From Aphrocallistes beatrix (taxonomy: Eukaryota > Porifera > Hexactinellida > Sceptrulophora > Aphrocallistidae): 64,000 nucleotides of DNA. Where the stretch lies: positions 911,001 to 975,000 of the forward strand of contig OY725506.1 in assembly GCA_963281255.1 (NCBI GenBank), written 5' to 3'. The notes below the pieces were generated by a model that saw nothing but the letters and a program-made list of their open reading frames with translations, ran no database searches and was not told the origin of the DNA. Of the stretch, positions 1 to 64,000 are shown one piece after another (position 1 is the stretch's first letter; each line of letters starts with the position of its first letter). Both the position numbers and the translations under genes were made by a program.

Positions 1-1964
1 TTGATACTGTTATCATCTAGTCAAAACATTCCTTTTGTTCCAAGAAGTTAAGAGGGTATTATATAATATTCAGTTTCCTAATTTGAATTTTTTAATCACT
101 GTCATCTCCTGTTTCATCAAAGCTAGAGGTCAAGTTGATTCATATCCTTTTTAACCGAAGTCTTATTCAATTTATCTTGCTTACACCTAAACATGGAAAG
201 GACCAAATCATGCATTCTAAATCGACTATAAGCGATGATTAAGTTAATTACGTTGTTCTCTATGTTCTCCACAAATATTTGCGTATCTGGTCCGCAAATA
301 TTTGCGTTCGCACATGTATCTTGCGAAATACGTGTCGTGTACATATCGGGAGAGAAATATCATTGAAATTTGGTACAAGCAAACCGACATGAATAACTAA
401 GCTACAAAACGCAATCAATCCAATTAAATATTGAAGTACACATTTTGTTTTTACCAAGTCTAATTGGCCTGCTGTTAAGTCCTCAATTAGACCATCATTT
501 AGTCACAGCTGATTCTTAGAAAGTGCATTTTGTGCTATGCTGGGATTTATGCCTGAAACATTTGCTATTTCGCTGTCGCTTAAGTAGCCAAATAACTGCA
601 AATCGTTTAGTTAGGTATTTTATCGTAAACAATTAGATGAGAGTTTAATGCTATCTGCAGCATTAGTAATGATATTGATGAATGAACACTTGTTATGACT
701 ATTTCTTACAACCGAAGAAATTTCTGCAATCTTGTCGGTTTTTGAATTTACAAGGTGTTTAACATTTAAGAATTGTTTAAACATTTCAATTCCATATAAT
801 ACATCGCTGCACGGCTATCATTTTAGCAATCACATCGGGTTCAAATCGTAGGCTGCCTACTCCACACTTAGATAGCTCTTTTCTAGTGTTTCCGTACAGA
901 CTTTCTCTTGAAGTAATAGCTAGTGGATGCTAGCTAACTCCGTCGGATGGATATGACTTCAAATTCGTGTTCTCTGCAAAAGTCCAATCATTTAATGATC
1001 TTATCTGAGATCAGAACACGAAATTGGACGCTGATCCCATGTCTATGATGTAATAGTTAGTTCCATCTGATCATTTCTAAAAGGATTAGCTTGATGGATA
1101 AGTTCACTTTTGATTTTAAATAGAACTGGATTCAAATTGCATTAATCTAAAATAATTGCGTTAATTTCACAGAAGAATTAATTATTAATTAAACTTTATT
1201 ATATACACCTCACAAATGAATTTGAATCATGTAATGCCGGACATTTCCACCAGAATTGCTTGTCCATTTCGCTAAGAATTCTAATTAATCCGATTTAAGG
1301 AGCCTAGAATTTTGCTGGTTTTAATAAACTGATTCGTTTGCGTTTGGTTCGAATTGGGATTAGATTTATTCTCGCATAAAATGCATTAGTTTTTTTTAAT
1401 TATGTATTTTTCCATAGATTTGCCCACATTGGCCCGGAATTGGCCAGGATTAATTTGTTTGAAAGCTTCACTCAATTTTGGAACTAAAAAATAGCGAATT
1501 TTAATGAAATTCCCCCTTCCTGGTATGGCATACAGTTCAGAGAATTTTTTTGCCGAATACAGATCTAATCTTACACTGATCACGCCATATGACCTTCTCT
1601 GAATCAATCTGGTCTCATAATCACTTTCTAATTGATAGTTGGTGCTGAATTTGTTCCAAGTATTTCAGATACTGGTTTGAAATAAGTTTTAATTTGTTGA
1701 ACTTGTATACTCAGCCAGAACTAAATATAACAGAAAGAAATGCTTTCCAATAATTCCTTAGAGAATGTAAATCATCATTGATTCTATTCTAGCATCATTC
1801 TATGTATTGTCAGTTAAGACTTGGAATTATGTTTGCTCATTTCCGGTTTAAGCATTTTGAGCGGGGAAGCCATAGAAAATTGGGTCATTACTATAAATAG
1901 AAATGGCCACAAGTTGTCCCCGGATTTTAATGATGGTTAGTGCTGTGGTGAACTAGCAGTCAGT
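1..1964. other. Intergenic, no gene seen
   Basis: AT-rich sequence. The open frames are short, have no recognisable domain and carry no exon-like splice pattern. I see nothing functional here. Confidence 0.6.
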
Positions 1965-4900
1965 ATGGGGTGTGGTTCTTCAAAAACTCTGCAAGCATCC
2001 ACCATTCCAATAGACAGCAACCTGACTACAAGTGTACATGCAGGAATGCAGGATACTGAGATAGAAGATAAGGATAAGCCATCCCAAATAGTGGAATCTC
2101 CGAGGAGACATAGTGATATTGCAGAGAATCTGTTTATAACCCGTCAAAAGAGAATTTTTAACCCGCAAGAAAATGAGTCAGAGGCACTTATCACTCGCGG
2201 TTGGTTGAGCGAGGGGATACACCAACTCACCAGTTCCTCTTCTGATTTCAAACTTGAATCTGAGAAGAAAACCTTGCAAAATGCAACTGAATATTTGGCA
2301 TCTTTTGATATCGGTTAGCAATAAATTCAGTTTCAATACATTCGATTACAACTGTTGATTAATATTGAATGATTCATTAATTCAACGAAAAACGATTATT
2401 TAAAGTACCTCTTGGGCCAAATATTGACTACTGTGCATACCAGACATAACGTAATATAGTATATCATTAAATATGTATTCAACTTTCCGTTTTTTGTTGT
2501 AATTTGCGGTTGTGCTTTGTCCCTAATGTCGCGAGGAAATAGTGGATTTAAAATTGCTTAATTTTATGATGCACCTGCTCCAATGTCTATATTATTTCCT
2601 TTTTGACTAGTAGTACTACACACTAATTGACATAACCACTGCTGTAGGAACCTATTGACCACTGGTATGCCAACTTGTAATCACGCTTATTTCTACTGAA
2701 AAATAATTCTGAATTCGATTAGATAACTTAAATAATTAAAATAAAATGATAAAAATGTGATATTCTACCGATTGTGTAGGAGAGACGACGAATGAGCTCA
2801 GTCAGTCCATACAAGATGTGTCTACACCGCCACAGATAGCAGCTATGGACTCGAGCAGAAACAAGGAATCAGCCAACTCTGCTGAGACTGGCAATGGAAT
2901 ATACAGACATGACTTTACTAGCCTCTGGGCTTACCTCTGTGAGGCGACTTCTGACCAGGCCAGATGTCTGGCTGCCATTCAACATGGAGCCCCGCTTAGC
3001 AGTATTATCTGGCGTCACTCGTCTCCAACCAATGCTAACCTTATTCAGTTCTGGATTAACATAGCTAGTGAGTAATCTGATAGTAACTCGATATGAGAAG
3101 CGTCGAGATATTGTCTATCTATACCGATTTAGTAACGCAAATTCAACTTCCCGTTTGGAACTACACAAGTCTCCCATTAACACAGAGCAGCTAAAAGCTA
3201 CACTCCACTGTTGTGGCTTCATTAATAATAAGTTCATAGGGAATAGACAAATTATAAGTTATGTGATGAGAAGATTGAGAAACTAGAACCTGTGGTTCTT
3301 ATCAAGACATTTATAAGTCCACATTACAATAAATTAATTGCATTTCTCCACTCTTAATTCACATTACCTGATTAACAACTTGTTGAGACGGATTGCTTGA
3401 CGCAGGTTGCAGTATGCTACCTCATAAGTCCCTCAATTAAGGGGGTGCAGTTCTGGTCTGCACTATGTTGTGAATTAGCTTGATAGACAAAACACAGACA
3501 GAGTGGTAGAATCATGACGTTAGACACCTAAGAAATAAAGTTAATGAGTCTGCACTCGAAGCAAATTTGATTAATTATTAATTCATTATTTTTGGCTGGA
3601 AAACACGTTTACATGTAAGAATGTGTTTTAGGCGTTATTGAGGAATTTGATATATCAGAGAACTTCATCGGACCAGAAGGATTTCGAGCATTTCTCATTG
3701 CTTTGAGTTATTTGCCAAATTTGAAGTCAGTGAAAATCTCTTCAAACAAGACAGACAGGAGTTGTTCAGTAAGTAAATGAATTGTTGTATGTTCTCAATT
3801 CGAACTTTGTTCTACTATTACTAATCAATGGAAAAGTCATTTCCCTATTACAATGGAATTTTTCAATTACATTATAGTGAATTAGGGTTCTTAAACCTAA
3901 ATACTTAAATGAGTAATATTTCGTGCAATTTTAGTTCAGATATGTTTTGCTTGATTTTCTATGAAACTCAAAATTCATCGTAAAAGCTGCTTAATATTAA
4001 CCACGTAGATAAATATTTGCTATACTCAGTTTAGATGGAATCCTACAATGTCCATGTTTGTCTCGTATATTTGATTTATCTAAACACATGATGGTGTCGC
4101 GGTCATGTGAAGCAGTGGAACTAAACTCTTTACTATCGATACGAAATATCTTACCCTCACGAATTCAATACCACCGCCACTCAAACACGAGTTAAGGGCG
4201 CCTTTGTAACTTCTCAACATTGATTAATGACCTCAATACAGCAGTATAATATATCGTATCAGACTATTCTCCTATAGATGTACGTATATCAAAGTATAAT
4301 TACATTTTACAGGAAACCCACTCATGATTATTGAGAAGGGAAATATATTTAAGATAAGTTTATAAAAATCAACAAATCAATGAAGTTTCTATTGGAATTC
4401 TGAAATATATACATCCGTTATAATTTAATTGAAAGACAGACCGTGTTGTTAAACTATAATATTATTATCCCAATAACCTCGACCTTTTAATTCGTGTTGT
4501 TTCATTTTGGTAAACTTGTATAGAAACAAATGCTTTCCACTAAAAAAAACAGGATATGTATCTGACAGATTAGAATAGTAGGCGATGATAAGTTTACGAT
4601 GAATTTGGTTGGAAAATGAATCCAGATTGTATATCAGCTGAATGCTGTATGCAACAAATAATTGCATTGCAACAAGCTAATTATTGAATTTCTAAAGAGT
4701 AATTCTTTCGAAATTGTTTGTAATTGCATCTAATTAGTGGTCATATCAGAGTAGAGTACTAGTGTATACGGTTTGCTTATGAGCATAGTTTAAGAATATT
4801 TTTATTGTTTGTATCTGTACTGATTACTATACTAATTTATTTAATTTCTGCACTATAATATCTTATTTTACAACTCATACTGTCCACGATAGCAATATCA

Positions 4901-7900
4901 TTTCTCTAGGCCTCAGTCAAGAAATTCCTCTCAAATTCTCCAATTTTGGAATGTCTGGATGTTTCCTGCAATGACTTGTCCGGGGGATCTTTTGGGAGGG
5001 AACTAGCTCAAGGTTTGCAGCAAACTTCTCATCTCGTCTCACTCAACCTATCAGGCTGTGGACTCGTGGATATCGGTATGTCAGGCAATTATTGAGAAAT
5101 AATCATTGCAGGCGGAACTGTTTATTCAATGTAGGATGATTAATATCAATTCCACTAATTCTCTTCATAGCAATATTAGCCATCATCTTGCTCAATCCGT
5201 TCGAACTATTGCATTCTACTTTTTAGGATCAAAATCTTATTCACTTTGATACAGCATTATTGTGTCTAGAGAAGTTTGAAGTTTGAAATTGCCCAACGTC
5301 TTTCTTTAAATGCTTCTAATCTTCTACTCGTAGTTGTTTACATGTGCTTAGTATATTACAGTTAAATTGATCTAAGTCATAAACATAATGATATATTACT
5401 GAAAAAGATTACGAAAAGGCACCTAGATATTATTGTAGCAATATCTCCTTTAATGAAATGCCAGATAATATTATCTATTGAAGACGAATAGTTGCAACAT
5501 CGTGTAGAAATAAAAAAGGTATCTACCTTACTTAAGTTCTTATTTCGATCCATTACCGATGGATCCTGACTTGCATGATAATGGCTAATAGTCTAGGATT
5601 CACACGTTTCCCACACCATCTGAACTTTTATTGAGACATCATCGCATTTCATTTTGTACAACATTTTTCCACCTGTACGTAGATTGCCATATAAGTCTAC
5701 TTGGTCGGTTTTATCACTTTTAAGTTGCGATTACTATGGAGTAATAAGTTGATCGGTTTAACTCTATTCATACTTGAACTCTAGCATAATTACAAGTTGA
5801 CTCTACTTGCTATCAGAATGTAGGGGGACACAACGAGATCTAATCTCTCATTTAGTCTCTGTACTACTTTATTCAAAATACTCGACGTTGTTAATTTCCC
5901 ATATTAATTTCCCATATCAAAGAGCTTAGAAGGTTGTTAAGCACGATAGCTATGCATTGCTAGTCATACATTTCAGTAACAGGGTTTTAAAATATATATC
6001 CCAATAGAATGAAGTATTAGCTGGAATGCTTAAAGATAAATACGTGAATGGAATATACACGCCCAGGTCACTTCTCTGCATACCCCAGTTCATTAGCAAA
6101 ACTTGCGTGGGTTACAAAGGGTAAAAGGAGTGACGGATAATTCCTTCAAGATGTTTGCTATTGCTTAGCTTTACAAATATAAATGTCGTAATTGTGTCTT
6201 TGCATTCATTAGAGACAGAGTTTTATTATATAATTATTCTATGCTAATTCTTCTAGAGCCATTAATGGAAATTGACTCTCACTCTGAATTCGTTACGACA
6301 ATCAGACAATTAGACTTGAGCCATAACCCAATCAATTCAGAACTTTTCTCAATTAGTATTAGAAACTTTATGTCGGTAAGATACGTACGTACTTTTATGA
6401 TTGCTTAAAAGACAGATTAAACGATTATATCCGAACTTCCAATAGAAAGTACGGTTGGAGGAGCTGAACTTGAAAGCATGTGACTTATCCTCTTACGCAA
6501 TGTCTTGTTTTGTCTTTTCACTTTTGGACAATTCAACTCTCCTGAAACTGAATACCAGTGCTAATAAGGCAAGAATCAGAGTTCAAGATATTTCTCTAAT
6601 CTAAATATAGATTACGGACAGATGGGCATGGTTAAGGAAATAGAATTAAAAGTTCCTATATATGTATCAAAAGTTAGGAGCTATACATATTCTATTTTTA
6701 GTCCTGTTCTCATCAGCAGTGGAGCAGGAGACTAATCACTTTCATTGGTACTACGTACTATCTCCCATTACATATATTTAATGAGTGACTTCTCTAGTTT
6801 TCCGGGAAATCTGGATTAATTCAACTGATAACAGCATGCATGCTGCAAGAGTTTATATGTGAACTCAGTGCATGTAATGTTATTTACAAGGAAAGCCAAG
6901 AGATCAGAGAAAGTCAGAATCAACTAGCGAATTTAATTAAAGGTTATAGTGTAGATATATCAAATAATTGATACACTACTCAATACTTACGTTAAATATC
7001 AATCATCAATTTATTATTAAATCAGTCCTATACTTGCATAATTCACTGTAAATTTAGTTTACAGCTAGTGAGAGATAGAATCGAACGCTTTGATATTAAT
7101 TCATCCGTCAGACTATTACAGAATCCTCTGATAATTTGTGGAATTTAACATATGCGTTTTAACGACTAAATTATTGATAGTGCCAATACTTATGTCTTCT
7201 TAGTTTAAATTTACTTAGAGACGGCAAAGAGTATCATATACATCAGAATTGGTGAGATTCCCTTAGGATAGGAACTAAGTCTTCTAAATCTTAAATCTCT
7301 CCCAGAGCTTTAATTTGAGAATATTTAGTTCAATGTATTCTATAAGCGTCTCAGATGAGGTACAATAAATTTCACAGTGACGTGTCGCACTCGATAATAC
7401 TGAATCCATCATTGACACTGAACCCAATCATGTGCGCAAAAAGTTATTCAGTAACCCGATGCAATCTCTGCAAAGGTTGGATAACAATATCAACTGATCT
7501 ATGTAATAATTATGCTCTATGTTCTATGTAATAAAAATGAAAAGTTTATCTATACAGGTCATATTATGTAAACATATTTCAATGAGGAAAAACTATCATT
7601 CAATAATAGTCTTTTCTCCCAAAATTCTCCAAAGGGATTTATTTAAAGGGAGAAGGTAAATGATTACATATGATCCTGACTTTGAGGTGTATTTACATTA
7701 CCAGATAAATTAACTCGTTATGTTGCAGTATTGAACAGAGTTCAAAGAAATAGACTAGGAATAATGTGTTATTACTTGGAAAGTTTGCAAAACATAATAA
7801 CTTTCTGGAAAATGGTTATTTTCGATTCGTTCGAGCTTATAACGTAGAGCGACATTATTCTCTTCCATAATCCAGTCATGCAGTAGGTAGTGCGTTGCAA

Positions 7901-10656
7901 ATAGTTCTAGGAATCCGGCAGTAATCAAATATATCTCATTAGTGGTATCTTGTTGGTACTATCGCAACTCTAGCAAAGCCAAATATTTATTCCGTCACTC
8001 TTCTACTTCTTAATAGATAGAATTGAAGAGAAAAATGCTAGCTCCCGCCTTAGGAAGCTATCTTTAGCGAACTGTGATATCGACACGCCCTTCCTCAAAC
8101 TCCTCAGAGCTAACATGAAAACCACCAAAGTAGAGCTCACTCAACTAGATCTCTCTAACAACAGCCAATGCGCTGCCAACGAAATTAGATTATTTGGTAA
8201 AGATATATTTGGGAATACTTATCGCAAAATTTAATTTCGGGTCTCCATCCATTTTAGCTTGGGGTCAAAACTCAGAACAAAACATCCTGGGTAGATTAGA
8301 AAGTCTAATTGGCGGTTCATACATGGGAGATGACATCATTGGACTAATGAGAGATGACACCTTTCCCCTTCTCAAAAGTATTTCGCTTATTCGGAGTAAA
8401 ATTAGCCCGAATAGAGTGGGAAACCTCTCAGAGTACATTTGTAAGGTTATAACTTCGGGTAAGACCAAACATATTCCGCTATCTCTTTCCCCCATGTTGA
8501 TTGAATGCTATATGGAACTACATGGCTTTTAGATTCACAGGATGATAGCAGTAAGGCCATACAGCTAACCGATCTCGTGCTGGATGGAATTAAGCTATCC
8601 GGCACTAATAGAAGCGCGATCGTTAATCTCTTCAATGCAATTACTTTCTTGCAAGACTCTTCAGTCAAGGTTGAGTGATAGCAATCAGGATGTAATACAG
8701 TATGACCATTAGCTGGTTAATTAAGATGCTGACGAATTAGGTAAACTGGTCGCTTACAAGCTTATCGCTCAATTCTTGCAGCCTAAATGACTCAGACATT
8801 AAACCTATCACAAAAGCTCTGTCACATGGACTCAGCCTCGTAGCTCTGAGTCTCGCTCACAACAGACTGGGAGATAACTCACTGGCAGACTTAGTGGAGG
8901 GATTGAACTGTTGCAAGACTCTCAGAACTATAGATTTAGCCAACAACAGTGTGGGTTAATTGGATATATTGTAACTCCATGTTAAACCACGCGTTGAATA
9001 TACGAGTGTATCACATGTGTGAAAATATGATTTTTGAGAATGTTGGATTGCTGATAATCACATTACAACAAAATATAAACTGACAAGGATCTGCTAAATC
9101 TTTTCAAATAAATCTATGTAACAGATGATCTCTTAAAATTCAGAATTTTCGAGATAATGATAGCTTGCGTGTTGTAGTTAGGGTCTAAAGGAGTCACGGT
9201 TCTTGCTGACTGTCTGTCTAGACATCAGGTGGAGAGGATACTGCTATCAGGGAACTTAATTGGCGGGGACGGAGTTCTAGCTCTGATCAACCTTACGAGG
9301 ATCTGTTCAGGCATAACTCTACTCGATCTCAGAAACCAGAAGGCCGGGTTTTCAGACCAGTACCTTGAACTGGTCCATTCCAGTGTGAAAGCAATTATTG
9401 GTACTTTTCTACACCCATAAACTCAGGAAAAAAGTCACCGATGTTTTGTTAATAACAAAATACTTGTAGAGAGCAGAACTTCTGTCGGTAACAATAAAGC
9501 ATTGGTTGTTATAAAGTTATCAGGAGTTGGAGATCAGTATGGTTCTCTCTGGCACAGCATCGACTCACCATACATTGAGACTAATAGCAGGTAGCCCATT
9601 AGATGCAATCAGTATGATATATTTCGATATTGCGAAATCCTCATATATACCTATCATTTGCATACAGGCAACAGAAGTCGAGTACTGTTGGGATGTGGGA
9701 GGCACTCACTCTTCTCTATAGTTTCAAACTCGCATTCACTCCTCGCTACAAGCGCTACATCAGAGAGTACGAGCGTGGGTATCAGCACATGTGTGAGGGT
9801 GTGGGGGAAGTGGGATTGTCTAGTGAAGAATGGAAAGAGATAATCGGCTCCTCTACTCACGTGCCTTCCTGGCTCTTGGTGGAGTGTCATAGGGAGAGGG
9901 GTGTGTTCGTGTGCGGTCTCTCTGTCGCTGTGACGCAGGACAGGTTAGCAGGCATCCTGGAAGCAGAAGCCAACTGTCAAGTAGTCGAGGTTGTCATGTG
10001 TAAAGTGAGTGGGAATTGTCTTTGTTAGCGAATTAATATGCAAAACTACGATTCTTCTTTAATTGTCTTTCAGGATCCAGCAGGAAGAGCGAACGGGTCA
10101 GCTTGGGTACTCTTTACTGACAGAAACTCTGTTGTCAATGCTATAGAATACTACAACCATGGATTGGTAGGCAAAATTCACTTTACGCCACTTTAACAGT
10201 AGCTTAGGTACAGAGTGAACCAGTGAACCTGTGTCGCTATGCGTCTGTTCTTCAGTCAAAATAAGAAAAAACTGACCCTTACAAGATGACCGCTTATTAA
10301 CATGATGGTAATTTTGTAGGCGTGTCTGTATGGAGAACCATTCATCATAAGTCCACTCGCTGTTAGAGTTTTAGAAGGAGATTCGAATGCAGAACATTTG
10401 GAATTGGTCAGGTATGCATTATCTACGTACGTATATCTCTGTAGAGTTAGACGAGTCAATAGGACCAGCATTAGGATGGTCTGAGTCTGATTATTACACT
10501 CCCTACGTTAGAGCTGACATCGGCCAGAGGGCGGTAGAGCAGGCCGGAGAGAGGAGAGAGCACGCGGAGCTGATAGAGCAGAAGTACGCAGAGTCTCAGG
10601 AGAGACACGGGAAGCTGCTAGCTAACCCCGCCTATCCCGATGGGAGGATTTGGTAG
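1965..10656 (+). CDS. Multi-exon leucine-rich-repeat protein with C-terminal RRM-like domain
   Basis: Exons by splice consensus and phase: 1965-2313, 2780-3067, 3632-3768, 4910-5075, 6257-6375, 6446-6568, 6798-6942, 8017-8196, 8258-8458, 8533-8669, 8741-8954, 9182-9400, 9524-9590, 9668-10004, 10074-10166, 10320-10411, then a coding-looking last exon of about 10445-10656. All joins up to 10411 keep frame (about 955 residues). The N-terminus MGCGSSK is a classic myristoylation plus palmitoylation signal, which would place the protein at membranes. Middle exons encode ribonuclease-inhibitor-type LRRs (for example LECLDVSCNDLS, LVALSLAHNRLGD). Exons 9668-10411 give a beta-alpha-beta-beta-alpha-beta RRM pattern with RNP2-like VFVCGL and RNP1-like NGSAWVLF. 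The last exon predicts a charged coiled coil ending YPDGRIW. The intron after 6568 starts with GC. Exon 1 may instead be a separate gene, because an AATAAA lies just after its in-frame stop (2316-2318). Function unknown; I know no orthologue. Confidence 0.6.
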
Positions 10657-11785
10657 AGGACTAAGAAGTTGTTCTATTTTATTTATTATTCAAACTATTT
10701 TTATTTACTTTATACATATATTATACCGAACACACACCTATATTTATTTCCGAATAACATAATTATTATCTTGCTCTCTCACATAGTTGTTAAGATAAAT
10801 TATTTTAGAATCTTATATATTAAAACGCTAGATTTTTTAAAACATTATGATCGTAAATTTTATGACGGTGTTGATTTCGAATATTATATTTCCCGATCAA
10901 TATGATAAATCATTTGTTTACTTTTGTTTACATTAGGTACATAATGTAAACAAATCTCAAAAATATGCTAGAAATAGCTTTCAACTTTTTACATTTTTTA
11001 GGCGTGTATAATTCGAATTCTCTTCATCATGGACCTAATTTTTCTTTTCCAGTCCTGAATTTATAATTTACCGTAGATAAATAGCGTTTTTTTTAGCAGG
11101 TAGTTAGAAGAAAACAATCAACCGTTTATTTGAGACCCGCAGGCGCCTAGTGTCCTCAAGCCGCGCAGCGCGCTTATAAAAGATAAATACGTACTTATAA
11201 ACTACATTATTGCATCTATGTTAACTGCTATCCTTATCTGCTTGCTTGAGTGTGTGACATCATGTATACAAGTTTTACTTTACAAATCACTCAAGGAGCT
11301 ATTAAAAAGTCCATTGCACATGCGCAATCGTCACACTGCGCATGGTCAATTGACCAATTGCGCATGATCTATCATCACTTTGCACATAATATGCAAAAAT
11401 CACTTAAAATATTTATATATATACAAAACTATTCCAAAAATTAATGTCGCTAAAACCTCCACATTGCATTGAATTTTTAGTGCAAAAAAGCCTCATTTTT
11501 TTATCCAATCTCCAACTAAAACGCCTCGGACCGAGCAGAGAATCCTATCAATCGGACCTAAAAGCCTCCATTCTTCACCATTGGGATTGTATTCCTCCCT
11601 AATGTGTCAATTGATCATGCGCAATGTGCCAATTGATCATGCGCAATGTGCCAATTGATCATGCGCAATGGACTTTTTAATATATGACTCAAGGGGTGTG
11701 GCAAGGATAGATAAATTATTATGTCTAATATCAAAACAATAATAAATGTGACATTTTTTGAATTTATTGTCTTATTCTGCTAAGA
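10657..11785. other. Intergenic, AT-rich with repeat remnants
   Basis: No gene seen. From about 10809 (TCTTATATATTAAAA) to about 11178 (GCGCAGCGCGCTT) the ends resemble those of the interspersed element at 37.2-37.5 kb, so this may be an old copy. The last 500 bases hold repeated TGCGCA/CAATTG motifs, described separately. Confidence 0.45.
11600..11674. repeat. Three tandem copies of a 22-bp unit with TGATCA and TGCGCA
   Basis: The unit AATTGATCATGCGCAATGTG plus CC is repeated three times. Related inverted motifs (TGCGCA next to CAATTG) occur at 11316-11370. All lie 100-470 bp upstream of the NHL gene. They may be regulatory, since TGCGCA is an NRF-1-type half site, or only a minisatellite. 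Confidence 0.6.
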
Positions 11786-12976
11786 ATGGCTAGTCCGCTA
11801 GATAGCCAGGTACTATGGAGCAATATCGCTCTTCTCATCAACGGATTATTCGACCAGATAGTATGGAGTGCGAATGCAAGGAGGAAGCAATTGTTAGAGG
11901 AATTGGAAAATGAAAGATTAACATACGAGGCCAAAAACAGATCTGTTCTGAATTCCATCACCGAATTGGGGGAACTGATTAAGAGCATGGAGGAGATGGG
12001 GTTAAAAGAGAACCAAGCGGTTGAAGCCTTGAAACAATCCATAATTCCAATCGAAGGGAAGATTTCATCTTTAAAATCTTGTATCATTACTCCATCACTA
12101 GAATTTAAAAGCTCATGCAAACCTGATTTGCTCAGTGAAATAAGTCGGTTGGGAACTTTGGTCCATCCGCTCGACTACAAAACGAAATTAAACTCTTTCA
12201 AAACAATTGGTACACAAGGCAGCAGAAAAGGAGAGTTGAATGGTCCTCAGAGAATACACTTCGATTCAGATAGCAACACGCTTTTCGTAGCAGATTTACA
12301 TAATCACTGCGTGCAAATTTTTGGTATTGAAGGCAATTTCATCTCTCAATTCGGACAGGATGTGCTCAAGGCTCCATGTGGTGTATCCATTGATGGGGAA
12401 GGGTACTACTATGTTACAGATGCGAAAGCCAATTCGATTTTTAAATTCGGAAAAATAAGTAATTTGCCAAGTTTTGGGCTATTCAAGCAGACGAATTTTA
12501 AACTACACATTCCAATTGCCGTGAAGGTATTCAACGGAGAAATTTTTGTAGTGGAAAAAATGAGCCATCGAGTGTCTGTATTTGATACGAATCTCAATTT
12601 CTTGCGTACAATCGGCGATGGAAGGTTGAAAGAGCCAAAAGCTTTAGATATTTATAACGGAGATGTTTGGGTTATTGACAAAAGCAAAGAGAACAATTTA
12701 AAAGTTTTTTCCATTGCAGGAAACTTTATACGGGCTTCAACACTCGGATTGGAGGACGCGGGCCAAATGTGTTTCGATAGAGAGGGAAACCTGGTTGTGA
12801 CAGATTATGGCGGTGAGAACATAAAAATTTTCTCACGGACGGGGGACCTAATTCATAAAATAGGAACCGGTGCACCAGCTACGGAGGATATCTCGCTCTG
12901 CACTGGATTAGCTCTGAATAAAGACACAATCATTGTCTCCGTCCATTATCCAGATGATTGTATCAAGTTCTTCTAA
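11786..12976 (+). CDS. NHL-repeat beta-propeller protein with N-terminal coiled coil
   Basis: A single-exon frame of 396 residues. Residues about 20-100 are rich in Glu, Lys and Leu in a coiled-coil pattern (RRKQLLEELENERL). Residues about 140-396 form repeated NHL blades, for example FVADLHNHCVQIFGIEGNF, YVTDAKANSIFKFG and VVTDYGGENIKIFSRTGD, each with the V-D-N-IxxF signature. This matches the coil plus NHL half of TRIM-NHL proteins (TRIM2/3/71, Brat), which bind RNA or protein partners. There is no RING or B-box upstream, so it is not a ubiquitin ligase as read. The ATG lies shortly after an in-frame stop region. Related proteins are numerous in marine invertebrates; the role here is unknown. 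Confidence 0.88.
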   Translation: MASPLDSQVLWSNIALLINGLFDQIVWSANARRKQLLEELENERLTYEAKNRSVLNSITELGELIKSMEEMGLKENQAVEALKQSIIPIEGKISSLKSCIITPSLEFKSSCKPDLLSEISRLGTLVHPLDYKTKLNSFKTIGTQGSRKGELNGPQRIHFDSDSNTLFVADLHNHCVQIFGIEGNFISQFGQDVLKAPCGVSIDGEGYYYVTDAKANSIFKFGKISNLPSFGLFKQTNFKLHIPIAVKVFNGEIFVVEKMSHRVSVFDTNLNFLRTIGDGRLKEPKALDIYNGDVWVIDKSKENNLKVFSIAGNFIRASTLGLEDAGQMCFDREGNLVVTDYGGENIKIFSRTGDLIHKIGTGAPATEDISLCTGLALNKDTIIVSVHYPDDCIKFF

Positions 12977-13167
12977 ATTGAAAGCGATCTAGCAGACTTG
13001 CACTTAAACTCAAATTGTAATAGTTATCCAGTAGAACTTTAGATTTCATAAATAATACATACCTTCGTATTTCTTATTTCATAAAACGACATTTTTCAAA
13101 TCTGAGAATTATTACAGACCCATGATCCTAAACATTAAAATATTTGCATTACCATGTTTTAATGTTC

Positions 13168-13240
13168 GGCGTGGTGGCCAAGTGGCTAAGGCGTCGGTCT
13201 CGTAAACCGAAGATCGAGGGTTCGAATCCCTCTCACGCCT
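13168..13240 (+). tRNA. tRNA-Thr (anticodon CGT)
   Basis: A full cloverleaf can be drawn. The acceptor arms are GGCGTGG and TCACGCC. The anticodon stem TCGGT/ACCGA encloses the loop CTCGTAA, giving anticodon CGT. The T arm is GAGGG/CCCTC with loop TTCGAAT. The A box TGGCCAAGTGG and B box GGTTCGAATCC match RNA polymerase III promoter consensus. No intron and no encoded CCA, as expected for a eukaryotic nuclear tRNA. Confidence 0.96.
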
Positions 13241-13242
13241 AC

Positions 13243-13247
13243 TTTTT
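13243..13247 (+). terminator. RNA polymerase III T-run terminator
   Basis: TTTTT two bases after the discriminator base of the tRNA, the usual Pol III stop signal. Confidence 0.8.
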
Positions 13248-13338
13248 ACCGAAATACACTTTCCCATGAGTAGACAGTGAGAGAATACAGTACCTGTATA
13301 GAAATTTTATGTATATGGCACGAATGGTTAATTTCGAT

Positions 13339-13566
13339 CTAACATTCTTCACCAAAATTTGTTTTTTCATACTCTATTTTGATTCCTTTGGACTTCCACA
13401 ATAAACCCTCCAACCTTTTTCTCTCTTTCTTCAGTTGCTCCAGCTGATTCTTCATCTCTGCGTTTCTAATTCTAGCCTGCTTTTCATCAACCTTGGCTTG
13501 AATGGCTGTACCGACCATGACTCCAATGAACATAGCAGAGCCGAGGAGGAGAGGATTCACAAGCAT
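13339..13566 (-). CDS. Small single-pass membrane protein with coiled coil
   Basis: An open frame of 75 residues starting at 13566. Residues about 4-24 (PLLLGSAMFIGVMVGTAIQA) form one hydrophobic segment. Residues about 27-65 are a charged heptad-like coil (Glu, Lys, Arg, Leu). It ends EYEKTNFGEEC. The amphipathic coil after the membrane anchor argues that the frame is real. I do not recognise the family. It could be a mitochondrial or ER small integral protein, but there is no direct evidence. Confidence 0.5.
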   Translation of the reverse strand: MLVNPLLLGSAMFIGVMVGTAIQAKVDEKQARIRNAEMKNQLEQLKKERKRLEGLLWKSKGIKIEYEKTNFGEEC

Positions 13567-13793
13567 TGACTTGAGTTATAATTGAACTAGCGATAAATAA
13601 ATAAATATAGTACTCTGCAATCAAATCATGTACTTACTTGCCAATACTATTTATGTGGAAATAATTGGCCCAAGTTATAAGTCATAATGAATATAGTCAG
13701 TTACTTTTAAAAGTGTAATTACATTTTAAAAAAGAACTGAAGATATTTTAAACTAATATCTAGCTATTCAATTAGTTATGTGATCAAACTAGG

Positions 13794-14846
13794 ATGTCAG
13801 ATCCACAGAGGCTGCAGGAGGGAATTCTCCCTAACTTCACACATTTCCCTACACAGCCTTTCATCAATGGTTTCCCTGTACATTCCAACCCTCAACAGCC
13901 TGGTAACCTGCTCACTCACCAACAACAGCCGCCGCCCTACTACCTTCCGAATCCTCTATACAACCCATACTCCCTACCTCATAATGGGCAACAGAGCATG
14001 ACGTTCCCTGCACATCCTTATATGGGCATTCCAATGCCTAATCCTATTTACTATCAATCACTTCCAGTCCCTCCTCTGCAGCAATCTCCTTTTAATGACT
14101 TGAACGGTTCCATTCTACCCCCCATACGCCCAATATACGACCCGCACATACCGAGTATGCCTAAACCAGCTGGGTACAAAGCTGAGATTGAGAGGTTCCG
14201 GAATAGGATCGTGAGACCAACTCGTAAGGAGGCTGCCGTCACCTTGCAGAGACATTGGAGAGGTTATCAAGCACGAAAACGCATACGTCCGATCCTTAGA
14301 CTCTCCAAGTACGCGATACAACGTGAAAATAAACGCGTGGAAGAAGACAGAGCAGAATATGTCTGTCGTTGTGTCGCGGGAGAGCTTATCTCTCAAGCAG
14401 TAGAAGTGATGGTCACGAACTTCGTAGTCGACTGGCTCGAGTATACGGCTTTCCTAATCCTTCTCGATCTGGAATGCTACGTGATTAGGGATAGGATCGT
14501 TGATGAAGTGATTAGCGAGAATTTCACTAACATCATTTACGAAACATTCTTAGAAGTGATAGCAGAAGATATGTACAGGGGTCTTATTGAAGAAGAAACC
14601 AAGGACGCGTTGCTATCTACGCTAGCTCTACCTCGCTACAGAGAAGAAATGCGGATAATAACTATGAACGACATTCAGGCGACAATGATGGGAAGTGAAA
14701 TAATGGATGAGTTGATTTTCTCTAATTTGGTTCGACGATTGGACACAGAGAGATATGACCTCGGGAACTCCAGAGAGATAGAAGGCATAAAAGAGGATTT
14801 CATAATGAATGCCCTAATCTCACTTCTGAAGAAATATGACCCATAA
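13794..14846 (+). CDS. IQ-motif protein with proline/glutamine-rich N-terminus
   Basis: A single-exon frame of 350 residues. Residues 1-120 are low complexity, rich in Pro, Gln, Asn and Tyr. Residues about 147-164 contain an IQ motif (AAVTLQRHWRGYQARKRI), the calmodulin or light-chain binding consensus. The rest (about 170-350) is predicted helical and acidic, with no domain I can name. IQ proteins of this layout are often ciliary or cytoskeletal; that is inference only. The start is the first ATG, after a run of stops. Confidence 0.8.
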   Translation: MSDPQRLQEGILPNFTHFPTQPFINGFPVHSNPQQPGNLLTHQQQPPPYYLPNPLYNPYSLPHNGQQSMTFPAHPYMGIPMPNPIYYQSLPVPPLQQSPFNDLNGSILPPIRPIYDPHIPSMPKPAGYKAEIERFRNRIVRPTRKEAAVTLQRHWRGYQARKRIRPILRLSKYAIQRENKRVEEDRAEYVCRCVAGELISQAVEVMVTNFVVDWLEYTAFLILLDLECYVIRDRIVDEVISENFTNIIYETFLEVIAEDMYRGLIEEETKDALLSTLALPRYREEMRIITMNDIQATMMGSEIMDELIFSNLVRRLDTERYDLGNSREIEGIKEDFIMNALISLLKKYDP

Positions 14847-15055
14847 TAACTTCGTTTTTATCCATAAATGTGGTTCTAAAAAACATATTTTATTAAAATA
14901 ATTATCCAGAATTGATCCTGAAAGTTAATTAAGGAGCAAATGGGATTTTCTCGAAAACTCAATTTCGAATTTAATTATAGCTGTACTTTATGTAATAATT
15001 CGTATATTTAACTGCTCTTAAAACACAAACATTTATTCTTAGCTAAATAGTATCA

Positions 15056-17947
15056 ATGGCGACCGCAATTCCAGGAAAGTCGCTGAAGAAGATTTTCAAA
15101 TCTAAAGCAGAGAAAGAGGCAGCAGAAGGTATGACCCTAAATCTACCGCATTAGTGATAAATTGAAAATTATCCTCCAACAATTGCCCATATAGCCAATG
15201 CACTGCTGAAAGAAGGGCGGAAAGCTATGCAACTAGAAAAGGGAGAAGGCTACAAATCCACGACAGACACTTATCTCATGGGTGAGTCTACATTCTAGTG
15301 CAGGTGTTCCCAACCAGTAGATCTCAGATAGGTTGCGAGCTAAGTTGACTAATTAATTAATTAATTAATAATTCGAATAATTCATAATTCATCAAGCCTG
15401 AGAAGAATTATTCAAATTTGATGAAGTTTTTTCGAATCTAAATGCATCACAATATCTACTCACAACTTTAAACACGTTTAAACGTGTTTAAAGTTGTGAG
15501 TAGAGATATTGTGATGCATTTAGATTCGAAAGGAGAGTTTGGGCATTTATAAAGGTTGGGAACCACTGTGCTAGTAAGCATTCAATAAGTATTTATCCTA
15601 TGACGTGACAAACCACGATTCAACTAAATGCGATATAGCTCCATACTTTTTGGTGAGAGAAATCTTGTGTATGTGTGTGTATTTTCCAAGTACTGTGAAG
15701 TGAATTGTTCATAAATTTATGGATCTTTTTTAAATAATCTAATTTTCGATTGAGCTCAGATGTCGGAGATGAGAGGCACACTGTAACTCCAATGTCACTG
15801 AAAGAGAAGAAGATACAAGCTCTAATCAATGTAATTCCAACTTAATGTTTACGCAATACGTATTTACTTAATACAAGCTCGTAGCATGATCAATGATATT
15901 TGGATTCAGGTTTTGATGGAATGGGTGAATGACGTTGTATCAGTGAGGAGAATTATAGTGAGAGACATCGTAGAGGATTTCTACGACGGTCAAGTTATAT
16001 CTGAGTTTGTGGGTAAGGGAGATTACCGCATAGGTTTGTCTGTATGTTAACCTTTATAATGTTAATTTGTAATTTATAATTTATAAAAGAACTTCTATTC
16101 GAAATACAACAGCCATTCCAGTCTACAATTGCTCAGTCAGTCATTTCACAGGTAAGATAGCATTATGCTGAACATCTCTTGAGTAAATAACTCACTGTCC
16201 TTTGTAGAGAAGTAAATTGAGTTGGTCTTTGGAAGAAGTTCAAAAACGCGTCAGTTTGATTCCAGATCAGTGTTCATGGTCTGTCGAAGGTAACTTTCTC
16301 CAGCTGACTAGCTTCACATCTTCAAAATTATTCCAAGTATACTCGTGTAGAAATCCATAAGAAGAATCCTCTCGCGATCATTCACTTGTTGGTAACGCTT
16401 GCTCGCTTCTTCAACATCCCACAATCTCTACCGACTAACGTGGCAATTCAAGTTTCCGTCATTAAGGTACGCCCACTGACTCTCTTATAACATTCCGCAC
16501 TGATCAAACGTTTCTAGATGTCAGAAGATGGAACCTTCGAATATTCGACTACCAAGGAGGAGATCACTGGAGAAGATGTCAAGGCTGTGTCAGTTCTTAT
16601 TATTACAATTGCTATGTTATGTATATACGTAGTACTGCTTTTACAAAATCTGTCCGTGGGGACATATTTTGTAGATTATCCATGGCACTTTACAAAAACT
16701 GATATTTTGTCGGTGATTGGCCATTTTACGAGATGGATAGACACCAGAATCGTCATATAAATCTCTAAAGCGATGCCTTGTCAAAGCAATGAATGAGAAA
16801 AAGAGAACAAATTATCTCTAAAGAAATTTTGCGCAAATTTATTTGGAGAGCCACGAGTTCAAAAATCGTATTTACGAATCTATAAGATAAATTTTTGTTT
16901 ACTTTTGATTGCAATGGTTTCCCCGCTGGTGTACGTGTATGTATTTAATACGGGAATATTATGCATAGGTCTTACGGTCCGACAAAAGATGTTTTTGATC
17001 AACTCTTCAATGAGAGAAACGATAAAATAGAAGTAGTGCGCAAGGTGAGAGAGTCATAATAATTGTATTACAGTAGAGGTTTACTTGTAAGGCTAATAAC
17101 GCTAGACAAATTTAAATTTTCAAATACATAATTGCATTTGTAATATACACTCAAATGTTGCTAGTCTCTAACTTTCTTCGTCAACAAGAAACTCAGTAAA
17201 ATCAACATTGAAATTAAGAGCATAGAAACAGAGGTGAGGAATAATTCTTAGTGAAATAGAATGAGAGTTTATGTTCGATTTATGTATCCCTCCCTCTTAG
17301 TTCCAAAACGGACTCTATCTCATCTACCTCATGTCGATTTTAGAAGGATACTTCATTCCCTTTGGGCTGTACCATGAAACGCCACTGAATTTCGATCAGA
17401 AGGTATTACATTAAAAAAGTGATATTAAGGCTTTCGTATTCATTGAAATACATATTTGTGTGCTTTTATTTAGCTGGAGAATATGATATTCGCGTTCAAG
17501 TTGATAGAAGAAACTGGAATCACACTGAAAAGAACGAGGGCTGACGGTAAGAAAATGTTATCATAGTACTTGTATTATGCGAATTAATGTTCACAAGCGC
17601 GCTTCGCTTGTTTGCGCTGTGCAATATCGATTATAACAGTAGCATAGACGTATTTAGAGATGTTATCTCCCTTATAATTAATCAATGTGACCCCAGGCGC
17701 CCGCAGGGCGCCTCCGGCGGACACAAAGTGTCCGCAAGCAAGCAAGCGAAGCGCGCTTGTAAATAAATATACTACATTAATCGAGTTTTAATAGTAAGGA
17801 TATTCAGGATATCATAATGCTAGATAACAGAGCGTGCTTATATCTCGTGCATCTTATCTTCTAGAAGTTGTACATGGAGATGTTAAATCCGTCATGCGAG
17901 TGCTCTACTCAATATTCATCAAGTACAACAAGCAACCCGAACAATAA
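15056..17947 (+). CDS. PARV: Parvin (focal-adhesion actin-binding protein)
   Basis: Thirteen exons give an unbroken frame of 355 residues, close to the usual 360-370: 15056-15128, 15195-15281, 15760-15830, 15910-16012, 16090-16151, 16208-16289, 16351-16466, 16518-16588, 16969-17044, 17165-17233, 17301-17402, 17474-17546, 17865-17947. It starts MATAIPGKSLKKIFKSK. The first CH domain is marked by LMEWVNDVVSVRRIIV and EDFYDGQV. The second contains LTFFVNKKLSKINIEI, LYLIYLMSILEGYFIPF and the C-terminal SVMRVLYSIFIKYNK, all parvin hallmarks. Parvins join integrin-linked kinase and PINCH at cell-matrix adhesions and bind paxillin and actin, so the protein should act at the cytoplasmic face of integrin adhesions. 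The alpha/beta/gamma split is vertebrate-specific, so I use a general symbol. Introns 2 and 12 contain transposon remnants. Confidence 0.95.
15301..15568. mobile_element. hAT-type MITE in parvin intron 2
   Basis: The left end CAGGTGTTCCCAACC and the right end GGTTGGGAACCACTG are inverted repeats typical of hAT elements. The 8-bp flanks TTCTAGTG and TGCTAGTA match at 6 of 8 positions, consistent with a decayed 8-bp target duplication. No coding capacity. Confidence 0.8.
15432..15531. repeat. Near-perfect palindrome (about 45-bp arms)
   Basis: Inside the hAT-like element, the stretch from TCGAATCTAAATGCATCACA to its reverse complement folds around AACACGTTTAAACGTGTT with one or two mismatches. 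It would extrude a long hairpin. Confidence 0.9.
17592..17805. mobile_element. Foldback repeat remnant in parvin intron 12
   Basis: Ends carry inverted copies of CAAGCGCGCTTCGCTTG, then a flank ending TTAATCGAGTTTTAATAGTAA. The interior (GTTATCTCCCTTATAATTAA, GGCGCCTCCGGCGGACAC) is shared with both arms of the 22.8-24.6 kb palindrome. Confidence 0.75.
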
Positions 17948-18549
17948 TGCATATAAATGAATGGAACTTATATCTGAATATTATTATATTTTTCTATTTT
18001 TTTGTCTTACAAGTTACTATTACTTGCAAATTGAATAGTACTTGTATATTCCCGTCACAGACAGAATGGGAGAGTGCTTCTGCAGTTCATTCTTAGATGA
18101 GACACAGTGTTAATACTATTGCGTCATTATCAGGTGGCACACTCCCATCCTCTCTGTGAGTGCTGTTTATTTGCCATTAATTGGTTTTATAATATATAAA
18201 CGACGGTTTAACCGCACTTTATAATCATGCCGTGATCAACCATTTGGGACACGATTTGATATTCTATTTCATATGCAATCCACAGGGTACTCCACGGATA
18301 ATCGGTTTCATTTCGCTCTAATTTTAAAACTAACCAAGAAAATTCAATTCTATAAAAAGTCTGGTAAAATATTGTCAAATATTTTCGCATATCACAACTC
18401 AAAACATCGCAGTCAGTAATAATGTTTCTGAATCACCTAAATTCCTCGCTAAATTTAATACAAACAAATGAAGCATCGAGAGTTATTAAATAAACGATAT
18501 ACCCAGCCTCAATACACACTGATAGATGCACACTAACATGCGGATACAG
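17948..18549. other. Intergenic between convergent genes
   Basis: No gene seen. Convergent 3' region of parvin (+) and TBC1D19 (-). Confidence 0.6.
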
Positions 18550-20109
18550 CTACACAAGCACCTGGCTAGGCGCGAACAAGAACTGCTGAATTATGGGAAT
18601 GACAGGGATGTGAGTGAGGTTGTACAGCACAGCCTCTACCTCCTCACTGCGCTGCACCTGCAGCAAGTTGCCCCGTCTGAACTCAAACACAGCCGCCGCA
18701 GCTACAGAGAGCAGAAGCAGGGACTCGAACCCGATTATTCTATCCCAGAGTAGGAGCACCTGCTCCGCTTCGAGGTAGCCAGCGAATCCACTGGTTATCC
18801 AACGAAACGCGAATTTTAACGGCTGAATTCCGCACTGTATGAGGTGCAGGAAGAGAGTGGGGTGCTTCTCAAGGAGAAGCATTTCAAAGTGTTTGGATAG
18901 AGATAGGATAGAGTCAGTGTCTGTAGAGAGAAGGGTCAGTTTGTAGAAATAACGCGTGTACAAGGCGCGAAAAGTCGCGTTTATCTCCCAGGGATGTGAG
19001 AATATGTAACAGAGTGGCGCCACAAAGTAGGACACTCCATACATGGGTATGAGTCCGCTAGGGGGGTACGCTACCACCTCCTGGCCGCCGTCCCTCAGCT
19101 TGTTGACACATTTGAGAGGTGAGGCAGGACTGCCTGCGTACATCGACATCATCCTGTGGTCGCGAGCAGCGCAGAGTAGGACTTGAAGTGTAGGGTCTTC
19201 AAACACGAAGTAATTGTCATCATTCGCTGAGTTGCATTTCACGTCATTGACCAGAATCTGATCCAGCACAAACCCATTCCTCAGCACATCTTTCTCAAGG
19301 TTGGAGAACGCATTCTGTTCTTTTCTAGACCTGGTGTCAATGTCCAGAGCTAGTGGCCACAGCTTACAGCGTTGAGATGGGGAAACCCCGAACCTGCACG
19401 CTCTAAGTGCTACAGGAACAAGGCCGGAGCTCTTGGCAGCGGACAACAGGAGCATTACTTGTTCCTCTATCGGGTTCGTGTTCGCATTGTCAGCTGGTTC
19501 CACTCCGATGTGAGTCTTGTCGAGAGAAAGGTCACTGAACAGTGTTTGCAGTTCTTTGATGTCCATGGTTGCAAGTGGGATTTTGATGTGTCCAAGTGTG
19601 CCCCTCGTCTCATGGCCCATCACGTACTCCTTGTAGTTAGAGTTCCTAACTTTACACATGTATGTGAAGAAATCTTTGGGGGAAAAGATCGGTTTGTAGT
19701 TGGCATCTTCTGTCATTTCCGTTCCAAGTGCTTTCCATCTACGCTTGAAACTGGCACTGTCCTGTTCACTTCGAGGGGTGGCGAGTGGTTTGCCGAGGTC
19801 CCCGGCTATCGTGTTGATACTCTTGATCAGCTGTCCCTCCCACTTGCTCTGAGCTTCTATCAGATAGTCGACTTCCTCTCTTCGGGAGTCGCTGTCTCTA
19901 CCATGGATTTTGAGACGATAAATCTCGTTGCAAATCGCTTGCTTTATTTCAGGTTTATTGAAAAGAATTCTCATTTGTTCTTTCAGGGCTTGTTTAGACT
20001 CGAAGTGATTAGGTAGTGATTTGAATATTTTGCTCTTGATCTGGTATCCAAGTTCAGATGCTCGTAGTATTTGCAGAATATCATTTTGTTGTAGATTCGT
20101 TTGTAACAT
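18550..20109 (-). CDS. TBC1D19: TBC1 domain family member 19 (Rab-GAP-like)
   Basis: A single-exon frame of 519 residues starting MLQTNLQQND at 20109, close to the 526 residues of vertebrate TBC1D19. The N-terminal half is helical with the family's FSPKDFF and GHIKIPL motifs. The TBC region (about 230-519) carries SQRCKLWPLALDID, NDDNYFVFED, YPPSGLIPMYGVSYFVAPLC and GFAGYLEAEQVLLLWDRIIG, characteristic of TBC1D19. TBC proteins stimulate GTP hydrolysis by Rab GTPases in membrane traffic. The standard TBC arginine finger (IxxDxxR) is not evident, as in other TBC1D19 proteins as far as I recall, so catalytic activity is uncertain. The absence of introns in an intron-rich region suggests a retrocopy origin or intron loss, but the frame is intact. 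Confidence 0.93.
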   Translation of the reverse strand: MLQTNLQQNDILQILRASELGYQIKSKIFKSLPNHFESKQALKEQMRILFNKPEIKQAICNEIYRLKIHGRDSDSRREEVDYLIEAQSKWEGQLIKSINTIAGDLGKPLATPRSEQDSASFKRRWKALGTEMTEDANYKPIFSPKDFFTYMCKVRNSNYKEYVMGHETRGTLGHIKIPLATMDIKELQTLFSDLSLDKTHIGVEPADNANTNPIEEQVMLLLSAAKSSGLVPVALRACRFGVSPSQRCKLWPLALDIDTRSRKEQNAFSNLEKDVLRNGFVLDQILVNDVKCNSANDDNYFVFEDPTLQVLLCAARDHRMMSMYAGSPASPLKCVNKLRDGGQEVVAYPPSGLIPMYGVSYFVAPLCYIFSHPWEINATFRALYTRYFYKLTLLSTDTDSILSLSKHFEMLLLEKHPTLFLHLIQCGIQPLKFAFRWITSGFAGYLEAEQVLLLWDRIIGFESLLLLSVAAAAVFEFRRGNLLQVQRSEEVEAVLYNLTHIPVIPIIQQFLFAPSQVLV

Positions 20110-20820
20110 CTATTTAGAAATCCTTTAGAATACGTACTATATCCAGATACCAAATACTTGTAGTTCTTATTACGTACAAGCACGCTTAGCTAGTTTATAC
20201 TAACTAGTTGCATGGCCTGCAGGACACTGTGTCTGCCTCAGTTGCTCTTCGGGCGACTACAATAAAATAATTTTCCAAAAACAACCCTTTCGAACAAAAT
20301 ATTCGCAAAATTATTTCCAAAGTGAGAAATGTCAATCGGGAGAATGAGTTCGTGCAGTATTTCTGAGATGCCATATTCAGAGTTTTCCTGTATAATGTAT
20401 AGAAAAGGTGTTTGCATTGTTTTTGCAGGTGTGAAAATTCGCTAGATATCCGAACTTGTCCGTAGACTTTCCATTTACATGCCAATTTTTGGAAAATACA
20501 TGTACATGTTTTCCATGGATTACGCATTTGGTCTTTTCCCCATTAATCCCAACTAGCCCCGTTATACGTTTGATATGAGTCTACTATATTAACAGGAAAA
20601 TAAAACATTTAATCGGAGGAAATTAAAATACAATGTAAATTAACCAACAAACCGTCTCTATACATGCAACAGTGGCAGAGAGCAAAGCATTAACATTCAT
20701 AGAGTATGTACAAAGGTGAGCAGAGTCTAGAGGCTAGCTACATTAACACAATTAAAATACTATCAAAAAGGGTTGTATCATAATATCATTATTTACGTAA
20801 AATTATTTTTATCCTTGAAG
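20110..20820. other. Intergenic, no gene seen
   Basis: AT-rich; short open frames without domains. It lies between the start of TBC1D19 and the end of the HOIP gene, both on the minus strand, so it likely holds the TBC1D19 promoter and the HOIP 3' UTR. Confidence 0.6.
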
Positions 20821-23800
20821 CTAAGCCTGGAGTGCTCCTGCCACAGTCATTGGTTGTAGAGGGAGTTTCTCTTTAATGAGCTGTTTCAGTTCGTCTCCTT
20901 TCATCGTTTTCTCATTAAAAGGAATTTCATTTCTCTTCAGAACGGCCCACAGTTCAAAAATAGAATCCTCCGTTACCTCCAGCACATCGATTGGATCCAA
21001 TCCATCATTAGTAATTAGGCCGCACAGATATTCTTTGTAATGCTTCTCACACAGTCCAGCATACCCATCTTTCTCAAGAGAAAACCTGACGCAATTATCT
21101 TTGTCAAAACCGCCATCCGGGTTATCTCTAAACTCGACTATCTGACAGGGAATCTGCAACTCTCCTTGTGGACGTTCCTTGTAGTCTTCCTTCTCTTTGG
21201 TTTTCAGTTCATCGATCACTGCATTCAGATGCTGCTCGGGGACTCTGGCCTTGTAGATCTTCGCTCTCCGTTTTTTGGGAGGATTGGGTTGAGCTCCCTC
21301 GTCGGGTTGTGCTGGTTGAGGAGGTGGCTGTTCTTGAACTGCTTCGTCCCTCTGAAATCCTCCTTTCTCTAACAGCTCCTTCATCTTGGCTACGTCCATA
21401 TCTCGAGTGTGGTACATACAATTTCGGGGATGATGTGCATGGAGACCTACACAGATAAAGGTACGTGAGTATACGAGTAGGACAATCGTCTATTCTAACC
21501 ATAGCTATGCTGACACTGATCAGAACAGATGCACAAGCCTATCTGGAGATTCGATATATTTACCTTTATTTGCGCAAGAATTAAACTTTTTGCAGTTGTC
21601 TTTCTTGAATAACTGGAAACATCCAGAACAGAACTCGGCTGGACACTGGCTACACCTGAAATGCATACAGCCTCCTCGGACTAATTCATACTTGAATTTG
21701 CAGCAAGGACACTCAACTCCTTCTTCTACCAGCTTAGCAGCCAGTCCCTTGTCTAGGATGTCTCTGTCATTCTCTTCTCTCCACTGCTGGAACTCCTCGC
21801 ACGTACGTCCTTCGTGTTCATCTTCCCACTTCCTCTTGCACCTGTAGCACATTATTTTCTGGCATTCTGGTTGGGGACAAGCGAGCTTAATTATATCGTC
21901 TCTCCCCATGAATCCACAGTTACAATGGGGACACCATCTACAGATAAATATGAAATCAACCGAGACATTCGACTATGAAATTCAAATGGAAATTTAATTA
22001 TAGCATCCCATCGTTAAATTCAGTATAAAATTCAATATACGTATATATATATACAGTGGAATTCGCTTATTAGCAACTCGAGTTTTGCTCATAAAATGGT
22101 TGCTAATACGCGAAGTTGCTAATAAGGGAACAGAATTAATACAAAATCTTCACCTGGGACCTGAAGATTGGTTGCTAATAGAGCAATATTGCTAATAAGG
22201 GAGTTGCTAATAAGCAAATTCCACTGTATATATATATACAGTGGAACCCCGCTTAACGGCCACTTTTCGAAGTCCCGGACAACTTACAATATACATTAAC
22301 ATTAATTTGCTTCAGAATTCCGGCCACCCCGCTATTCCGAATTCCGGCCATCCTTTTTGGAATGAAACCCTATTTTAACCTCAGAATTACGGCCAATCTT
22401 AACAATAGGGAATCATTATTTCAGGTTTGAAAACGAAAACAATTTCTTGACAATTCAATAACAACACACTCAATTGTATAACGCATATAAATGCAAATCA
22501 TATTAATCAGTAAGAAATTCATACGTTTATTAATCTCAAGGCATTCTTGAAAGACAAGTCAATGACAGATAACCTAACCATGATATCTTCTATTGAAGAT
22601 AGAGTTATCGAAAAGGCCATTTCCGCACGTTTTTCAGATTGCAAACAATCAACACTATATGCATTTTTGAACTAAAATTTATGTATTAGCTTGTTATAAT
22701 TAGCATAGTATGGTTAATATTAATGGTCCCAAGGGTGGCCGTAATTCCGGGGTTCCACTTGCTTGCGAGCTTGCTTGCGATGCGCGGCTGGCGGACACTT
22801 TGTGTCCGCCGGAGGCGCCTAAAGGGCGCTTGTGGTCACCATTGATTAATTATATGGGAGATAACATCTCTAAATACATCTGTCCTACTGTTATAATCGA
22901 TATCGCACGAAAAATCACCAAATTTGTCAATTTTTGATGCGAAATGATTACGTCATAACAGAGTGATGAGTCATCATTTTTTGATGATAGTTGTGTCATA
23001 TCTGAGATATTTTAATATACATAATCTATCAAAATTTCAGCCTTCTATCTCCTATAATGGCTGAGTTATGCTCGAATAACTGTATTGCTTAACTTTTAAT
23101 AATGTGACAATGACGTCATAATTCCATGATGAGTCGACATTTTCGTCTGAGGTCAGAACTTAGTGGAGCCATAGCCAAAAGACTCCCACATGCCAAAAAT
23201 CAGCTTTCTGCGCCCAGCAGTTTTTTCAATCAATTCGTTACAGATATATATATATATATATATATATATCCTTACTATTAAAACTCGATTAATGTATATA
23301 CCGGGTGACCAATAAGTTCTGTTACAAGCTTGATTGGGTATATAATTTCTTATACTCAAACGATCTTAGTTATTATGACTTTAGAGATTGTAATTCGAAT
23401 ACTTTCAATTATTTTAAAAGAATTCTCGATTCTAATATTTAGAAATGTGTTTAATATGGCGAATTTTGAGAAGAAAAAATGTGTCCTGGCACGCAGCGAA
23501 AATCGCGAATCAGAGCTCACTGCTTTTCGAATGATCTTTTTAGAGTCTTCAAAATCTAGGAAAAATTAGCACACACATTTTCCTCGAACACTCAAAATTT
23601 TTAGAAATGTACGATGTTCAGATCAGTGCATTTTGAGGACCAATTGGATCAGATTTTTTTGTGATGTGAAATAAAGTGCCATTTTAGGGAATTGTGCAAA
23701 ATATACCTAATTTGAACACTGAATGAATAGCTTTTTCTCATGTCTGAAAATGAATTCAGTGGATTTGTGAAATATTTCTATGGTATCTGGTGTTAAATCG

Positions 23801-24063
23801 TCATGAAACATCGATTATGTAGACAATTTATACAGAAGCAGCGGGACCTGATTTGCGATTTTCGCTGCGAGCCAGGACACATTTTTTATTCACCAAACTC
23901 ACCATACAAAACACAGTTCTATGTCTCAGACTCGAAAAATCTTTTTAAATCGTTGAAAGTATTCGAATTACAATCTCTAAAGACCATAATAACTAAGATC
24001 GTTTGAGTATAAGAAATTATATACCCAATGAAGCTTGTAACAGAACTTATTGGTCACCCGGTA

Positions 24064-24111
<48 letters not shown>

Positions 24112-27100
24112 GAATTGATTGAAGAAACTGTCAGGCACAGAAAGCTGATTTTTGGCTATGGCTTCACTAATTTCTGAGCTCAGACGAAAATGTCCACTCA
24201 TCATGAAATTATGACGTCATTGTCACATTTTTAAAAGTTAAGCAATACAGTTATTCGAGCATGACTCAGCCATTATAGGAGATAGAAGGCTGAAATTTTA
24301 ATAGAATATGCATATTAATAGACTTCACATATGATGCAACTATCATTAAAAAATGATGACTCATCACTTTTTATGACGTCATCATTACACATCAAAAATT
24401 TTAAAAATTGACAAATTTGGTGATTTTTCGAGCAATATCGATTATAACAGTAGGACAGGCGTATTTAGGAATGTTATCTCCCTTATAGTTAATCAATGTT
24501 ACCCCAGGCGCCTCCGGCGGATACTTTGTGCCCGCCAGCTGCGCAGCGCAAGCAAGCGAAGCGCGCTTGTATATATATAAACAAACATTAATCGAGTTTT
24601 AAAAGTAAGGATGTATATGTAGTATTAGAAATAACATACCTGAATTCAGGCTTCTTACAAATTGCGAACTCATTAACTTTCTGATGAAACAGTTTAACCA
24701 CTTCTCCTTCACACAGTTCCTGTATGACAATGCTGAGGAGTCCGAAATAGTAATAAGGATCTTCCATCTGCTGGATATCAGGCTCTGAGCAGACGGGACA
24801 AGTCCAGTTCTTGATGGCAGAATTCCGAACTGCGTTGGTAAAATGACCGCGGTAGCATTCCTTACACACCGAATGAGGACATAAGAACATTTGGATCATA
24901 TCATTCGCAGTGTAATTCTCTATGCAAATCTCACATTCCTGATTCAGGAATCTGAGAGCACCATCGTAATCAGAAACTTCCTTCACAGCTTGTAACAAAT
25001 CCTTCGGCTCTCTGTCTTTTGTGTCTTCTGATATCGCCAGCTGTAGCAGCAGATTTAGCTGGGTTAGAGTGGGGATCTTTAGCTCACAAAGGAATTTCCT
25101 CGTCATCTAAATAACATTATATTATAGAACTGATGGCACCCGAAGATTAATTAGATGAAAGTAATGGTCCAATACTTGCCTTACTATCTATTTCTTGCGG
25201 GTTTTCAGCCAAAAGCTCCACTTGATCCCACAACTCCTCATCGAAATAGTCAACTGGGACCTCTGGGACAGTCTTGCTACCCGCCCAAATCCTAGGTCTA
25301 CATTCCTCAAGATATTTCTGGTTGTTCAGTAAGATAATATTATCAAGAGCTCCCACAACCTCCCAGTTGTTCTTTCCCAATTCCACAACACCCATCTCTC
25401 TGTTGATATTGAGTGCCTTCATCAGCTCTTCAAGCTTCCGACTGCGAGCTTGTTGTATGCGGGGCGCAACCTGTGCCATATCACCACGACACTCGATGTA
25501 GCTATCCTCCACTTCCTTCGTCGTAGCATTGTCACAGAACTCGTGGTTCCGTACGTTCTCAGCCAGCATGGTGATGTTGTTGTTGAACTGTGTTGATAGC
25601 CAGTGAACAGCGTTGGTGCTAAAATAGTACAGAGATAGATAGGAAGATATAAACGTGATAAATGTTTATTTCAATTTATCGCACATATGAATTGATTAAA
25701 TCTTGATTAAAAGTAGGCATTAGGACAATATATATTATTATTACAATATCTGCTGGTTTATAAATATCGTGAGGAAGTATTATATCTATGCACTTTGGTT
25801 GAAACACAATTTCAACACATCATTATAAATACAACACGTTATCCTGAGATTTTAAAATTGCCATTTTAGTGCAGTGGTTATGACTTACCTACTGAGGGAT
25901 TATCATATACAAATAGTGCAAGTAACTCACATGCCACATTTTTCCAAAGCTAACTGCAGTACTTCGTCTTTATATGTCAGATGTGTCTCAGAGATTAAAT
26001 GCTTAATCTTCTTGTAAGGAAGGTTGTCAGGAGGAGGAGGTTGTGGGGGGTACATAGGTTGTGGAGGATAGGGTAGATTAGGATCCATTTGTTCCGGAAT
26101 AGGATTGCGAAATGGTGGATTTGTTGGAGGGAATCTTTGAGGAAAGGGATACCTCGGGGTAGATGGATTCGGTTCTGGATATCTGGGAACCCCGGGATAG
26201 TTTGAACTAGGATCTGGATATCTGGGAATCTCGGGATAGTTTGAACTAGGATCTGGATATCTGGGAATCTCGGGAAAGCTTGAACTACGATCTGGAAATC
26301 TGGGAACCTCGGGATAGTTTGAAGATTCATGATATTCAGTTTGATCTTGTTCATATAAAGGATTTTTATCCTTGGTGCTATTATACAGTCGCCCCTTATC
26401 CTGAGTAGGGTCATAATGTTGGCTGGGTTGAGGGCTGACATCAGGTGCAGGCATTGAGTTATTTGTGGTACATATCTCACAAATCCTAGGCCGTCCCTGT
26501 GCTGTTGTGTTTTCGTAACTACATGCACTGCAATTCCATTTTTCCACCGGAATAATCCCAGGGATTATGCTCACTTCTGGATTAACGATATCTAGCGATG
26601 GACCCTGCAATCCCATTCGACATTTCTTACAAGCGAATGATTTCTTCAAGTTCAAGGTTCGACATGAGGGCACTGGACACATGGTCATGTCATCAGGTAT
26701 GTTAATGGGCTCTTCAGGCTCTGGTATCACGTTTGGTCGATTTAGTTCAGGAGGATAGTCTTCCTTCGGAGGCATGGGTTGATAATATTGCTGAGGAGGC
26801 ACTGTGGGAGCTATTGAGTATAGTGGATCTTTCTGTCCCGATGGATCGTATGGGCCATATGGTGGTTGCTGCATTGGTTGTGGAGCGATTGTGTGATCAA
26901 ATGTTTGTGCAGGGATAGGTTGAGGATTCGTTGTAGGGGGAAAACGGGACAGTCCTGATTTACTTCTGCCATAAGCTTTATGGGGGGATTCATTCGTTAT
27001 AGAGGAATGCCTTGAACCAAGCAAGTCAGAGATTTTCCCATCCAAGGCCTTTAGTTCTTAAAGAGAAAGAAGGGTATATAAAATTAGATGTAATTATCAT

Positions 27101-28768
27101 AATTGAAAAGATAGGATACATTACAAGGAAATAGACGGGATTAAGATGAAGCTTTTGAGGCAATACGTGTAATCTGATCAACTAATGTCTTCAACTATTC
27201 GAATAGAAACCCTTGTCTAGTTGTGTTAGGCCACGGAACTCTTTACAAATTCAAAGTAATTCTCCACACCCCACCACTGGCATAGCTACACTAATCTACC
27301 GTTGCTAAGAAACCATCCTTGAGTCAGAGTTGATGATCTCTGATTTCAGTTTCTATTGAATATAATAGGGTATTATGGAGGAAGTATACACGGTTATGCG
27401 TTGAGAAAAAATAGCGAATTAGCAAGCGAAACGCAATAGAATCATTCATAAATCCGATATGAACTAAATGCAGATATAGCCAATCTTTGAATATATAGAA
27501 GATTCATGGGGACATGTACAAGCCCCTAGACCCCTTTTACTGTCTCGATAGAACAGTTCTAATGGATCCTATGCTGGTATAATAATAGATTAGCATCATC
27601 AGTTACGAACTAATATTATACTCACCATTTTCAGGGACAAAAGGAGTGGTCCTTTTCGCCCACTCGAAAGTTTCCAAGAACCTCTCAGGGAATTTGTGCT
27701 GATGGTAGTGATAGCATTTCACCTCTTCCAGGGCAATCTTGAGGTCCGCAGTGAACTCACGGATCATCACCTAAAAAGATGTATACTAAGTAAACAAGTG
27801 TCTACTATCAAATACTTGAATATATTACTGCTTAGCATAGCACGTACATTGGAATGCTAATTTATGTTATGCATATGGACGATAAAAATGAAATTATAAC
27901 AATGGGTAATTCAGTTATAATTATCACCATAACACCTACCTGGTCTGGAGGTTTAGTCACTTCCGGAGGAAACTCGAAATGGTCATCAGTAATTCGCGAG
28001 TAGCCCAATTTCACAATCACATCCTGAGTGCCTTCCAGCTTCTCAGCCTCGATCATTTTAGGGATCTTTCTCCTCAGTTTAGAGAATTCCTCAAATCTTG
28101 GAGGTCTCCTCAGTGGGAGAACGATGGTGAGGAGAAAATCTATAGTCATGTATATCGCCAACATCTTATCTTCTGAAGATAAGTCCTTCAGTTTTGGGTT
28201 TGAAAGGTTATGTCTCACAAATGAGTATACATTAAATATCTTGAAGTACTCCTAGATGGAAGTGAGAGGGTATATTTAAAAAATATTAAAAAAACGAAAG
28301 GTTTTTCAGTAAAAATCGAGAATTATATTTGTCGGGTAGAGTTCAGATTCTCTAATAGTGATATGTCCAGTCATGGCTATAAGGACGTACGTACGAACTG
28401 AGAATAAGTGGTTACCTCAGGAGGAGGAAGGTTCTGCAAGAGTTTGGCGGTGTAAATGTCAGCCTGCTTGAAATCGGCTTCTGAAACGCCGTCATAGAGG
28501 ATATCCTCTATGTACTGCCGATACTGCTTCTCTAGGCCGTAGGGATCCTCTATAGGAGAAAATAATCAATCAGAAATAAAGCATAGCTAAACACCTATGC
28601 TGCTGCTGAATAGAATTTCAGCGTTCCATTCCTTGGTCACTAAGAGTGGTTTAGGTATGTAACGACTGACAACTTACCAGGAGGATGTTCATCTTTGACC
28701 CGAAAGCAAGTTCTACACAGGATCGGTTTCATGGGGTTTGAATTGAATACTTGACAGTCCGACATCAT
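20821..28768 (-). CDS. RNF31: HOIP-like RBR E3 ubiquitin ligase (linear ubiquitin, LUBAC catalytic subunit)
   Basis: Nine exons on - keep one frame of about 1237 residues: 28768-28678, 28549-28416, 28251-27940, 27770-27626, 27056-25931, 25618-25180, 25106-24640, 21937-21564, 21446-20821. Order: an N-terminal CxxC segment; a PUB domain (28251-27940); a Pro-rich middle with an NZF-type zinc finger (WNCSACSYEN...CEIC); a UBA-like helical region; RING1 (CEICIENY...CPHSVCKECY...CPVC); an in-between RING beginning RWCPHCNCGF; RING2 with catalytic Cys at about residue 995 in RGGCMHFRC; and the C-terminal LDD (GYAGLCEKHYKEYL), which is specific to HOIP. HOIP builds Met1-linked ubiquitin chains in NF-kB and cell-death signalling; PUB binds OTULIN or CYLD partners and UBA binds HOIL-1L. 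The domain order and LDD rule out other RBR ligases. The intron after 25180 begins with GC. The intron 24639-21938, between RING1 and IBR, is filled with nested transposons. Confidence 0.95.
22054..22226. mobile_element. pogo/Tigger-type MITE, TA target site
   Basis: A 173-bp element starting CAGTGGAATTCGCTTATTAG and ending with the inverted CTAATAAGCAAATTCCACTG, flanked by TA. The CAGTGGAA terminus is typical of pogo-family transposons. Non-coding. Confidence 0.85.
22239..22759. mobile_element. pogo/Tigger-type MITE, right end cut
   Basis: Begins CAGTGGAACCCCGCTTAACG next to TA. The right end reads GGCCGTAATTCCGGGGTTCC and ends in ACT instead of ACTG, directly abutting the foldback repeat. 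Non-coding interior of about 500 bp. Confidence 0.8.
22760..24611. mobile_element. Large imperfect palindrome (foldback element pair) in HOIP intron
   Basis: Arms of about 500 bp, 22760-23265 and 24090-24570, are inverted copies sharing GGCGCCTCCGGCGGA-type ends, GTTATCTCCC, CAAATTTGGTGATTTTTCG and ATGACGTCATTGTCACA. The outer right end is TTAATCGAGTTTTAAAAGTA; the same end occurs inverted at 23271-23296. The centre is a separate mariner-like foldback. No protein is encoded. Confidence 0.85.
23301..24061. mobile_element. mariner-like foldback element, TA target site
   Basis: A 761-bp element with outer ends CCGGGTGACCAATAAGTTCT and its inverse, flanked by TA on both sides. Inverted similarity runs inward with interruptions for about 240 bp on each side (both arms share AATGTGTCCTGGC and GCAGCGAAAATCGC). 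The terminus resembles mariner inverted repeats. No transposase frame remains. Confidence 0.8.
26150..26330 (-). repeat. In-frame 39-bp tandem repeats in HOIP exon 5
   Basis: About four copies of a 39-bp unit encode the 13-residue repeat PEIPRYPDPSSNY (variants PEVPRFPDRSSSF and PGVPRYPEPN). The unit length is a multiple of three, so copy-number change keeps the frame. Confidence 0.9.
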
Positions 28769-31003
28769 CTGCTATAATTCTTGTTTGACGGGAAAATTCT
28801 AATATTTCAATAATCTGAACAAAAATAAAAGATAAGCCTAATGTATAACTGACGGAGTGGAGAATAAAGACGGTGATGTCATATTTCTAGACAAATTCTT
28901 GTTTCAGTATACGTATCTAGGTAAACGCAGGTTCCAACATGGTCATACATGAAATACAGCTATCACAGCGGCCAGACCAGATGAAGCTTGAAACTGGTAT
29001 CTCCGTTTGGATAATTGAGGGTGTGCTTATGCTTAGAGGGGAGGGTCTAGTCTAGTGTTGAATTCCAGGACCAGGGAGTGGTTTGGGATGGAACAGGGTA
29101 GGGATACGGGGCTTGGATATGTGGGGTAAAGCCCCGTCATTCATCTCTCCTAGGAGCTCTATTCTCATTTGCTTACCATCCTACTTAAGCTCAGCTGACT
29201 GTTAATCTTGCTTGAATTCGATAAATCTTCTTTTTCTGAGCACATTAATTAAGTGCAGAAGCCTATATAGTACGCAAGATGTACTAGAACGAACGCTATG
29301 CCAATATATTGTAGCATGAACATGGGACCATGGGCCGCGCCCTGGGTAGCCTCGGTGCAAAATATCTACCTCAAAATACCAGTTGGAAGATAGCGAGATT
29401 TGACGTAAAATGGAATATCCTCGAATAAAAGCAAATCCTTTTATAGTGGAATATTCTAAAATTAAGATTTCAAGTGCAAACAAATGAAATAACTTATTGA
29501 ACAAAACGAGAAGAAAGTAATTTACCTTATGCACCGGTACTAGATAAATTCTACAAGCAATAACGAAGTGTAGAATTATACTAGGAATGGTTTAGCTTAG
29601 CTAATAGTTCAGTTAATGCAATCCAATACTGGATATACTTAATTAGTATTGAAGTATTGAACAAGTCAACATAGCATTATCTTTTTGCAAGGATAGTCTA
29701 CAAAATTCAAAAATATAGGAAAAGTAATTTCCATGCAAAAGGACTGCTTTGAATGGTCTACATTTTTTTTAGTGCAATCAAGATCAGCTTACAAATTAAC
29801 TTACAGAATAACACACATCTTAAATAATGCATGAACGATGCACCAAAGAAACGATACCGACACTTTGCTGTGCAGAGTTAAAATGCACATATCCTATACT
29901 AGACCCATATCCAAGAGAGTCCATGGGGGGGAGGAATTTGAATCCCCTGAAAATCAGTCCAAAGGTTGTTTGTAGAGCTTACTTTTAAATAGAAAGTAAC
30001 TGGTTCAATTTATATCCTCAAATGAGACCGATTCGTTTTATACTAAAAATATCAAACGCTGCTCAGGCTCAACTTATCAACTGAAAGAGTGGAAATAACC
30101 TGAGTATAAACTGGGTCTTAATGGTAATTTACCTATGTAATCAATTGACCAGTACTTTCTAATCCTAAAAGTTACTCAAATGGTGCAGACTCAGTTCAGT
30201 AAAATACTCTATTAATAAGCAAATGTATGATCAGCAAATATTATTTTTAGAAATAATTTCTGAATAGAGAATGCCCAGGCTAGTACGAAATTTTGGAATT
30301 GAAGTTTCGTATACTTTTAAGTTCATATACTAGTTATATCACCTATAGTAGATGTCACTCATGGGTTGAACTTGTGGGTAATCCATTGTTTATAAAAAGA
30401 GAATTCCAAAAATAGAATCTGCTCAAGTTTTAATTGAACCCTAATTCCAAAATAAGAAAATTCGAAATCTACTCAAGTATTCGAGAAAAATCTAAATTCT
30501 AATATCCTCAAGTTATGAAGATGTTGTTATACTTATTATATATTTTGAGGCATCTTGAAATAGAAACCAGTCATTTTGTAGAGACGACGGGGCGTCTTTT
30601 TGACCAAGATTTTTTTGATATAATGTATATAGTGAATACCTTTTGAGTTATGCTTCCACCAAGAATTCGAGGTTGGGAATTTAATCGACTAACTAGTTGT
30701 ATACGATCAACTATTGATACAAGTTGGGCCCGATTAATTAAGCTGAGTAACCAATCAATCGATGAAATGTTCGTAGTACAGTGCACCCTCGCCAACTCAA
30801 ACAGCTCTGTAATGATAGAATCAACCGGATTAGAAGAATATGTCCCGATTACTGAAATAATTAAATTAGTTAGTATTTAGGTGCCAAAAAAACTTGGAAA
30901 AATAGCAATATACTATTCTTAATTTGAAAAATTTTCAACTGGATAAATCAACTGTTTTTGTAGGTATTTAACATCACGCTATATTTTCAGGATCATCAAG
31001 TTC
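28769..31003. other. Intergenic, divergent promoters likely
   Basis: No gene seen in 2.2 kb. It separates the divergent starts of HOIP (-) and the ANK-ART gene (+). A TTTTCAG at about 30985-30990, just before the ANK-ART start, could be the acceptor of a 5' UTR intron. Confidence 0.55.
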
Positions 31004-32938
31004 ATGGGAATTAGTAGTTCTAAAGACATTGAAAAAAAGGAAACAATGGTATTATCAGCTAAAATGGGTGAGTGGGATAAAGTGTGGGAAATCCTGGATA
31101 AGAATCCACATTTTGTCAATTGTATACCTGAAAAGCGCTCATGGGGAATCTTACATCAGGCTTGTCACTGGAAGAACGAAGAAGCTATCAGGAAAATCCT
31201 ATCAACTCCAGGATGTGATCCCAACCTCGTTACTAAGAACGGATTGCATGCGATTCAGATATCCAAAAAAACACATTTGAAAGCACTCATTTCATCAGCA
31301 CAGCGCAGTGATATACATATTTCAGCTGAGAATAAACTTTTCGCTAAATCGCAACAAACCGATGTTCCAGTGATAGAAGAAATGAGTTACGCCCTTGAAA
31401 ATGCAGATCTGTCACAAGTAATCAACCTTTTAGACACACATCAACACCTCGTTAACATGGTCTCTACTAAAATGGGATTGTCCCCGATCCATCTAGCAGC
31501 CCTGCTTGGGAATGTTAAAGCTATGACAAAGATACTCTCCTACCCTGCTTCTAACCCGGATGTCAAGACTATTGAAGCTCCTCTTAATACGCACGGAACT
31601 GGCAAGACAGCTGAACAGCTGACTGACAATGAAGAAGTGAAGGGTGTAATTTTTTGGAAAAAACAGAAACTGAAACAGGAGTACTATGAATGCCCTACTT
31701 TTGTGGCGATCAGTGAGAGTAACATTATTATTAGAAGATACGTCTGTTCGACCATTGAAGCACACAGAGGTTTGCTCTGTCCTGAGAGATTCAATCCCGC
31801 ACTGTTGGACCTGTATACTAAAATGCTAGAGGAGATGTTCTTGTACATTGTTTATGAGGATAAATGGGAAAGTGTGAAGGAAATTGTGAGTAGAGAACTT
31901 TACAATTGTTCGCGTGAGTTGGCTTTAGAATGTAACGCTACAAACTCTAAAGATGCATTCTTCAAGCACTTGATAACAATCTATGCAAATGAGAATTTAC
32001 AAGTCTACAGAAAGTTGTACTCAGAGCTCCATTATCACAAATTGAATGAGGAATATAATCCAGAATTTTGCACCTACTCAACATTACTGAATGCTGTTCT
32101 CTTTTTCTTACAGGATTTACAGAGCTATACAAATGTTACTTACATGGGGGCGAAACTAAGCCCAGAACAAATCGACCGATATTCAAATGGAACTGAATTT
32201 GCTTGGCTTTGTATAAAATCTTGCACGAATACGAAGAACTTAGTCGATATATCTGAGGGTTGTATCTTCATAATTGATAATAGTTTGCTATGCAAATGGT
32301 CTCCTAAGTCAATCGCATTTTTAGAAGATAAGAATAAAATGAAATATCTCTACCCGTGTGGAGCTCAATTCCGTGTAACTAGTGTGGATAAATCGAAGTC
32401 CAAAATACATATTTTTCTGAAGTTAATAAGTTCAGTCGATCCCAGTCCAATCAGACCTTTGAGCGAAGGAACTACAAATAAAACTGAAAAAAGTGTCGCA
32501 GGAAATTTTGAAAATGAGATTGAATTAGCTGCTAAAATGGGTGAATGGGATCAAGTATGGAAGCTACTCGGAAAGGATCCCTCCTTGATCAATTGCATCC
32601 CGGCAGAGAGATCATGGGGAATCCTGCATCATGCTTGTTACTGGGAGAATGAATCCGCTGTCAGAAGAATCTTGTCTTCGCCCAGCTGTGATCCTAACCT
32701 TGTGACGAAGGATGGTCTGCGAGCAATTGAGATTACAGAAAAATCAGATTTACAAGCTCTCATCACCAACACAGTGCAGCAGTTTGAAAATAAAATATTT
32801 GCTGAAATGCAACACGCCGATAAGCCCAAAATAGAGAAGATAAACTCTGCGATAGAAGAGGATGACTTGACACAAATAATTCTATTATTCGATGAAGACC
32901 AACATCTTGTTGATGTGACATCTCCAGTACAGGCTTAG
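31004..32938 (+). CDS. Ankyrin / ADP-ribosyltransferase-fold protein, first half (before frame break)
   Basis: An open frame of 644 residues starting MGISSSK, a good myristoylation signal. Residues about 20-110 and 125-210 are ankyrin repeats (AAKMGEWDQ, WGILHQACHW, GLSPIHLAALLG). Residues about 230-480 have the ART fold of the R-S-E class but with lost catalytic signatures: the usual Tyr-Arg-Gly reads TYMG (Met381), the STS motif reads KSCT, and the ExE motif reads KMK (445-447), while the structural YLYPCGAQFRV strand is kept. A second ankyrin block (about 505-640) then starts. The frame stops at TAG 32936-32938, where the intact paralogue at 56.5-60.3 kb reads on. This is therefore the upper half of a roughly 1250-residue gene. 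Predicted membrane-anchored pseudo-ART plus ankyrin region; partners unknown. Confidence 0.85.
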   Translation: MGISSSKDIEKKETMVLSAKMGEWDKVWEILDKNPHFVNCIPEKRSWGILHQACHWKNEEAIRKILSTPGCDPNLVTKNGLHAIQISKKTHLKALISSAQRSDIHISAENKLFAKSQQTDVPVIEEMSYALENADLSQVINLLDTHQHLVNMVSTKMGLSPIHLAALLGNVKAMTKILSYPASNPDVKTIEAPLNTHGTGKTAEQLTDNEEVKGVIFWKKQKLKQEYYECPTFVAISESNIIIRRYVCSTIEAHRGLLCPERFNPALLDLYTKMLEEMFLYIVYEDKWESVKEIVSRELYNCSRELALECNATNSKDAFFKHLITIYANENLQVYRKLYSELHYHKLNEEYNPEFCTYSTLLNAVLFFLQDLQSYTNVTYMGAKLSPEQIDRYSNGTEFAWLCIKSCTNTKNLVDISEGCIFIIDNSLLCKWSPKSIAFLEDKNKMKYLYPCGAQFRVTSVDKSKSKIHIFLKLISSVDPSPIRPLSEGTTNKTEKSVAGNFENEIELAAKMGEWDQVWKLLGKDPSLINCIPAERSWGILHHACYWENESAVRRILSSPSCDPNLVTKDGLRAIEITEKSDLQALITNTVQQFENKIFAEMQHADKPKIEKINSAIEEDDLTQIILLFDEDQHLVDVTSPVQA

Positions 32939-32958
32939 CTGCACTGCATAAGGCAGTA

Positions 32959-34791
32959 TTGCTAGGCGATGTGGAGGTGGTAACGAGGATACTCTCCTAC
33001 CCTGCTTCTAACCCAGATGTCAAAACTATTGAAGCTCCTCTCAACACATACGGAGCTGATAAAACAGCTGAACAGCTGACTGACAGTGAAGAAGTGAAAG
33101 AAGTGATTGGTTGGAAGAAACAGCAACTAAAACAGGAATACTACGAATGTCCTACTTTTGTAGATATTAACGACAGCAATATTTTATTGATGAAGTATGT
33201 TTGTACGAGTATTGAAGCACACAGAGGCTTACTCTGTTCTGAGAAATTAAATCCTCAACAATTCGAAGCATTCCCTGTGCTGATAGAGAATATGTTCTTG
33301 TACATTCAGTATAGTTCTATGTGGAAGGCTGCAAAAGTGATTGTGAGTAGAGAACTCTACCAACATTCTCGTAGTTTATCCCTGGAGTGTAATGAAACTA
33401 CAACAGAAGAGTCCTTTTACAAAAAATTGATAAAAATTTATACAAACAGTAGTGCTTATTCTTCAATAAACTCCGAACTTCGCAACCAACCAATGTCTAC
33501 CAAACCCGCTCCAGAATTGAGCTCATATTCTGCCTTGCTCAACGCAATCCTCATAGTTTGGCGGGACTTGTCAAGCTACACAGAAGTGACTTACAGAGGA
33601 GTGACGCTAGGAGCAGAGCAGTTTGATCGATACTCAGTTGGAACAGAATTCGCCTGGATCAATTTCGTATCAAGCACCAATATAAAGAGTGTAGCAGAGA
33701 GATTCGTACAGGAACCAGCCCCACTATCGAGTAGTTCTATAAAAAGTATGCTTAAAAAGCTGAAGTTGCTGAGTACTTCGCCAGATCAAAGTGTCAGCTG
33801 TATCTTCATAATCGATAATAGCCTAAACTGTAAATGGTCGCCCAAATCAATTGCCGAGTTTTCCCAATTTAAGAATGAGAGTGAGTATCTGTATCCGTGT
33901 GGAGCTCAATTCCGTGTAACTAAAGTCGACAAATCTGAATCCCAAATGCATATCTACTTGGAGTTAATATGTCCGATTGATTCTACCCCACTGAGATCTC
34001 TGTTCGAGGAGATAAAGGCTAGAGCTGAATCTGGTATACTGACTGTGGAATCTCATCTCGATGAGTTTCAAACGGACGTAGAGGAACTTAGAGTAGCTGT
34101 AGATATTGCTCTTGATCACAAATCAGGAATGGTCGAATTGAAAACGAATTCTCGGTTTAGACTATATTGGGAAAAGATCGAGGAGAATATCGCAATCGAT
34201 TTATCTGGATATTTTTGCAAATGCTGCGATACTTATTGTCATGAAATTTGCGATTCTCAGTGTTTCAATGACGATTTTAATAGAAAAGTTTGCAACTTTT
34301 CCATCTCTAGTGATCATTGTACTGTGTGTCCAGGCAAATGCCATCACTCACAACATGCTGCCAAAAGCTTGTCAGCGGAATATGTACAGGAGAGAGCTAA
34401 TCAGGACTGTTCAGAATCACTAAACTGTGCGTTGATAGAGAGAGATTTCAATGATTTGATAAAAATAATTACTCCACTCTCTTCCAAGCTACAGGAGGAG
34501 AAGTCAGAACTGGACAGTACACTCGATTCGGTGAACTCAAGAATTCACGAATTTCAGACAATTCTTCAGAAGAGCGATGCAGCTGACCAGCAACAGCTAA
34601 ATGCGATTCGAAGTGAACAGGATTTCATTAAAGTCATGTACGAAAGTTCAGCGACCAAGTATGAAGAGACGTTAAACCTTTGTAAGCTTATAATAAGTGA
34701 CTTCCCTCCCTTCCTTAATTCCCCCGATTTTTGTAATCTTAATACCATAACTCGTGATTTGTACCTTAGATACTATTTGATGATGAATTGA
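32959..34791 (+). CDS. Ankyrin / ADP-ribosyltransferase protein, second half (after frame break)
   Basis: A frame of about 610 residues, open from 32959 but without a convincing ATG of its own. Similarity to the paralogue resumes about 10 bases before the upstream stop, in a frame shifted by one base. It holds the rest of an ankyrin block and an ART domain with all three R-S-E signatures: VTYRG (Arg213), FVSST (Ser238-Thr240) and ESE (Glu307-x-Glu309) before YLYPCGAQFRV. Family knowledge says these bind NAD and transfer ADP-ribose, often to arginine. The tail (about 400-475) is Cys/His rich, with CKCCDTYCHEIC and CTVCPGKCHHSQH, followed by a coiled coil to the end. Either one base is missing here (pseudogene or sequence error) or this half is expressed separately. 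The preserved catalytic residues favour recent or artefactual breakage. Confidence 0.85.
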   Translation: MLGDVEVVTRILSYPASNPDVKTIEAPLNTYGADKTAEQLTDSEEVKEVIGWKKQQLKQEYYECPTFVDINDSNILLMKYVCTSIEAHRGLLCSEKLNPQQFEAFPVLIENMFLYIQYSSMWKAAKVIVSRELYQHSRSLSLECNETTTEESFYKKLIKIYTNSSAYSSINSELRNQPMSTKPAPELSSYSALLNAILIVWRDLSSYTEVTYRGVTLGAEQFDRYSVGTEFAWINFVSSTNIKSVAERFVQEPAPLSSSSIKSMLKKLKLLSTSPDQSVSCIFIIDNSLNCKWSPKSIAEFSQFKNESEYLYPCGAQFRVTKVDKSESQMHIYLELICPIDSTPLRSLFEEIKARAESGILTVESHLDEFQTDVEELRVAVDIALDHKSGMVELKTNSRFRLYWEKIEENIAIDLSGYFCKCCDTYCHEICDSQCFNDDFNRKVCNFSISSDHCTVCPGKCHHSQHAAKSLSAEYVQERANQDCSESLNCALIERDFNDLIKIITPLSSKLQEEKSELDSTLDSVNSRIHEFQTILQKSDAADQQQLNAIRSEQDFIKVMYESSATKYEETLNLCKLIISDFPPFLNSPDFCNLNTITRDLYLRYYLMMN

Positions 34792-35143
34792 ATTATTAAA
34801 AGCTAACATTCCTATATCATTATGCAAGTATAGACATGTAATTCATTGGTTGTAGCCTTAATAATTATCTTCTAATGTGACACCTAAGTCCCAAATGTTA
34901 CTGACCATGAAGTTGGGAATGATAGAAGTGTTATTTTATGTCACATATGATGAAAAACACCATCATTACCTGAGAAAAATCGCCTTGAAATTTAAATCAA
35001 ATATAATTTCTAATACAAGTGACCAATAGATAGTTATCACTAGAATCTGTCATGAATAAGAAAACAATACTATATGTGCTATGTACAGTTCTTGTACACA
35101 TGCATTCAAATGCAAACAATAAACTAAGGAGTTACTATCCCAA
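34792..35143. other. Intergenic between convergent genes
   Basis: Nothing recognisable. 3' flank of the ANK-ART gene (+) and the AAA+ gene (-). Confidence 0.6.
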
Positions 35144-38100
35144 TTAGGAATATATATTCTTTAAATCGCCAAAACTCTTGTTGGTTTTATCCAATTCATC
35201 CAAGGCTGCTTTGTGCAAGTCTTCCCAAGTGACCATCCGTTCAGACACAGGACGAAGAGCTGCCTTCGCTGCCGCACGGAAGATACAATTCTTTATGGAG
35301 CCGCCGGTCATATCAAGGTTGCTCAGTGAATCGTAGTCGATCTTACCTTTCAAAGGTGTTTCTTTCGGGATGAGCAGCTCCCAGAGCTTCGCGCGTGCTG
35401 CTTGCTGGGGGGTGTCGAAGTGCAGCATGTATCTGAAGCGTCGGTAGAATGCTTTATCCAGATTCTCGATTACATTGGTTGTCATGATGACGATACCCGG
35501 AAACTTATCAATATGGTAGAGCAGCACCCCTACGTCCACATTCGCATACCTGTCCGTAGACGTACCAACGGAGGTACGAGTCCCGAAGAGCCCATCGCAA
35601 TCGTCGAAGAGTAGAATTGCGTCGATATTCTTCGATTCTTCGAAGAGCGCATCAATGTTCTTGGTACTCTCTCCCACCCATTTACTCAACAGCTCCCCGC
35701 AGTTCACTACCTTCAGGGGCTTGCCGACTTCGTATCCGATAGCTTCTGCAGCGTGGGACTTGCCAGTGCCGGGCTTACCATGCATTAGCACAGCCAAACC
35801 TTTAGACGCTGTCTTCCCGAATCCCCACTGCCCGAACAGCACCGCTCTTGCTTTCTCGAATTGTATTATCTCTCTCAGTGACGCCATTATCTCTTCTGAA
35901 ATTATCACCTAAGAAAGAGGGAATTGGAAATGTTCGTAGCTAAATGAACTCTCCGCATATTCAACATTCCGCAACATTCACCTCATCCAATGCTACAGAA
36001 GGAATAACTCTTCTGTCGAAATCTTTCATTCTGAGTCTGCCTCTGAGTTGGAGGTTGGCCCCCTTCAGAAGGTCGTCTTGACACACCAGAGGAACGTCTC
36101 CATCTCGAGACACTGCGATGGACAGGGCAGACAGGATGGAGTTCTTGATGAAACCGCCAGTCAGCTCGAATCTACGTCATAAATTACTATAATAAACCTC
36201 TAGCAGAGCGAATAGTGCATATTTACGAAGGAAAACCACTAATAATCCAAGTACATTATGAATGGTTGGTACAAATGCATTCACTCTGTTGAAACTAGAA
36301 TTCTGGATCGTATACGTATGTATAATAGGTGTGTGGATGCGTTAGATGATTCCATACCTGAGTGCTAGCTCAGTGAGGTCCACGTCCTCAGATAGCTTCA
36401 TGGAGGAAGGGATGTGAGAAGCCCATATTTCCTTCCTGAGGATGTGGTCCGGTTTAGGGAACTCAATTGCAATCGTGATTCTACGATGCATTGCTTCGTC
36501 TAAGTCATAAGGTCTGTTGGTCGCCATAATGATCAGTCCATCATGTCTCTCTACATGTGAACAGTATATAAACAAAATAGACACAAAAAAGTCATGACTT
36601 GTTCTCTGTTACATGGTATTACAGCACATAACGAGAGCTAACCTATCTCGGTTAGAAGAAGGTTAATGTTGTGACCTCCTCTATCCCTAGACTCGAAGAT
36701 GCCTTCACACTCATCAAAGAATAAAATCGCGTCATTGATTTTTGCTTCTCTGAAAATGAATTTGAAGTTTTCTCCAGCTGACATAGACCCAAGAGAAGGA
36801 AAGTTGATTAGAAGAATCTGAAAGATTCATAATTAAACAGCGTTAAGAACATCAAACTGGATATTCTGAGTTCTAACCCTACCTTCCGCTTAAGTTTGTT
36901 CGCCATTGCATTGGCCATCATAGTCTTGCCTGTGCCAGGAGGTCCGTGGAACAGCATCACAAGCCCTGCGCCATACGTTATGACGTCATCCAAGCCCAGT
37001 TTCTTCCTACAGCGGCGATACGTGTCGAAGTTACTCACAGTACTCACGATCAGCTCCTTCTGCTCCCCACTCAGCACCACCTGGCCGAACTTGGTCTTCG
37101 GGAAGTAGAGATGGGAGCCTTCTACAACCTGTTGGAGAGGTGTCAATAAGTTTGTTTATATAAGTTATAAGACCAATAATCGACGGTCTCCAGAAGATCA
37201 ACAGTATTTGCTTCTTTTCCAGAATATCTTATATATTAAAATGCTAGGATTTGTGTGTGTGTTCGTCCGAATTGATTGAAGAATTGGGAAGTCAGAGGTG
37301 TGAAAATTGGCATGTAGGTGTCAAATGATATGACTACGATTAAGTTCTAAGATCTAAGCGGAATTTTCACACCTCTGCAAAAAAAATGGAAAACAATTTT
37401 TCACACCTTTTCTATACAAAATAAATGACTAACTATCACAATATAAACCATTGTACGACACTACAATAGATCGTCATTGTTATTAATACTTGCAAGCAAG
37501 CGAAGCGCGCTTGTTTATTTATTAACTGTCGAGTGATTTTAAAATGATATTTACGATACGAGTAAAACTATGAATTTGCTTTGCTATAAATTTCCTGTTT
37601 GTTAATATTAATCGAATATAAAGGAAGCACTGACCTCAGAGAACTCTGTGTCCAGTCCAACAGAGAAGTCCAGCATTCTCCTGTCCACCTCCACCTTAGC
37701 AGAGGAGGGGTCTCCTGTCAGACCGACGTCATGTACCACTATCATCCCCTCTCTCACCAGCTTAGCATTCTTGTAGAAGTAAGTGCGGTGCTTGATCTGC
37801 TCTGTCAGGCTAATGCAGTGCAATATCAATAGAATACAGGTAATACCACAAAACAAGTTTGTGTAGAATTTAGTTAAATAAGAGACGAATCGTTAGTCGA
37901 ATGAATTTGAAAATAAAACATTGGTCGTGATTGGATTGAGATGGCATTCAAATGAATGGAGAAGAATAATGATTTAAACCAAACCTTGAGCAGAATAGCC
38001 TCAGCAGTTCTCCGACAGAGAAGTTGGTGGCTGTGTTGTATGGGTTCACGTCTCCGTAATTGTTGATCTTGTTGGGCTGGATGATACTCCCGATCAGCGT

Positions 38101-41100
38101 GAGGAGGAGGTTCTTCTCGAAGTCACACAGACTCCTGTTAGCGACCAAACGCTCCAGTCGAGGGACCCAGTCACTGACCTGTTTCGTCAGCTCGAGTCGC
38201 TTCTCACATTTTCGCGCTTGTACCTAAATAATAAGTTTGAACCATAGGCGTAACTCCAGGGGTGGCAGGGGTAGCGTGCCACCCCAGACCTACATGTTGA
38301 CTTGAGTGGTATGCCACATTAGTTTGATATATATTGTCAAATCTCGTCACCCCAGCTAACCATGAAAAAAATCAAAATAGTTACGCCTATGGCTTTGAAC
38401 CTTACCACAGAGAATTTGCTTCTGCCACTGAATACTGACCTTAGTTTTATATTCTGATTCCCGCTTCTGTCTGAGTGTGCGCACGTCTTTGAAGTTTTCA
38501 TCAAAGTGCGCTTCCTGCTCGATTCTCTTTTCAAGATTCTTCACTTTCAGGATCAAGCTGATCAGCTGGAAGTTGTCGTCTAGATACTCGAGGTCCGTTT
38601 TGTAGGGAGTTAGTTTATCTAATCAAGGTTTAGTATAAATAGCACTATAGACTGATCCCCAATGATTACAAAGGAGTAAAAGGCAACGCTAAAAAAGATG
38701 TATTTAATTATGAGAGTTTTCACTTTAGCGCTTGCGAAGTTTTTCCCATTTAATTGCGAAACGCGGTCCATCCATTATTACAAGGAGGAGTGAGGTATGG
38801 AAAACTTTTTATAAAGTAGTACCAACCAGAATCAATAGCAACATCCTCTTTAGTCTCAGTAGTTTCTTCCTCCCCTTCTGACGCATCCTCCTTCCCTTCC
38901 TTGTCGTCTGTCTCCTTCTTCTTCTTGTGCTCCTCCAGCAGCCGTTCCCTCTTCAACAGCGTCGCTAGGTCTGTGTCATCGTCGTCCAACTCCAACAGTT
39001 CCGGCGGGAGGATGGGAAGGACCGCTGGTTCTGCTCCCTAGCAACCAACACGAATTCAAGGCATGTAATGAAGTAATGGAGATAAGTACAAACATCGGAA
39101 AATACTGGAACTCACAGGAGATACAGCTTCAATCTTCTCACCGCCAGAATCAGAGAGAATAGTCGCATTCTCGTGGAGATCTGTGCCCGAATTAACTTGA
39201 AGTTTGGCGGGTTCTTTTGTTCCGATGAGAGATGGCGCCTTCCCCTTGCTGAGAGCGCACAAGTTCTTGTACTGCTCGTTGCCCTCCTCCTCTGCTATCA
39301 CCTCGGCCAGCGCCGTCTGCTCCAACTTCATGAACTCGGAGGTCTTCAAGTGCGCTCCAATCAGACCTTAAACAATAAGAATTATAACTATAAGAATGCC
39401 ATGTATGTCTCCATCATTGATCCAATGCTTTCTCAGCAAACACAATGGTTTGATTTAATTCATAAGACACCGGAATATGTCAACGATTCAAGAGTATTTC
39501 GCGGAATATGAATATCATCCTAGCTAAATCAATATGAATTTGTTCTATTACATTCTTAAAGGTCCTGATCGAGTAGATAATTTTAATTTTGCTCTCCTGG
39601 TTTAGTGATGAGCAAACAAATATCAAGCAAAATGCAGCCAACCTTTGAGGATAACCTCCTCAATGGTGAGGATGCAGTTGAGTGTGTAGTTGACCTGCAC
39701 CTCAGGGAAGATGCCCTGCTGGATGAGGGGTCTGTCCTGGTCCAGGAAGTAGAGGAACTCCGTCGTGCTCATGTCGCAACTCCGGCACAGGTTGGACTGG
39801 TACGGCATGACATACTCCGCCGAGCTGCGACCGCCCAACGCCCAGCTATTATAAAAAGGATGTAAGAACGATGGATTGACTCCTTTCATCAGCAATCGGA
39901 TTCTTAGCTTGGACAGATCGGAATGGTGTTTCCCGTGTGTGTACCGGTATTTGCCTCTCCGGCCGTGGGAACCCGGTCCCTTCCTTGGCAGTCTACAGTG
40001 AGACAGGGGCTATTGAATTCAGGACATGGTCTGCTGCGTGGGAGGTCTGAGTAGTCTAGCTAATATATATGATTAGCCCCTACTCACTGAGACACGTGCC
40101 TTCCAATGATTCAACTGTTCTACTATACTGAACATTCCATTACAGTTTTTTGGTATCTAGGGGGCCTTTTTTATATACTCTACTATCAGTGTCTAGATTT
40201 CTGCTATAACACCTGAAATTCATTAAAATGGCGCTTAGATCTTGATAATATGAACTAAATTCGTACGTACGGATTCCTAAGAGAACTGGCAAGGAATATA
40301 CCTCACTCCTCTGGGATATTATAGGAGTATAATAGGACGGAGACAGAGAATAATAAGATTTTGAAAAGAGACATTTAGACTGCTCTCTAGATTCTCTGAA
40401 TAATATGGTCTAGACTCTAGAGATATCTCCTTGTGACAAAGCCGTTGGAAATTCATAAAAAGTAGTTTTCCCCAAATAAGAAGTCTCTTCCACAACACTA
40501 TAATGACTATTTAAGAGTTCCTAGGTCAACCTACTTGTCTTTAAATCCGGCATGACAGACCAGAGCACAGACGGTGTAAATCAAGGCGAGAGTCTCCTTC
40601 TCAACCAGATTGAACTTGAGAGAGAGTTTAATGATTCGAGGGAGAGCTTTCTCTCCCAGCACCTCTCTAGTCCGAGTCTCTTTCGACCTCAGGATTTGGA
40701 GTATCTTCTGACAGACCTTCCTGAATCCTATCACCATATTCTCGTACTGGTTGAAGTCTATCCCTGCTAGCACTTTGGTAGGGGGCTTAGCCAGCTTTGC
40801 ACGGGTGGAAGACTATTGGGAGAAAATTATCATCATGATACGATGGAATTATTCATATTTTCACACCTCGGGGTGATATATGTAAATGCAATCCTTGATT
40901 CCAAAAAGAATACGAATTATAATTCGCTTTGGATTTGGATTTTGTTTAGGAAACTTTTTAGTAATTTAGTGGTGTAACAAATGCACTTACATTTGTATAC
41001 TGAATAAATATCAGATAAATATCAGACAAACATCTGAAAGTTAGATAATAGCAAAAAGCAGGTACGGCGAGTGCCGTACCTGCTTTTCAGAGTGGTCTGG

Positions 41101-41645
41101 TGTCGCCGTACCATTTTTAAGAAAGGCTCAGCTTTGTTGTATCATTACTAATCTGTTCTAAATGAAAAAAATTAATCGTAACTTAATGCATCTATGCTAA
41201 ATAGACGAAGATTAAGTAAATTCCCATTGTACCACTTTTTACTATACAATAAACCAGTTTTAAATACTTGGTACATAGCCAGACCAGTTTTGAATTTCTA
41301 CTTGGAGATTTGTACCAAATATTCCGCCGTACCACTTTTTGAGTGGTGTGCCACTTCTGAAAAGCGCGTATTTGTGTGTATTCAGCAACGCCTTACCTCT
41401 AAAGCATCTAAGTAATACTTGAAGTAGAAGTAGGTGCCGTAGTACTTGATGAACTTCTCGTTGAGACCCTCCTCCTGGAAGGGGGAGTCAGGGTCCAGTC
41501 TCAACACTTGCAAGTGCAGGAAAGAAATGAATCTGTACACTTGTTCATGCTGAGACTTAATTTGCTCTATGAACTGCTCAAAAGGGAGTTTCAGAGTTTC
41601 CTGTAACTCGGAATCAATGCTAGGTGTACCATCCTCTGCAGCCAT
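35144..41645 (-). CDS. Tandem AAA+ ATPase
   Basis: Thirteen exons on - give one frame of 1117 residues: 41645-41397, 40812-40535, 39845-39643, 39366-39116, 39037-38827, 38618-38440, 38223-37985, 37809-37635, 37128-36883, 36817-36643, 36550-36358, 36171-35982, 35908-35144. Start MAAEDGTP. The N-terminal 600 residues are helical with an acidic/Lys-rich linker and I cannot name a domain. The first AAA+ module has Walker A GPPGTGKT, Walker B AILFFDECEG and sensor MATNRP with Arg-Arg finger-like HRR. The second has Walker A GKPGTGKS, Walker B AILLFDDCDG (Asp in place of catalytic Glu), DRYANVDVGVLL and MTTN...YRRF. Module two resembles a widespread prokaryote/protist AAA ATPase group more than CDC48 or NSF. 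Substrate unknown; a protein-remodelling role is the general expectation. Its first exons are duplicated at 53.8-54.7 kb. Confidence 0.9.
37228..37512. mobile_element. Interspersed non-coding element in AAA+ intron
   Basis: Starts TCTTATATATTAAAATGCTA and ends AAGCGAAGCGCGCTTG. The interior (GAATTGATTGAAGAA, GGAATTTTCACACCTC) recurs at 48845-48990. The TC start and 3' hairpin are Helitron-like, but the class is unsure. Confidence 0.65.
38242..38392. mobile_element. MITE with CATAGGCGTAAC ends in AAA+ intron
   Basis: About 150 bp with inverted ends CCATAGGCGTAACT and AGTTACGCCTATGG. A second copy in opposite orientation lies at 51352-51508. Confidence 0.85.
41052..41086. repeat. Perfect short palindrome AAAAGCAGGTACGG ... 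CCGTACCTGCTTTT
   Basis: 14-bp arms around a 6-bp loop in the first AAA+ intron. It is absent from the duplicated copy of this intron near 54118. Confidence 0.9.
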
Positions 41646-42081
41646 AGATTCTAATGATAGGCTGGAATACAAGATTCAATTCAAAATTGTTGGTTTACGA
41701 CTCAAAAATATCAATGCTAAACTTAAAAGTGCGAAAATATGTATATAATGGAACATATTTAATCATTCATGAAATGTTTACGTTATCATTGTACGAGAAT
41801 CGATCCGACAAGGTAAAATAACCAAAGTTAGTCGTTGAGATATCAGCGATACCTTTAACAGCAACTTCGTAATAAAATATTTAAAATATTAAGTACGACG
41901 CCGATTGCTATTGTGGGACAAAGTCACCTCTTAGGGCCAAAGTCGCCCCAGTTTACGGTACCTAGGTAACCCATGCAAGCGAGTTAAATGGGAGCAAGTT
42001 GCAATCAGATTTCGATACACTACCATGAACGATCCAAAATACAATTACATCAAAATACACAGCGAAACAGTAAATGGAATA

Positions 42082-42396
42082 TTAATAATGCTTTTGTTCT
42101 TCAAACACACACCCTTTGAAATGAGAAAGCCGGATGTCAACTTCACCCTCTTCCAGAGGGTCTTGCAAATATATCAAGGAGTAGCAGTTAGCGGAGATGC
42201 ACAGATACTGACAAGCTAACATTTCGTGGTGGAATTCAGAGTGTTGACATTGAGGAGAACAGCTGCTCACTTTCGCTCGGAATTTTTTTTCAAGGCTCTT
42301 AGAACGTCTGTATTTATACTGAGGGTAGTCCAAGCAAAGAGCGGAGAGGATGAATAGGACGGAGAGAAGTAGGCATAACTGCACACGAAAAAACAT
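42082..42396 (-). CDS. Small secreted cysteine-containing protein (copy 1)
   Basis: An open frame of 104 residues. Residues 1-22 are a clear signal peptide (MFFRVQLCLLLSVLFILSAL), then a basic RRSKSLEKKFRAK stretch. The mature part has Cys residues in SSCSPQCQHSEF, ACQYLCIS, NCYSLIY and FKGC, and the acidic DPLEEGEVDIRL. It is probably an extracellular or ER-lumen protein held by disulfides. The LEEGE-D-R plus FKGC pattern looks like a conserved metazoan family that I cannot name with certainty. The gene lies just upstream of the AAA+ gene on the same strand, and both were duplicated together to 53.8-55.7 kb. Confidence 0.75.
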   Translation of the reverse strand: MFFRVQLCLLLSVLFILSALCLDYPQYKYRRSKSLEKKFRAKVSSCSPQCQHSEFHHEMLACQYLCISANCYSLIYLQDPLEEGEVDIRLSHFKGCVFEEQKHY

Positions 42397-45336
42397 GTTG
42401 CAATAGACTAGATGCGAGAGAAATTATCATTGTAATAAAAGGTGCAATCAGGGGGTGGGAAAGATTCAATGGAGGGGCACGGCCACTTCCCGCCCCTTTG
42501 AATTAGGTGAATAAATCTGACAATTAAAGTCCACCTAGTGCCACTTTACTAAGGGAGAACGATTAGAGGGACACCTCACACTCACTAAATGAGTCTATGC
42601 TCTTGAAGGCAGCCACCATGTCTAGTAAGCAGAGACAATGATTCGTCGATTAAAATGTGAAATTGCCTGGCACAAGTGGTTTAAGAATTTTCTAGAAAGT
42701 AATCTGGGTTGAATTATTATTGAAAGTATGCAGCTCTGATGTAATTAGTAGGAATTGCTTAGGGACTTTTCTCTCAGTTTAAAGTACAATGCATTCTACC
42801 ACAAGACAATAAGGTTAATCTTAAAGCTACCCAGCACAGAGCTCAGTGAATAGATAAATAGAGGAACTTTCTAGAATATCATCTTCAAACTCGCAACAAA
42901 TCAACAACAACAAAACAATAACAACACAACAACCAAAAACTCAAACAATTCAAACCTCAACTCAATAAAACGCAAATCAAATCGATTCGAAACGCAATTA
43001 AACAAACTTTCAAATTGACGAAAAACGAAACGATTTACACAGAAATAAGTTCCAAACCAGTGACAAGTGAGTCAATGTTTTTTAACTTTTAAATCTTATT
43101 ATTTGAATCTCATACATGACTCAGTCCCATCTTTCCACTCTTCTACTGAGCTAATTTGGAAGAGTGTCCAGTTTTTACATGAAATTTCTCCATTATGTCC
43201 TGCTTTTTTTATTCCATGCATATAATACCTTTCTATTGCGTCCCGCCTTGTCCCGCAAATCAACGCTGCATCCCGCTTTTATCTTGGCTCAAGTTGGTTT
43301 GTATTGAATCTTAAGATTCTTTATGCAAGCATTGAATTTCCGTAGATACCTTTCTACATCGAAACGAATGTATTTCTTTTAAAGTTTCAGAGAGATGAGA
43401 TTTTAATGCATAAAGAATTGTTGCCTCAAAATGTCTACAAAGTTTATTTTGTTAATCAACATCAATTTGACGAAACTTTGAACACTTAAACGTTCGCTTA
43501 CGAGATAATAAAATGCACATTTATTGCTTTAAGATTATAATTTTCATTTGATTTGGAGTTTGGGCACAAAAAATTTAAAATAATAATTAAAGTGAAAAGC
43601 GATCAGAACACAATATTCGCCGTAAAATTGCGTTCTGAATATAATTGTTTTTAAATATGGTTGAAAATTGCTCAAATTATGCTCAAAATATGCTCAAAAT
43701 ATGCTCAAATTATGCTCAAAATATGCTCAAAATGTCAGCCAACAAACTGATTGTGCAGCTCTATTGAGTGATTCGTACGCGTCGGACAATAATGCGAATA
43801 TTTTGATACAGTAAAACCTCCAAAAGTGAACACCTCTAACAAGTGAACACCTCCAAAATATGAACACTTTTTCTCAGTCCCAAATTTTCCCCATTCTGTT
43901 ACATATTAATTAACCTCCAACTTGTGAATACCTCTGAAAAGTGAAATGTGACCACCTAATCTGGTCCCAATTGACCAAATTGCATTGGATATCACCTCTA
44001 AAAAGTGAACATATTCGGTGGCTTCATTAGATAATAGGCTAGAGTTAATATTAAATGTAAATTCTGGATAGGAATTCATCATAAATAAGAAGCCCTCTTT
44101 CTGTTTAGGACTTCACACATTTATCTAAACATTGAAAGCATAACAAATTGCTCCTATACATTATATCTTTAGACAAATCTGGTCATTCATAACTTCATAC
44201 TATACATCGTCAGTTAAATTATTCATATCAAAATTGAGTGTTATGATAATATTACTTTACTAAATAGACTAACTTAAGATAAATCACGAAAAGTGAACAC
44301 CTCTCAAAAGTGAACATTTTTTCTGGTCCAAACGGTGTTCACTTTTTAGAGGTTTTACTGTATAATAAATCTGGAAATTTTATTTCAAAGCTTTCTAAAT
44401 GTGAAATTTGAAATCTACATAAGAACACCGAATAGCATAAGCCACTGAACCACGGGAGCTACGGGGCTTTATTTATGATAACTCTCACAAATAATCCTTT
44501 CAATAATTTTTATTTTCAACGGATTAATAATTATCCCGATTTAGCTTTGGGGTATTTTCTATTTATAGAATATACCCCAAAGCACATTTCCTAGTCCGAC
44601 TGGATTAACTGATGTTTTTAGTTTTCATTGGACTATAGACCTTACCTCACTAGTCTGAAGGAAAATGTATTAACTCTAAGCTCCTTAATTCTGATAGCTC
44701 ACTAGCTCGATATACCCGATTCCACTGTCTCCCTAAAAATTGCTTCCGCCACTACAGGTGCATATCATCAATTTCAATAACAAAAAGAGTACGTAAGAAA
44801 CTTAATTTTTATCTTTTATAAGTGAATTACATTTTTAACTAAACCAGCGATTACTAATTAAGAGAAATAAATTAGGGTTTATGACGATTTATCACAGCAT
44901 AGTCATCACGCAATTCATCACTGCGAGAAGTGTGTTGGAAGTATTAGTGTTAGCCGCCAATTATCCTACCCAAAATTAAATGTGCAAACTTATAGAAATG
45001 TGCCCCCCCCCCCATCAAACCTACAAGGTATACAATATACGAATCGAAAATTTCTATTTCCACTACCTGAATACTGATAACGGATCAGTATCAGGAAATG
45101 ACCTAAGTACGGATGTTACAGAGTGTGGAGTATCCAGATGATTCTATACCAAAACCTTTTTCAAAAATTTACATTGTGATGTTCTTAAAATTGTTTTCTT
45201 AGTGAAGCCAGTATGCTCATTTCGCAATTTATTACTGAAACGAATCGCATTCCATTGTTAAATTTTACAATTATTCATTAAGAAGTACGCTTGTTTAAAA
45301 AATAATTTAAAATTGTTATCATTACTCTAGATCAAA
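42397..45336. other. Intergenic with transposon and simple repeats
   Basis: No gene seen. Contents: CAA/AAC-rich sequence 42895-42950; an 11-bp tandem repeat (TATGCTCAAAA) 43662-43735; a pogo-type element 43809-44360; a palindrome TTTGGGGTAT...ATACCCCAAA at 44542-44583; a C-run near 45002. Confidence 0.6.
43809..44360. mobile_element. pogo/Tigger-type non-autonomous transposon
   Basis: 552 bp with inverted ends CAGTAAAACCTCCAAAAGTG and CACTTTTTAGAGGTTTTACTG-type sequence, flanked by TA. Internal copies of AAGTGAACACCTC. No open frame of note. Confidence 0.88.
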
Positions 45337-48300
45337 ATGTCTGACGAAAGAAGACACGAAATTAAAGTGGTCATAGAACTTGAGCCATTATTGACACCTC
45401 AAACCATCGTTAAACTTCAAAACGCAATCGGTTTACCTGCACGAATCGCACAAGAAACTAGAAACGATCCCATTAAGTTCCTCTATGCACTGAAAGAATG
45501 GGACCAATTCGATCCTTCCACGTTCGATTTAGCGTTACAAGGTGTCGGTGGGAGTATCCTTCACACAGCCAGGAAGCTAGAATGGCTGTCCGACCCGAGT
45601 CACAGGCAAAGAGTGCACAAAGAAGAACCGAAATCCATGAAAACACTTGTCCAGCTGTTAACACAGGGAATGACCTCACATGAATGGATGCTGCTAGCTC
45701 GTACTAGCTCCGATACAGGACCAAAGTCCATGTTAAAACAATGCATTGAGAACAGAGTCATCACCTCTAACATGGTGGATCTCTGCGAAGACCTCGAACT
45801 CGTGAAACGGAACGATTTAGCAAACAAAGTTCTTACTTTTGCATCCACGTTCCAAAATTTGAGTAGCAGGAAATTTCGCCAGCAAATCCTGGAAGAAATA
45901 GACCGTGATGACAAGGTAGAGCTAGTAGTGTGGCAGTTGAGCTTGAGAGAGTTCATCCGAACTCAGAATAAGGACGTGAGTGTTATCCTCGATCAAGATC
46001 CCGTCCCCATAGAATCCGTCTACATTCCCCTGACCGTGATCAAGGTGGAGAGTCCCGAGAAGAGAGTAGGGGCAGAGAGCGGCTGTGAAGAGATTGAATT
46101 CCTCCGAAATATCCACAGTAAGGTAGCCCAGGAATCGGTCGAGGTGGTGGACTTTGATTCAATAGTGACCAGTTTTGACTCCTCCCGTCATGAACTCTGG
46201 TGTCTGATTGGCAGTCCAGGAAGCGGCAAGAGTTTTCTCTGTAAGCATTTCGCGTACATGTACGGCACCAGCACACTGACTAACTTCCGGTACGTTATCT
46301 CCATCCCGTGCCGGAGTCCTGAATGGCACAAACTCGAGGATGCAAGACACGAAGCGGGGAACATCGTTGATGGCGACTTCATCGTGTGTTGGCTCTCACT
46401 GAGCATGTTTTCAGGTGCGAAGTGGAGCGAATCCCTCTCTGAGCAGCTGGTGAAATCGGACGGAGAGGGACTTCTGATTATCCTCGACGGAGCCGACGAG
46501 TTCATAAGGGATGTGCCATTCGACGAGACCCTATTGAACTGTTTGCTTAAGCGACGCATCCTCCCGCTAAGCACTGTCCTCGTAACCAGCCGACCTTACG
46601 CGTGGTCCGAACTTCAGGAGAAGTCCCAATTCCGTGTGGACGCACATTTCCAGGTTCTCGGTTTCTCTCCACAAAACCGAGACCTGTATTTCGAAAAGTT
46701 GAACGACGTTAACGAAATGTTGTATCGACATGAAGAAATCGAACAGCTTTCTTTGATCCCAGTGAATGCGAGCTTATTCACCGCTCTATTCAACGAGTCC
46801 GAGTCGATCCTGACTTTCACGCTTTCCCACATTTACACCCAGCTGATTGTGTACATGATTAGGCGCCAGTTATCCCGTATGGGCCTAAAGGAGCACAGCA
46901 AAGTCTGTGATTTATCCAAATTCCACCCAGGAATCCAGAAATGTATTCGTGCCATTGGGAAGGAAGCAAACAAGGGCATTTTTGATCGAGATCTCAGCTC
47001 CGATAAAAATATTCTATTAAAGATCGGAGACACGAAAGTGAACAGCGAGCGTCTCGGTCTGATACAGGCACACATGAAAGTGGGTCGTTACGGTCATCGT
47101 GTGAAGGTGTGGACTTTCCAACACCTCACAATACAAGAATTCATGGCCGCCTATTCAATTTGCGCCAACTCCTGGACGATCCAATGTTTAATTTTCCGCT
47201 ACATAACTTCCTCCGTCCAATACCTGTCCATGTACAAGATGGTGATTAGGTTTGTGAGTGGCATCTTGAGGCAGAACGCAGGTCGCTTGACGCCCATTCT
47301 CTGCAGACACACACTCCCTAAACCGATGTCATTCTCTGAGGTGCCGATGTATCATAAGCTGAGTTATAACACAGAACTAATTGACATTTCAGATTGGAAG
47401 GAATTTGCTCAATCATTCCTCCTATTATGCACCCTAATTAGCGAAATAAACTGTTCTGATTCCATTCCCAAACATTTCGCACATTTCAAAGAGAAGTTCC
47501 CTTCCCCTCTCTACCTATATTTCTGGTCCACTGTCTCTCCGAATGAATGGCATTGTTTCACACAGTCATTGGAATATGTTCATGACTTTCATGTTCTATT
47601 TATTCATTCCGGTTTTGTCAACGCTAGACAGTTCCATTCTCTCCTAACTCCACTTTCCTCGTGCCATCTCGATTATCTAGCACTAGAGTTTTTTGAGAAA
47701 GACTTCGACACCATCCTTTCCTACACTGAACCGCTCTCCTCTGCCACTCTACCTACTGACACCAGAATTAGCATTGACTTCACAGAGTGCGACCTGACAG
47801 CTTGTAACGATTCTCAGCTGCTGTTCCCTTCTAACAACCAATTCACTGGAAGTTTGTCGTTATATCAATCTCCAATGAACCATTCAATGCTACTGAACTT
47901 GACCAATCAATTCACGTCATTGCACAATTTGTTCTATCGTCCCGAGTCGAATGATTCTGATTGGTCAATCATTCATGAATTAATAACAGACAATCCGCTC
48001 AATGGACTGTACATTATAGACTTCAACGGTTTCCTCCCATTTACAGCTGACCTATCAGCGCTCTCCTCGCTGAAAGAGTTTCATTGGTATACGAATCAAG
48101 ATAGCTACGAAGCATTGCAATACTTGCTTAGACTCAGTTCCATCACATACCTCTATCTAGTCTCTCTTTCCTCCCAATCTCCTAATCCATCCTACCGAGA
48201 CTCTATGACACGAATAATCTCTGAGAATTCCACTTCACTGAGAGAGATCAACTTATCTTATTTAAACAGAATTGGGTTCGACAGCTGGAGTAGTTGCTTA

Positions 48301-48687
48301 GATTTGGTTTCAACCTGTTCCAACTTGATATCGTTACAACTGTTCGATTGCCACTTCACACCTGATGATATGAGCTGCTGGTACAGAGCTTTAACAGAAA
48401 TGAAGTCACTTGTTTACTTGACACTCTCTTTAACTCCATTACGAGACTCTGGAATGCTGGTCCTATGTCACAGTCTGAACTACCATCCAGCCATTAGGTG
48501 TTTATGTATTCGAGATTGCGAACTCAGTTCTGACTCGTGTCTCCCGATCAAGTACCTCATCCTGACACCTCCACACATCAGAAAACTCAAACTTTCCAAA
48601 TACGAACTTTCTGATCCTGATCCGAAACAGCTGGAACTCCTCGAACAGTCAGCTGAGCAATGTTCTATCCAGATTGAATGGCAATAG
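45337..48687 (+). CDS. NLR-type innate immune receptor (death-fold, NACHT, LRR)
   Basis: An intronless frame of 1116 residues starting MSDERRHEIK. Residues about 1-90 and 100-190 are two helical blocks resembling death-effector/death folds (NRVITSNMVDLCEDLELVKR). The NACHT ATPase has Walker A GSPGSGKS (residues 292-299) and Walker B LLIILDGADEF (379-389), then an STVLVTSRP sensor-like motif and the NACHT winged-helix region with FQHLTIQEFMAAY. Residues about 750-1110 hold degenerate leucine-rich repeats (LREINLSYLNRIG, LISLQLFDCHF, IRCLCIRDCELS). This is the NLR layout used for intracellular sensing of microbial or damage signals, expanded in sponges, cnidarians and sea urchins. ATP-driven oligomerisation through the N-terminal domains is the family mechanism. 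The assignment of the N-terminal blocks as DED is less certain than NACHT and LRR. Confidence 0.92.
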   Translation: MSDERRHEIKVVIELEPLLTPQTIVKLQNAIGLPARIAQETRNDPIKFLYALKEWDQFDPSTFDLALQGVGGSILHTARKLEWLSDPSHRQRVHKEEPKSMKTLVQLLTQGMTSHEWMLLARTSSDTGPKSMLKQCIENRVITSNMVDLCEDLELVKRNDLANKVLTFASTFQNLSSRKFRQQILEEIDRDDKVELVVWQLSLREFIRTQNKDVSVILDQDPVPIESVYIPLTVIKVESPEKRVGAESGCEEIEFLRNIHSKVAQESVEVVDFDSIVTSFDSSRHELWCLIGSPGSGKSFLCKHFAYMYGTSTLTNFRYVISIPCRSPEWHKLEDARHEAGNIVDGDFIVCWLSLSMFSGAKWSESLSEQLVKSDGEGLLIILDGADEFIRDVPFDETLLNCLLKRRILPLSTVLVTSRPYAWSELQEKSQFRVDAHFQVLGFSPQNRDLYFEKLNDVNEMLYRHEEIEQLSLIPVNASLFTALFNESESILTFTLSHIYTQLIVYMIRRQLSRMGLKEHSKVCDLSKFHPGIQKCIRAIGKEANKGIFDRDLSSDKNILLKIGDTKVNSERLGLIQAHMKVGRYGHRVKVWTFQHLTIQEFMAAYSICANSWTIQCLIFRYITSSVQYLSMYKMVIRFVSGILRQNAGRLTPILCRHTLPKPMSFSEVPMYHKLSYNTELIDISDWKEFAQSFLLLCTLISEINCSDSIPKHFAHFKEKFPSPLYLYFWSTVSPNEWHCFTQSLEYVHDFHVLFIHSGFVNARQFHSLLTPLSSCHLDYLALEFFEKDFDTILSYTEPLSSATLPTDTRISIDFTECDLTACNDSQLLFPSNNQFTGSLSLYQSPMNHSMLLNLTNQFTSLHNLFYRPESNDSDWSIIHELITDNPLNGLYIIDFNGFLPFTADLSALSSLKEFHWYTNQDSYEALQYLLRLSSITYLYLVSLSSQSPNPSYRDSMTRIISENSTSLREINLSYLNRIGFDSWSSCLDLVSTCSNLISLQLFDCHFTPDDMSCWYRALTEMKSLVYLTLSLTPLRDSGMLVLCHSLNYHPAIRCLCIRDCELSSDSCLPIKYLILTPPHIRKLKLSKYELSDPDPKQLELLEQSAEQCSIQIEWQ

Positions 48688-48844
48688 TAATTGAAGGTGA
48701 GTATTAGTTCTGAATTTAAATACGTAAAACTGTATTCCCAAATAATCGCCGGGGTTTTCATGCGCACGAAAATAAGAAGCGCCGGCGATTATTCAGAGAA
48801 ATACGATAGTCAATCAAATTAGTATAAAATATTAATATCAAAAT

Positions 48845-48990
48845 GACTTTGTTTGTTTGTGCGAATTGATTGAGGAACTGAGAAGTGCTAGAATCATGAA
48901 ATTTGACATGCTGGTGAATAAGAATCAGTCTAGGAATGAGTTCGAATATCAAAACGGAATTTTCACACCTCGCCGAGAAAGGTGACAAAT
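48845..48990. mobile_element. Diverged copy of the 37.2-kb interspersed element
   Basis: Shares TGTTTGTGCGAATTGATTGA and CGGAATTTTCACACCTC with 37250-37375 in the same order. Confidence 0.65.
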
Positions 48991-49798
48991 TGTACTAACC
49001 AATGAAGATTGATAATTTTATTATTGTACAGATACATGACTATGCATTATACAATACATCCAATCGAAGTGACTATTCGGGATTGAAATTGATTGGTTCA
49101 TGAGAACCAATCAATTATGAGCTTAAGTTTCGTGTGTCATTCATTCATGAATGGTACAATGCAATGCATCCTAACCTGTCCTACTTCTCTAGGTGTCAGC
49201 AACTGCTCAATTACTCTTTCTCACCTCTTCCTATCTTCACACCTCTACAACTCACCCCTACTCCTCCTATAAACACACCACTCTACTCTCCACTCTATCT
49301 TCTAGAGATAGTGATGCTAGCTTGAACTTGAATTGTGTATTTTGTCTGAGTTCTGAATAAAAATATGAATCTTCAAACTTGGCTAGAATGTTTCCTTACT
49401 ACTGGGGTGGTGGTGGATTGTAACAATGTAGCAAATTCCTATAAATATCAGTACCGTACTAATTTAGAAAGATCGAATAATGCAGCCTAAAATAAGCTAT
49501 TCTTAGCCTGAATGTCCTGTAAGTGTTCAAGTAGACTTAGCCTCTCTTTTTCAAATCCCTGGTTCATCCTTGTAGCAAAAGTGATTCCTTCTTTTGGTCC
49601 TGGAATGCTGCTCTAATACTCGGCACTAGATGATTTGCAAAATTTCGTATTTTTTTGCACTAATTTAAAGCTACTTTAATCCTTGTATGCAAGGTTATCT
49701 TTTCTAATGACTCAAGAATATTAAGAATTCAGAAATACTTTTAGCATTTCAATTCGATTGTGTTAGTGGAACTAAATATCGATAATATTCTTTTAAGC

Positions 49799-49967
49799 CA
49801 GTGGTTCCCAACCTGGGGTCCATGGACCCCTTAGTGGTTCACAGAAGATATCAGGGGGTTCACAGGATTCGAAATTCTGTGTTGCAGTTAATAAGAAGGG
49901 GTCCACAGAATATAGGAAAATTGATATAGTAGGGTGTCCACAGCCAAAAAGAAGTTGATAATCGCTG
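49799..49967. mobile_element. Decayed hAT-type MITE
   Basis: Left end CAGTGGTTCCCAACCTGG and degenerate right end GTTGATAATCGCTG match hAT terminal style. Internal GGGGTCCA/GGGGTTCA repeats. Confidence 0.65.
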
Positions 49968-50719
49968 ATATGTCTTCATCGCTCAGACCTTTTTGAATTT
50001 AATTACACTTCGCTGTCACTTTACACACCACCAGGAGGCACTTTAGAGCACAAATCTATATTACTCTAATTGACTGAAACTATGTAATCTTTAATAATAG
50101 TATGATATTGAAATATATTTTTGGTTTCAAAAACGAAAATATACTTCAATGTCCACACTCAAATACAAAAATGATACAAATATTCTTCTGTTATCATTTA
50201 ACTGTTAAAGCTGGTATTATCAGGAGAGACTAAAGCAAGACAGCTTCTATGTTTCTCATCACTGCGCTTATAATTTTGTGAAAATGTGCTGGTATCTCCC
50301 CTGTTCACTTTTGCCCCCATCCCGCTGAAAATTACGCTTATGGTTATCTATAAAGTTTTTAATATATTTAATCTCTTTTCAAATACTATTCTACAAATAT
50401 AAGATCCAATAATAACAGTCAATCATAGCATTCTATATACTAAGGCAATGGCACTCACCAAAAAATTGGTACCATGGATTGGTTAAATACTTCAATCCTA
50501 AAACCGTTAATTAAATAACTGTTATTATCAACTATATAATTATCTCATATTGTGAGTTCATGGTTGTTTAAATATTCATTTTGAAAATATTATGTAACCA
50601 CAATATTTATATTTACTTCACATACAACACTAGTGTATTACAATAATGTATTGTTTTGCTGCATATTATTTCTATTACTCATTTATAATACCTCACTTGA
50701 CAATACTAATTGCATAAAT

Positions 50720-50887
50720 CATTTGGACGAGATGTCTTGTCTCGTGCCTGACTCGACTTCCAATTACAGAGGAGTAGAACACTTCATGAAGTTTTTCAAT
50801 TTCCTAAAGATGGTGCTCATCGTGAAAATGGTATTGAGCCATTCCAAGACGTGTGAATACTACCAGAACAACAAGATCACGGCACGG
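50720..50887 (+). pseudogene. Possible orphan exon fragment
   Basis: A GC-richer open stretch (MSCLVPDSTSNYRGVEHF, SKTCEYYQNNKITAR) ends at a consensus donor CGG|GTGAGT. I do not recognise it and find no neighbouring exon. It resembles the other gene fragments in this region. Confidence 0.25.
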
Positions 50888-51118
50888 GTGAGTGATTTCT
50901 TAAGTAATGTAGTTCATTATTCTAGAATCATGCATATATACATACTCAATCAAGTTGGGTAGAAACAATTGACTGAATTTAAAAGACCAAGAAAAAGTGT
51001 TGCCTTCCCCAAATTTAGTAAATGCAATCCTCGTTACTACAAAAACGTGGGCATAAATACCTTTTTTTAAATTCGGACAAGTGCAATTTAACTAAACGTG
51101 CTCCAAATTAACATCGGG

Positions 51119-51178
51119 ACATTTCGCCTTTCCAACCTAACAAGCCTGCTGGTTGTCAGGTTGGAAAGGCGAAATGTA
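51119..51178. repeat. Perfect hairpin with 20-bp arms
   Basis: ACATTTCGCCTTTCCAACCT is followed after about 19 bases by its exact reverse complement. Confidence 0.9.
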
Positions 51179-51351
51179 ATTTTGGCCCTTAAGATTTTCT
51201 ATTAGTCAACTTCAGCCGGACTGTTAGCTTATATGATGGATAAGAACAGTGTAGACCAGAACTAAACTGTTGAGTTCTTGAAATTCGTTAATGATGTTTA
51301 GGAGATGTTCAATGTGAATTGGGTAGGGAAGAATAGTCGTTTAACGACGAT

Positions 51352-51508
51352 CATAGGCGTAACTACTTTGATTTTTTCATGGTTAGCTGGGGTGGCGAGA
51401 TTTGTAAACATATATCAAACTAATGTGGCATGCCACCCCAAGTCAACATAACATTTAGGTATGTGGTGGCACGCTACCCCTGCCACCCCTGGAGTTACAC
51501 CTATGACG
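51352..51508. mobile_element. MITE, second copy of the 38.2-kb family
   Basis: Ends ATAGGCGTAACTACTTTGAT and TGGAGTTACACCTAT. The interior shares CATGGTTAGCTGGGGTG and GGTGGCACGCTACCCCTG-like sequence with the 38.2-kb copy, inverted. Confidence 0.85.
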
Positions 51509-51738
51509 ACGATGTATCTGCACCCTCAGCATAAATTTAAAACATTTATTCTGGCTCTTCCCGTACTAATATTATTCATTTGGCATGTGCTACTATGGAA
51601 CTAAAACATTGTATACACTTCTAATAAAGTTAAGACCTATATATAATGCACTAGTATTGAAACAAGAGAATAGTAAACTGGCTAAATTCAAGAACTAATT
51701 TAATATATTCTTTGTTTATTTAGCCAACTTCACAGACT

Positions 51739-51925
51739 GTTGACTTGACTTGACTTGACTTGACTTGAAGTCAAGTCAAGTCAAGTCAAGTCAAGTCATG
51801 TCATGTCATGTCATGTCATGTCATGTCATGTCATGTCATGTCATGTCATGTCATGTCATGTCATGTCATGTCATGTCATGTCATGTCATGTCATGTCATG
51901 TCAAGTCAAGTCAAGTCAAGTCTGT
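51739..51925. repeat. Pentanucleotide satellite (TTGAC / TCAAG / TCATG)
   Basis: Runs of TTGAC, then its complement TCAAG, then about 24 units of TCATG, returning to TCAAG. The switch from TTGAC to TCAAG makes an inverted-repeat junction. Confidence 0.98.
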
Positions 51926-52052
51926 CCCTCAAGCTAAGTCAAGTCTGTCCCTCAAGCTAAGTCAAGTCTGTCTCTCAAGCTAAGTCAAGTCTGTCTCTCA
52001 AGCTAAGTCAAGTCTGTCTCTCAAGCTAAGTCAAGTCTGTCCCTCAAGTCTC
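51920..52052. repeat. 23-bp tandem repeat, about 6 copies
   Basis: The unit AAGTCAAGTCTGTCCCTCAA plus GCT occurs with C/T variation (CCCTCAAG or CTCTCAAG), directly following the pentanucleotide satellite and likely derived from it. Confidence 0.95.
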
Positions 52053-52409
52053 AATATTGTGATTAACTATTCTTTTGATATTTTGTATGTATTAAGTATT
52101 AAATAATTCGACTATGTGCATTAAAAACCAAATAATATATCTCATTTCAATTGTTCTGATATAATAGTTAGTTAGTCAGGGTGGGTGAATGCCTAAATTG
52201 ATGGAAAATTGAAATATCTACAATATCAAAATTATTGGTTTTGAAGTATTTAACTAATCCATGGTACTAATTTTTTGGTGAGTGCCATTGCCTTAGTATA
52301 TAGAATGCTATGAGTCAATGTAAAACATACATCTTACATGCATGGTGTAGCTTATATGCAATTGTACAACATATACAAAAGTACGGATTAAAAGTGCCAC
52401 TTCGCTACT

Positions 52410-52626
52410 TTGCGCCATATTTGACAAGTCCAGAGCTAAATATAGATACTTCCGGTGGTAGGAGGCTTAGCTGGGAAGGGAGGTTGGAGAAGTAAGGGTG
52501 TTTGAGAACTCTGCTCGCACTCAGCCGCTTCTCCGGAGGGTAGTGGAGTAAGCTGTGAGCGAAATCTTCCGCATGGTCCATTCTCCAGAGTTGCGGGGCT
52601 GTCAGTCCCAAACGTAGAGGTGGGTA
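52410..52626 (-). pseudogene. Protein kinase C-lobe exon fragment (CMGC/CDK-like)
   Basis: After an acceptor-like TTTCCTCAG the frame encodes YPPLRLGLTAP...DFAHSLLHYPPEKRLSASRVLKHPYF, the subdomain XI end of a Ser/Thr kinase with its invariant Arg. The style is CMGC (CDK20-like). No ATP-binding or catalytic-loop exons lie nearby, so it is an isolated last-exon fragment. Confidence 0.65.
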
Positions 52627-53293
52627 CTGAGGAAATATAAACCAATGAGATTGTGTGAATGCAAATATGACGTGAGTTGTTTGAAAGAGGGACTCTCTCA
52701 AATAAATGCATTTTATCAACTAGTTTATAGCGATTTATCCATGGTACCTAACCTCATATGAGTTTTGTATTATTAATTAAATACCATTACAGATTATCGC
52801 ATTGTGTGACAAGAATGTATGGACTCGACTGATATTTGAACACATTTATGGATGTTAATCTCGATAAAAAGTGGGGTGATTTAAAAAATTTTTTAAGATT
52901 CTTCGAGAACCGTACTTGCACATAACCTGCCTTCTCCCTAATAAAGTGTAGAACTTGGTATTACTTTCTTTTACAATACACGCAAACAAATTCCAAAGAT
53001 TAGCTGTGACTAACTTTGATCTTCTGACCTAGGGTTTTGGGAGTGTAGATTCCAAATATCAGAATTTCGATCTTAAATTGATAATTCTTGTTTCCAATAC
53101 ATCCATAAAGTAAACAAATTTCAAATAGGTTAGTGAAAGTGTAAATATTTAGCAGCCGTAGAGGCTTCTGAATTCTTTACATTCCTAGGCGCCCACAGGG
53201 CAACTCTTTATTATCACGAAATGAAGCTTGGCCACACAATGTATTTAATCTTAAAACTATTGAAATGCTGAATTACTATCAAAGGTCACAGAC

Positions 53294-53766
53294 CTATAAC
53301 AGTATCAGGAGCCTCTGCCTTGACTCTCTCACTGATCAGCTGATCCAACCATCCGGTGTGAATGCTATTCTGCTGGAAGGCTTCTGTCTCGAGGAGCTTA
53401 ATCAGATACTCCACCGTCGTTCTGAAGTCCCCTCTGATGCTCAGCTCCTTCAACGCCAGAACCATGTTACTACACACAGTGCATTGTGATACAAGTCTAA
53501 ATTTAGAACAGTTCTATACATAGAACTTGGAAGGTATTTCTAGTGATGACAAAATAAAGTTTTCGAGGTGTATGTTTCAGTTTAGAAAATAATGGAATAG
53601 TTAACAAGAATTCGCACAGGTAAGAGTGAATACCTTCTGGCTTGATCTCTAGTCTCTCCCCACGAGAAACAGTGTCCGAACTGAGAGTCCGCGAACTCGT
53701 GGAGACCTCCAGACACCCCCACGCTGAAGTAGCCCCAGACGTTCCTGCTAGAGGTTCTCTCGACCT
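53294..53766 (-). pseudogene. ACACA: Acetyl-CoA carboxylase fragment (two exons with intron)
   Basis: 53766-53634 encodes [19 protein letters not shown] then [18 protein letters not shown]. 53469-53294 encodes [20 protein letters not shown], then [12 protein letters not shown] and [20 protein letters not shown]. Both match the end of the biotin carboxylase domain of eukaryotic acetyl-CoA carboxylase almost residue for residue, with splice sites in matching phase. The intron shows it was copied as genomic DNA. The upstream end is fused in mid-exon to AAA+ sequence; no other ACC exon is present. The well-kept sequence implies recent copying from an intact ACC gene elsewhere. Confidence 0.9.
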
Positions 53767-54687
53767 CAGGATTTGGAGTATCTTCTGACAGACCTTCCTG
53801 AATCCTATCACCATATTCTCGTACTGGTTGAAGTCTATCCCTGCTAGGACTTTAGTAGGGGGCTTAGCCAGCTTTGCACGGGTGGAAGACTATTGGGAGA
53901 AAATTATGAACATGATACGATGGAATTATTCATATTTTCACACCTCGGGGTGATATATGTAAATGCAATCCTTGATTCCAAAAGGAATACGAATTAAGAT
54001 TCGCTTTGGAATTGGATTTTGTTGGGAAACTTTTTAGTAATTTAGTGGCGTAACAAATGCACTTACATTTGTATACTGAATAAATATCAGAGAAACCTCT
54101 GAAAATTAGATAATAGCAAAACTACTTTTCAGAGTGGTCTGGTGTCGTCGACCATTTTTTTAGAAAGGCTCAGCTTTGTTGTACCATTACTAATCTGTTC
54201 TAAATGAAAAAAATTAATCGTAACTTAATGCATCTATGCTAAATAGACGAAGTTTAAATAAATTCCAATTGTACCACTTTTTACTATACAATAAACCAGT
54301 TTTAGATACTTGGTACATAGCCAGACCAGTTTTGAATTTATACTTGAAGATTTGTACCAAATATTCCGCCGTACCACTTTTTGAGTGGTGTGCCACTCCT
54401 GAAAAGCGCGTATGTGTGTATATACAGCAACGCCTTACCTCTAAAGCATCGAGGTAATACTTGAAGTAGAAGTAGGTGCCGTAGTACTTGATGAACTTCT
54501 CGTTGAGACCCTCCTCCTGGAAGGGGGAGTCAGGGTCCAGTCTCAACACTTGCAAGTGCAGGAAAGAAATGAATCTGTACACTTGTTCATGCTGAGACTT
54601 AATTTGCTCTATGAACTGCTCAAAAGGGAGTTTCAGAGTTTCCTGTAACTCGGAATCAATGATAGGTGTACCATCCTCTGCAGCCAT
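53767..54687 (-). pseudogene. Duplicated 5' fragment of the AAA+ ATPase gene
   Basis: Exon 1 (54687 to about 54439, MAAEDGTPIIDSELQETLKL) and the first part of exon 2 (53892-53767, ending QKILQILR) are near-identical to 41645-41397 and 40812-40687, including the intron. The similarity stops inside exon 2, where acetyl-CoA carboxylase sequence begins. The intron copy lacks the short palindrome present at 41052-41086. Confidence 0.92.
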
Positions 54688-54934
54688 ATATTCTAATGAT
54701 AGGCTGGAATACAAGATTCAATTCAAAATTGTTGGTTTACGACTCAAAAATATCAATGCTAAACTTAAAAGTGCGAAAATATGTATATAATGGAACATAC
54801 TTAACAATTCATGAAATGTTTACGTTATCATTGTACGAGAATCGGATCCGACAAGGTAAAATAACCGAAGTTAGTCGTTGAGATAACAGCAATTTTGTAA
54901 TAAAATATTTAAATATTAAGTACAAGCGCCGTAT

Positions 54935-55190
54935 CCCTTGCGTGCGTAGCTTAAGTTGGTGCCCAGATGTGTAGTGAGGGAGAAGAGAGGAGTAATTGAG
55001 ACGTAGAGGTATGGTACATGTCAAACATTTTCTTGTCAAGTTCTCCTGGCTGGTTTTGTCTAGGATTGCCAGGTGCTTTTGTGAGTAACTCGGGTGCTCC
55101 TCTTGCAGCATCCCAGTTCGTTATAGGTGTGATGGGTGTGTTTCTCCATGTCCTCCCAGTCGGATACGATATCGTGTTCTCTCAAGTATG
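54935..55190 (-). pseudogene. Actin-like pseudogene fragment
   Basis: Read on -, the pieces LREHDIVSDWEDMEKHTHHT-YNEL, EEHP, and APGNPRQNQ...KKMFDMYHT follow the actin order HGIVTNWDDMEK, HHTFYNEL, EEHP, APLNP, MFETFNT, but in different frames with stops between. It is a decayed copy of an actin-family gene, inserted between the two halves of the duplicated AAA+/secreted-protein block. Confidence 0.65.
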
Positions 55191-55349
55191 CGTATTTATT
55201 TAATTGAGGATTTTTTCACCATTTATTATGAACATAGAATACCTATGTAACCCATGTAAGCGAGCTCAGTGGGAGCAAGTTGCAATCAGATTTCGATATA
55301 TACTACAGTTAACGATCCAAAATACACAGCGAAAACAGTAAATGGAATA

Positions 55350-55664
55350 TTAATAATGCTTTTGTTCTTCAAACACACACCCTTTGAAATGAGAAAGCCG
55401 GATGTCAACTTCACCCTCTTCCAGGGGGTCTTGCAAGTAGATCAAGGAGTAGCAGTTAGCGGAGATGCACAGATACTGACAAGCTAACATTTCGTGGTGG
55501 AATTCAGAGTGTTGACATTGAGGAGAACAGCTGCTCACTTTCGCTCGGAATTTTTTTTCAAGGCTCTTAGAACGTCTGTATTTATACTGAGGGTAGTCCA
55601 AGCAAAGAGCGGAGAGGATGAATAGGACGGAGAGAAGTAGGCATAACTGCACACGAAAAAACAT
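55350..55664 (-). CDS. Small secreted cysteine-containing protein (copy 2)
   Basis: 104 residues, identical in the predicted protein to the copy at 42082-42396 (signal peptide MFFRVQLCLLLSVLFILSAL, FKGC end), with a few silent or flanking DNA differences. The flanking DNA (ATGGAGGGGCACGGCCACTT downstream of the start region) is also duplicated. Likely still functional, or a very recent copy. Confidence 0.75.
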   Translation of the reverse strand: MFFRVQLCLLLSVLFILSALCLDYPQYKYRRSKSLEKKFRAKVSSCSPQCQHSEFHHEMLACQYLCISANCYSLIYLQDPLEEGEVDIRLSHFKGCVFEEQKHY

Positions 55665-56498
55665 GTTGCAATAGACTAGATGCGATAGAAATTATCATTG
55701 TAATAAAAGGTGTAATCAGGGGGTGGGAAGGATTCAATGGAGGGGCACGGCCACTTCACGCCCCTTTGAATTAGGTGATTTGCAATGTTGGAGGCAACAG
55801 AACTAAGGAATGTGTTCTGCATTGAACCAGGGATCTTAGAGATGGCAATTTAAAATAAAAGAAATCACCCAATTAAATGATAATTAGGAGTTGAGCATGC
55901 TCAACTCTCAGAATATGTTGAGCGGTATTTGTTGTGTTACAAGGATTATTATGAAACAACCTTATTCCTTAATAATATAAATTTTAATTTGTTTTCTCTT
56001 TTCAATATTATATGAGAGCGAATGGGCAACTTGAAATGACTGTACCACTACATATTGGTTAAATATGGCCATGGGTCGTTAGCTTGATGGATCACTTCCT
56101 GTGACCATTAGCTACTTTGAACTATGCAATGTATGTCGCATCGAGAAAATTTAAAATAAGAAGATTGATTATAAGAAAGTTTGCAACATTTACAGAATAA
56201 TTTATTAAAAGAAGAGCTCTGGATTCCTGCTAAATACTTGTACAATTCTGATTACGAATATCCAATCTTTCATTCTGTTTAGTAGTTATTTCATGGATAA
56301 CTATTGAAACGAGTGATGGATTTTGATGGAATTATAATGCGCATATCCTTATCAGAGGTCTCCCTTAAATATAGTCTAACAATAAACGAACACAAACAGG
56401 CACAAACAAACAAACACAAACAAACAGCATCAAAATCACTAATGAGGCCAGACATGTCATGAAATGACTGGAAAAATGTCACAGTAAGTAGAAAAATA
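55665..56498. other. Intergenic, no gene seen
   Basis: AT-rich, with a short ACAAACAAACA run near 56390-56430. Includes the 3' flank of the minus-strand ANK-ART gene. Confidence 0.6.
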
Positions 56499-59400
56499 TT
56501 AAAAAATCTTGCTCTCTTCTAGGAGATCTAAAGTTTCAGAGTATACAGTGAATGATATATCAATTTTATTTCTAATCGCTAGACCAATCTTTTCAAGCAT
56601 GTGAAAAACGTGTTGATTGTCTGCAGTTCCTGATTTCCCTTCCCCCGATATATCTGTATCAAAGATACGACGTATTTCACAGTTTCTTTTCATTTTTGTT
56701 ACTAAATTAGTCATTTTTTCCTTCATATCGTTTGGTTCTGGATACCAAATTCTTGATATACGGAATTGAAAATTCCATATTACATCCATCAAACATTTAT
56801 TCCTCTCGTGATACGGGGCCCATCTATCTTGATCTAGTGCTACTATATAATCCAGTTCCTTCAATCGCAATCGCAATCCCATTTTATTCATTAAAATTTC
56901 GGATTTTAGACATCTCATCCTAGTTAGCAGCATGGCAGTGGATTCTAATAACTGATTGAATTCCTCTTCTCCTTCAATCGATTCTGAGTGCATCACGTTG
57001 GTATCCTGATCTGAGTGGCATTGACATTGACAAGCAATGCAGTAGTAATCCGATGTAGCGAATGAACACAGCTTGCTGGAATGATCGTAAGAGGGATCAT
57101 GACACGGATTATTGCAATGACGTAAAAGTATTGAGGGAATTTGTTGAAATTCTTGGTTTAAAACTTTGGGGTTCGAAATACTTCCAACTTGGCAGTATGA
57201 TTGATTATTTTTCCGTAATACTATATTCAGCATCATTTTGTAGCCTAGAATTTCATCTATGATTTGCCTAAGTTGATCCAGCACAATGTTAAATTCGTCG
57301 AGCTCACTTGCCACTTTCAGGATATTAAACTCAGCTCTAAGTTTAACCTCATTAAACAGAGATCTCGGCGCGGTAGGATCAACTGGACATATCAGTGTCA
57401 AGTAGATATACGTTGGATATCCCGTCTTGTCGACTTTAGTTACACGAAATTGAGCTCCACATGGATAAAGATATTCCTTCTCATCCTTAAATTCAGAGAA
57501 ATCAGCAATTGACTTGGGCGACCACTTACATTTTAGGCTATTATCGATTATGAAGATACAGTTAATGAAGGTACCGGAACTTAGTCGGGGATTCAACCAA
57601 TTTACGTTCAAATGTTTTAAAAATTTTTCGACATAATGTGAAGTTTTAGACTGTATAAATCTTTCTGTTGCTACACGCTTATCATTGCTGCTTGACACAA
57701 AATTGAGCCAAGCGAACTCGGTTCCCACTGAGTATTGGTCAATATGATCTGATCGTACTCTCATTCCTCTGTAAGTAACTTCTGTGTAGCCTTGCAATTT
57801 ATTCCAAAAAAAGAGAATTGAATTCATTAGCGTAGAGTATGAAGAAAATTCGTAATTCTGATGAACAGCTTGGTTGCGGAGTTCATCATTCACTTTTTTA
57901 TAAATTTGAGTTTTCTCGTTTGTATATATTTCAATCATGTATTTGTAAAAAGAAAACTTAAAACTTGTTGCTTTCAATTTTTGAGCTAACGAACGAGAAT
58001 GTTTGTGAAGTTCTGGATATGTTATATGCATAGCATCTGTCCATTTGTCAGTACTATAATGAATATGCAAGAATAACTTCTCCATCAAATCTGGAAGCAC
58101 GTTAAATAGTTCAGGATTGAAATTCTCAGGGAGTAAGATTCTGTGATTTTCAATGGTTGTATAAACATATCTCATTAGTATTATATTGCTGTAACTGATG
58201 TCTACAAAAGTAGGACATTCGTAGTATTCCTGTTTCAGTTGCTGTTTCTTCCAACCAATCACTTCTTTCACTTCTTCACTGTCAGTCAGCTGTTCAGCTG
58301 TTTTGTCAACTCCGTATGTGTTGAGAGGAGCTTCAATAGTTTTGACATCTGGGTTAGAAGCAGGGTAGTCGAGCACCTGAATCACACTATATACGTCTCC
58401 CTGAACTGCAGCATGATGTAGTGGACCTAATCCGACCGTAGGAGAAATCTCGTTAACAAAGTTTTTATTTGTGTCTATGATATTTAAGATTTCTGTCATG
58501 TTTCCACTTTCAAGTACAAAATTATATTCGTCAATTTGGGTTATAGCTTTGATCGCATCTTGAATGAGTTCCTTCAATCGATGAGTTTTCGCTATATCAA
58601 TTGGACACAGGCCGTCCTTCGTTTTGAGTTGAGGATCACGTCCAGGGACAGAAAGAATATGTTTGACGGCTTCTTCATTTTCACAAAAACAAGCTTGATG
58701 CAGGATTCCCCATGAACGCTCTTCAGGAATACAATTGACTAGATAATTATGAGCCATTAAAATTTCCATTGCGATATCCCAGTGCCCCATTTTAGCTGCT
58801 AATACCATTGTACTTAGTTTATTTCTAAACGAGTAATTACTGATAAATCTTGGTTCTCCAAATAGAGATCTCAGTGGATATGTATCTTCAGTTTTGCTTA
58901 TTAGCTGTAAATAGATGTATGTTTTAGTATTAGACTTTTCAACTTTGTTCACACGGAATTGAGCTCCACATGGATATAGGCATTGGACGTCAATCTTAAA
59001 TTCATTTAAATGAACGACGTGTTTGGGTGACCATTCGCATTTTAGGCTATTGTCGAATTCTAATATGCAATTTGGGCTTAGAAAAGTCTCTTTTATACTA
59101 CTTGAACTAATTTCAGTTGTACAAGCTATAAAACATGGCCAAGCAAATTCAGTTCCAACTTTGAATCGTCTAATTTGGTCAGTCGTGGCATTCATACGGC
59201 TGTATGTAACACCAGTGTAGCTGTCTAGATCTTCCCAAAAGAAGAGAATCGCATTCAAAATTGTAAAAAATACGGAAAACGTGGTATCTTTTTGGTTCTC
59301 CAAAAACAAACTGAAGATTTCAGAATTTATTCCTTTGAAGATACCTGTATTGTGATTAATGTAGGTTGAAATGAAGAACTTGTAAAAATAGTCTTTTGAA

Positions 59401-60326
59401 TCATTTGCACAACACTCCTCTGCCAGATCATGAGAATATTTATCAAGATTTTCACGCACTATCATCTTGACATCTTCCCATTTGTAGCTGTAATAAATGT
59501 ATAAATAAATATTCTCTATCAGCACAGGGAACGCTTCGAATTGTTGAGAATTGAATCTCTCAGAACAGAGTAAGCCTCTGTGTGCTTCAATACTCGTACA
59601 AACATACTTCACCAATAAAATATTGCTGTCGTTAATATCTACAAAAGTAGGACATTCGTAGTATTCCTGTTTCAGCTGCTGTTTCTTCCAACCAATCACT
59701 TCTTTCACTTCTTCACTGTCAGTCAGCTGTTCAGCTGTTTTATCAGCTCCGTATGTGTTGAGAGGAGCTTCAATAGTTTTGACATCTGGGTTAGAAGCAG
59801 GGTAGGAGAGTATCCTGATCACATTACCCACTTCTCCTAGCAATACTGATTGATGGAGCGGCGTTAATCCAGTTAATGGAGAAACTATGTTGACGAGGTG
59901 ATGATGTGTTTCAATGATGTTGGTTACTTGTGACATGTCTCTCCTTTCAAGTGCAAATTTAATGTTATCCACGTCAGTAACTTGGGACGCTGCGTTTGTA
60001 ATGATTTCTTTCAAGCATGGAATTTTTGTCATCTCAATTGCTTGTAGACCATCCTTAGTCACGAGGTTAGGATCACATCCTGGAGTTGATAGGATTTTCT
60101 TGATAGCTTCTTCGTTCTTCCAGTGACAAGCCTGATGTAAGATTCCCCATGAGCGCTTTTCAGGTATACAATTGACAAAATGTGGATTCTTATCCAGGAT
60201 TTCCCACACTTTATCCCACTCACCCATTTTAGCTGATAATAGCATTGAGTTTTTCAACTTTTCATTTTGCTCAAGAGGGCTCTTAACGACATATTCTTTA
60301 AAATTTTTAATCAAACTGGATGCCAT
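56499..60326 (-). CDS. Ankyrin / tandem ADP-ribosyltransferase-fold protein (intact paralogue)
   Basis: An intronless frame of 1275 residues starting MASSLIKNFKEYVV, without the myristoylation signal of its paralogue. Layout: ankyrin (about 25-215), ART 1 (about 230-490), ankyrin (about 505-690), ART 2 (about 710-985), helical segment, Cys/His-rich tail (CNNPCHDPSYDHSSKLC, CIACQCQCHSDQD, about 1060-1100), coiled-coil end. ART 1 has lost the signatures: TYSR instead of TYRG (376-377), IACT instead of the STS motif, DVQ (446-448) instead of ExE. ART 2 keeps Arg853 in VTYRG, Ser878-Ser880 in FVSSS, and Glu949-x-Glu951 before YLYPCGAQFRV. This R-S-E set belongs to arginine-type mono-ADP-ribosyltransferases, which use NAD. 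No signal peptide, so intracellular action is likely. Target unknown. The start of this gene was captured in the downstream tandem duplication. Confidence 0.9.
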   Translation of the reverse strand: MASSLIKNFKEYVVKSPLEQNEKLKNSMLLSAKMGEWDKVWEILDKNPHFVNCIPEKRSWGILHQACHWKNEEAIKKILSTPGCDPNLVTKDGLQAIEMTKIPCLKEIITNAASQVTDVDNIKFALERRDMSQVTNIIETHHHLVNIVSPLTGLTPLHQSVLLGEVGNVIRILSYPASNPDVKTIEAPLNTYGADKTAEQLTDSEEVKEVIGWKKQQLKQEYYECPTFVDINDSNILLVKYVCTSIEAHRGLLCSERFNSQQFEAFPVLIENIYLYIYYSYKWEDVKMIVRENLDKYSHDLAEECCANDSKDYFYKFFISTYINHNTGIFKGINSEIFSLFLENQKDTTFSVFFTILNAILFFWEDLDSYTGVTYSRMNATTDQIRRFKVGTEFAWPCFIACTTEISSSSIKETFLSPNCILEFDNSLKCEWSPKHVVHLNEFKIDVQCLYPCGAQFRVNKVEKSNTKTYIYLQLISKTEDTYPLRSLFGEPRFISNYSFRNKLSTMVLAAKMGHWDIAMEILMAHNYLVNCIPEERSWGILHQACFCENEEAVKHILSVPGRDPQLKTKDGLCPIDIAKTHRLKELIQDAIKAITQIDEYNFVLESGNMTEILNIIDTNKNFVNEISPTVGLGPLHHAAVQGDVYSVIQVLDYPASNPDVKTIEAPLNTYGVDKTAEQLTDSEEVKEVIGWKKQQLKQEYYECPTFVDISYSNIILMRYVYTTIENHRILLPENFNPELFNVLPDLMEKLFLHIHYSTDKWTDAMHITYPELHKHSRSLAQKLKATSFKFSFYKYMIEIYTNEKTQIYKKVNDELRNQAVHQNYEFSSYSTLMNSILFFWNKLQGYTEVTYRGMRVRSDHIDQYSVGTEFAWLNFVSSSNDKRVATERFIQSKTSHYVEKFLKHLNVNWLNPRLSSGTFINCIFIIDNSLKCKWSPKSIADFSEFKDEKEYLYPCGAQFRVTKVDKTGYPTYIYLTLICPVDPTAPRSLFNEVKLRAEFNILKVASELDEFNIVLDQLRQIIDEILGYKMMLNIVLRKNNQSYCQVGSISNPKVLNQEFQQIPSILLRHCNNPCHDPSYDHSSKLCSFATSDYYCIACQCQCHSDQDTNVMHSESIEGEEEFNQLLESTAMLLTRMRCLKSEILMNKMGLRLRLKELDYIVALDQDRWAPYHERNKCLMDVIWNFQFRISRIWYPEPNDMKEKMTNLVTKMKRNCEIRRIFDTDISGEGKSGTADNQHVFHMLEKIGLAIRNKIDISFTVYSETLDLLEESKIF

Positions 60327-61419
60327 TCTAAAAAAGATTTACAGTCAGATGGTTCTGTATAGGATAACTTTGTATACCTACTAGCATATATCATCATCTA
60401 GATATTACCGTCCCTGAAATTTAATATCTCTATACATAGATAATAAGGATTTCTACTTAAACTAAATATTTTAGATGTATTAACATGCGTATTTATACTT
60501 AGAAATGCATTGAATGAGTGGTACATTTGTTCAAATCCAAGTGTTAATATATGATGAACTTTCCAAATATGAGAAGTTTTGCTAATTTGACAATAATTGG
60601 TCAATATTTGTATCTTTTTAGTACTTCTTTTTTGCTCTAATTCCCACTTTCTAGGATGTTGAAAAATGATCTACGACTACATTTCGAGATATATGAGAGA
60701 TATACCCATATACAAGTACATATATTTAGTTCAAATCAATGTACCGTATTGCTTCGAATAAGCGCCCGGGCGCTTATTTATTTCGTGAACCCTTTAGACC
60801 CGGCGCTTATTTTTTTCATTCGCTATTTTGCCCCGGCGCTCTTTTTTTGTTTACTACATTGACTGGCACTTTTATTTTTGCCACAACTGAGAATGTTAGT
60901 TCTATTAAAAAATGCTAATGTAATGTTTCAAAAAGCACTTGTATCTATGCCACTACTAAGAATACTAGTTTGATATGATGTTCAGAGAACTAAAATGCCC
61001 CGGCGTCTGACGCTTATTCGAGCCCGGCGCTTATTCGAGCCCCGGCGCTTATTTATTTCGCTCACCCTTTAGACCCGGCGCTTATTCAAACCGGCACTTA
61101 TTCAAGCCCCGGCGCTTATTCAGGGAAATACGGTACATTAAATTGATTTAATGCAGGATTGTGTGGTTTGTATAGCTAATTAGAGCATTATAATCATTCG
61201 ATCTTTATAGTTTTGTCTTTTGTGAAGAATGTCTGAAGAAGATATGAATCTCACAATTGAGATCGGAATATTATAGCTTTCAAAACAAATCCATTTCATT
61301 ATTTGTACATATACTTAGATCTATTTATTGTTGATCGACTTTTAAGATGTAAGATTCAAATATTTCAATGTAACTAAGTGAGCTAACGCTCCAGATTAGA
61401 ACTTTAGATACACAGTTAG
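60327..61419. other. Intergenic, divergent promoter region with transposon
   Basis: Lies between the divergent ANK-ART (-) and hydrolase (+) starts, and contains a 390-bp TA-flanked element. The same region is duplicated at 62.6-63.4 kb without that element. Confidence 0.7.
60744..61133. mobile_element. TA-flanked MITE with GAATAAGCGCC ends
   Basis: 390 bp from CCGTATTGCTTCGAATAAGC to the inverted CTTATTCAGGGAAATACGG, flanked by TA at 60742-60743 and 61134-61135. Interior repeats of CCCGGCGCTTATT. The duplicated locus has the empty site at 63128-63129, proving the ends. Confidence 0.93.
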
Positions 61420-62337
61420 ATGGATCATCGATGTAGAGAAGTAAGAATTCCAATTTCATGGGGTATCCTAGCTGGAAAGCTCTGGGTTCCATCAACTCCT
61501 ACTCATGAACAGAAGTCAAAAGCATTAGCTCTTCATGGATGGTATGACAATGCAGGTAGTTTCGATCCTCTCATCCAGTTCCTTCCACGTGACATGACTC
61601 TGCTAGCTCTGGATCTACCTGGACACGGATTCTCGGATCACTACAATCAGAAGATTCCCTACCGTTTCACTGGATTCATATCCGATATACTGGAAGTGCT
61701 CAGTTACTTAGCTTGGAAACGTCCCATTCTTATCGGCCATAGTTTCGGTGGGATGTTAGCGAACCTAGTAGCTGTCACTTTACAGAATGAAATTAGCAAA
61801 CTGATCATAATCGAGGCTATGTACACAGATAACCAAGTGATTCCAGAAGATGTATTTGTTGGTTTCATGCAACGTAAATACGAGGAAGATGCACAAGTAA
61901 AACCAAATAAAGCTAAGTTATATTCTTCAAAGTTGGAAGTAGCAAAGTCTATTTTGCGAGGAAATCCAGATATCAGTAATCTGTCTTCTGCAGAATGTCT
62001 AGCAACGCGAAGTTGTAAAGAAGTGGAAGGAGGATTTGTATTGACAAAAGATAGACTGATGACACCGTTACCGATAGAATATAATCGCAGCATATACTGC
62101 AGTTCTATTTTTCCAAAATTTTACGATCGACTCACAATGCCTATCTTATACATAAATGGAAAAAAATCTAAATACACTTTTAGAGAATGGATGGAAAGAG
62201 ATGGTGTTGTCAAGTTACCATCTACATCCCAGATAATGGAGGTGGGTGAGGGGCATATGGTACATATGAACGCTCCTGATCAAGTTGGAAAGATCATGAG
62301 AGAGTTCATTACGCAAAGATATACGTCCAAATTATAA
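61420..62337 (+). CDS. SERHL: SERHL/kraken-type alpha/beta-hydrolase
   Basis: A single-exon frame of 305 residues, the usual family length (about 310). Oxyanion-side motif LALHGWYDNAGSFDPLI, then LLALDLPGHGFSDH, nucleophile elbow GHSFGG (Ser108), and late catalytic His in GEGHMVHMNAPDQV (His279). This is the serine hydrolase-like (SERHL2) / kraken group, thought to be peroxisomal or digestive in some animals. The C-terminus SKL is a perfect type-1 peroxisome import signal, so a peroxisomal location is well supported. The substrate is unknown. A tandem copy starts at 63395. Confidence 0.93.
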   Translation: MDHRCREVRIPISWGILAGKLWVPSTPTHEQKSKALALHGWYDNAGSFDPLIQFLPRDMTLLALDLPGHGFSDHYNQKIPYRFTGFISDILEVLSYLAWKRPILIGHSFGGMLANLVAVTLQNEISKLIIIEAMYTDNQVIPEDVFVGFMQRKYEEDAQVKPNKAKLYSSKLEVAKSILRGNPDISNLSSAECLATRSCKEVEGGFVLTKDRLMTPLPIEYNRSIYCSSIFPKFYDRLTMPILYINGKKSKYTFREWMERDGVVKLPSTSQIMEVGEGHMVHMNAPDQVGKIMREFITQRYTSKL

Positions 62338-62482
62338 CTGCTATTGTTTTATCTTAGTTAGGTTCTTTATTAACTATACAAAGCCGTATTCACCAGGTGT
62401 GAAGTGGTCCGGTTGTGATTAAAAAGTGGTCATGTTGAAACCAGTCCGATCGTACAGAATGGTCCCTTTTGAGGCTAAATTG

Positions 62483-62617
62483 ATCCAGGATTTCCCACAC
62501 TTTATCCCACTCACCCATTTTAGCTGATAATAGCATTGAGTTTTTCAACTTTTCATTTTGTTCAAGAGGGCTCTTAACGACATATTCTTTAAAATGTTTA
62601 ATCAAACTGGATGCCAT
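62483..62617 (-). pseudogene. Truncated first-exon copy of the ANK-ART gene
   Basis: Starts MASSLIKHFKEYVV and follows the intact paralogue to KVWEIL (about 45 residues). Similarity then ends at about 62483, the junction of the tandem duplication. The remaining frame to 62390 is unrelated. Confidence 0.9.
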
Positions 62618-62779
62618 TCTAAAAAAGATTTACAGTCAGATGGTTCTGTATAGGATAACTTTGTATACCTACTAGCTTATATCATCATCTAGATATTACC
62701 GTCCCTGAAATTTAATATCTCTAAGTATACATAAATAATAAGGATTTCTACTTAAACTAAATATTTTACATGTATTAAC

Positions 62780-62861
62780 TAGGGCATTAGGATCTTTCGA
62801 TCCATGATCGAAAGATCCGGGATCGCGATCCTTTTTTTGAGGATCGACTAATGCCCTAGTA
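62780..62861. mobile_element. 82-bp MITE with 8-bp target duplication
   Basis: Inverted ends TAGGGCATTAG / CTAATGCCCTA, flanked by direct repeats GTATTAAC (62772-62779, 62862-62869). The other copy of the tandem duplication has a single GTATTAAC, that is the empty site. The 8-bp duplication suggests hAT. Confidence 0.88.
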
Positions 62862-63394
62862 GTATTAACATACGTATTTATACTTAGAAATGTATTGAAT
62901 GAGTGGTACAGTTGTTCAAATCCAAGTGTTAATATATGATGAACTTTCCAAATATGAGAAGTTTTGCTAATTTGACAATAATTGATCAATACTTTTATCA
63001 TTTTAGTACTTCTTTTTTGCTCTAATTCCCACTTTCTAGGATGTTGAAAAATGATCTACGACTACATTTCGAGATATATGAGAGATATACCCATATACAA
63101 GTACATATATTTAGTACAAATTCAATGTACATTAAATTGATTTAATGCAGGATTGTGTGGTTTGTATAGCTAATTAGAGCATTATAATCATTCGATCTTT
63201 ATAGTTTTGACTTTTGTGAAGAATGTCTGAAGAAGATATTAATCTCACAATTGAGATTGGAATATTATAGCTTTCTAAAATCAATCCATTTCATTCTTTG
63301 TACATAGACTTAGATCTACTTATTGTTGGTCGACTTTTGATGTAAGATTCAAATATTTCAACGCTCCATATTAGAACTTTAGATACACAGTTAG

Positions 63395-64000
63395 ATGGAT
63401 CATCGATGTAGAGAAGTAAGAATTCCAATTTCATGGGGTACCCTAGCTGGAAAGCTCTGGGTTCCATCAACTCCTACTCATGAACAGAAGTCAAAAGCAC
63501 TAGCTCTTCACGGATGGTATGACAATGCAGGTAGTTTTGATCCTCTTATCCAGTTCCTTCCACGTGACATGACTCTGCTAGCTCTGGATCTACCTGGACA
63601 CGGATTCTCGGATCACTACAACAAAAATGTTTCCTACTACTTCACTGGATTCATATCCGATATAGTGGAAGTGCTCAGTTACTTAGCTTGGAAACGTCCC
63701 ATTCTTATCGGCCATAGTATGGGTGGGGTTTTAGCGAACCTAGTAGCTGTCACTTTACAGAATGAAATTAGCAAACTGATCATAATCGAGGCTATGTACA
63801 CAGATAACCAAGTAATTCCAGAAGATGTATTTGTTGGTTTCATGCAACGTAAATACGAGGAAGATGCACAAGTAAAGCCAAATAAAGCTAAGTTATATTC
63901 TTCAAAGTTGGAAGTAGCAAAGTCTATTTTGCGAGGAAATCCAGATATCAGTAATCTGTCTTCTGCAGAATGTCTAGCAACGCGAAGTTGTAAAGAAGTT
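63395..64000 (+). CDS. SERHL: SERHL-type hydrolase, second tandem copy (cut by window end)
   Basis: The frame from ATG 63395 is open to the window edge (202 residues seen) and is highly similar to the 61420 gene. Differences include GHSMGGVL in place of GHSFGGML at the nucleophile elbow and NKNVSYYF in place of NQKIPYRF. Catalytic Ser is kept; the His and any SKL tail lie outside the window. The upstream region is duplicated too, so its promoter should be similar. Confidence 0.9.
   Translation, partial: MDHRCREVRIPISWGTLAGKLWVPSTPTHEQKSKALALHGWYDNAGSFDPLIQFLPRDMTLLALDLPGHGFSDHYNKNVSYYFTGFISDIVEVLSYLAWKRPILIGHSMGGVLANLVAVTLQNEISKLIIIEAMYTDNQVIPEDVFVGFMQRKYEEDAQVKPNKAKLYSSKLEVAKSILRGNPDISNLSSAECLATRSCKEV

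What the first reader, a model, noticed from the sequence alone, without database searches (positions are those of the whole stretch)
56499..60326. Tandem pseudo-ART plus active-type ART fused to ankyrin repeats
One intracellular protein has two [ankyrin + ART] modules. The first lost Arg, Ser and ExE (TYSR, IACT, DVQ); the second keeps VTYRG, FVSSS and EKE. The same split is seen in the 31.0-34.8 kb paralogue (TYMG, KSCT, KMK versus VTYRG, FVSST, ESE). Repetition in two diverged genes implies selection for a regulatory pseudo-enzyme paired with an enzyme. I know of no described animal family with this layout.
Basis: partly seen in the sequence, partly recalled or inferred. Interest (0 to 1): 0.86.

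Follow-up and report, generated by a model that had tools for sequence, protein, structure and literature searches.

The report
Twin ADP-ribosyltransferase with dead first copy
An animal-type gene codes for a protein with two ankyrin-plus-ADP-ribosyltransferase units, of which the second looks able to work as an enzyme while the first has lost its catalytic residues, a loss that a closely related gene elsewhere does not share.

Summary
The ORF is real: 1275 codons in one frame, two [ankyrin + ART] modules. Both ART modules are predicted with good confidence as ART folds and match the mammalian R-S-E enzyme ART2.2 among others. Module 2 keeps R, S and E-x-E; module 1 has lost all of them. The claimed repeat in the 31-kb paralogue is weaker than stated: its module 1 lost R and E-x-E but keeps the first Ser, and that gene is frameshifted in this assembly. 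The decisive comparison is a third tandem protein, P0003, on another contig of an unnamed organism: its module 1, firm sister of the paralogue's module 1, keeps R, S and E-x-E. So a dead module 1 is not the ancestral design; the two window genes lost catalysis separately (joining the two dead modules is rejected, p 0.0002). Module 1 nevertheless evolved under protein-level constraint (omega 0.18-0.27 with saturated dS). Best reading: a tandem variant of an ANK-ART family with an active-type module 2 and a module 1 that was silenced twice but kept as a folded domain. A regulatory pseudo-enzyme is possible, not shown.

The parts
56499..60326 (-). gene B: single-frame ORF of 1275 codons, ANK-ART-ANK-ART plus C-terminal region
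59691..60251 (-). ankyrin region of module 1 (about residues 26-212)
   Evidence: Pfam ankyrin hits; limits drawn by me from the module alignment
58851..59654 (-). ART module 1 (residues 225-492): catalytic columns S376, A401, D446, Q448; catalytically dead type
   Evidence: fold
58254..58820 (-). ankyrin region of module 2 (about residues 503-691)
   Evidence: Pfam ankyrin hits; limits drawn by me from the module alignment
57342..58217 (-). ART module 2 (residues 704-995): R853, S878, E949, E951 kept; active type
   Evidence: fold
56502..57341 (-). C-terminal region; the Cys/His-rich motif found in 13 of 35 family sequences is not matched here
31004..32938 (+). paralogue gene A, first piece: ANK, ART module 1 (M / S / K,K), ankyrin part of module 2
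32941..34791 (+). paralogue gene A, second piece in another frame: rest of module 2 with R / S / E,E and a C-terminal Cys/His-rich motif
62480..62617 (-). truncated third copy of the start of gene B (46 codons, 98.5% identical over 135 bases)

Best explanation
Gene B codes for a cytosolic protein built of two ankyrin-plus-ART modules of the R-S-E (ARTC-like) kind. Module 2 most likely binds NAD+ with its Arg and Ser and, through E-x-E, transfers single ADP-ribose units to arginine on target proteins (inferred from the motif). The ankyrin repeats most likely select the target or partner (inferred). Module 1 descends from a catalytic module; in the window's two genes it lost catalysis independently, while the ART fold was kept. 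I take it to serve now as a non-catalytic docking or packing domain beside module 2, comparable with the inert N-terminal ART-like domain of two-domain actin-modifying ARTs. Shown here: layout, residues, predicted folds, independent losses on the gene tree, protein-level constraint averaged over the branch. Inferred: activity of module 2, arginine specificity, cytosolic location, any role of module 1.
Against: The module 1 branches mix time before and after the loss, and dS is saturated, so omega < 1 does not prove constraint on the dead state. Module 2 of gene B has omega 0.66, not distinguishable from 1 (p 0.41), which is not what an obligatory enzyme should show. That all module 1s form one group is weak (76/59; 84/62), and grouping B's two modules is not rejected (p 0.249), so a shared origin of the tandem layout in A and B is not shown. 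The copies exchange sequence in patches. No expression or activity data.
Confidence: 0.5

Rival explanations
1. Simple redundancy: after the module was doubled one active site was enough, and module 1 lost catalysis by drift, twice. Its fold is kept only because a misfolded first half would spoil the protein. Module 1 has no function of its own.
For: Two separate losses with different replacements; P0003 keeps both sites; gene B shows wear elsewhere: it does not match the C-terminal Cys/His motif found in 13 of 35 family sequences, and gene A is frameshifted here and deleted in the other copy.
Against: Catalytic positions are lost out of proportion to other conserved positions; omega of module 1 well below 1; no faster amino-acid change than module 2 between near-identical copies (small numbers).
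Confidence: 0.33
2. Regulatory pseudo-enzyme selected as such: dead module 1 gates or activates module 2 by contact, as in pseudokinase-kinase tandems.
For: Module 1 dead and module 2 intact in both window genes, fold kept, constraint.
Against: P0003 module 1 keeps the full set, so the dead state is not a shared ancestral device; parallel loss on the same side has a 1 in 4 chance; no contact between modules was modelled.
Confidence: 0.12
3. Both window genes are decaying copies (pseudogenes in progress), so the motif losses carry no functional meaning.
For: Frameshift in gene A, deletion in its near-identical copy, truncated third copy of gene B's start, omega of B module 2 not below 1.
Against: Gene B keeps 1275 codons open here and in P0001 (8 differences, 0 stops); both module 2s keep all catalytic positions; ART module 1 omega is far below 1.
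Confidence: 0.05

Closest known systems
Single-ART relatives found here (P0004-P0008, P0014 and others; unnamed organisms)
   Same: Ankyrin regions in front of an R-S-E-type ART; 46-48% identity to module 2 over 99% of the query for the best seven; many with a C-terminal Cys/His motif
   Different: One ART each; 27 of 29 with all four catalytic positions
Mammalian ARTC enzymes, e.g. ART2.2 and ART1 (Pfam PF01129)
   Same: R-S-E set and fold in module 2; catalytic loss is known in this class: PMC7955679 tables ART3 as K-L-V and ART4 as G-S-E, and PMC10789625 calls ARTC3 and ARTC4 probably inactive (passages seen)
   Different: Ecto or secreted single-domain proteins; no ankyrin repeats, no tandem of dead and live modules
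Two-domain A components of binary actin-modifying toxins (Ia, CDTa, C2I, VIP2)
   Same: Two similar ART-like domains, N-terminal one for binding and C-terminal one for catalysis, perhaps from a gene duplication (PMC4179152, PMC5310789; passages seen); same order, dead first, live second. What it may work like
   Different: Bacterial; no ankyrin repeats; here the loss is recent and not shared by P0003; no evidence of common descent of the tandem
Tankyrases
   Same: Ankyrin repeats recruit substrates to an ART (PMC10789625, passage seen)
   Different: H-Y-E PARP catalytic domain, single, poly-ADP-ribosylating; no PARP hit here
LRRC9 family
   Same: Predicted pseudo-ART in a repeat protein of animals, ART between LRR blocks (PMC7955679, passages seen)
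   Different: LRR not ankyrin, H-Y-E-like ART, one domain, no live partner in the chain

Membership tests
R-S-E / ARTC-type ADP-ribosyltransferase (PF01129), module 2 | Pfam ART score above the curated cut-off | tested here: met
   32.4 bits, cut-off 22.3
R-S-E / ARTC-type ADP-ribosyltransferase (PF01129), module 2 | R, S and E-x-E at the catalytic columns | tested here: met
   R853, S878, E949, E951
R-S-E / ARTC-type ADP-ribosyltransferase (PF01129), module 2 | ART fold | tested here: met
R-S-E / ARTC-type ADP-ribosyltransferase (PF01129), module 2 | NAD+-dependent transfer to arginine | not testable with these tools
   No activity data
R-S-E / ARTC-type ADP-ribosyltransferase (PF01129), module 1 | ART fold | tested here: met
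R-S-E / ARTC-type ADP-ribosyltransferase (PF01129), module 1 | R, S and E-x-E at the catalytic columns | tested here: not met
   S376, A401, D446, Q448
R-S-E / ARTC-type ADP-ribosyltransferase (PF01129), module 1 | Pfam ART score above the curated cut-off | tested here: not met
   No ART hit up to E 10
Tankyrase | PARP (H-Y-E) catalytic domain | tested here: not met
   No PARP family among Pfam hits; R-S-E residues instead
Binary-toxin A component (tandem ART) | Two ART-like domains, N-terminal one catalytically inert, C-terminal one active | tested here: inconclusive
   Motifs and folds fit in gene B; activity untested; P0003 has both sets of residues
Binary-toxin A component (tandem ART) | N-terminal domain docks on a translocating B component | not testable with these tools
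   No such partner looked for
Conserved pseudo-enzyme/enzyme regulatory pair | Dead state of module 1 conserved among tandem homologues | tested here: not met
   P0003 module 1 keeps 4 of 4 positions

The most novel reading that the evidence does not exclude
An animal lineage repeatedly turns the first ART of an intracellular ANK-ART-ANK-ART enzyme into a pseudo-ART that is kept by selection as a docking or gating partner of the live second ART, so that P0003-like proteins (both sites present), the 31-kb gene (partly dead) and gene B (wholly dead) are steps in the making of a pseudo-enzyme pair.
Probability: 0.27. Interest if true: 0.68.

Novelty: new variant of a known kind. Interest (0 to 1): 0.42.

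Why it matters
If module 1 has a role, this locus gives a natural series for watching an enzyme domain become a pseudo-enzyme beside its live twin: intact set in P0003, partly lost in gene A, wholly lost in gene B, all with an active-type module 2. It also puts R-S-E ARTs, known in vertebrates mainly as secreted or surface enzymes, inside the cell behind ankyrin repeats, next to a NACHT gene. If module 1 is only a redundant leftover, the case is an ordinary one of relaxed constraint after duplication.

Tried and rejected
Ancestral pseudo-enzyme pair: rejected by P0003.

All of R, S and E-x-E lost in both genes: rejected for the Ser of gene A.

More tandem homologues: three protein searches (one search scored only the 7989 candidates sharing most words) gave tandem proteins P0001, P0002 and P0003 only. 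The collection seems to hold single-frame ORFs, so intron-bearing tandem genes could be missed (inference). The gene-tree argument does not depend on which.

Branch omega for the ankyrin part (129 codons, first 160 alignment columns): not used, because the B module 1 branch hit the upper bound (7.4) on a near-zero length after sequence exchange.

Host genome: the genome search did not complete, so other copies in the genome and the organism remain unknown. That it is an animal rests on gene types in the window (NACHT, RabGAP-TBC, NHL); phylum not determined.

Literature: ten searches were answered. None of their listings shows, by title or start of abstract, an animal ankyrin plus R-S-E ART fusion or a dead/live tandem ART in an animal; one search was useless because its terms matched pseudoarthrosis. 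One search returned no papers. DOI 10.1007/82_2014_414 is not held. Passages were seen in seven papers; no paper was read whole.

Rows left out: the table leaves out P0001 (near-identical to gene B), P0027 (truncated) and P0028 (fragment); P0035-P0039 were not fetched. The trees also leave out P0002. Alignments A1 and A2 hold 31 rows each.

Full report
Observation. The ORF at 56499-60326 (minus) is open over 1275 codons. Pfam finds ankyrin repeats and an ART domain. A profile built from 12 single-ART relatives places ART at residues 225-489 and 704-991, the second in two pieces around an insertion. The protein is ANK-ART-ANK-ART plus a C-terminal region of about 280 residues without a Pfam hit. 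Pfam's own ART model sees module 2 (32.4 bits, cut-off 22.3) but not module 1, whose only match is a sub-threshold Glyco_hydro_101 (17.4 bits, cut-off 25); the same holds for the paralogue, whose module 1 has no match at all.

Catalytic residues. The module 2s of gene B, gene A, P0002 and P0003 keep 4 of 4. P0003 module 1 keeps 4 of 4 (with S-C-T where module 2 has S-S-S). Loss is aimed at the active site: B module 1 lost 4 of 4 catalytic and 12 of 42 other conserved positions (p 0.011), A module 1 3 of 4 and 10 of 42 (p 0.062), P0003 module 1 0 of 4 and 14 of 42.

History. The module 1s of gene A and P0003 are sisters with full support (100/99, 100/99.9). Forcing the two dead modules (A and B) together is rejected (p-AU 0.00018; the group was named after the tree was seen). 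The three module 1s as one group have weak support (84/62, 56/70 without the first 60 residues, 76/59); grouping the three module 2s or B's two modules is not rejected (p 0.151 and 0.249). So independent losses are well supported, a single origin of the tandem layout only weakly.

Sequence exchange. The modules share patches of 93-99% DNA identity: B module 1 with A module 1 over about the first 60 codons, and B module 1 with A module 2 over alignment columns of about 161-260. The catalytic segments lie downstream of these patches, where identity is mostly 0.46-0.78.

Selection. In a four-module codon model for the ART part outside the patches (206 codons, fixed tree joining the two module 1s), omega is 0.177 for A module 1 and 0.265 for B module 1, both below 1 (p 8e-9 and 3e-6), 0.393 for A module 2 (p 0.052 against 1) and 0.661 for B module 2 (p 0.41 against 1). 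Branch lengths are long and the branches include time before the loss, so this speaks against free decay but does not date the constraint. Between near-identical copies that share the losses, ART module 1 differs at 4 of 523 residues and ART module 2 at 7 of 574 (limits).

Paralogue and surroundings. Gene A is split by a frameshift between 32.93 and 32.96 kb. P0002, a near-identical copy on the 1.15-Mb contig that also holds P0001, reads through there but lacks about 145 residues of the first ankyrin region. A truncated third copy of gene B's start lies at 62480-62617, minus. No further ART or ankyrin copy was found in the window by tblastn with five family members. A NACHT gene lies at 45337-48687.

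Interpretation. Module 2 is most likely a working intracellular mono-ART, probably arginine-directed because of E-x-E (recalled rule, not tested). Module 1 was a catalytic module and was silenced at least twice. Since the fold is kept and its change is not faster than that of module 2, I think it is still used, most simply as a docking or packing domain, as the inert N-terminal domain of two-domain actin-modifying ARTs is (PMC4179152 and PMC5310789, passages). Plain redundancy is nearly as likely. A gating pseudo-enzyme is possible but has no direct support.

Comparison. Dead ARTC proteins are known (ART3, ART4; PMC7955679 and PMC10789625, passages), tandem dead/live ARTs are known in bacterial toxins, and ankyrin-guided ART is known in tankyrases. 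The combination in one animal-type R-S-E protein did not turn up in the listings of ten searches of the open-access library, which miss most subscription papers and of which one search was off target. I rate it a new variant of a known kind.

Noticed in passing
window 62480-62617 (-) and about 63.4-64.0 kb: Third, truncated copy of gene B's first 46 codons with similar upstream DNA, beside what reads by eye as a second copy of the start of the alpha/beta-hydrolase gene at 61420-62337: a local tandem duplication.
   Followed up: partly
window 31004-34791: Gene A is frameshifted here, and its near-identical public copy P0002 carries a different defect, a deletion of about 145 residues; both copies are damaged, in different ways.
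   Followed up: partly
window 31004 and P0003 N-terminus: Gene A, P0002 and P0003 begin MG..., with Ser at position 6 and Lys/Arg at 7 in gene A and P0003, resembling an N-myristoylation signal (pattern recalled); gene B begins MASSL and lacks it.
   Followed up: no
window 34218-34358 and family C-termini: A Cys/His-rich motif (C-x2-C-x3-C-H-x2-C ... C-x2-C-x3-C-x4-H, my pattern) occurs in 13 of 35 family sequences and has no Pfam name in gene A; gene B does not match it.
   Followed up: partly
window 45337-48687 (+): Single-frame NACHT protein of 1116 codons with a weak LRR hit, NLR-like.
   Followed up: no
modules of genes A and B: A block of about 60-100 codons around YPASNPDVKTIEAPLNTYG is 93-98% identical in DNA between B module 1 and A module 2, pointing to gene conversion across modules.
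   Followed up: partly
window 13168-13240 (+): One tRNA gene, the only Rfam match in the window at gathering threshold.
   Followed up: no
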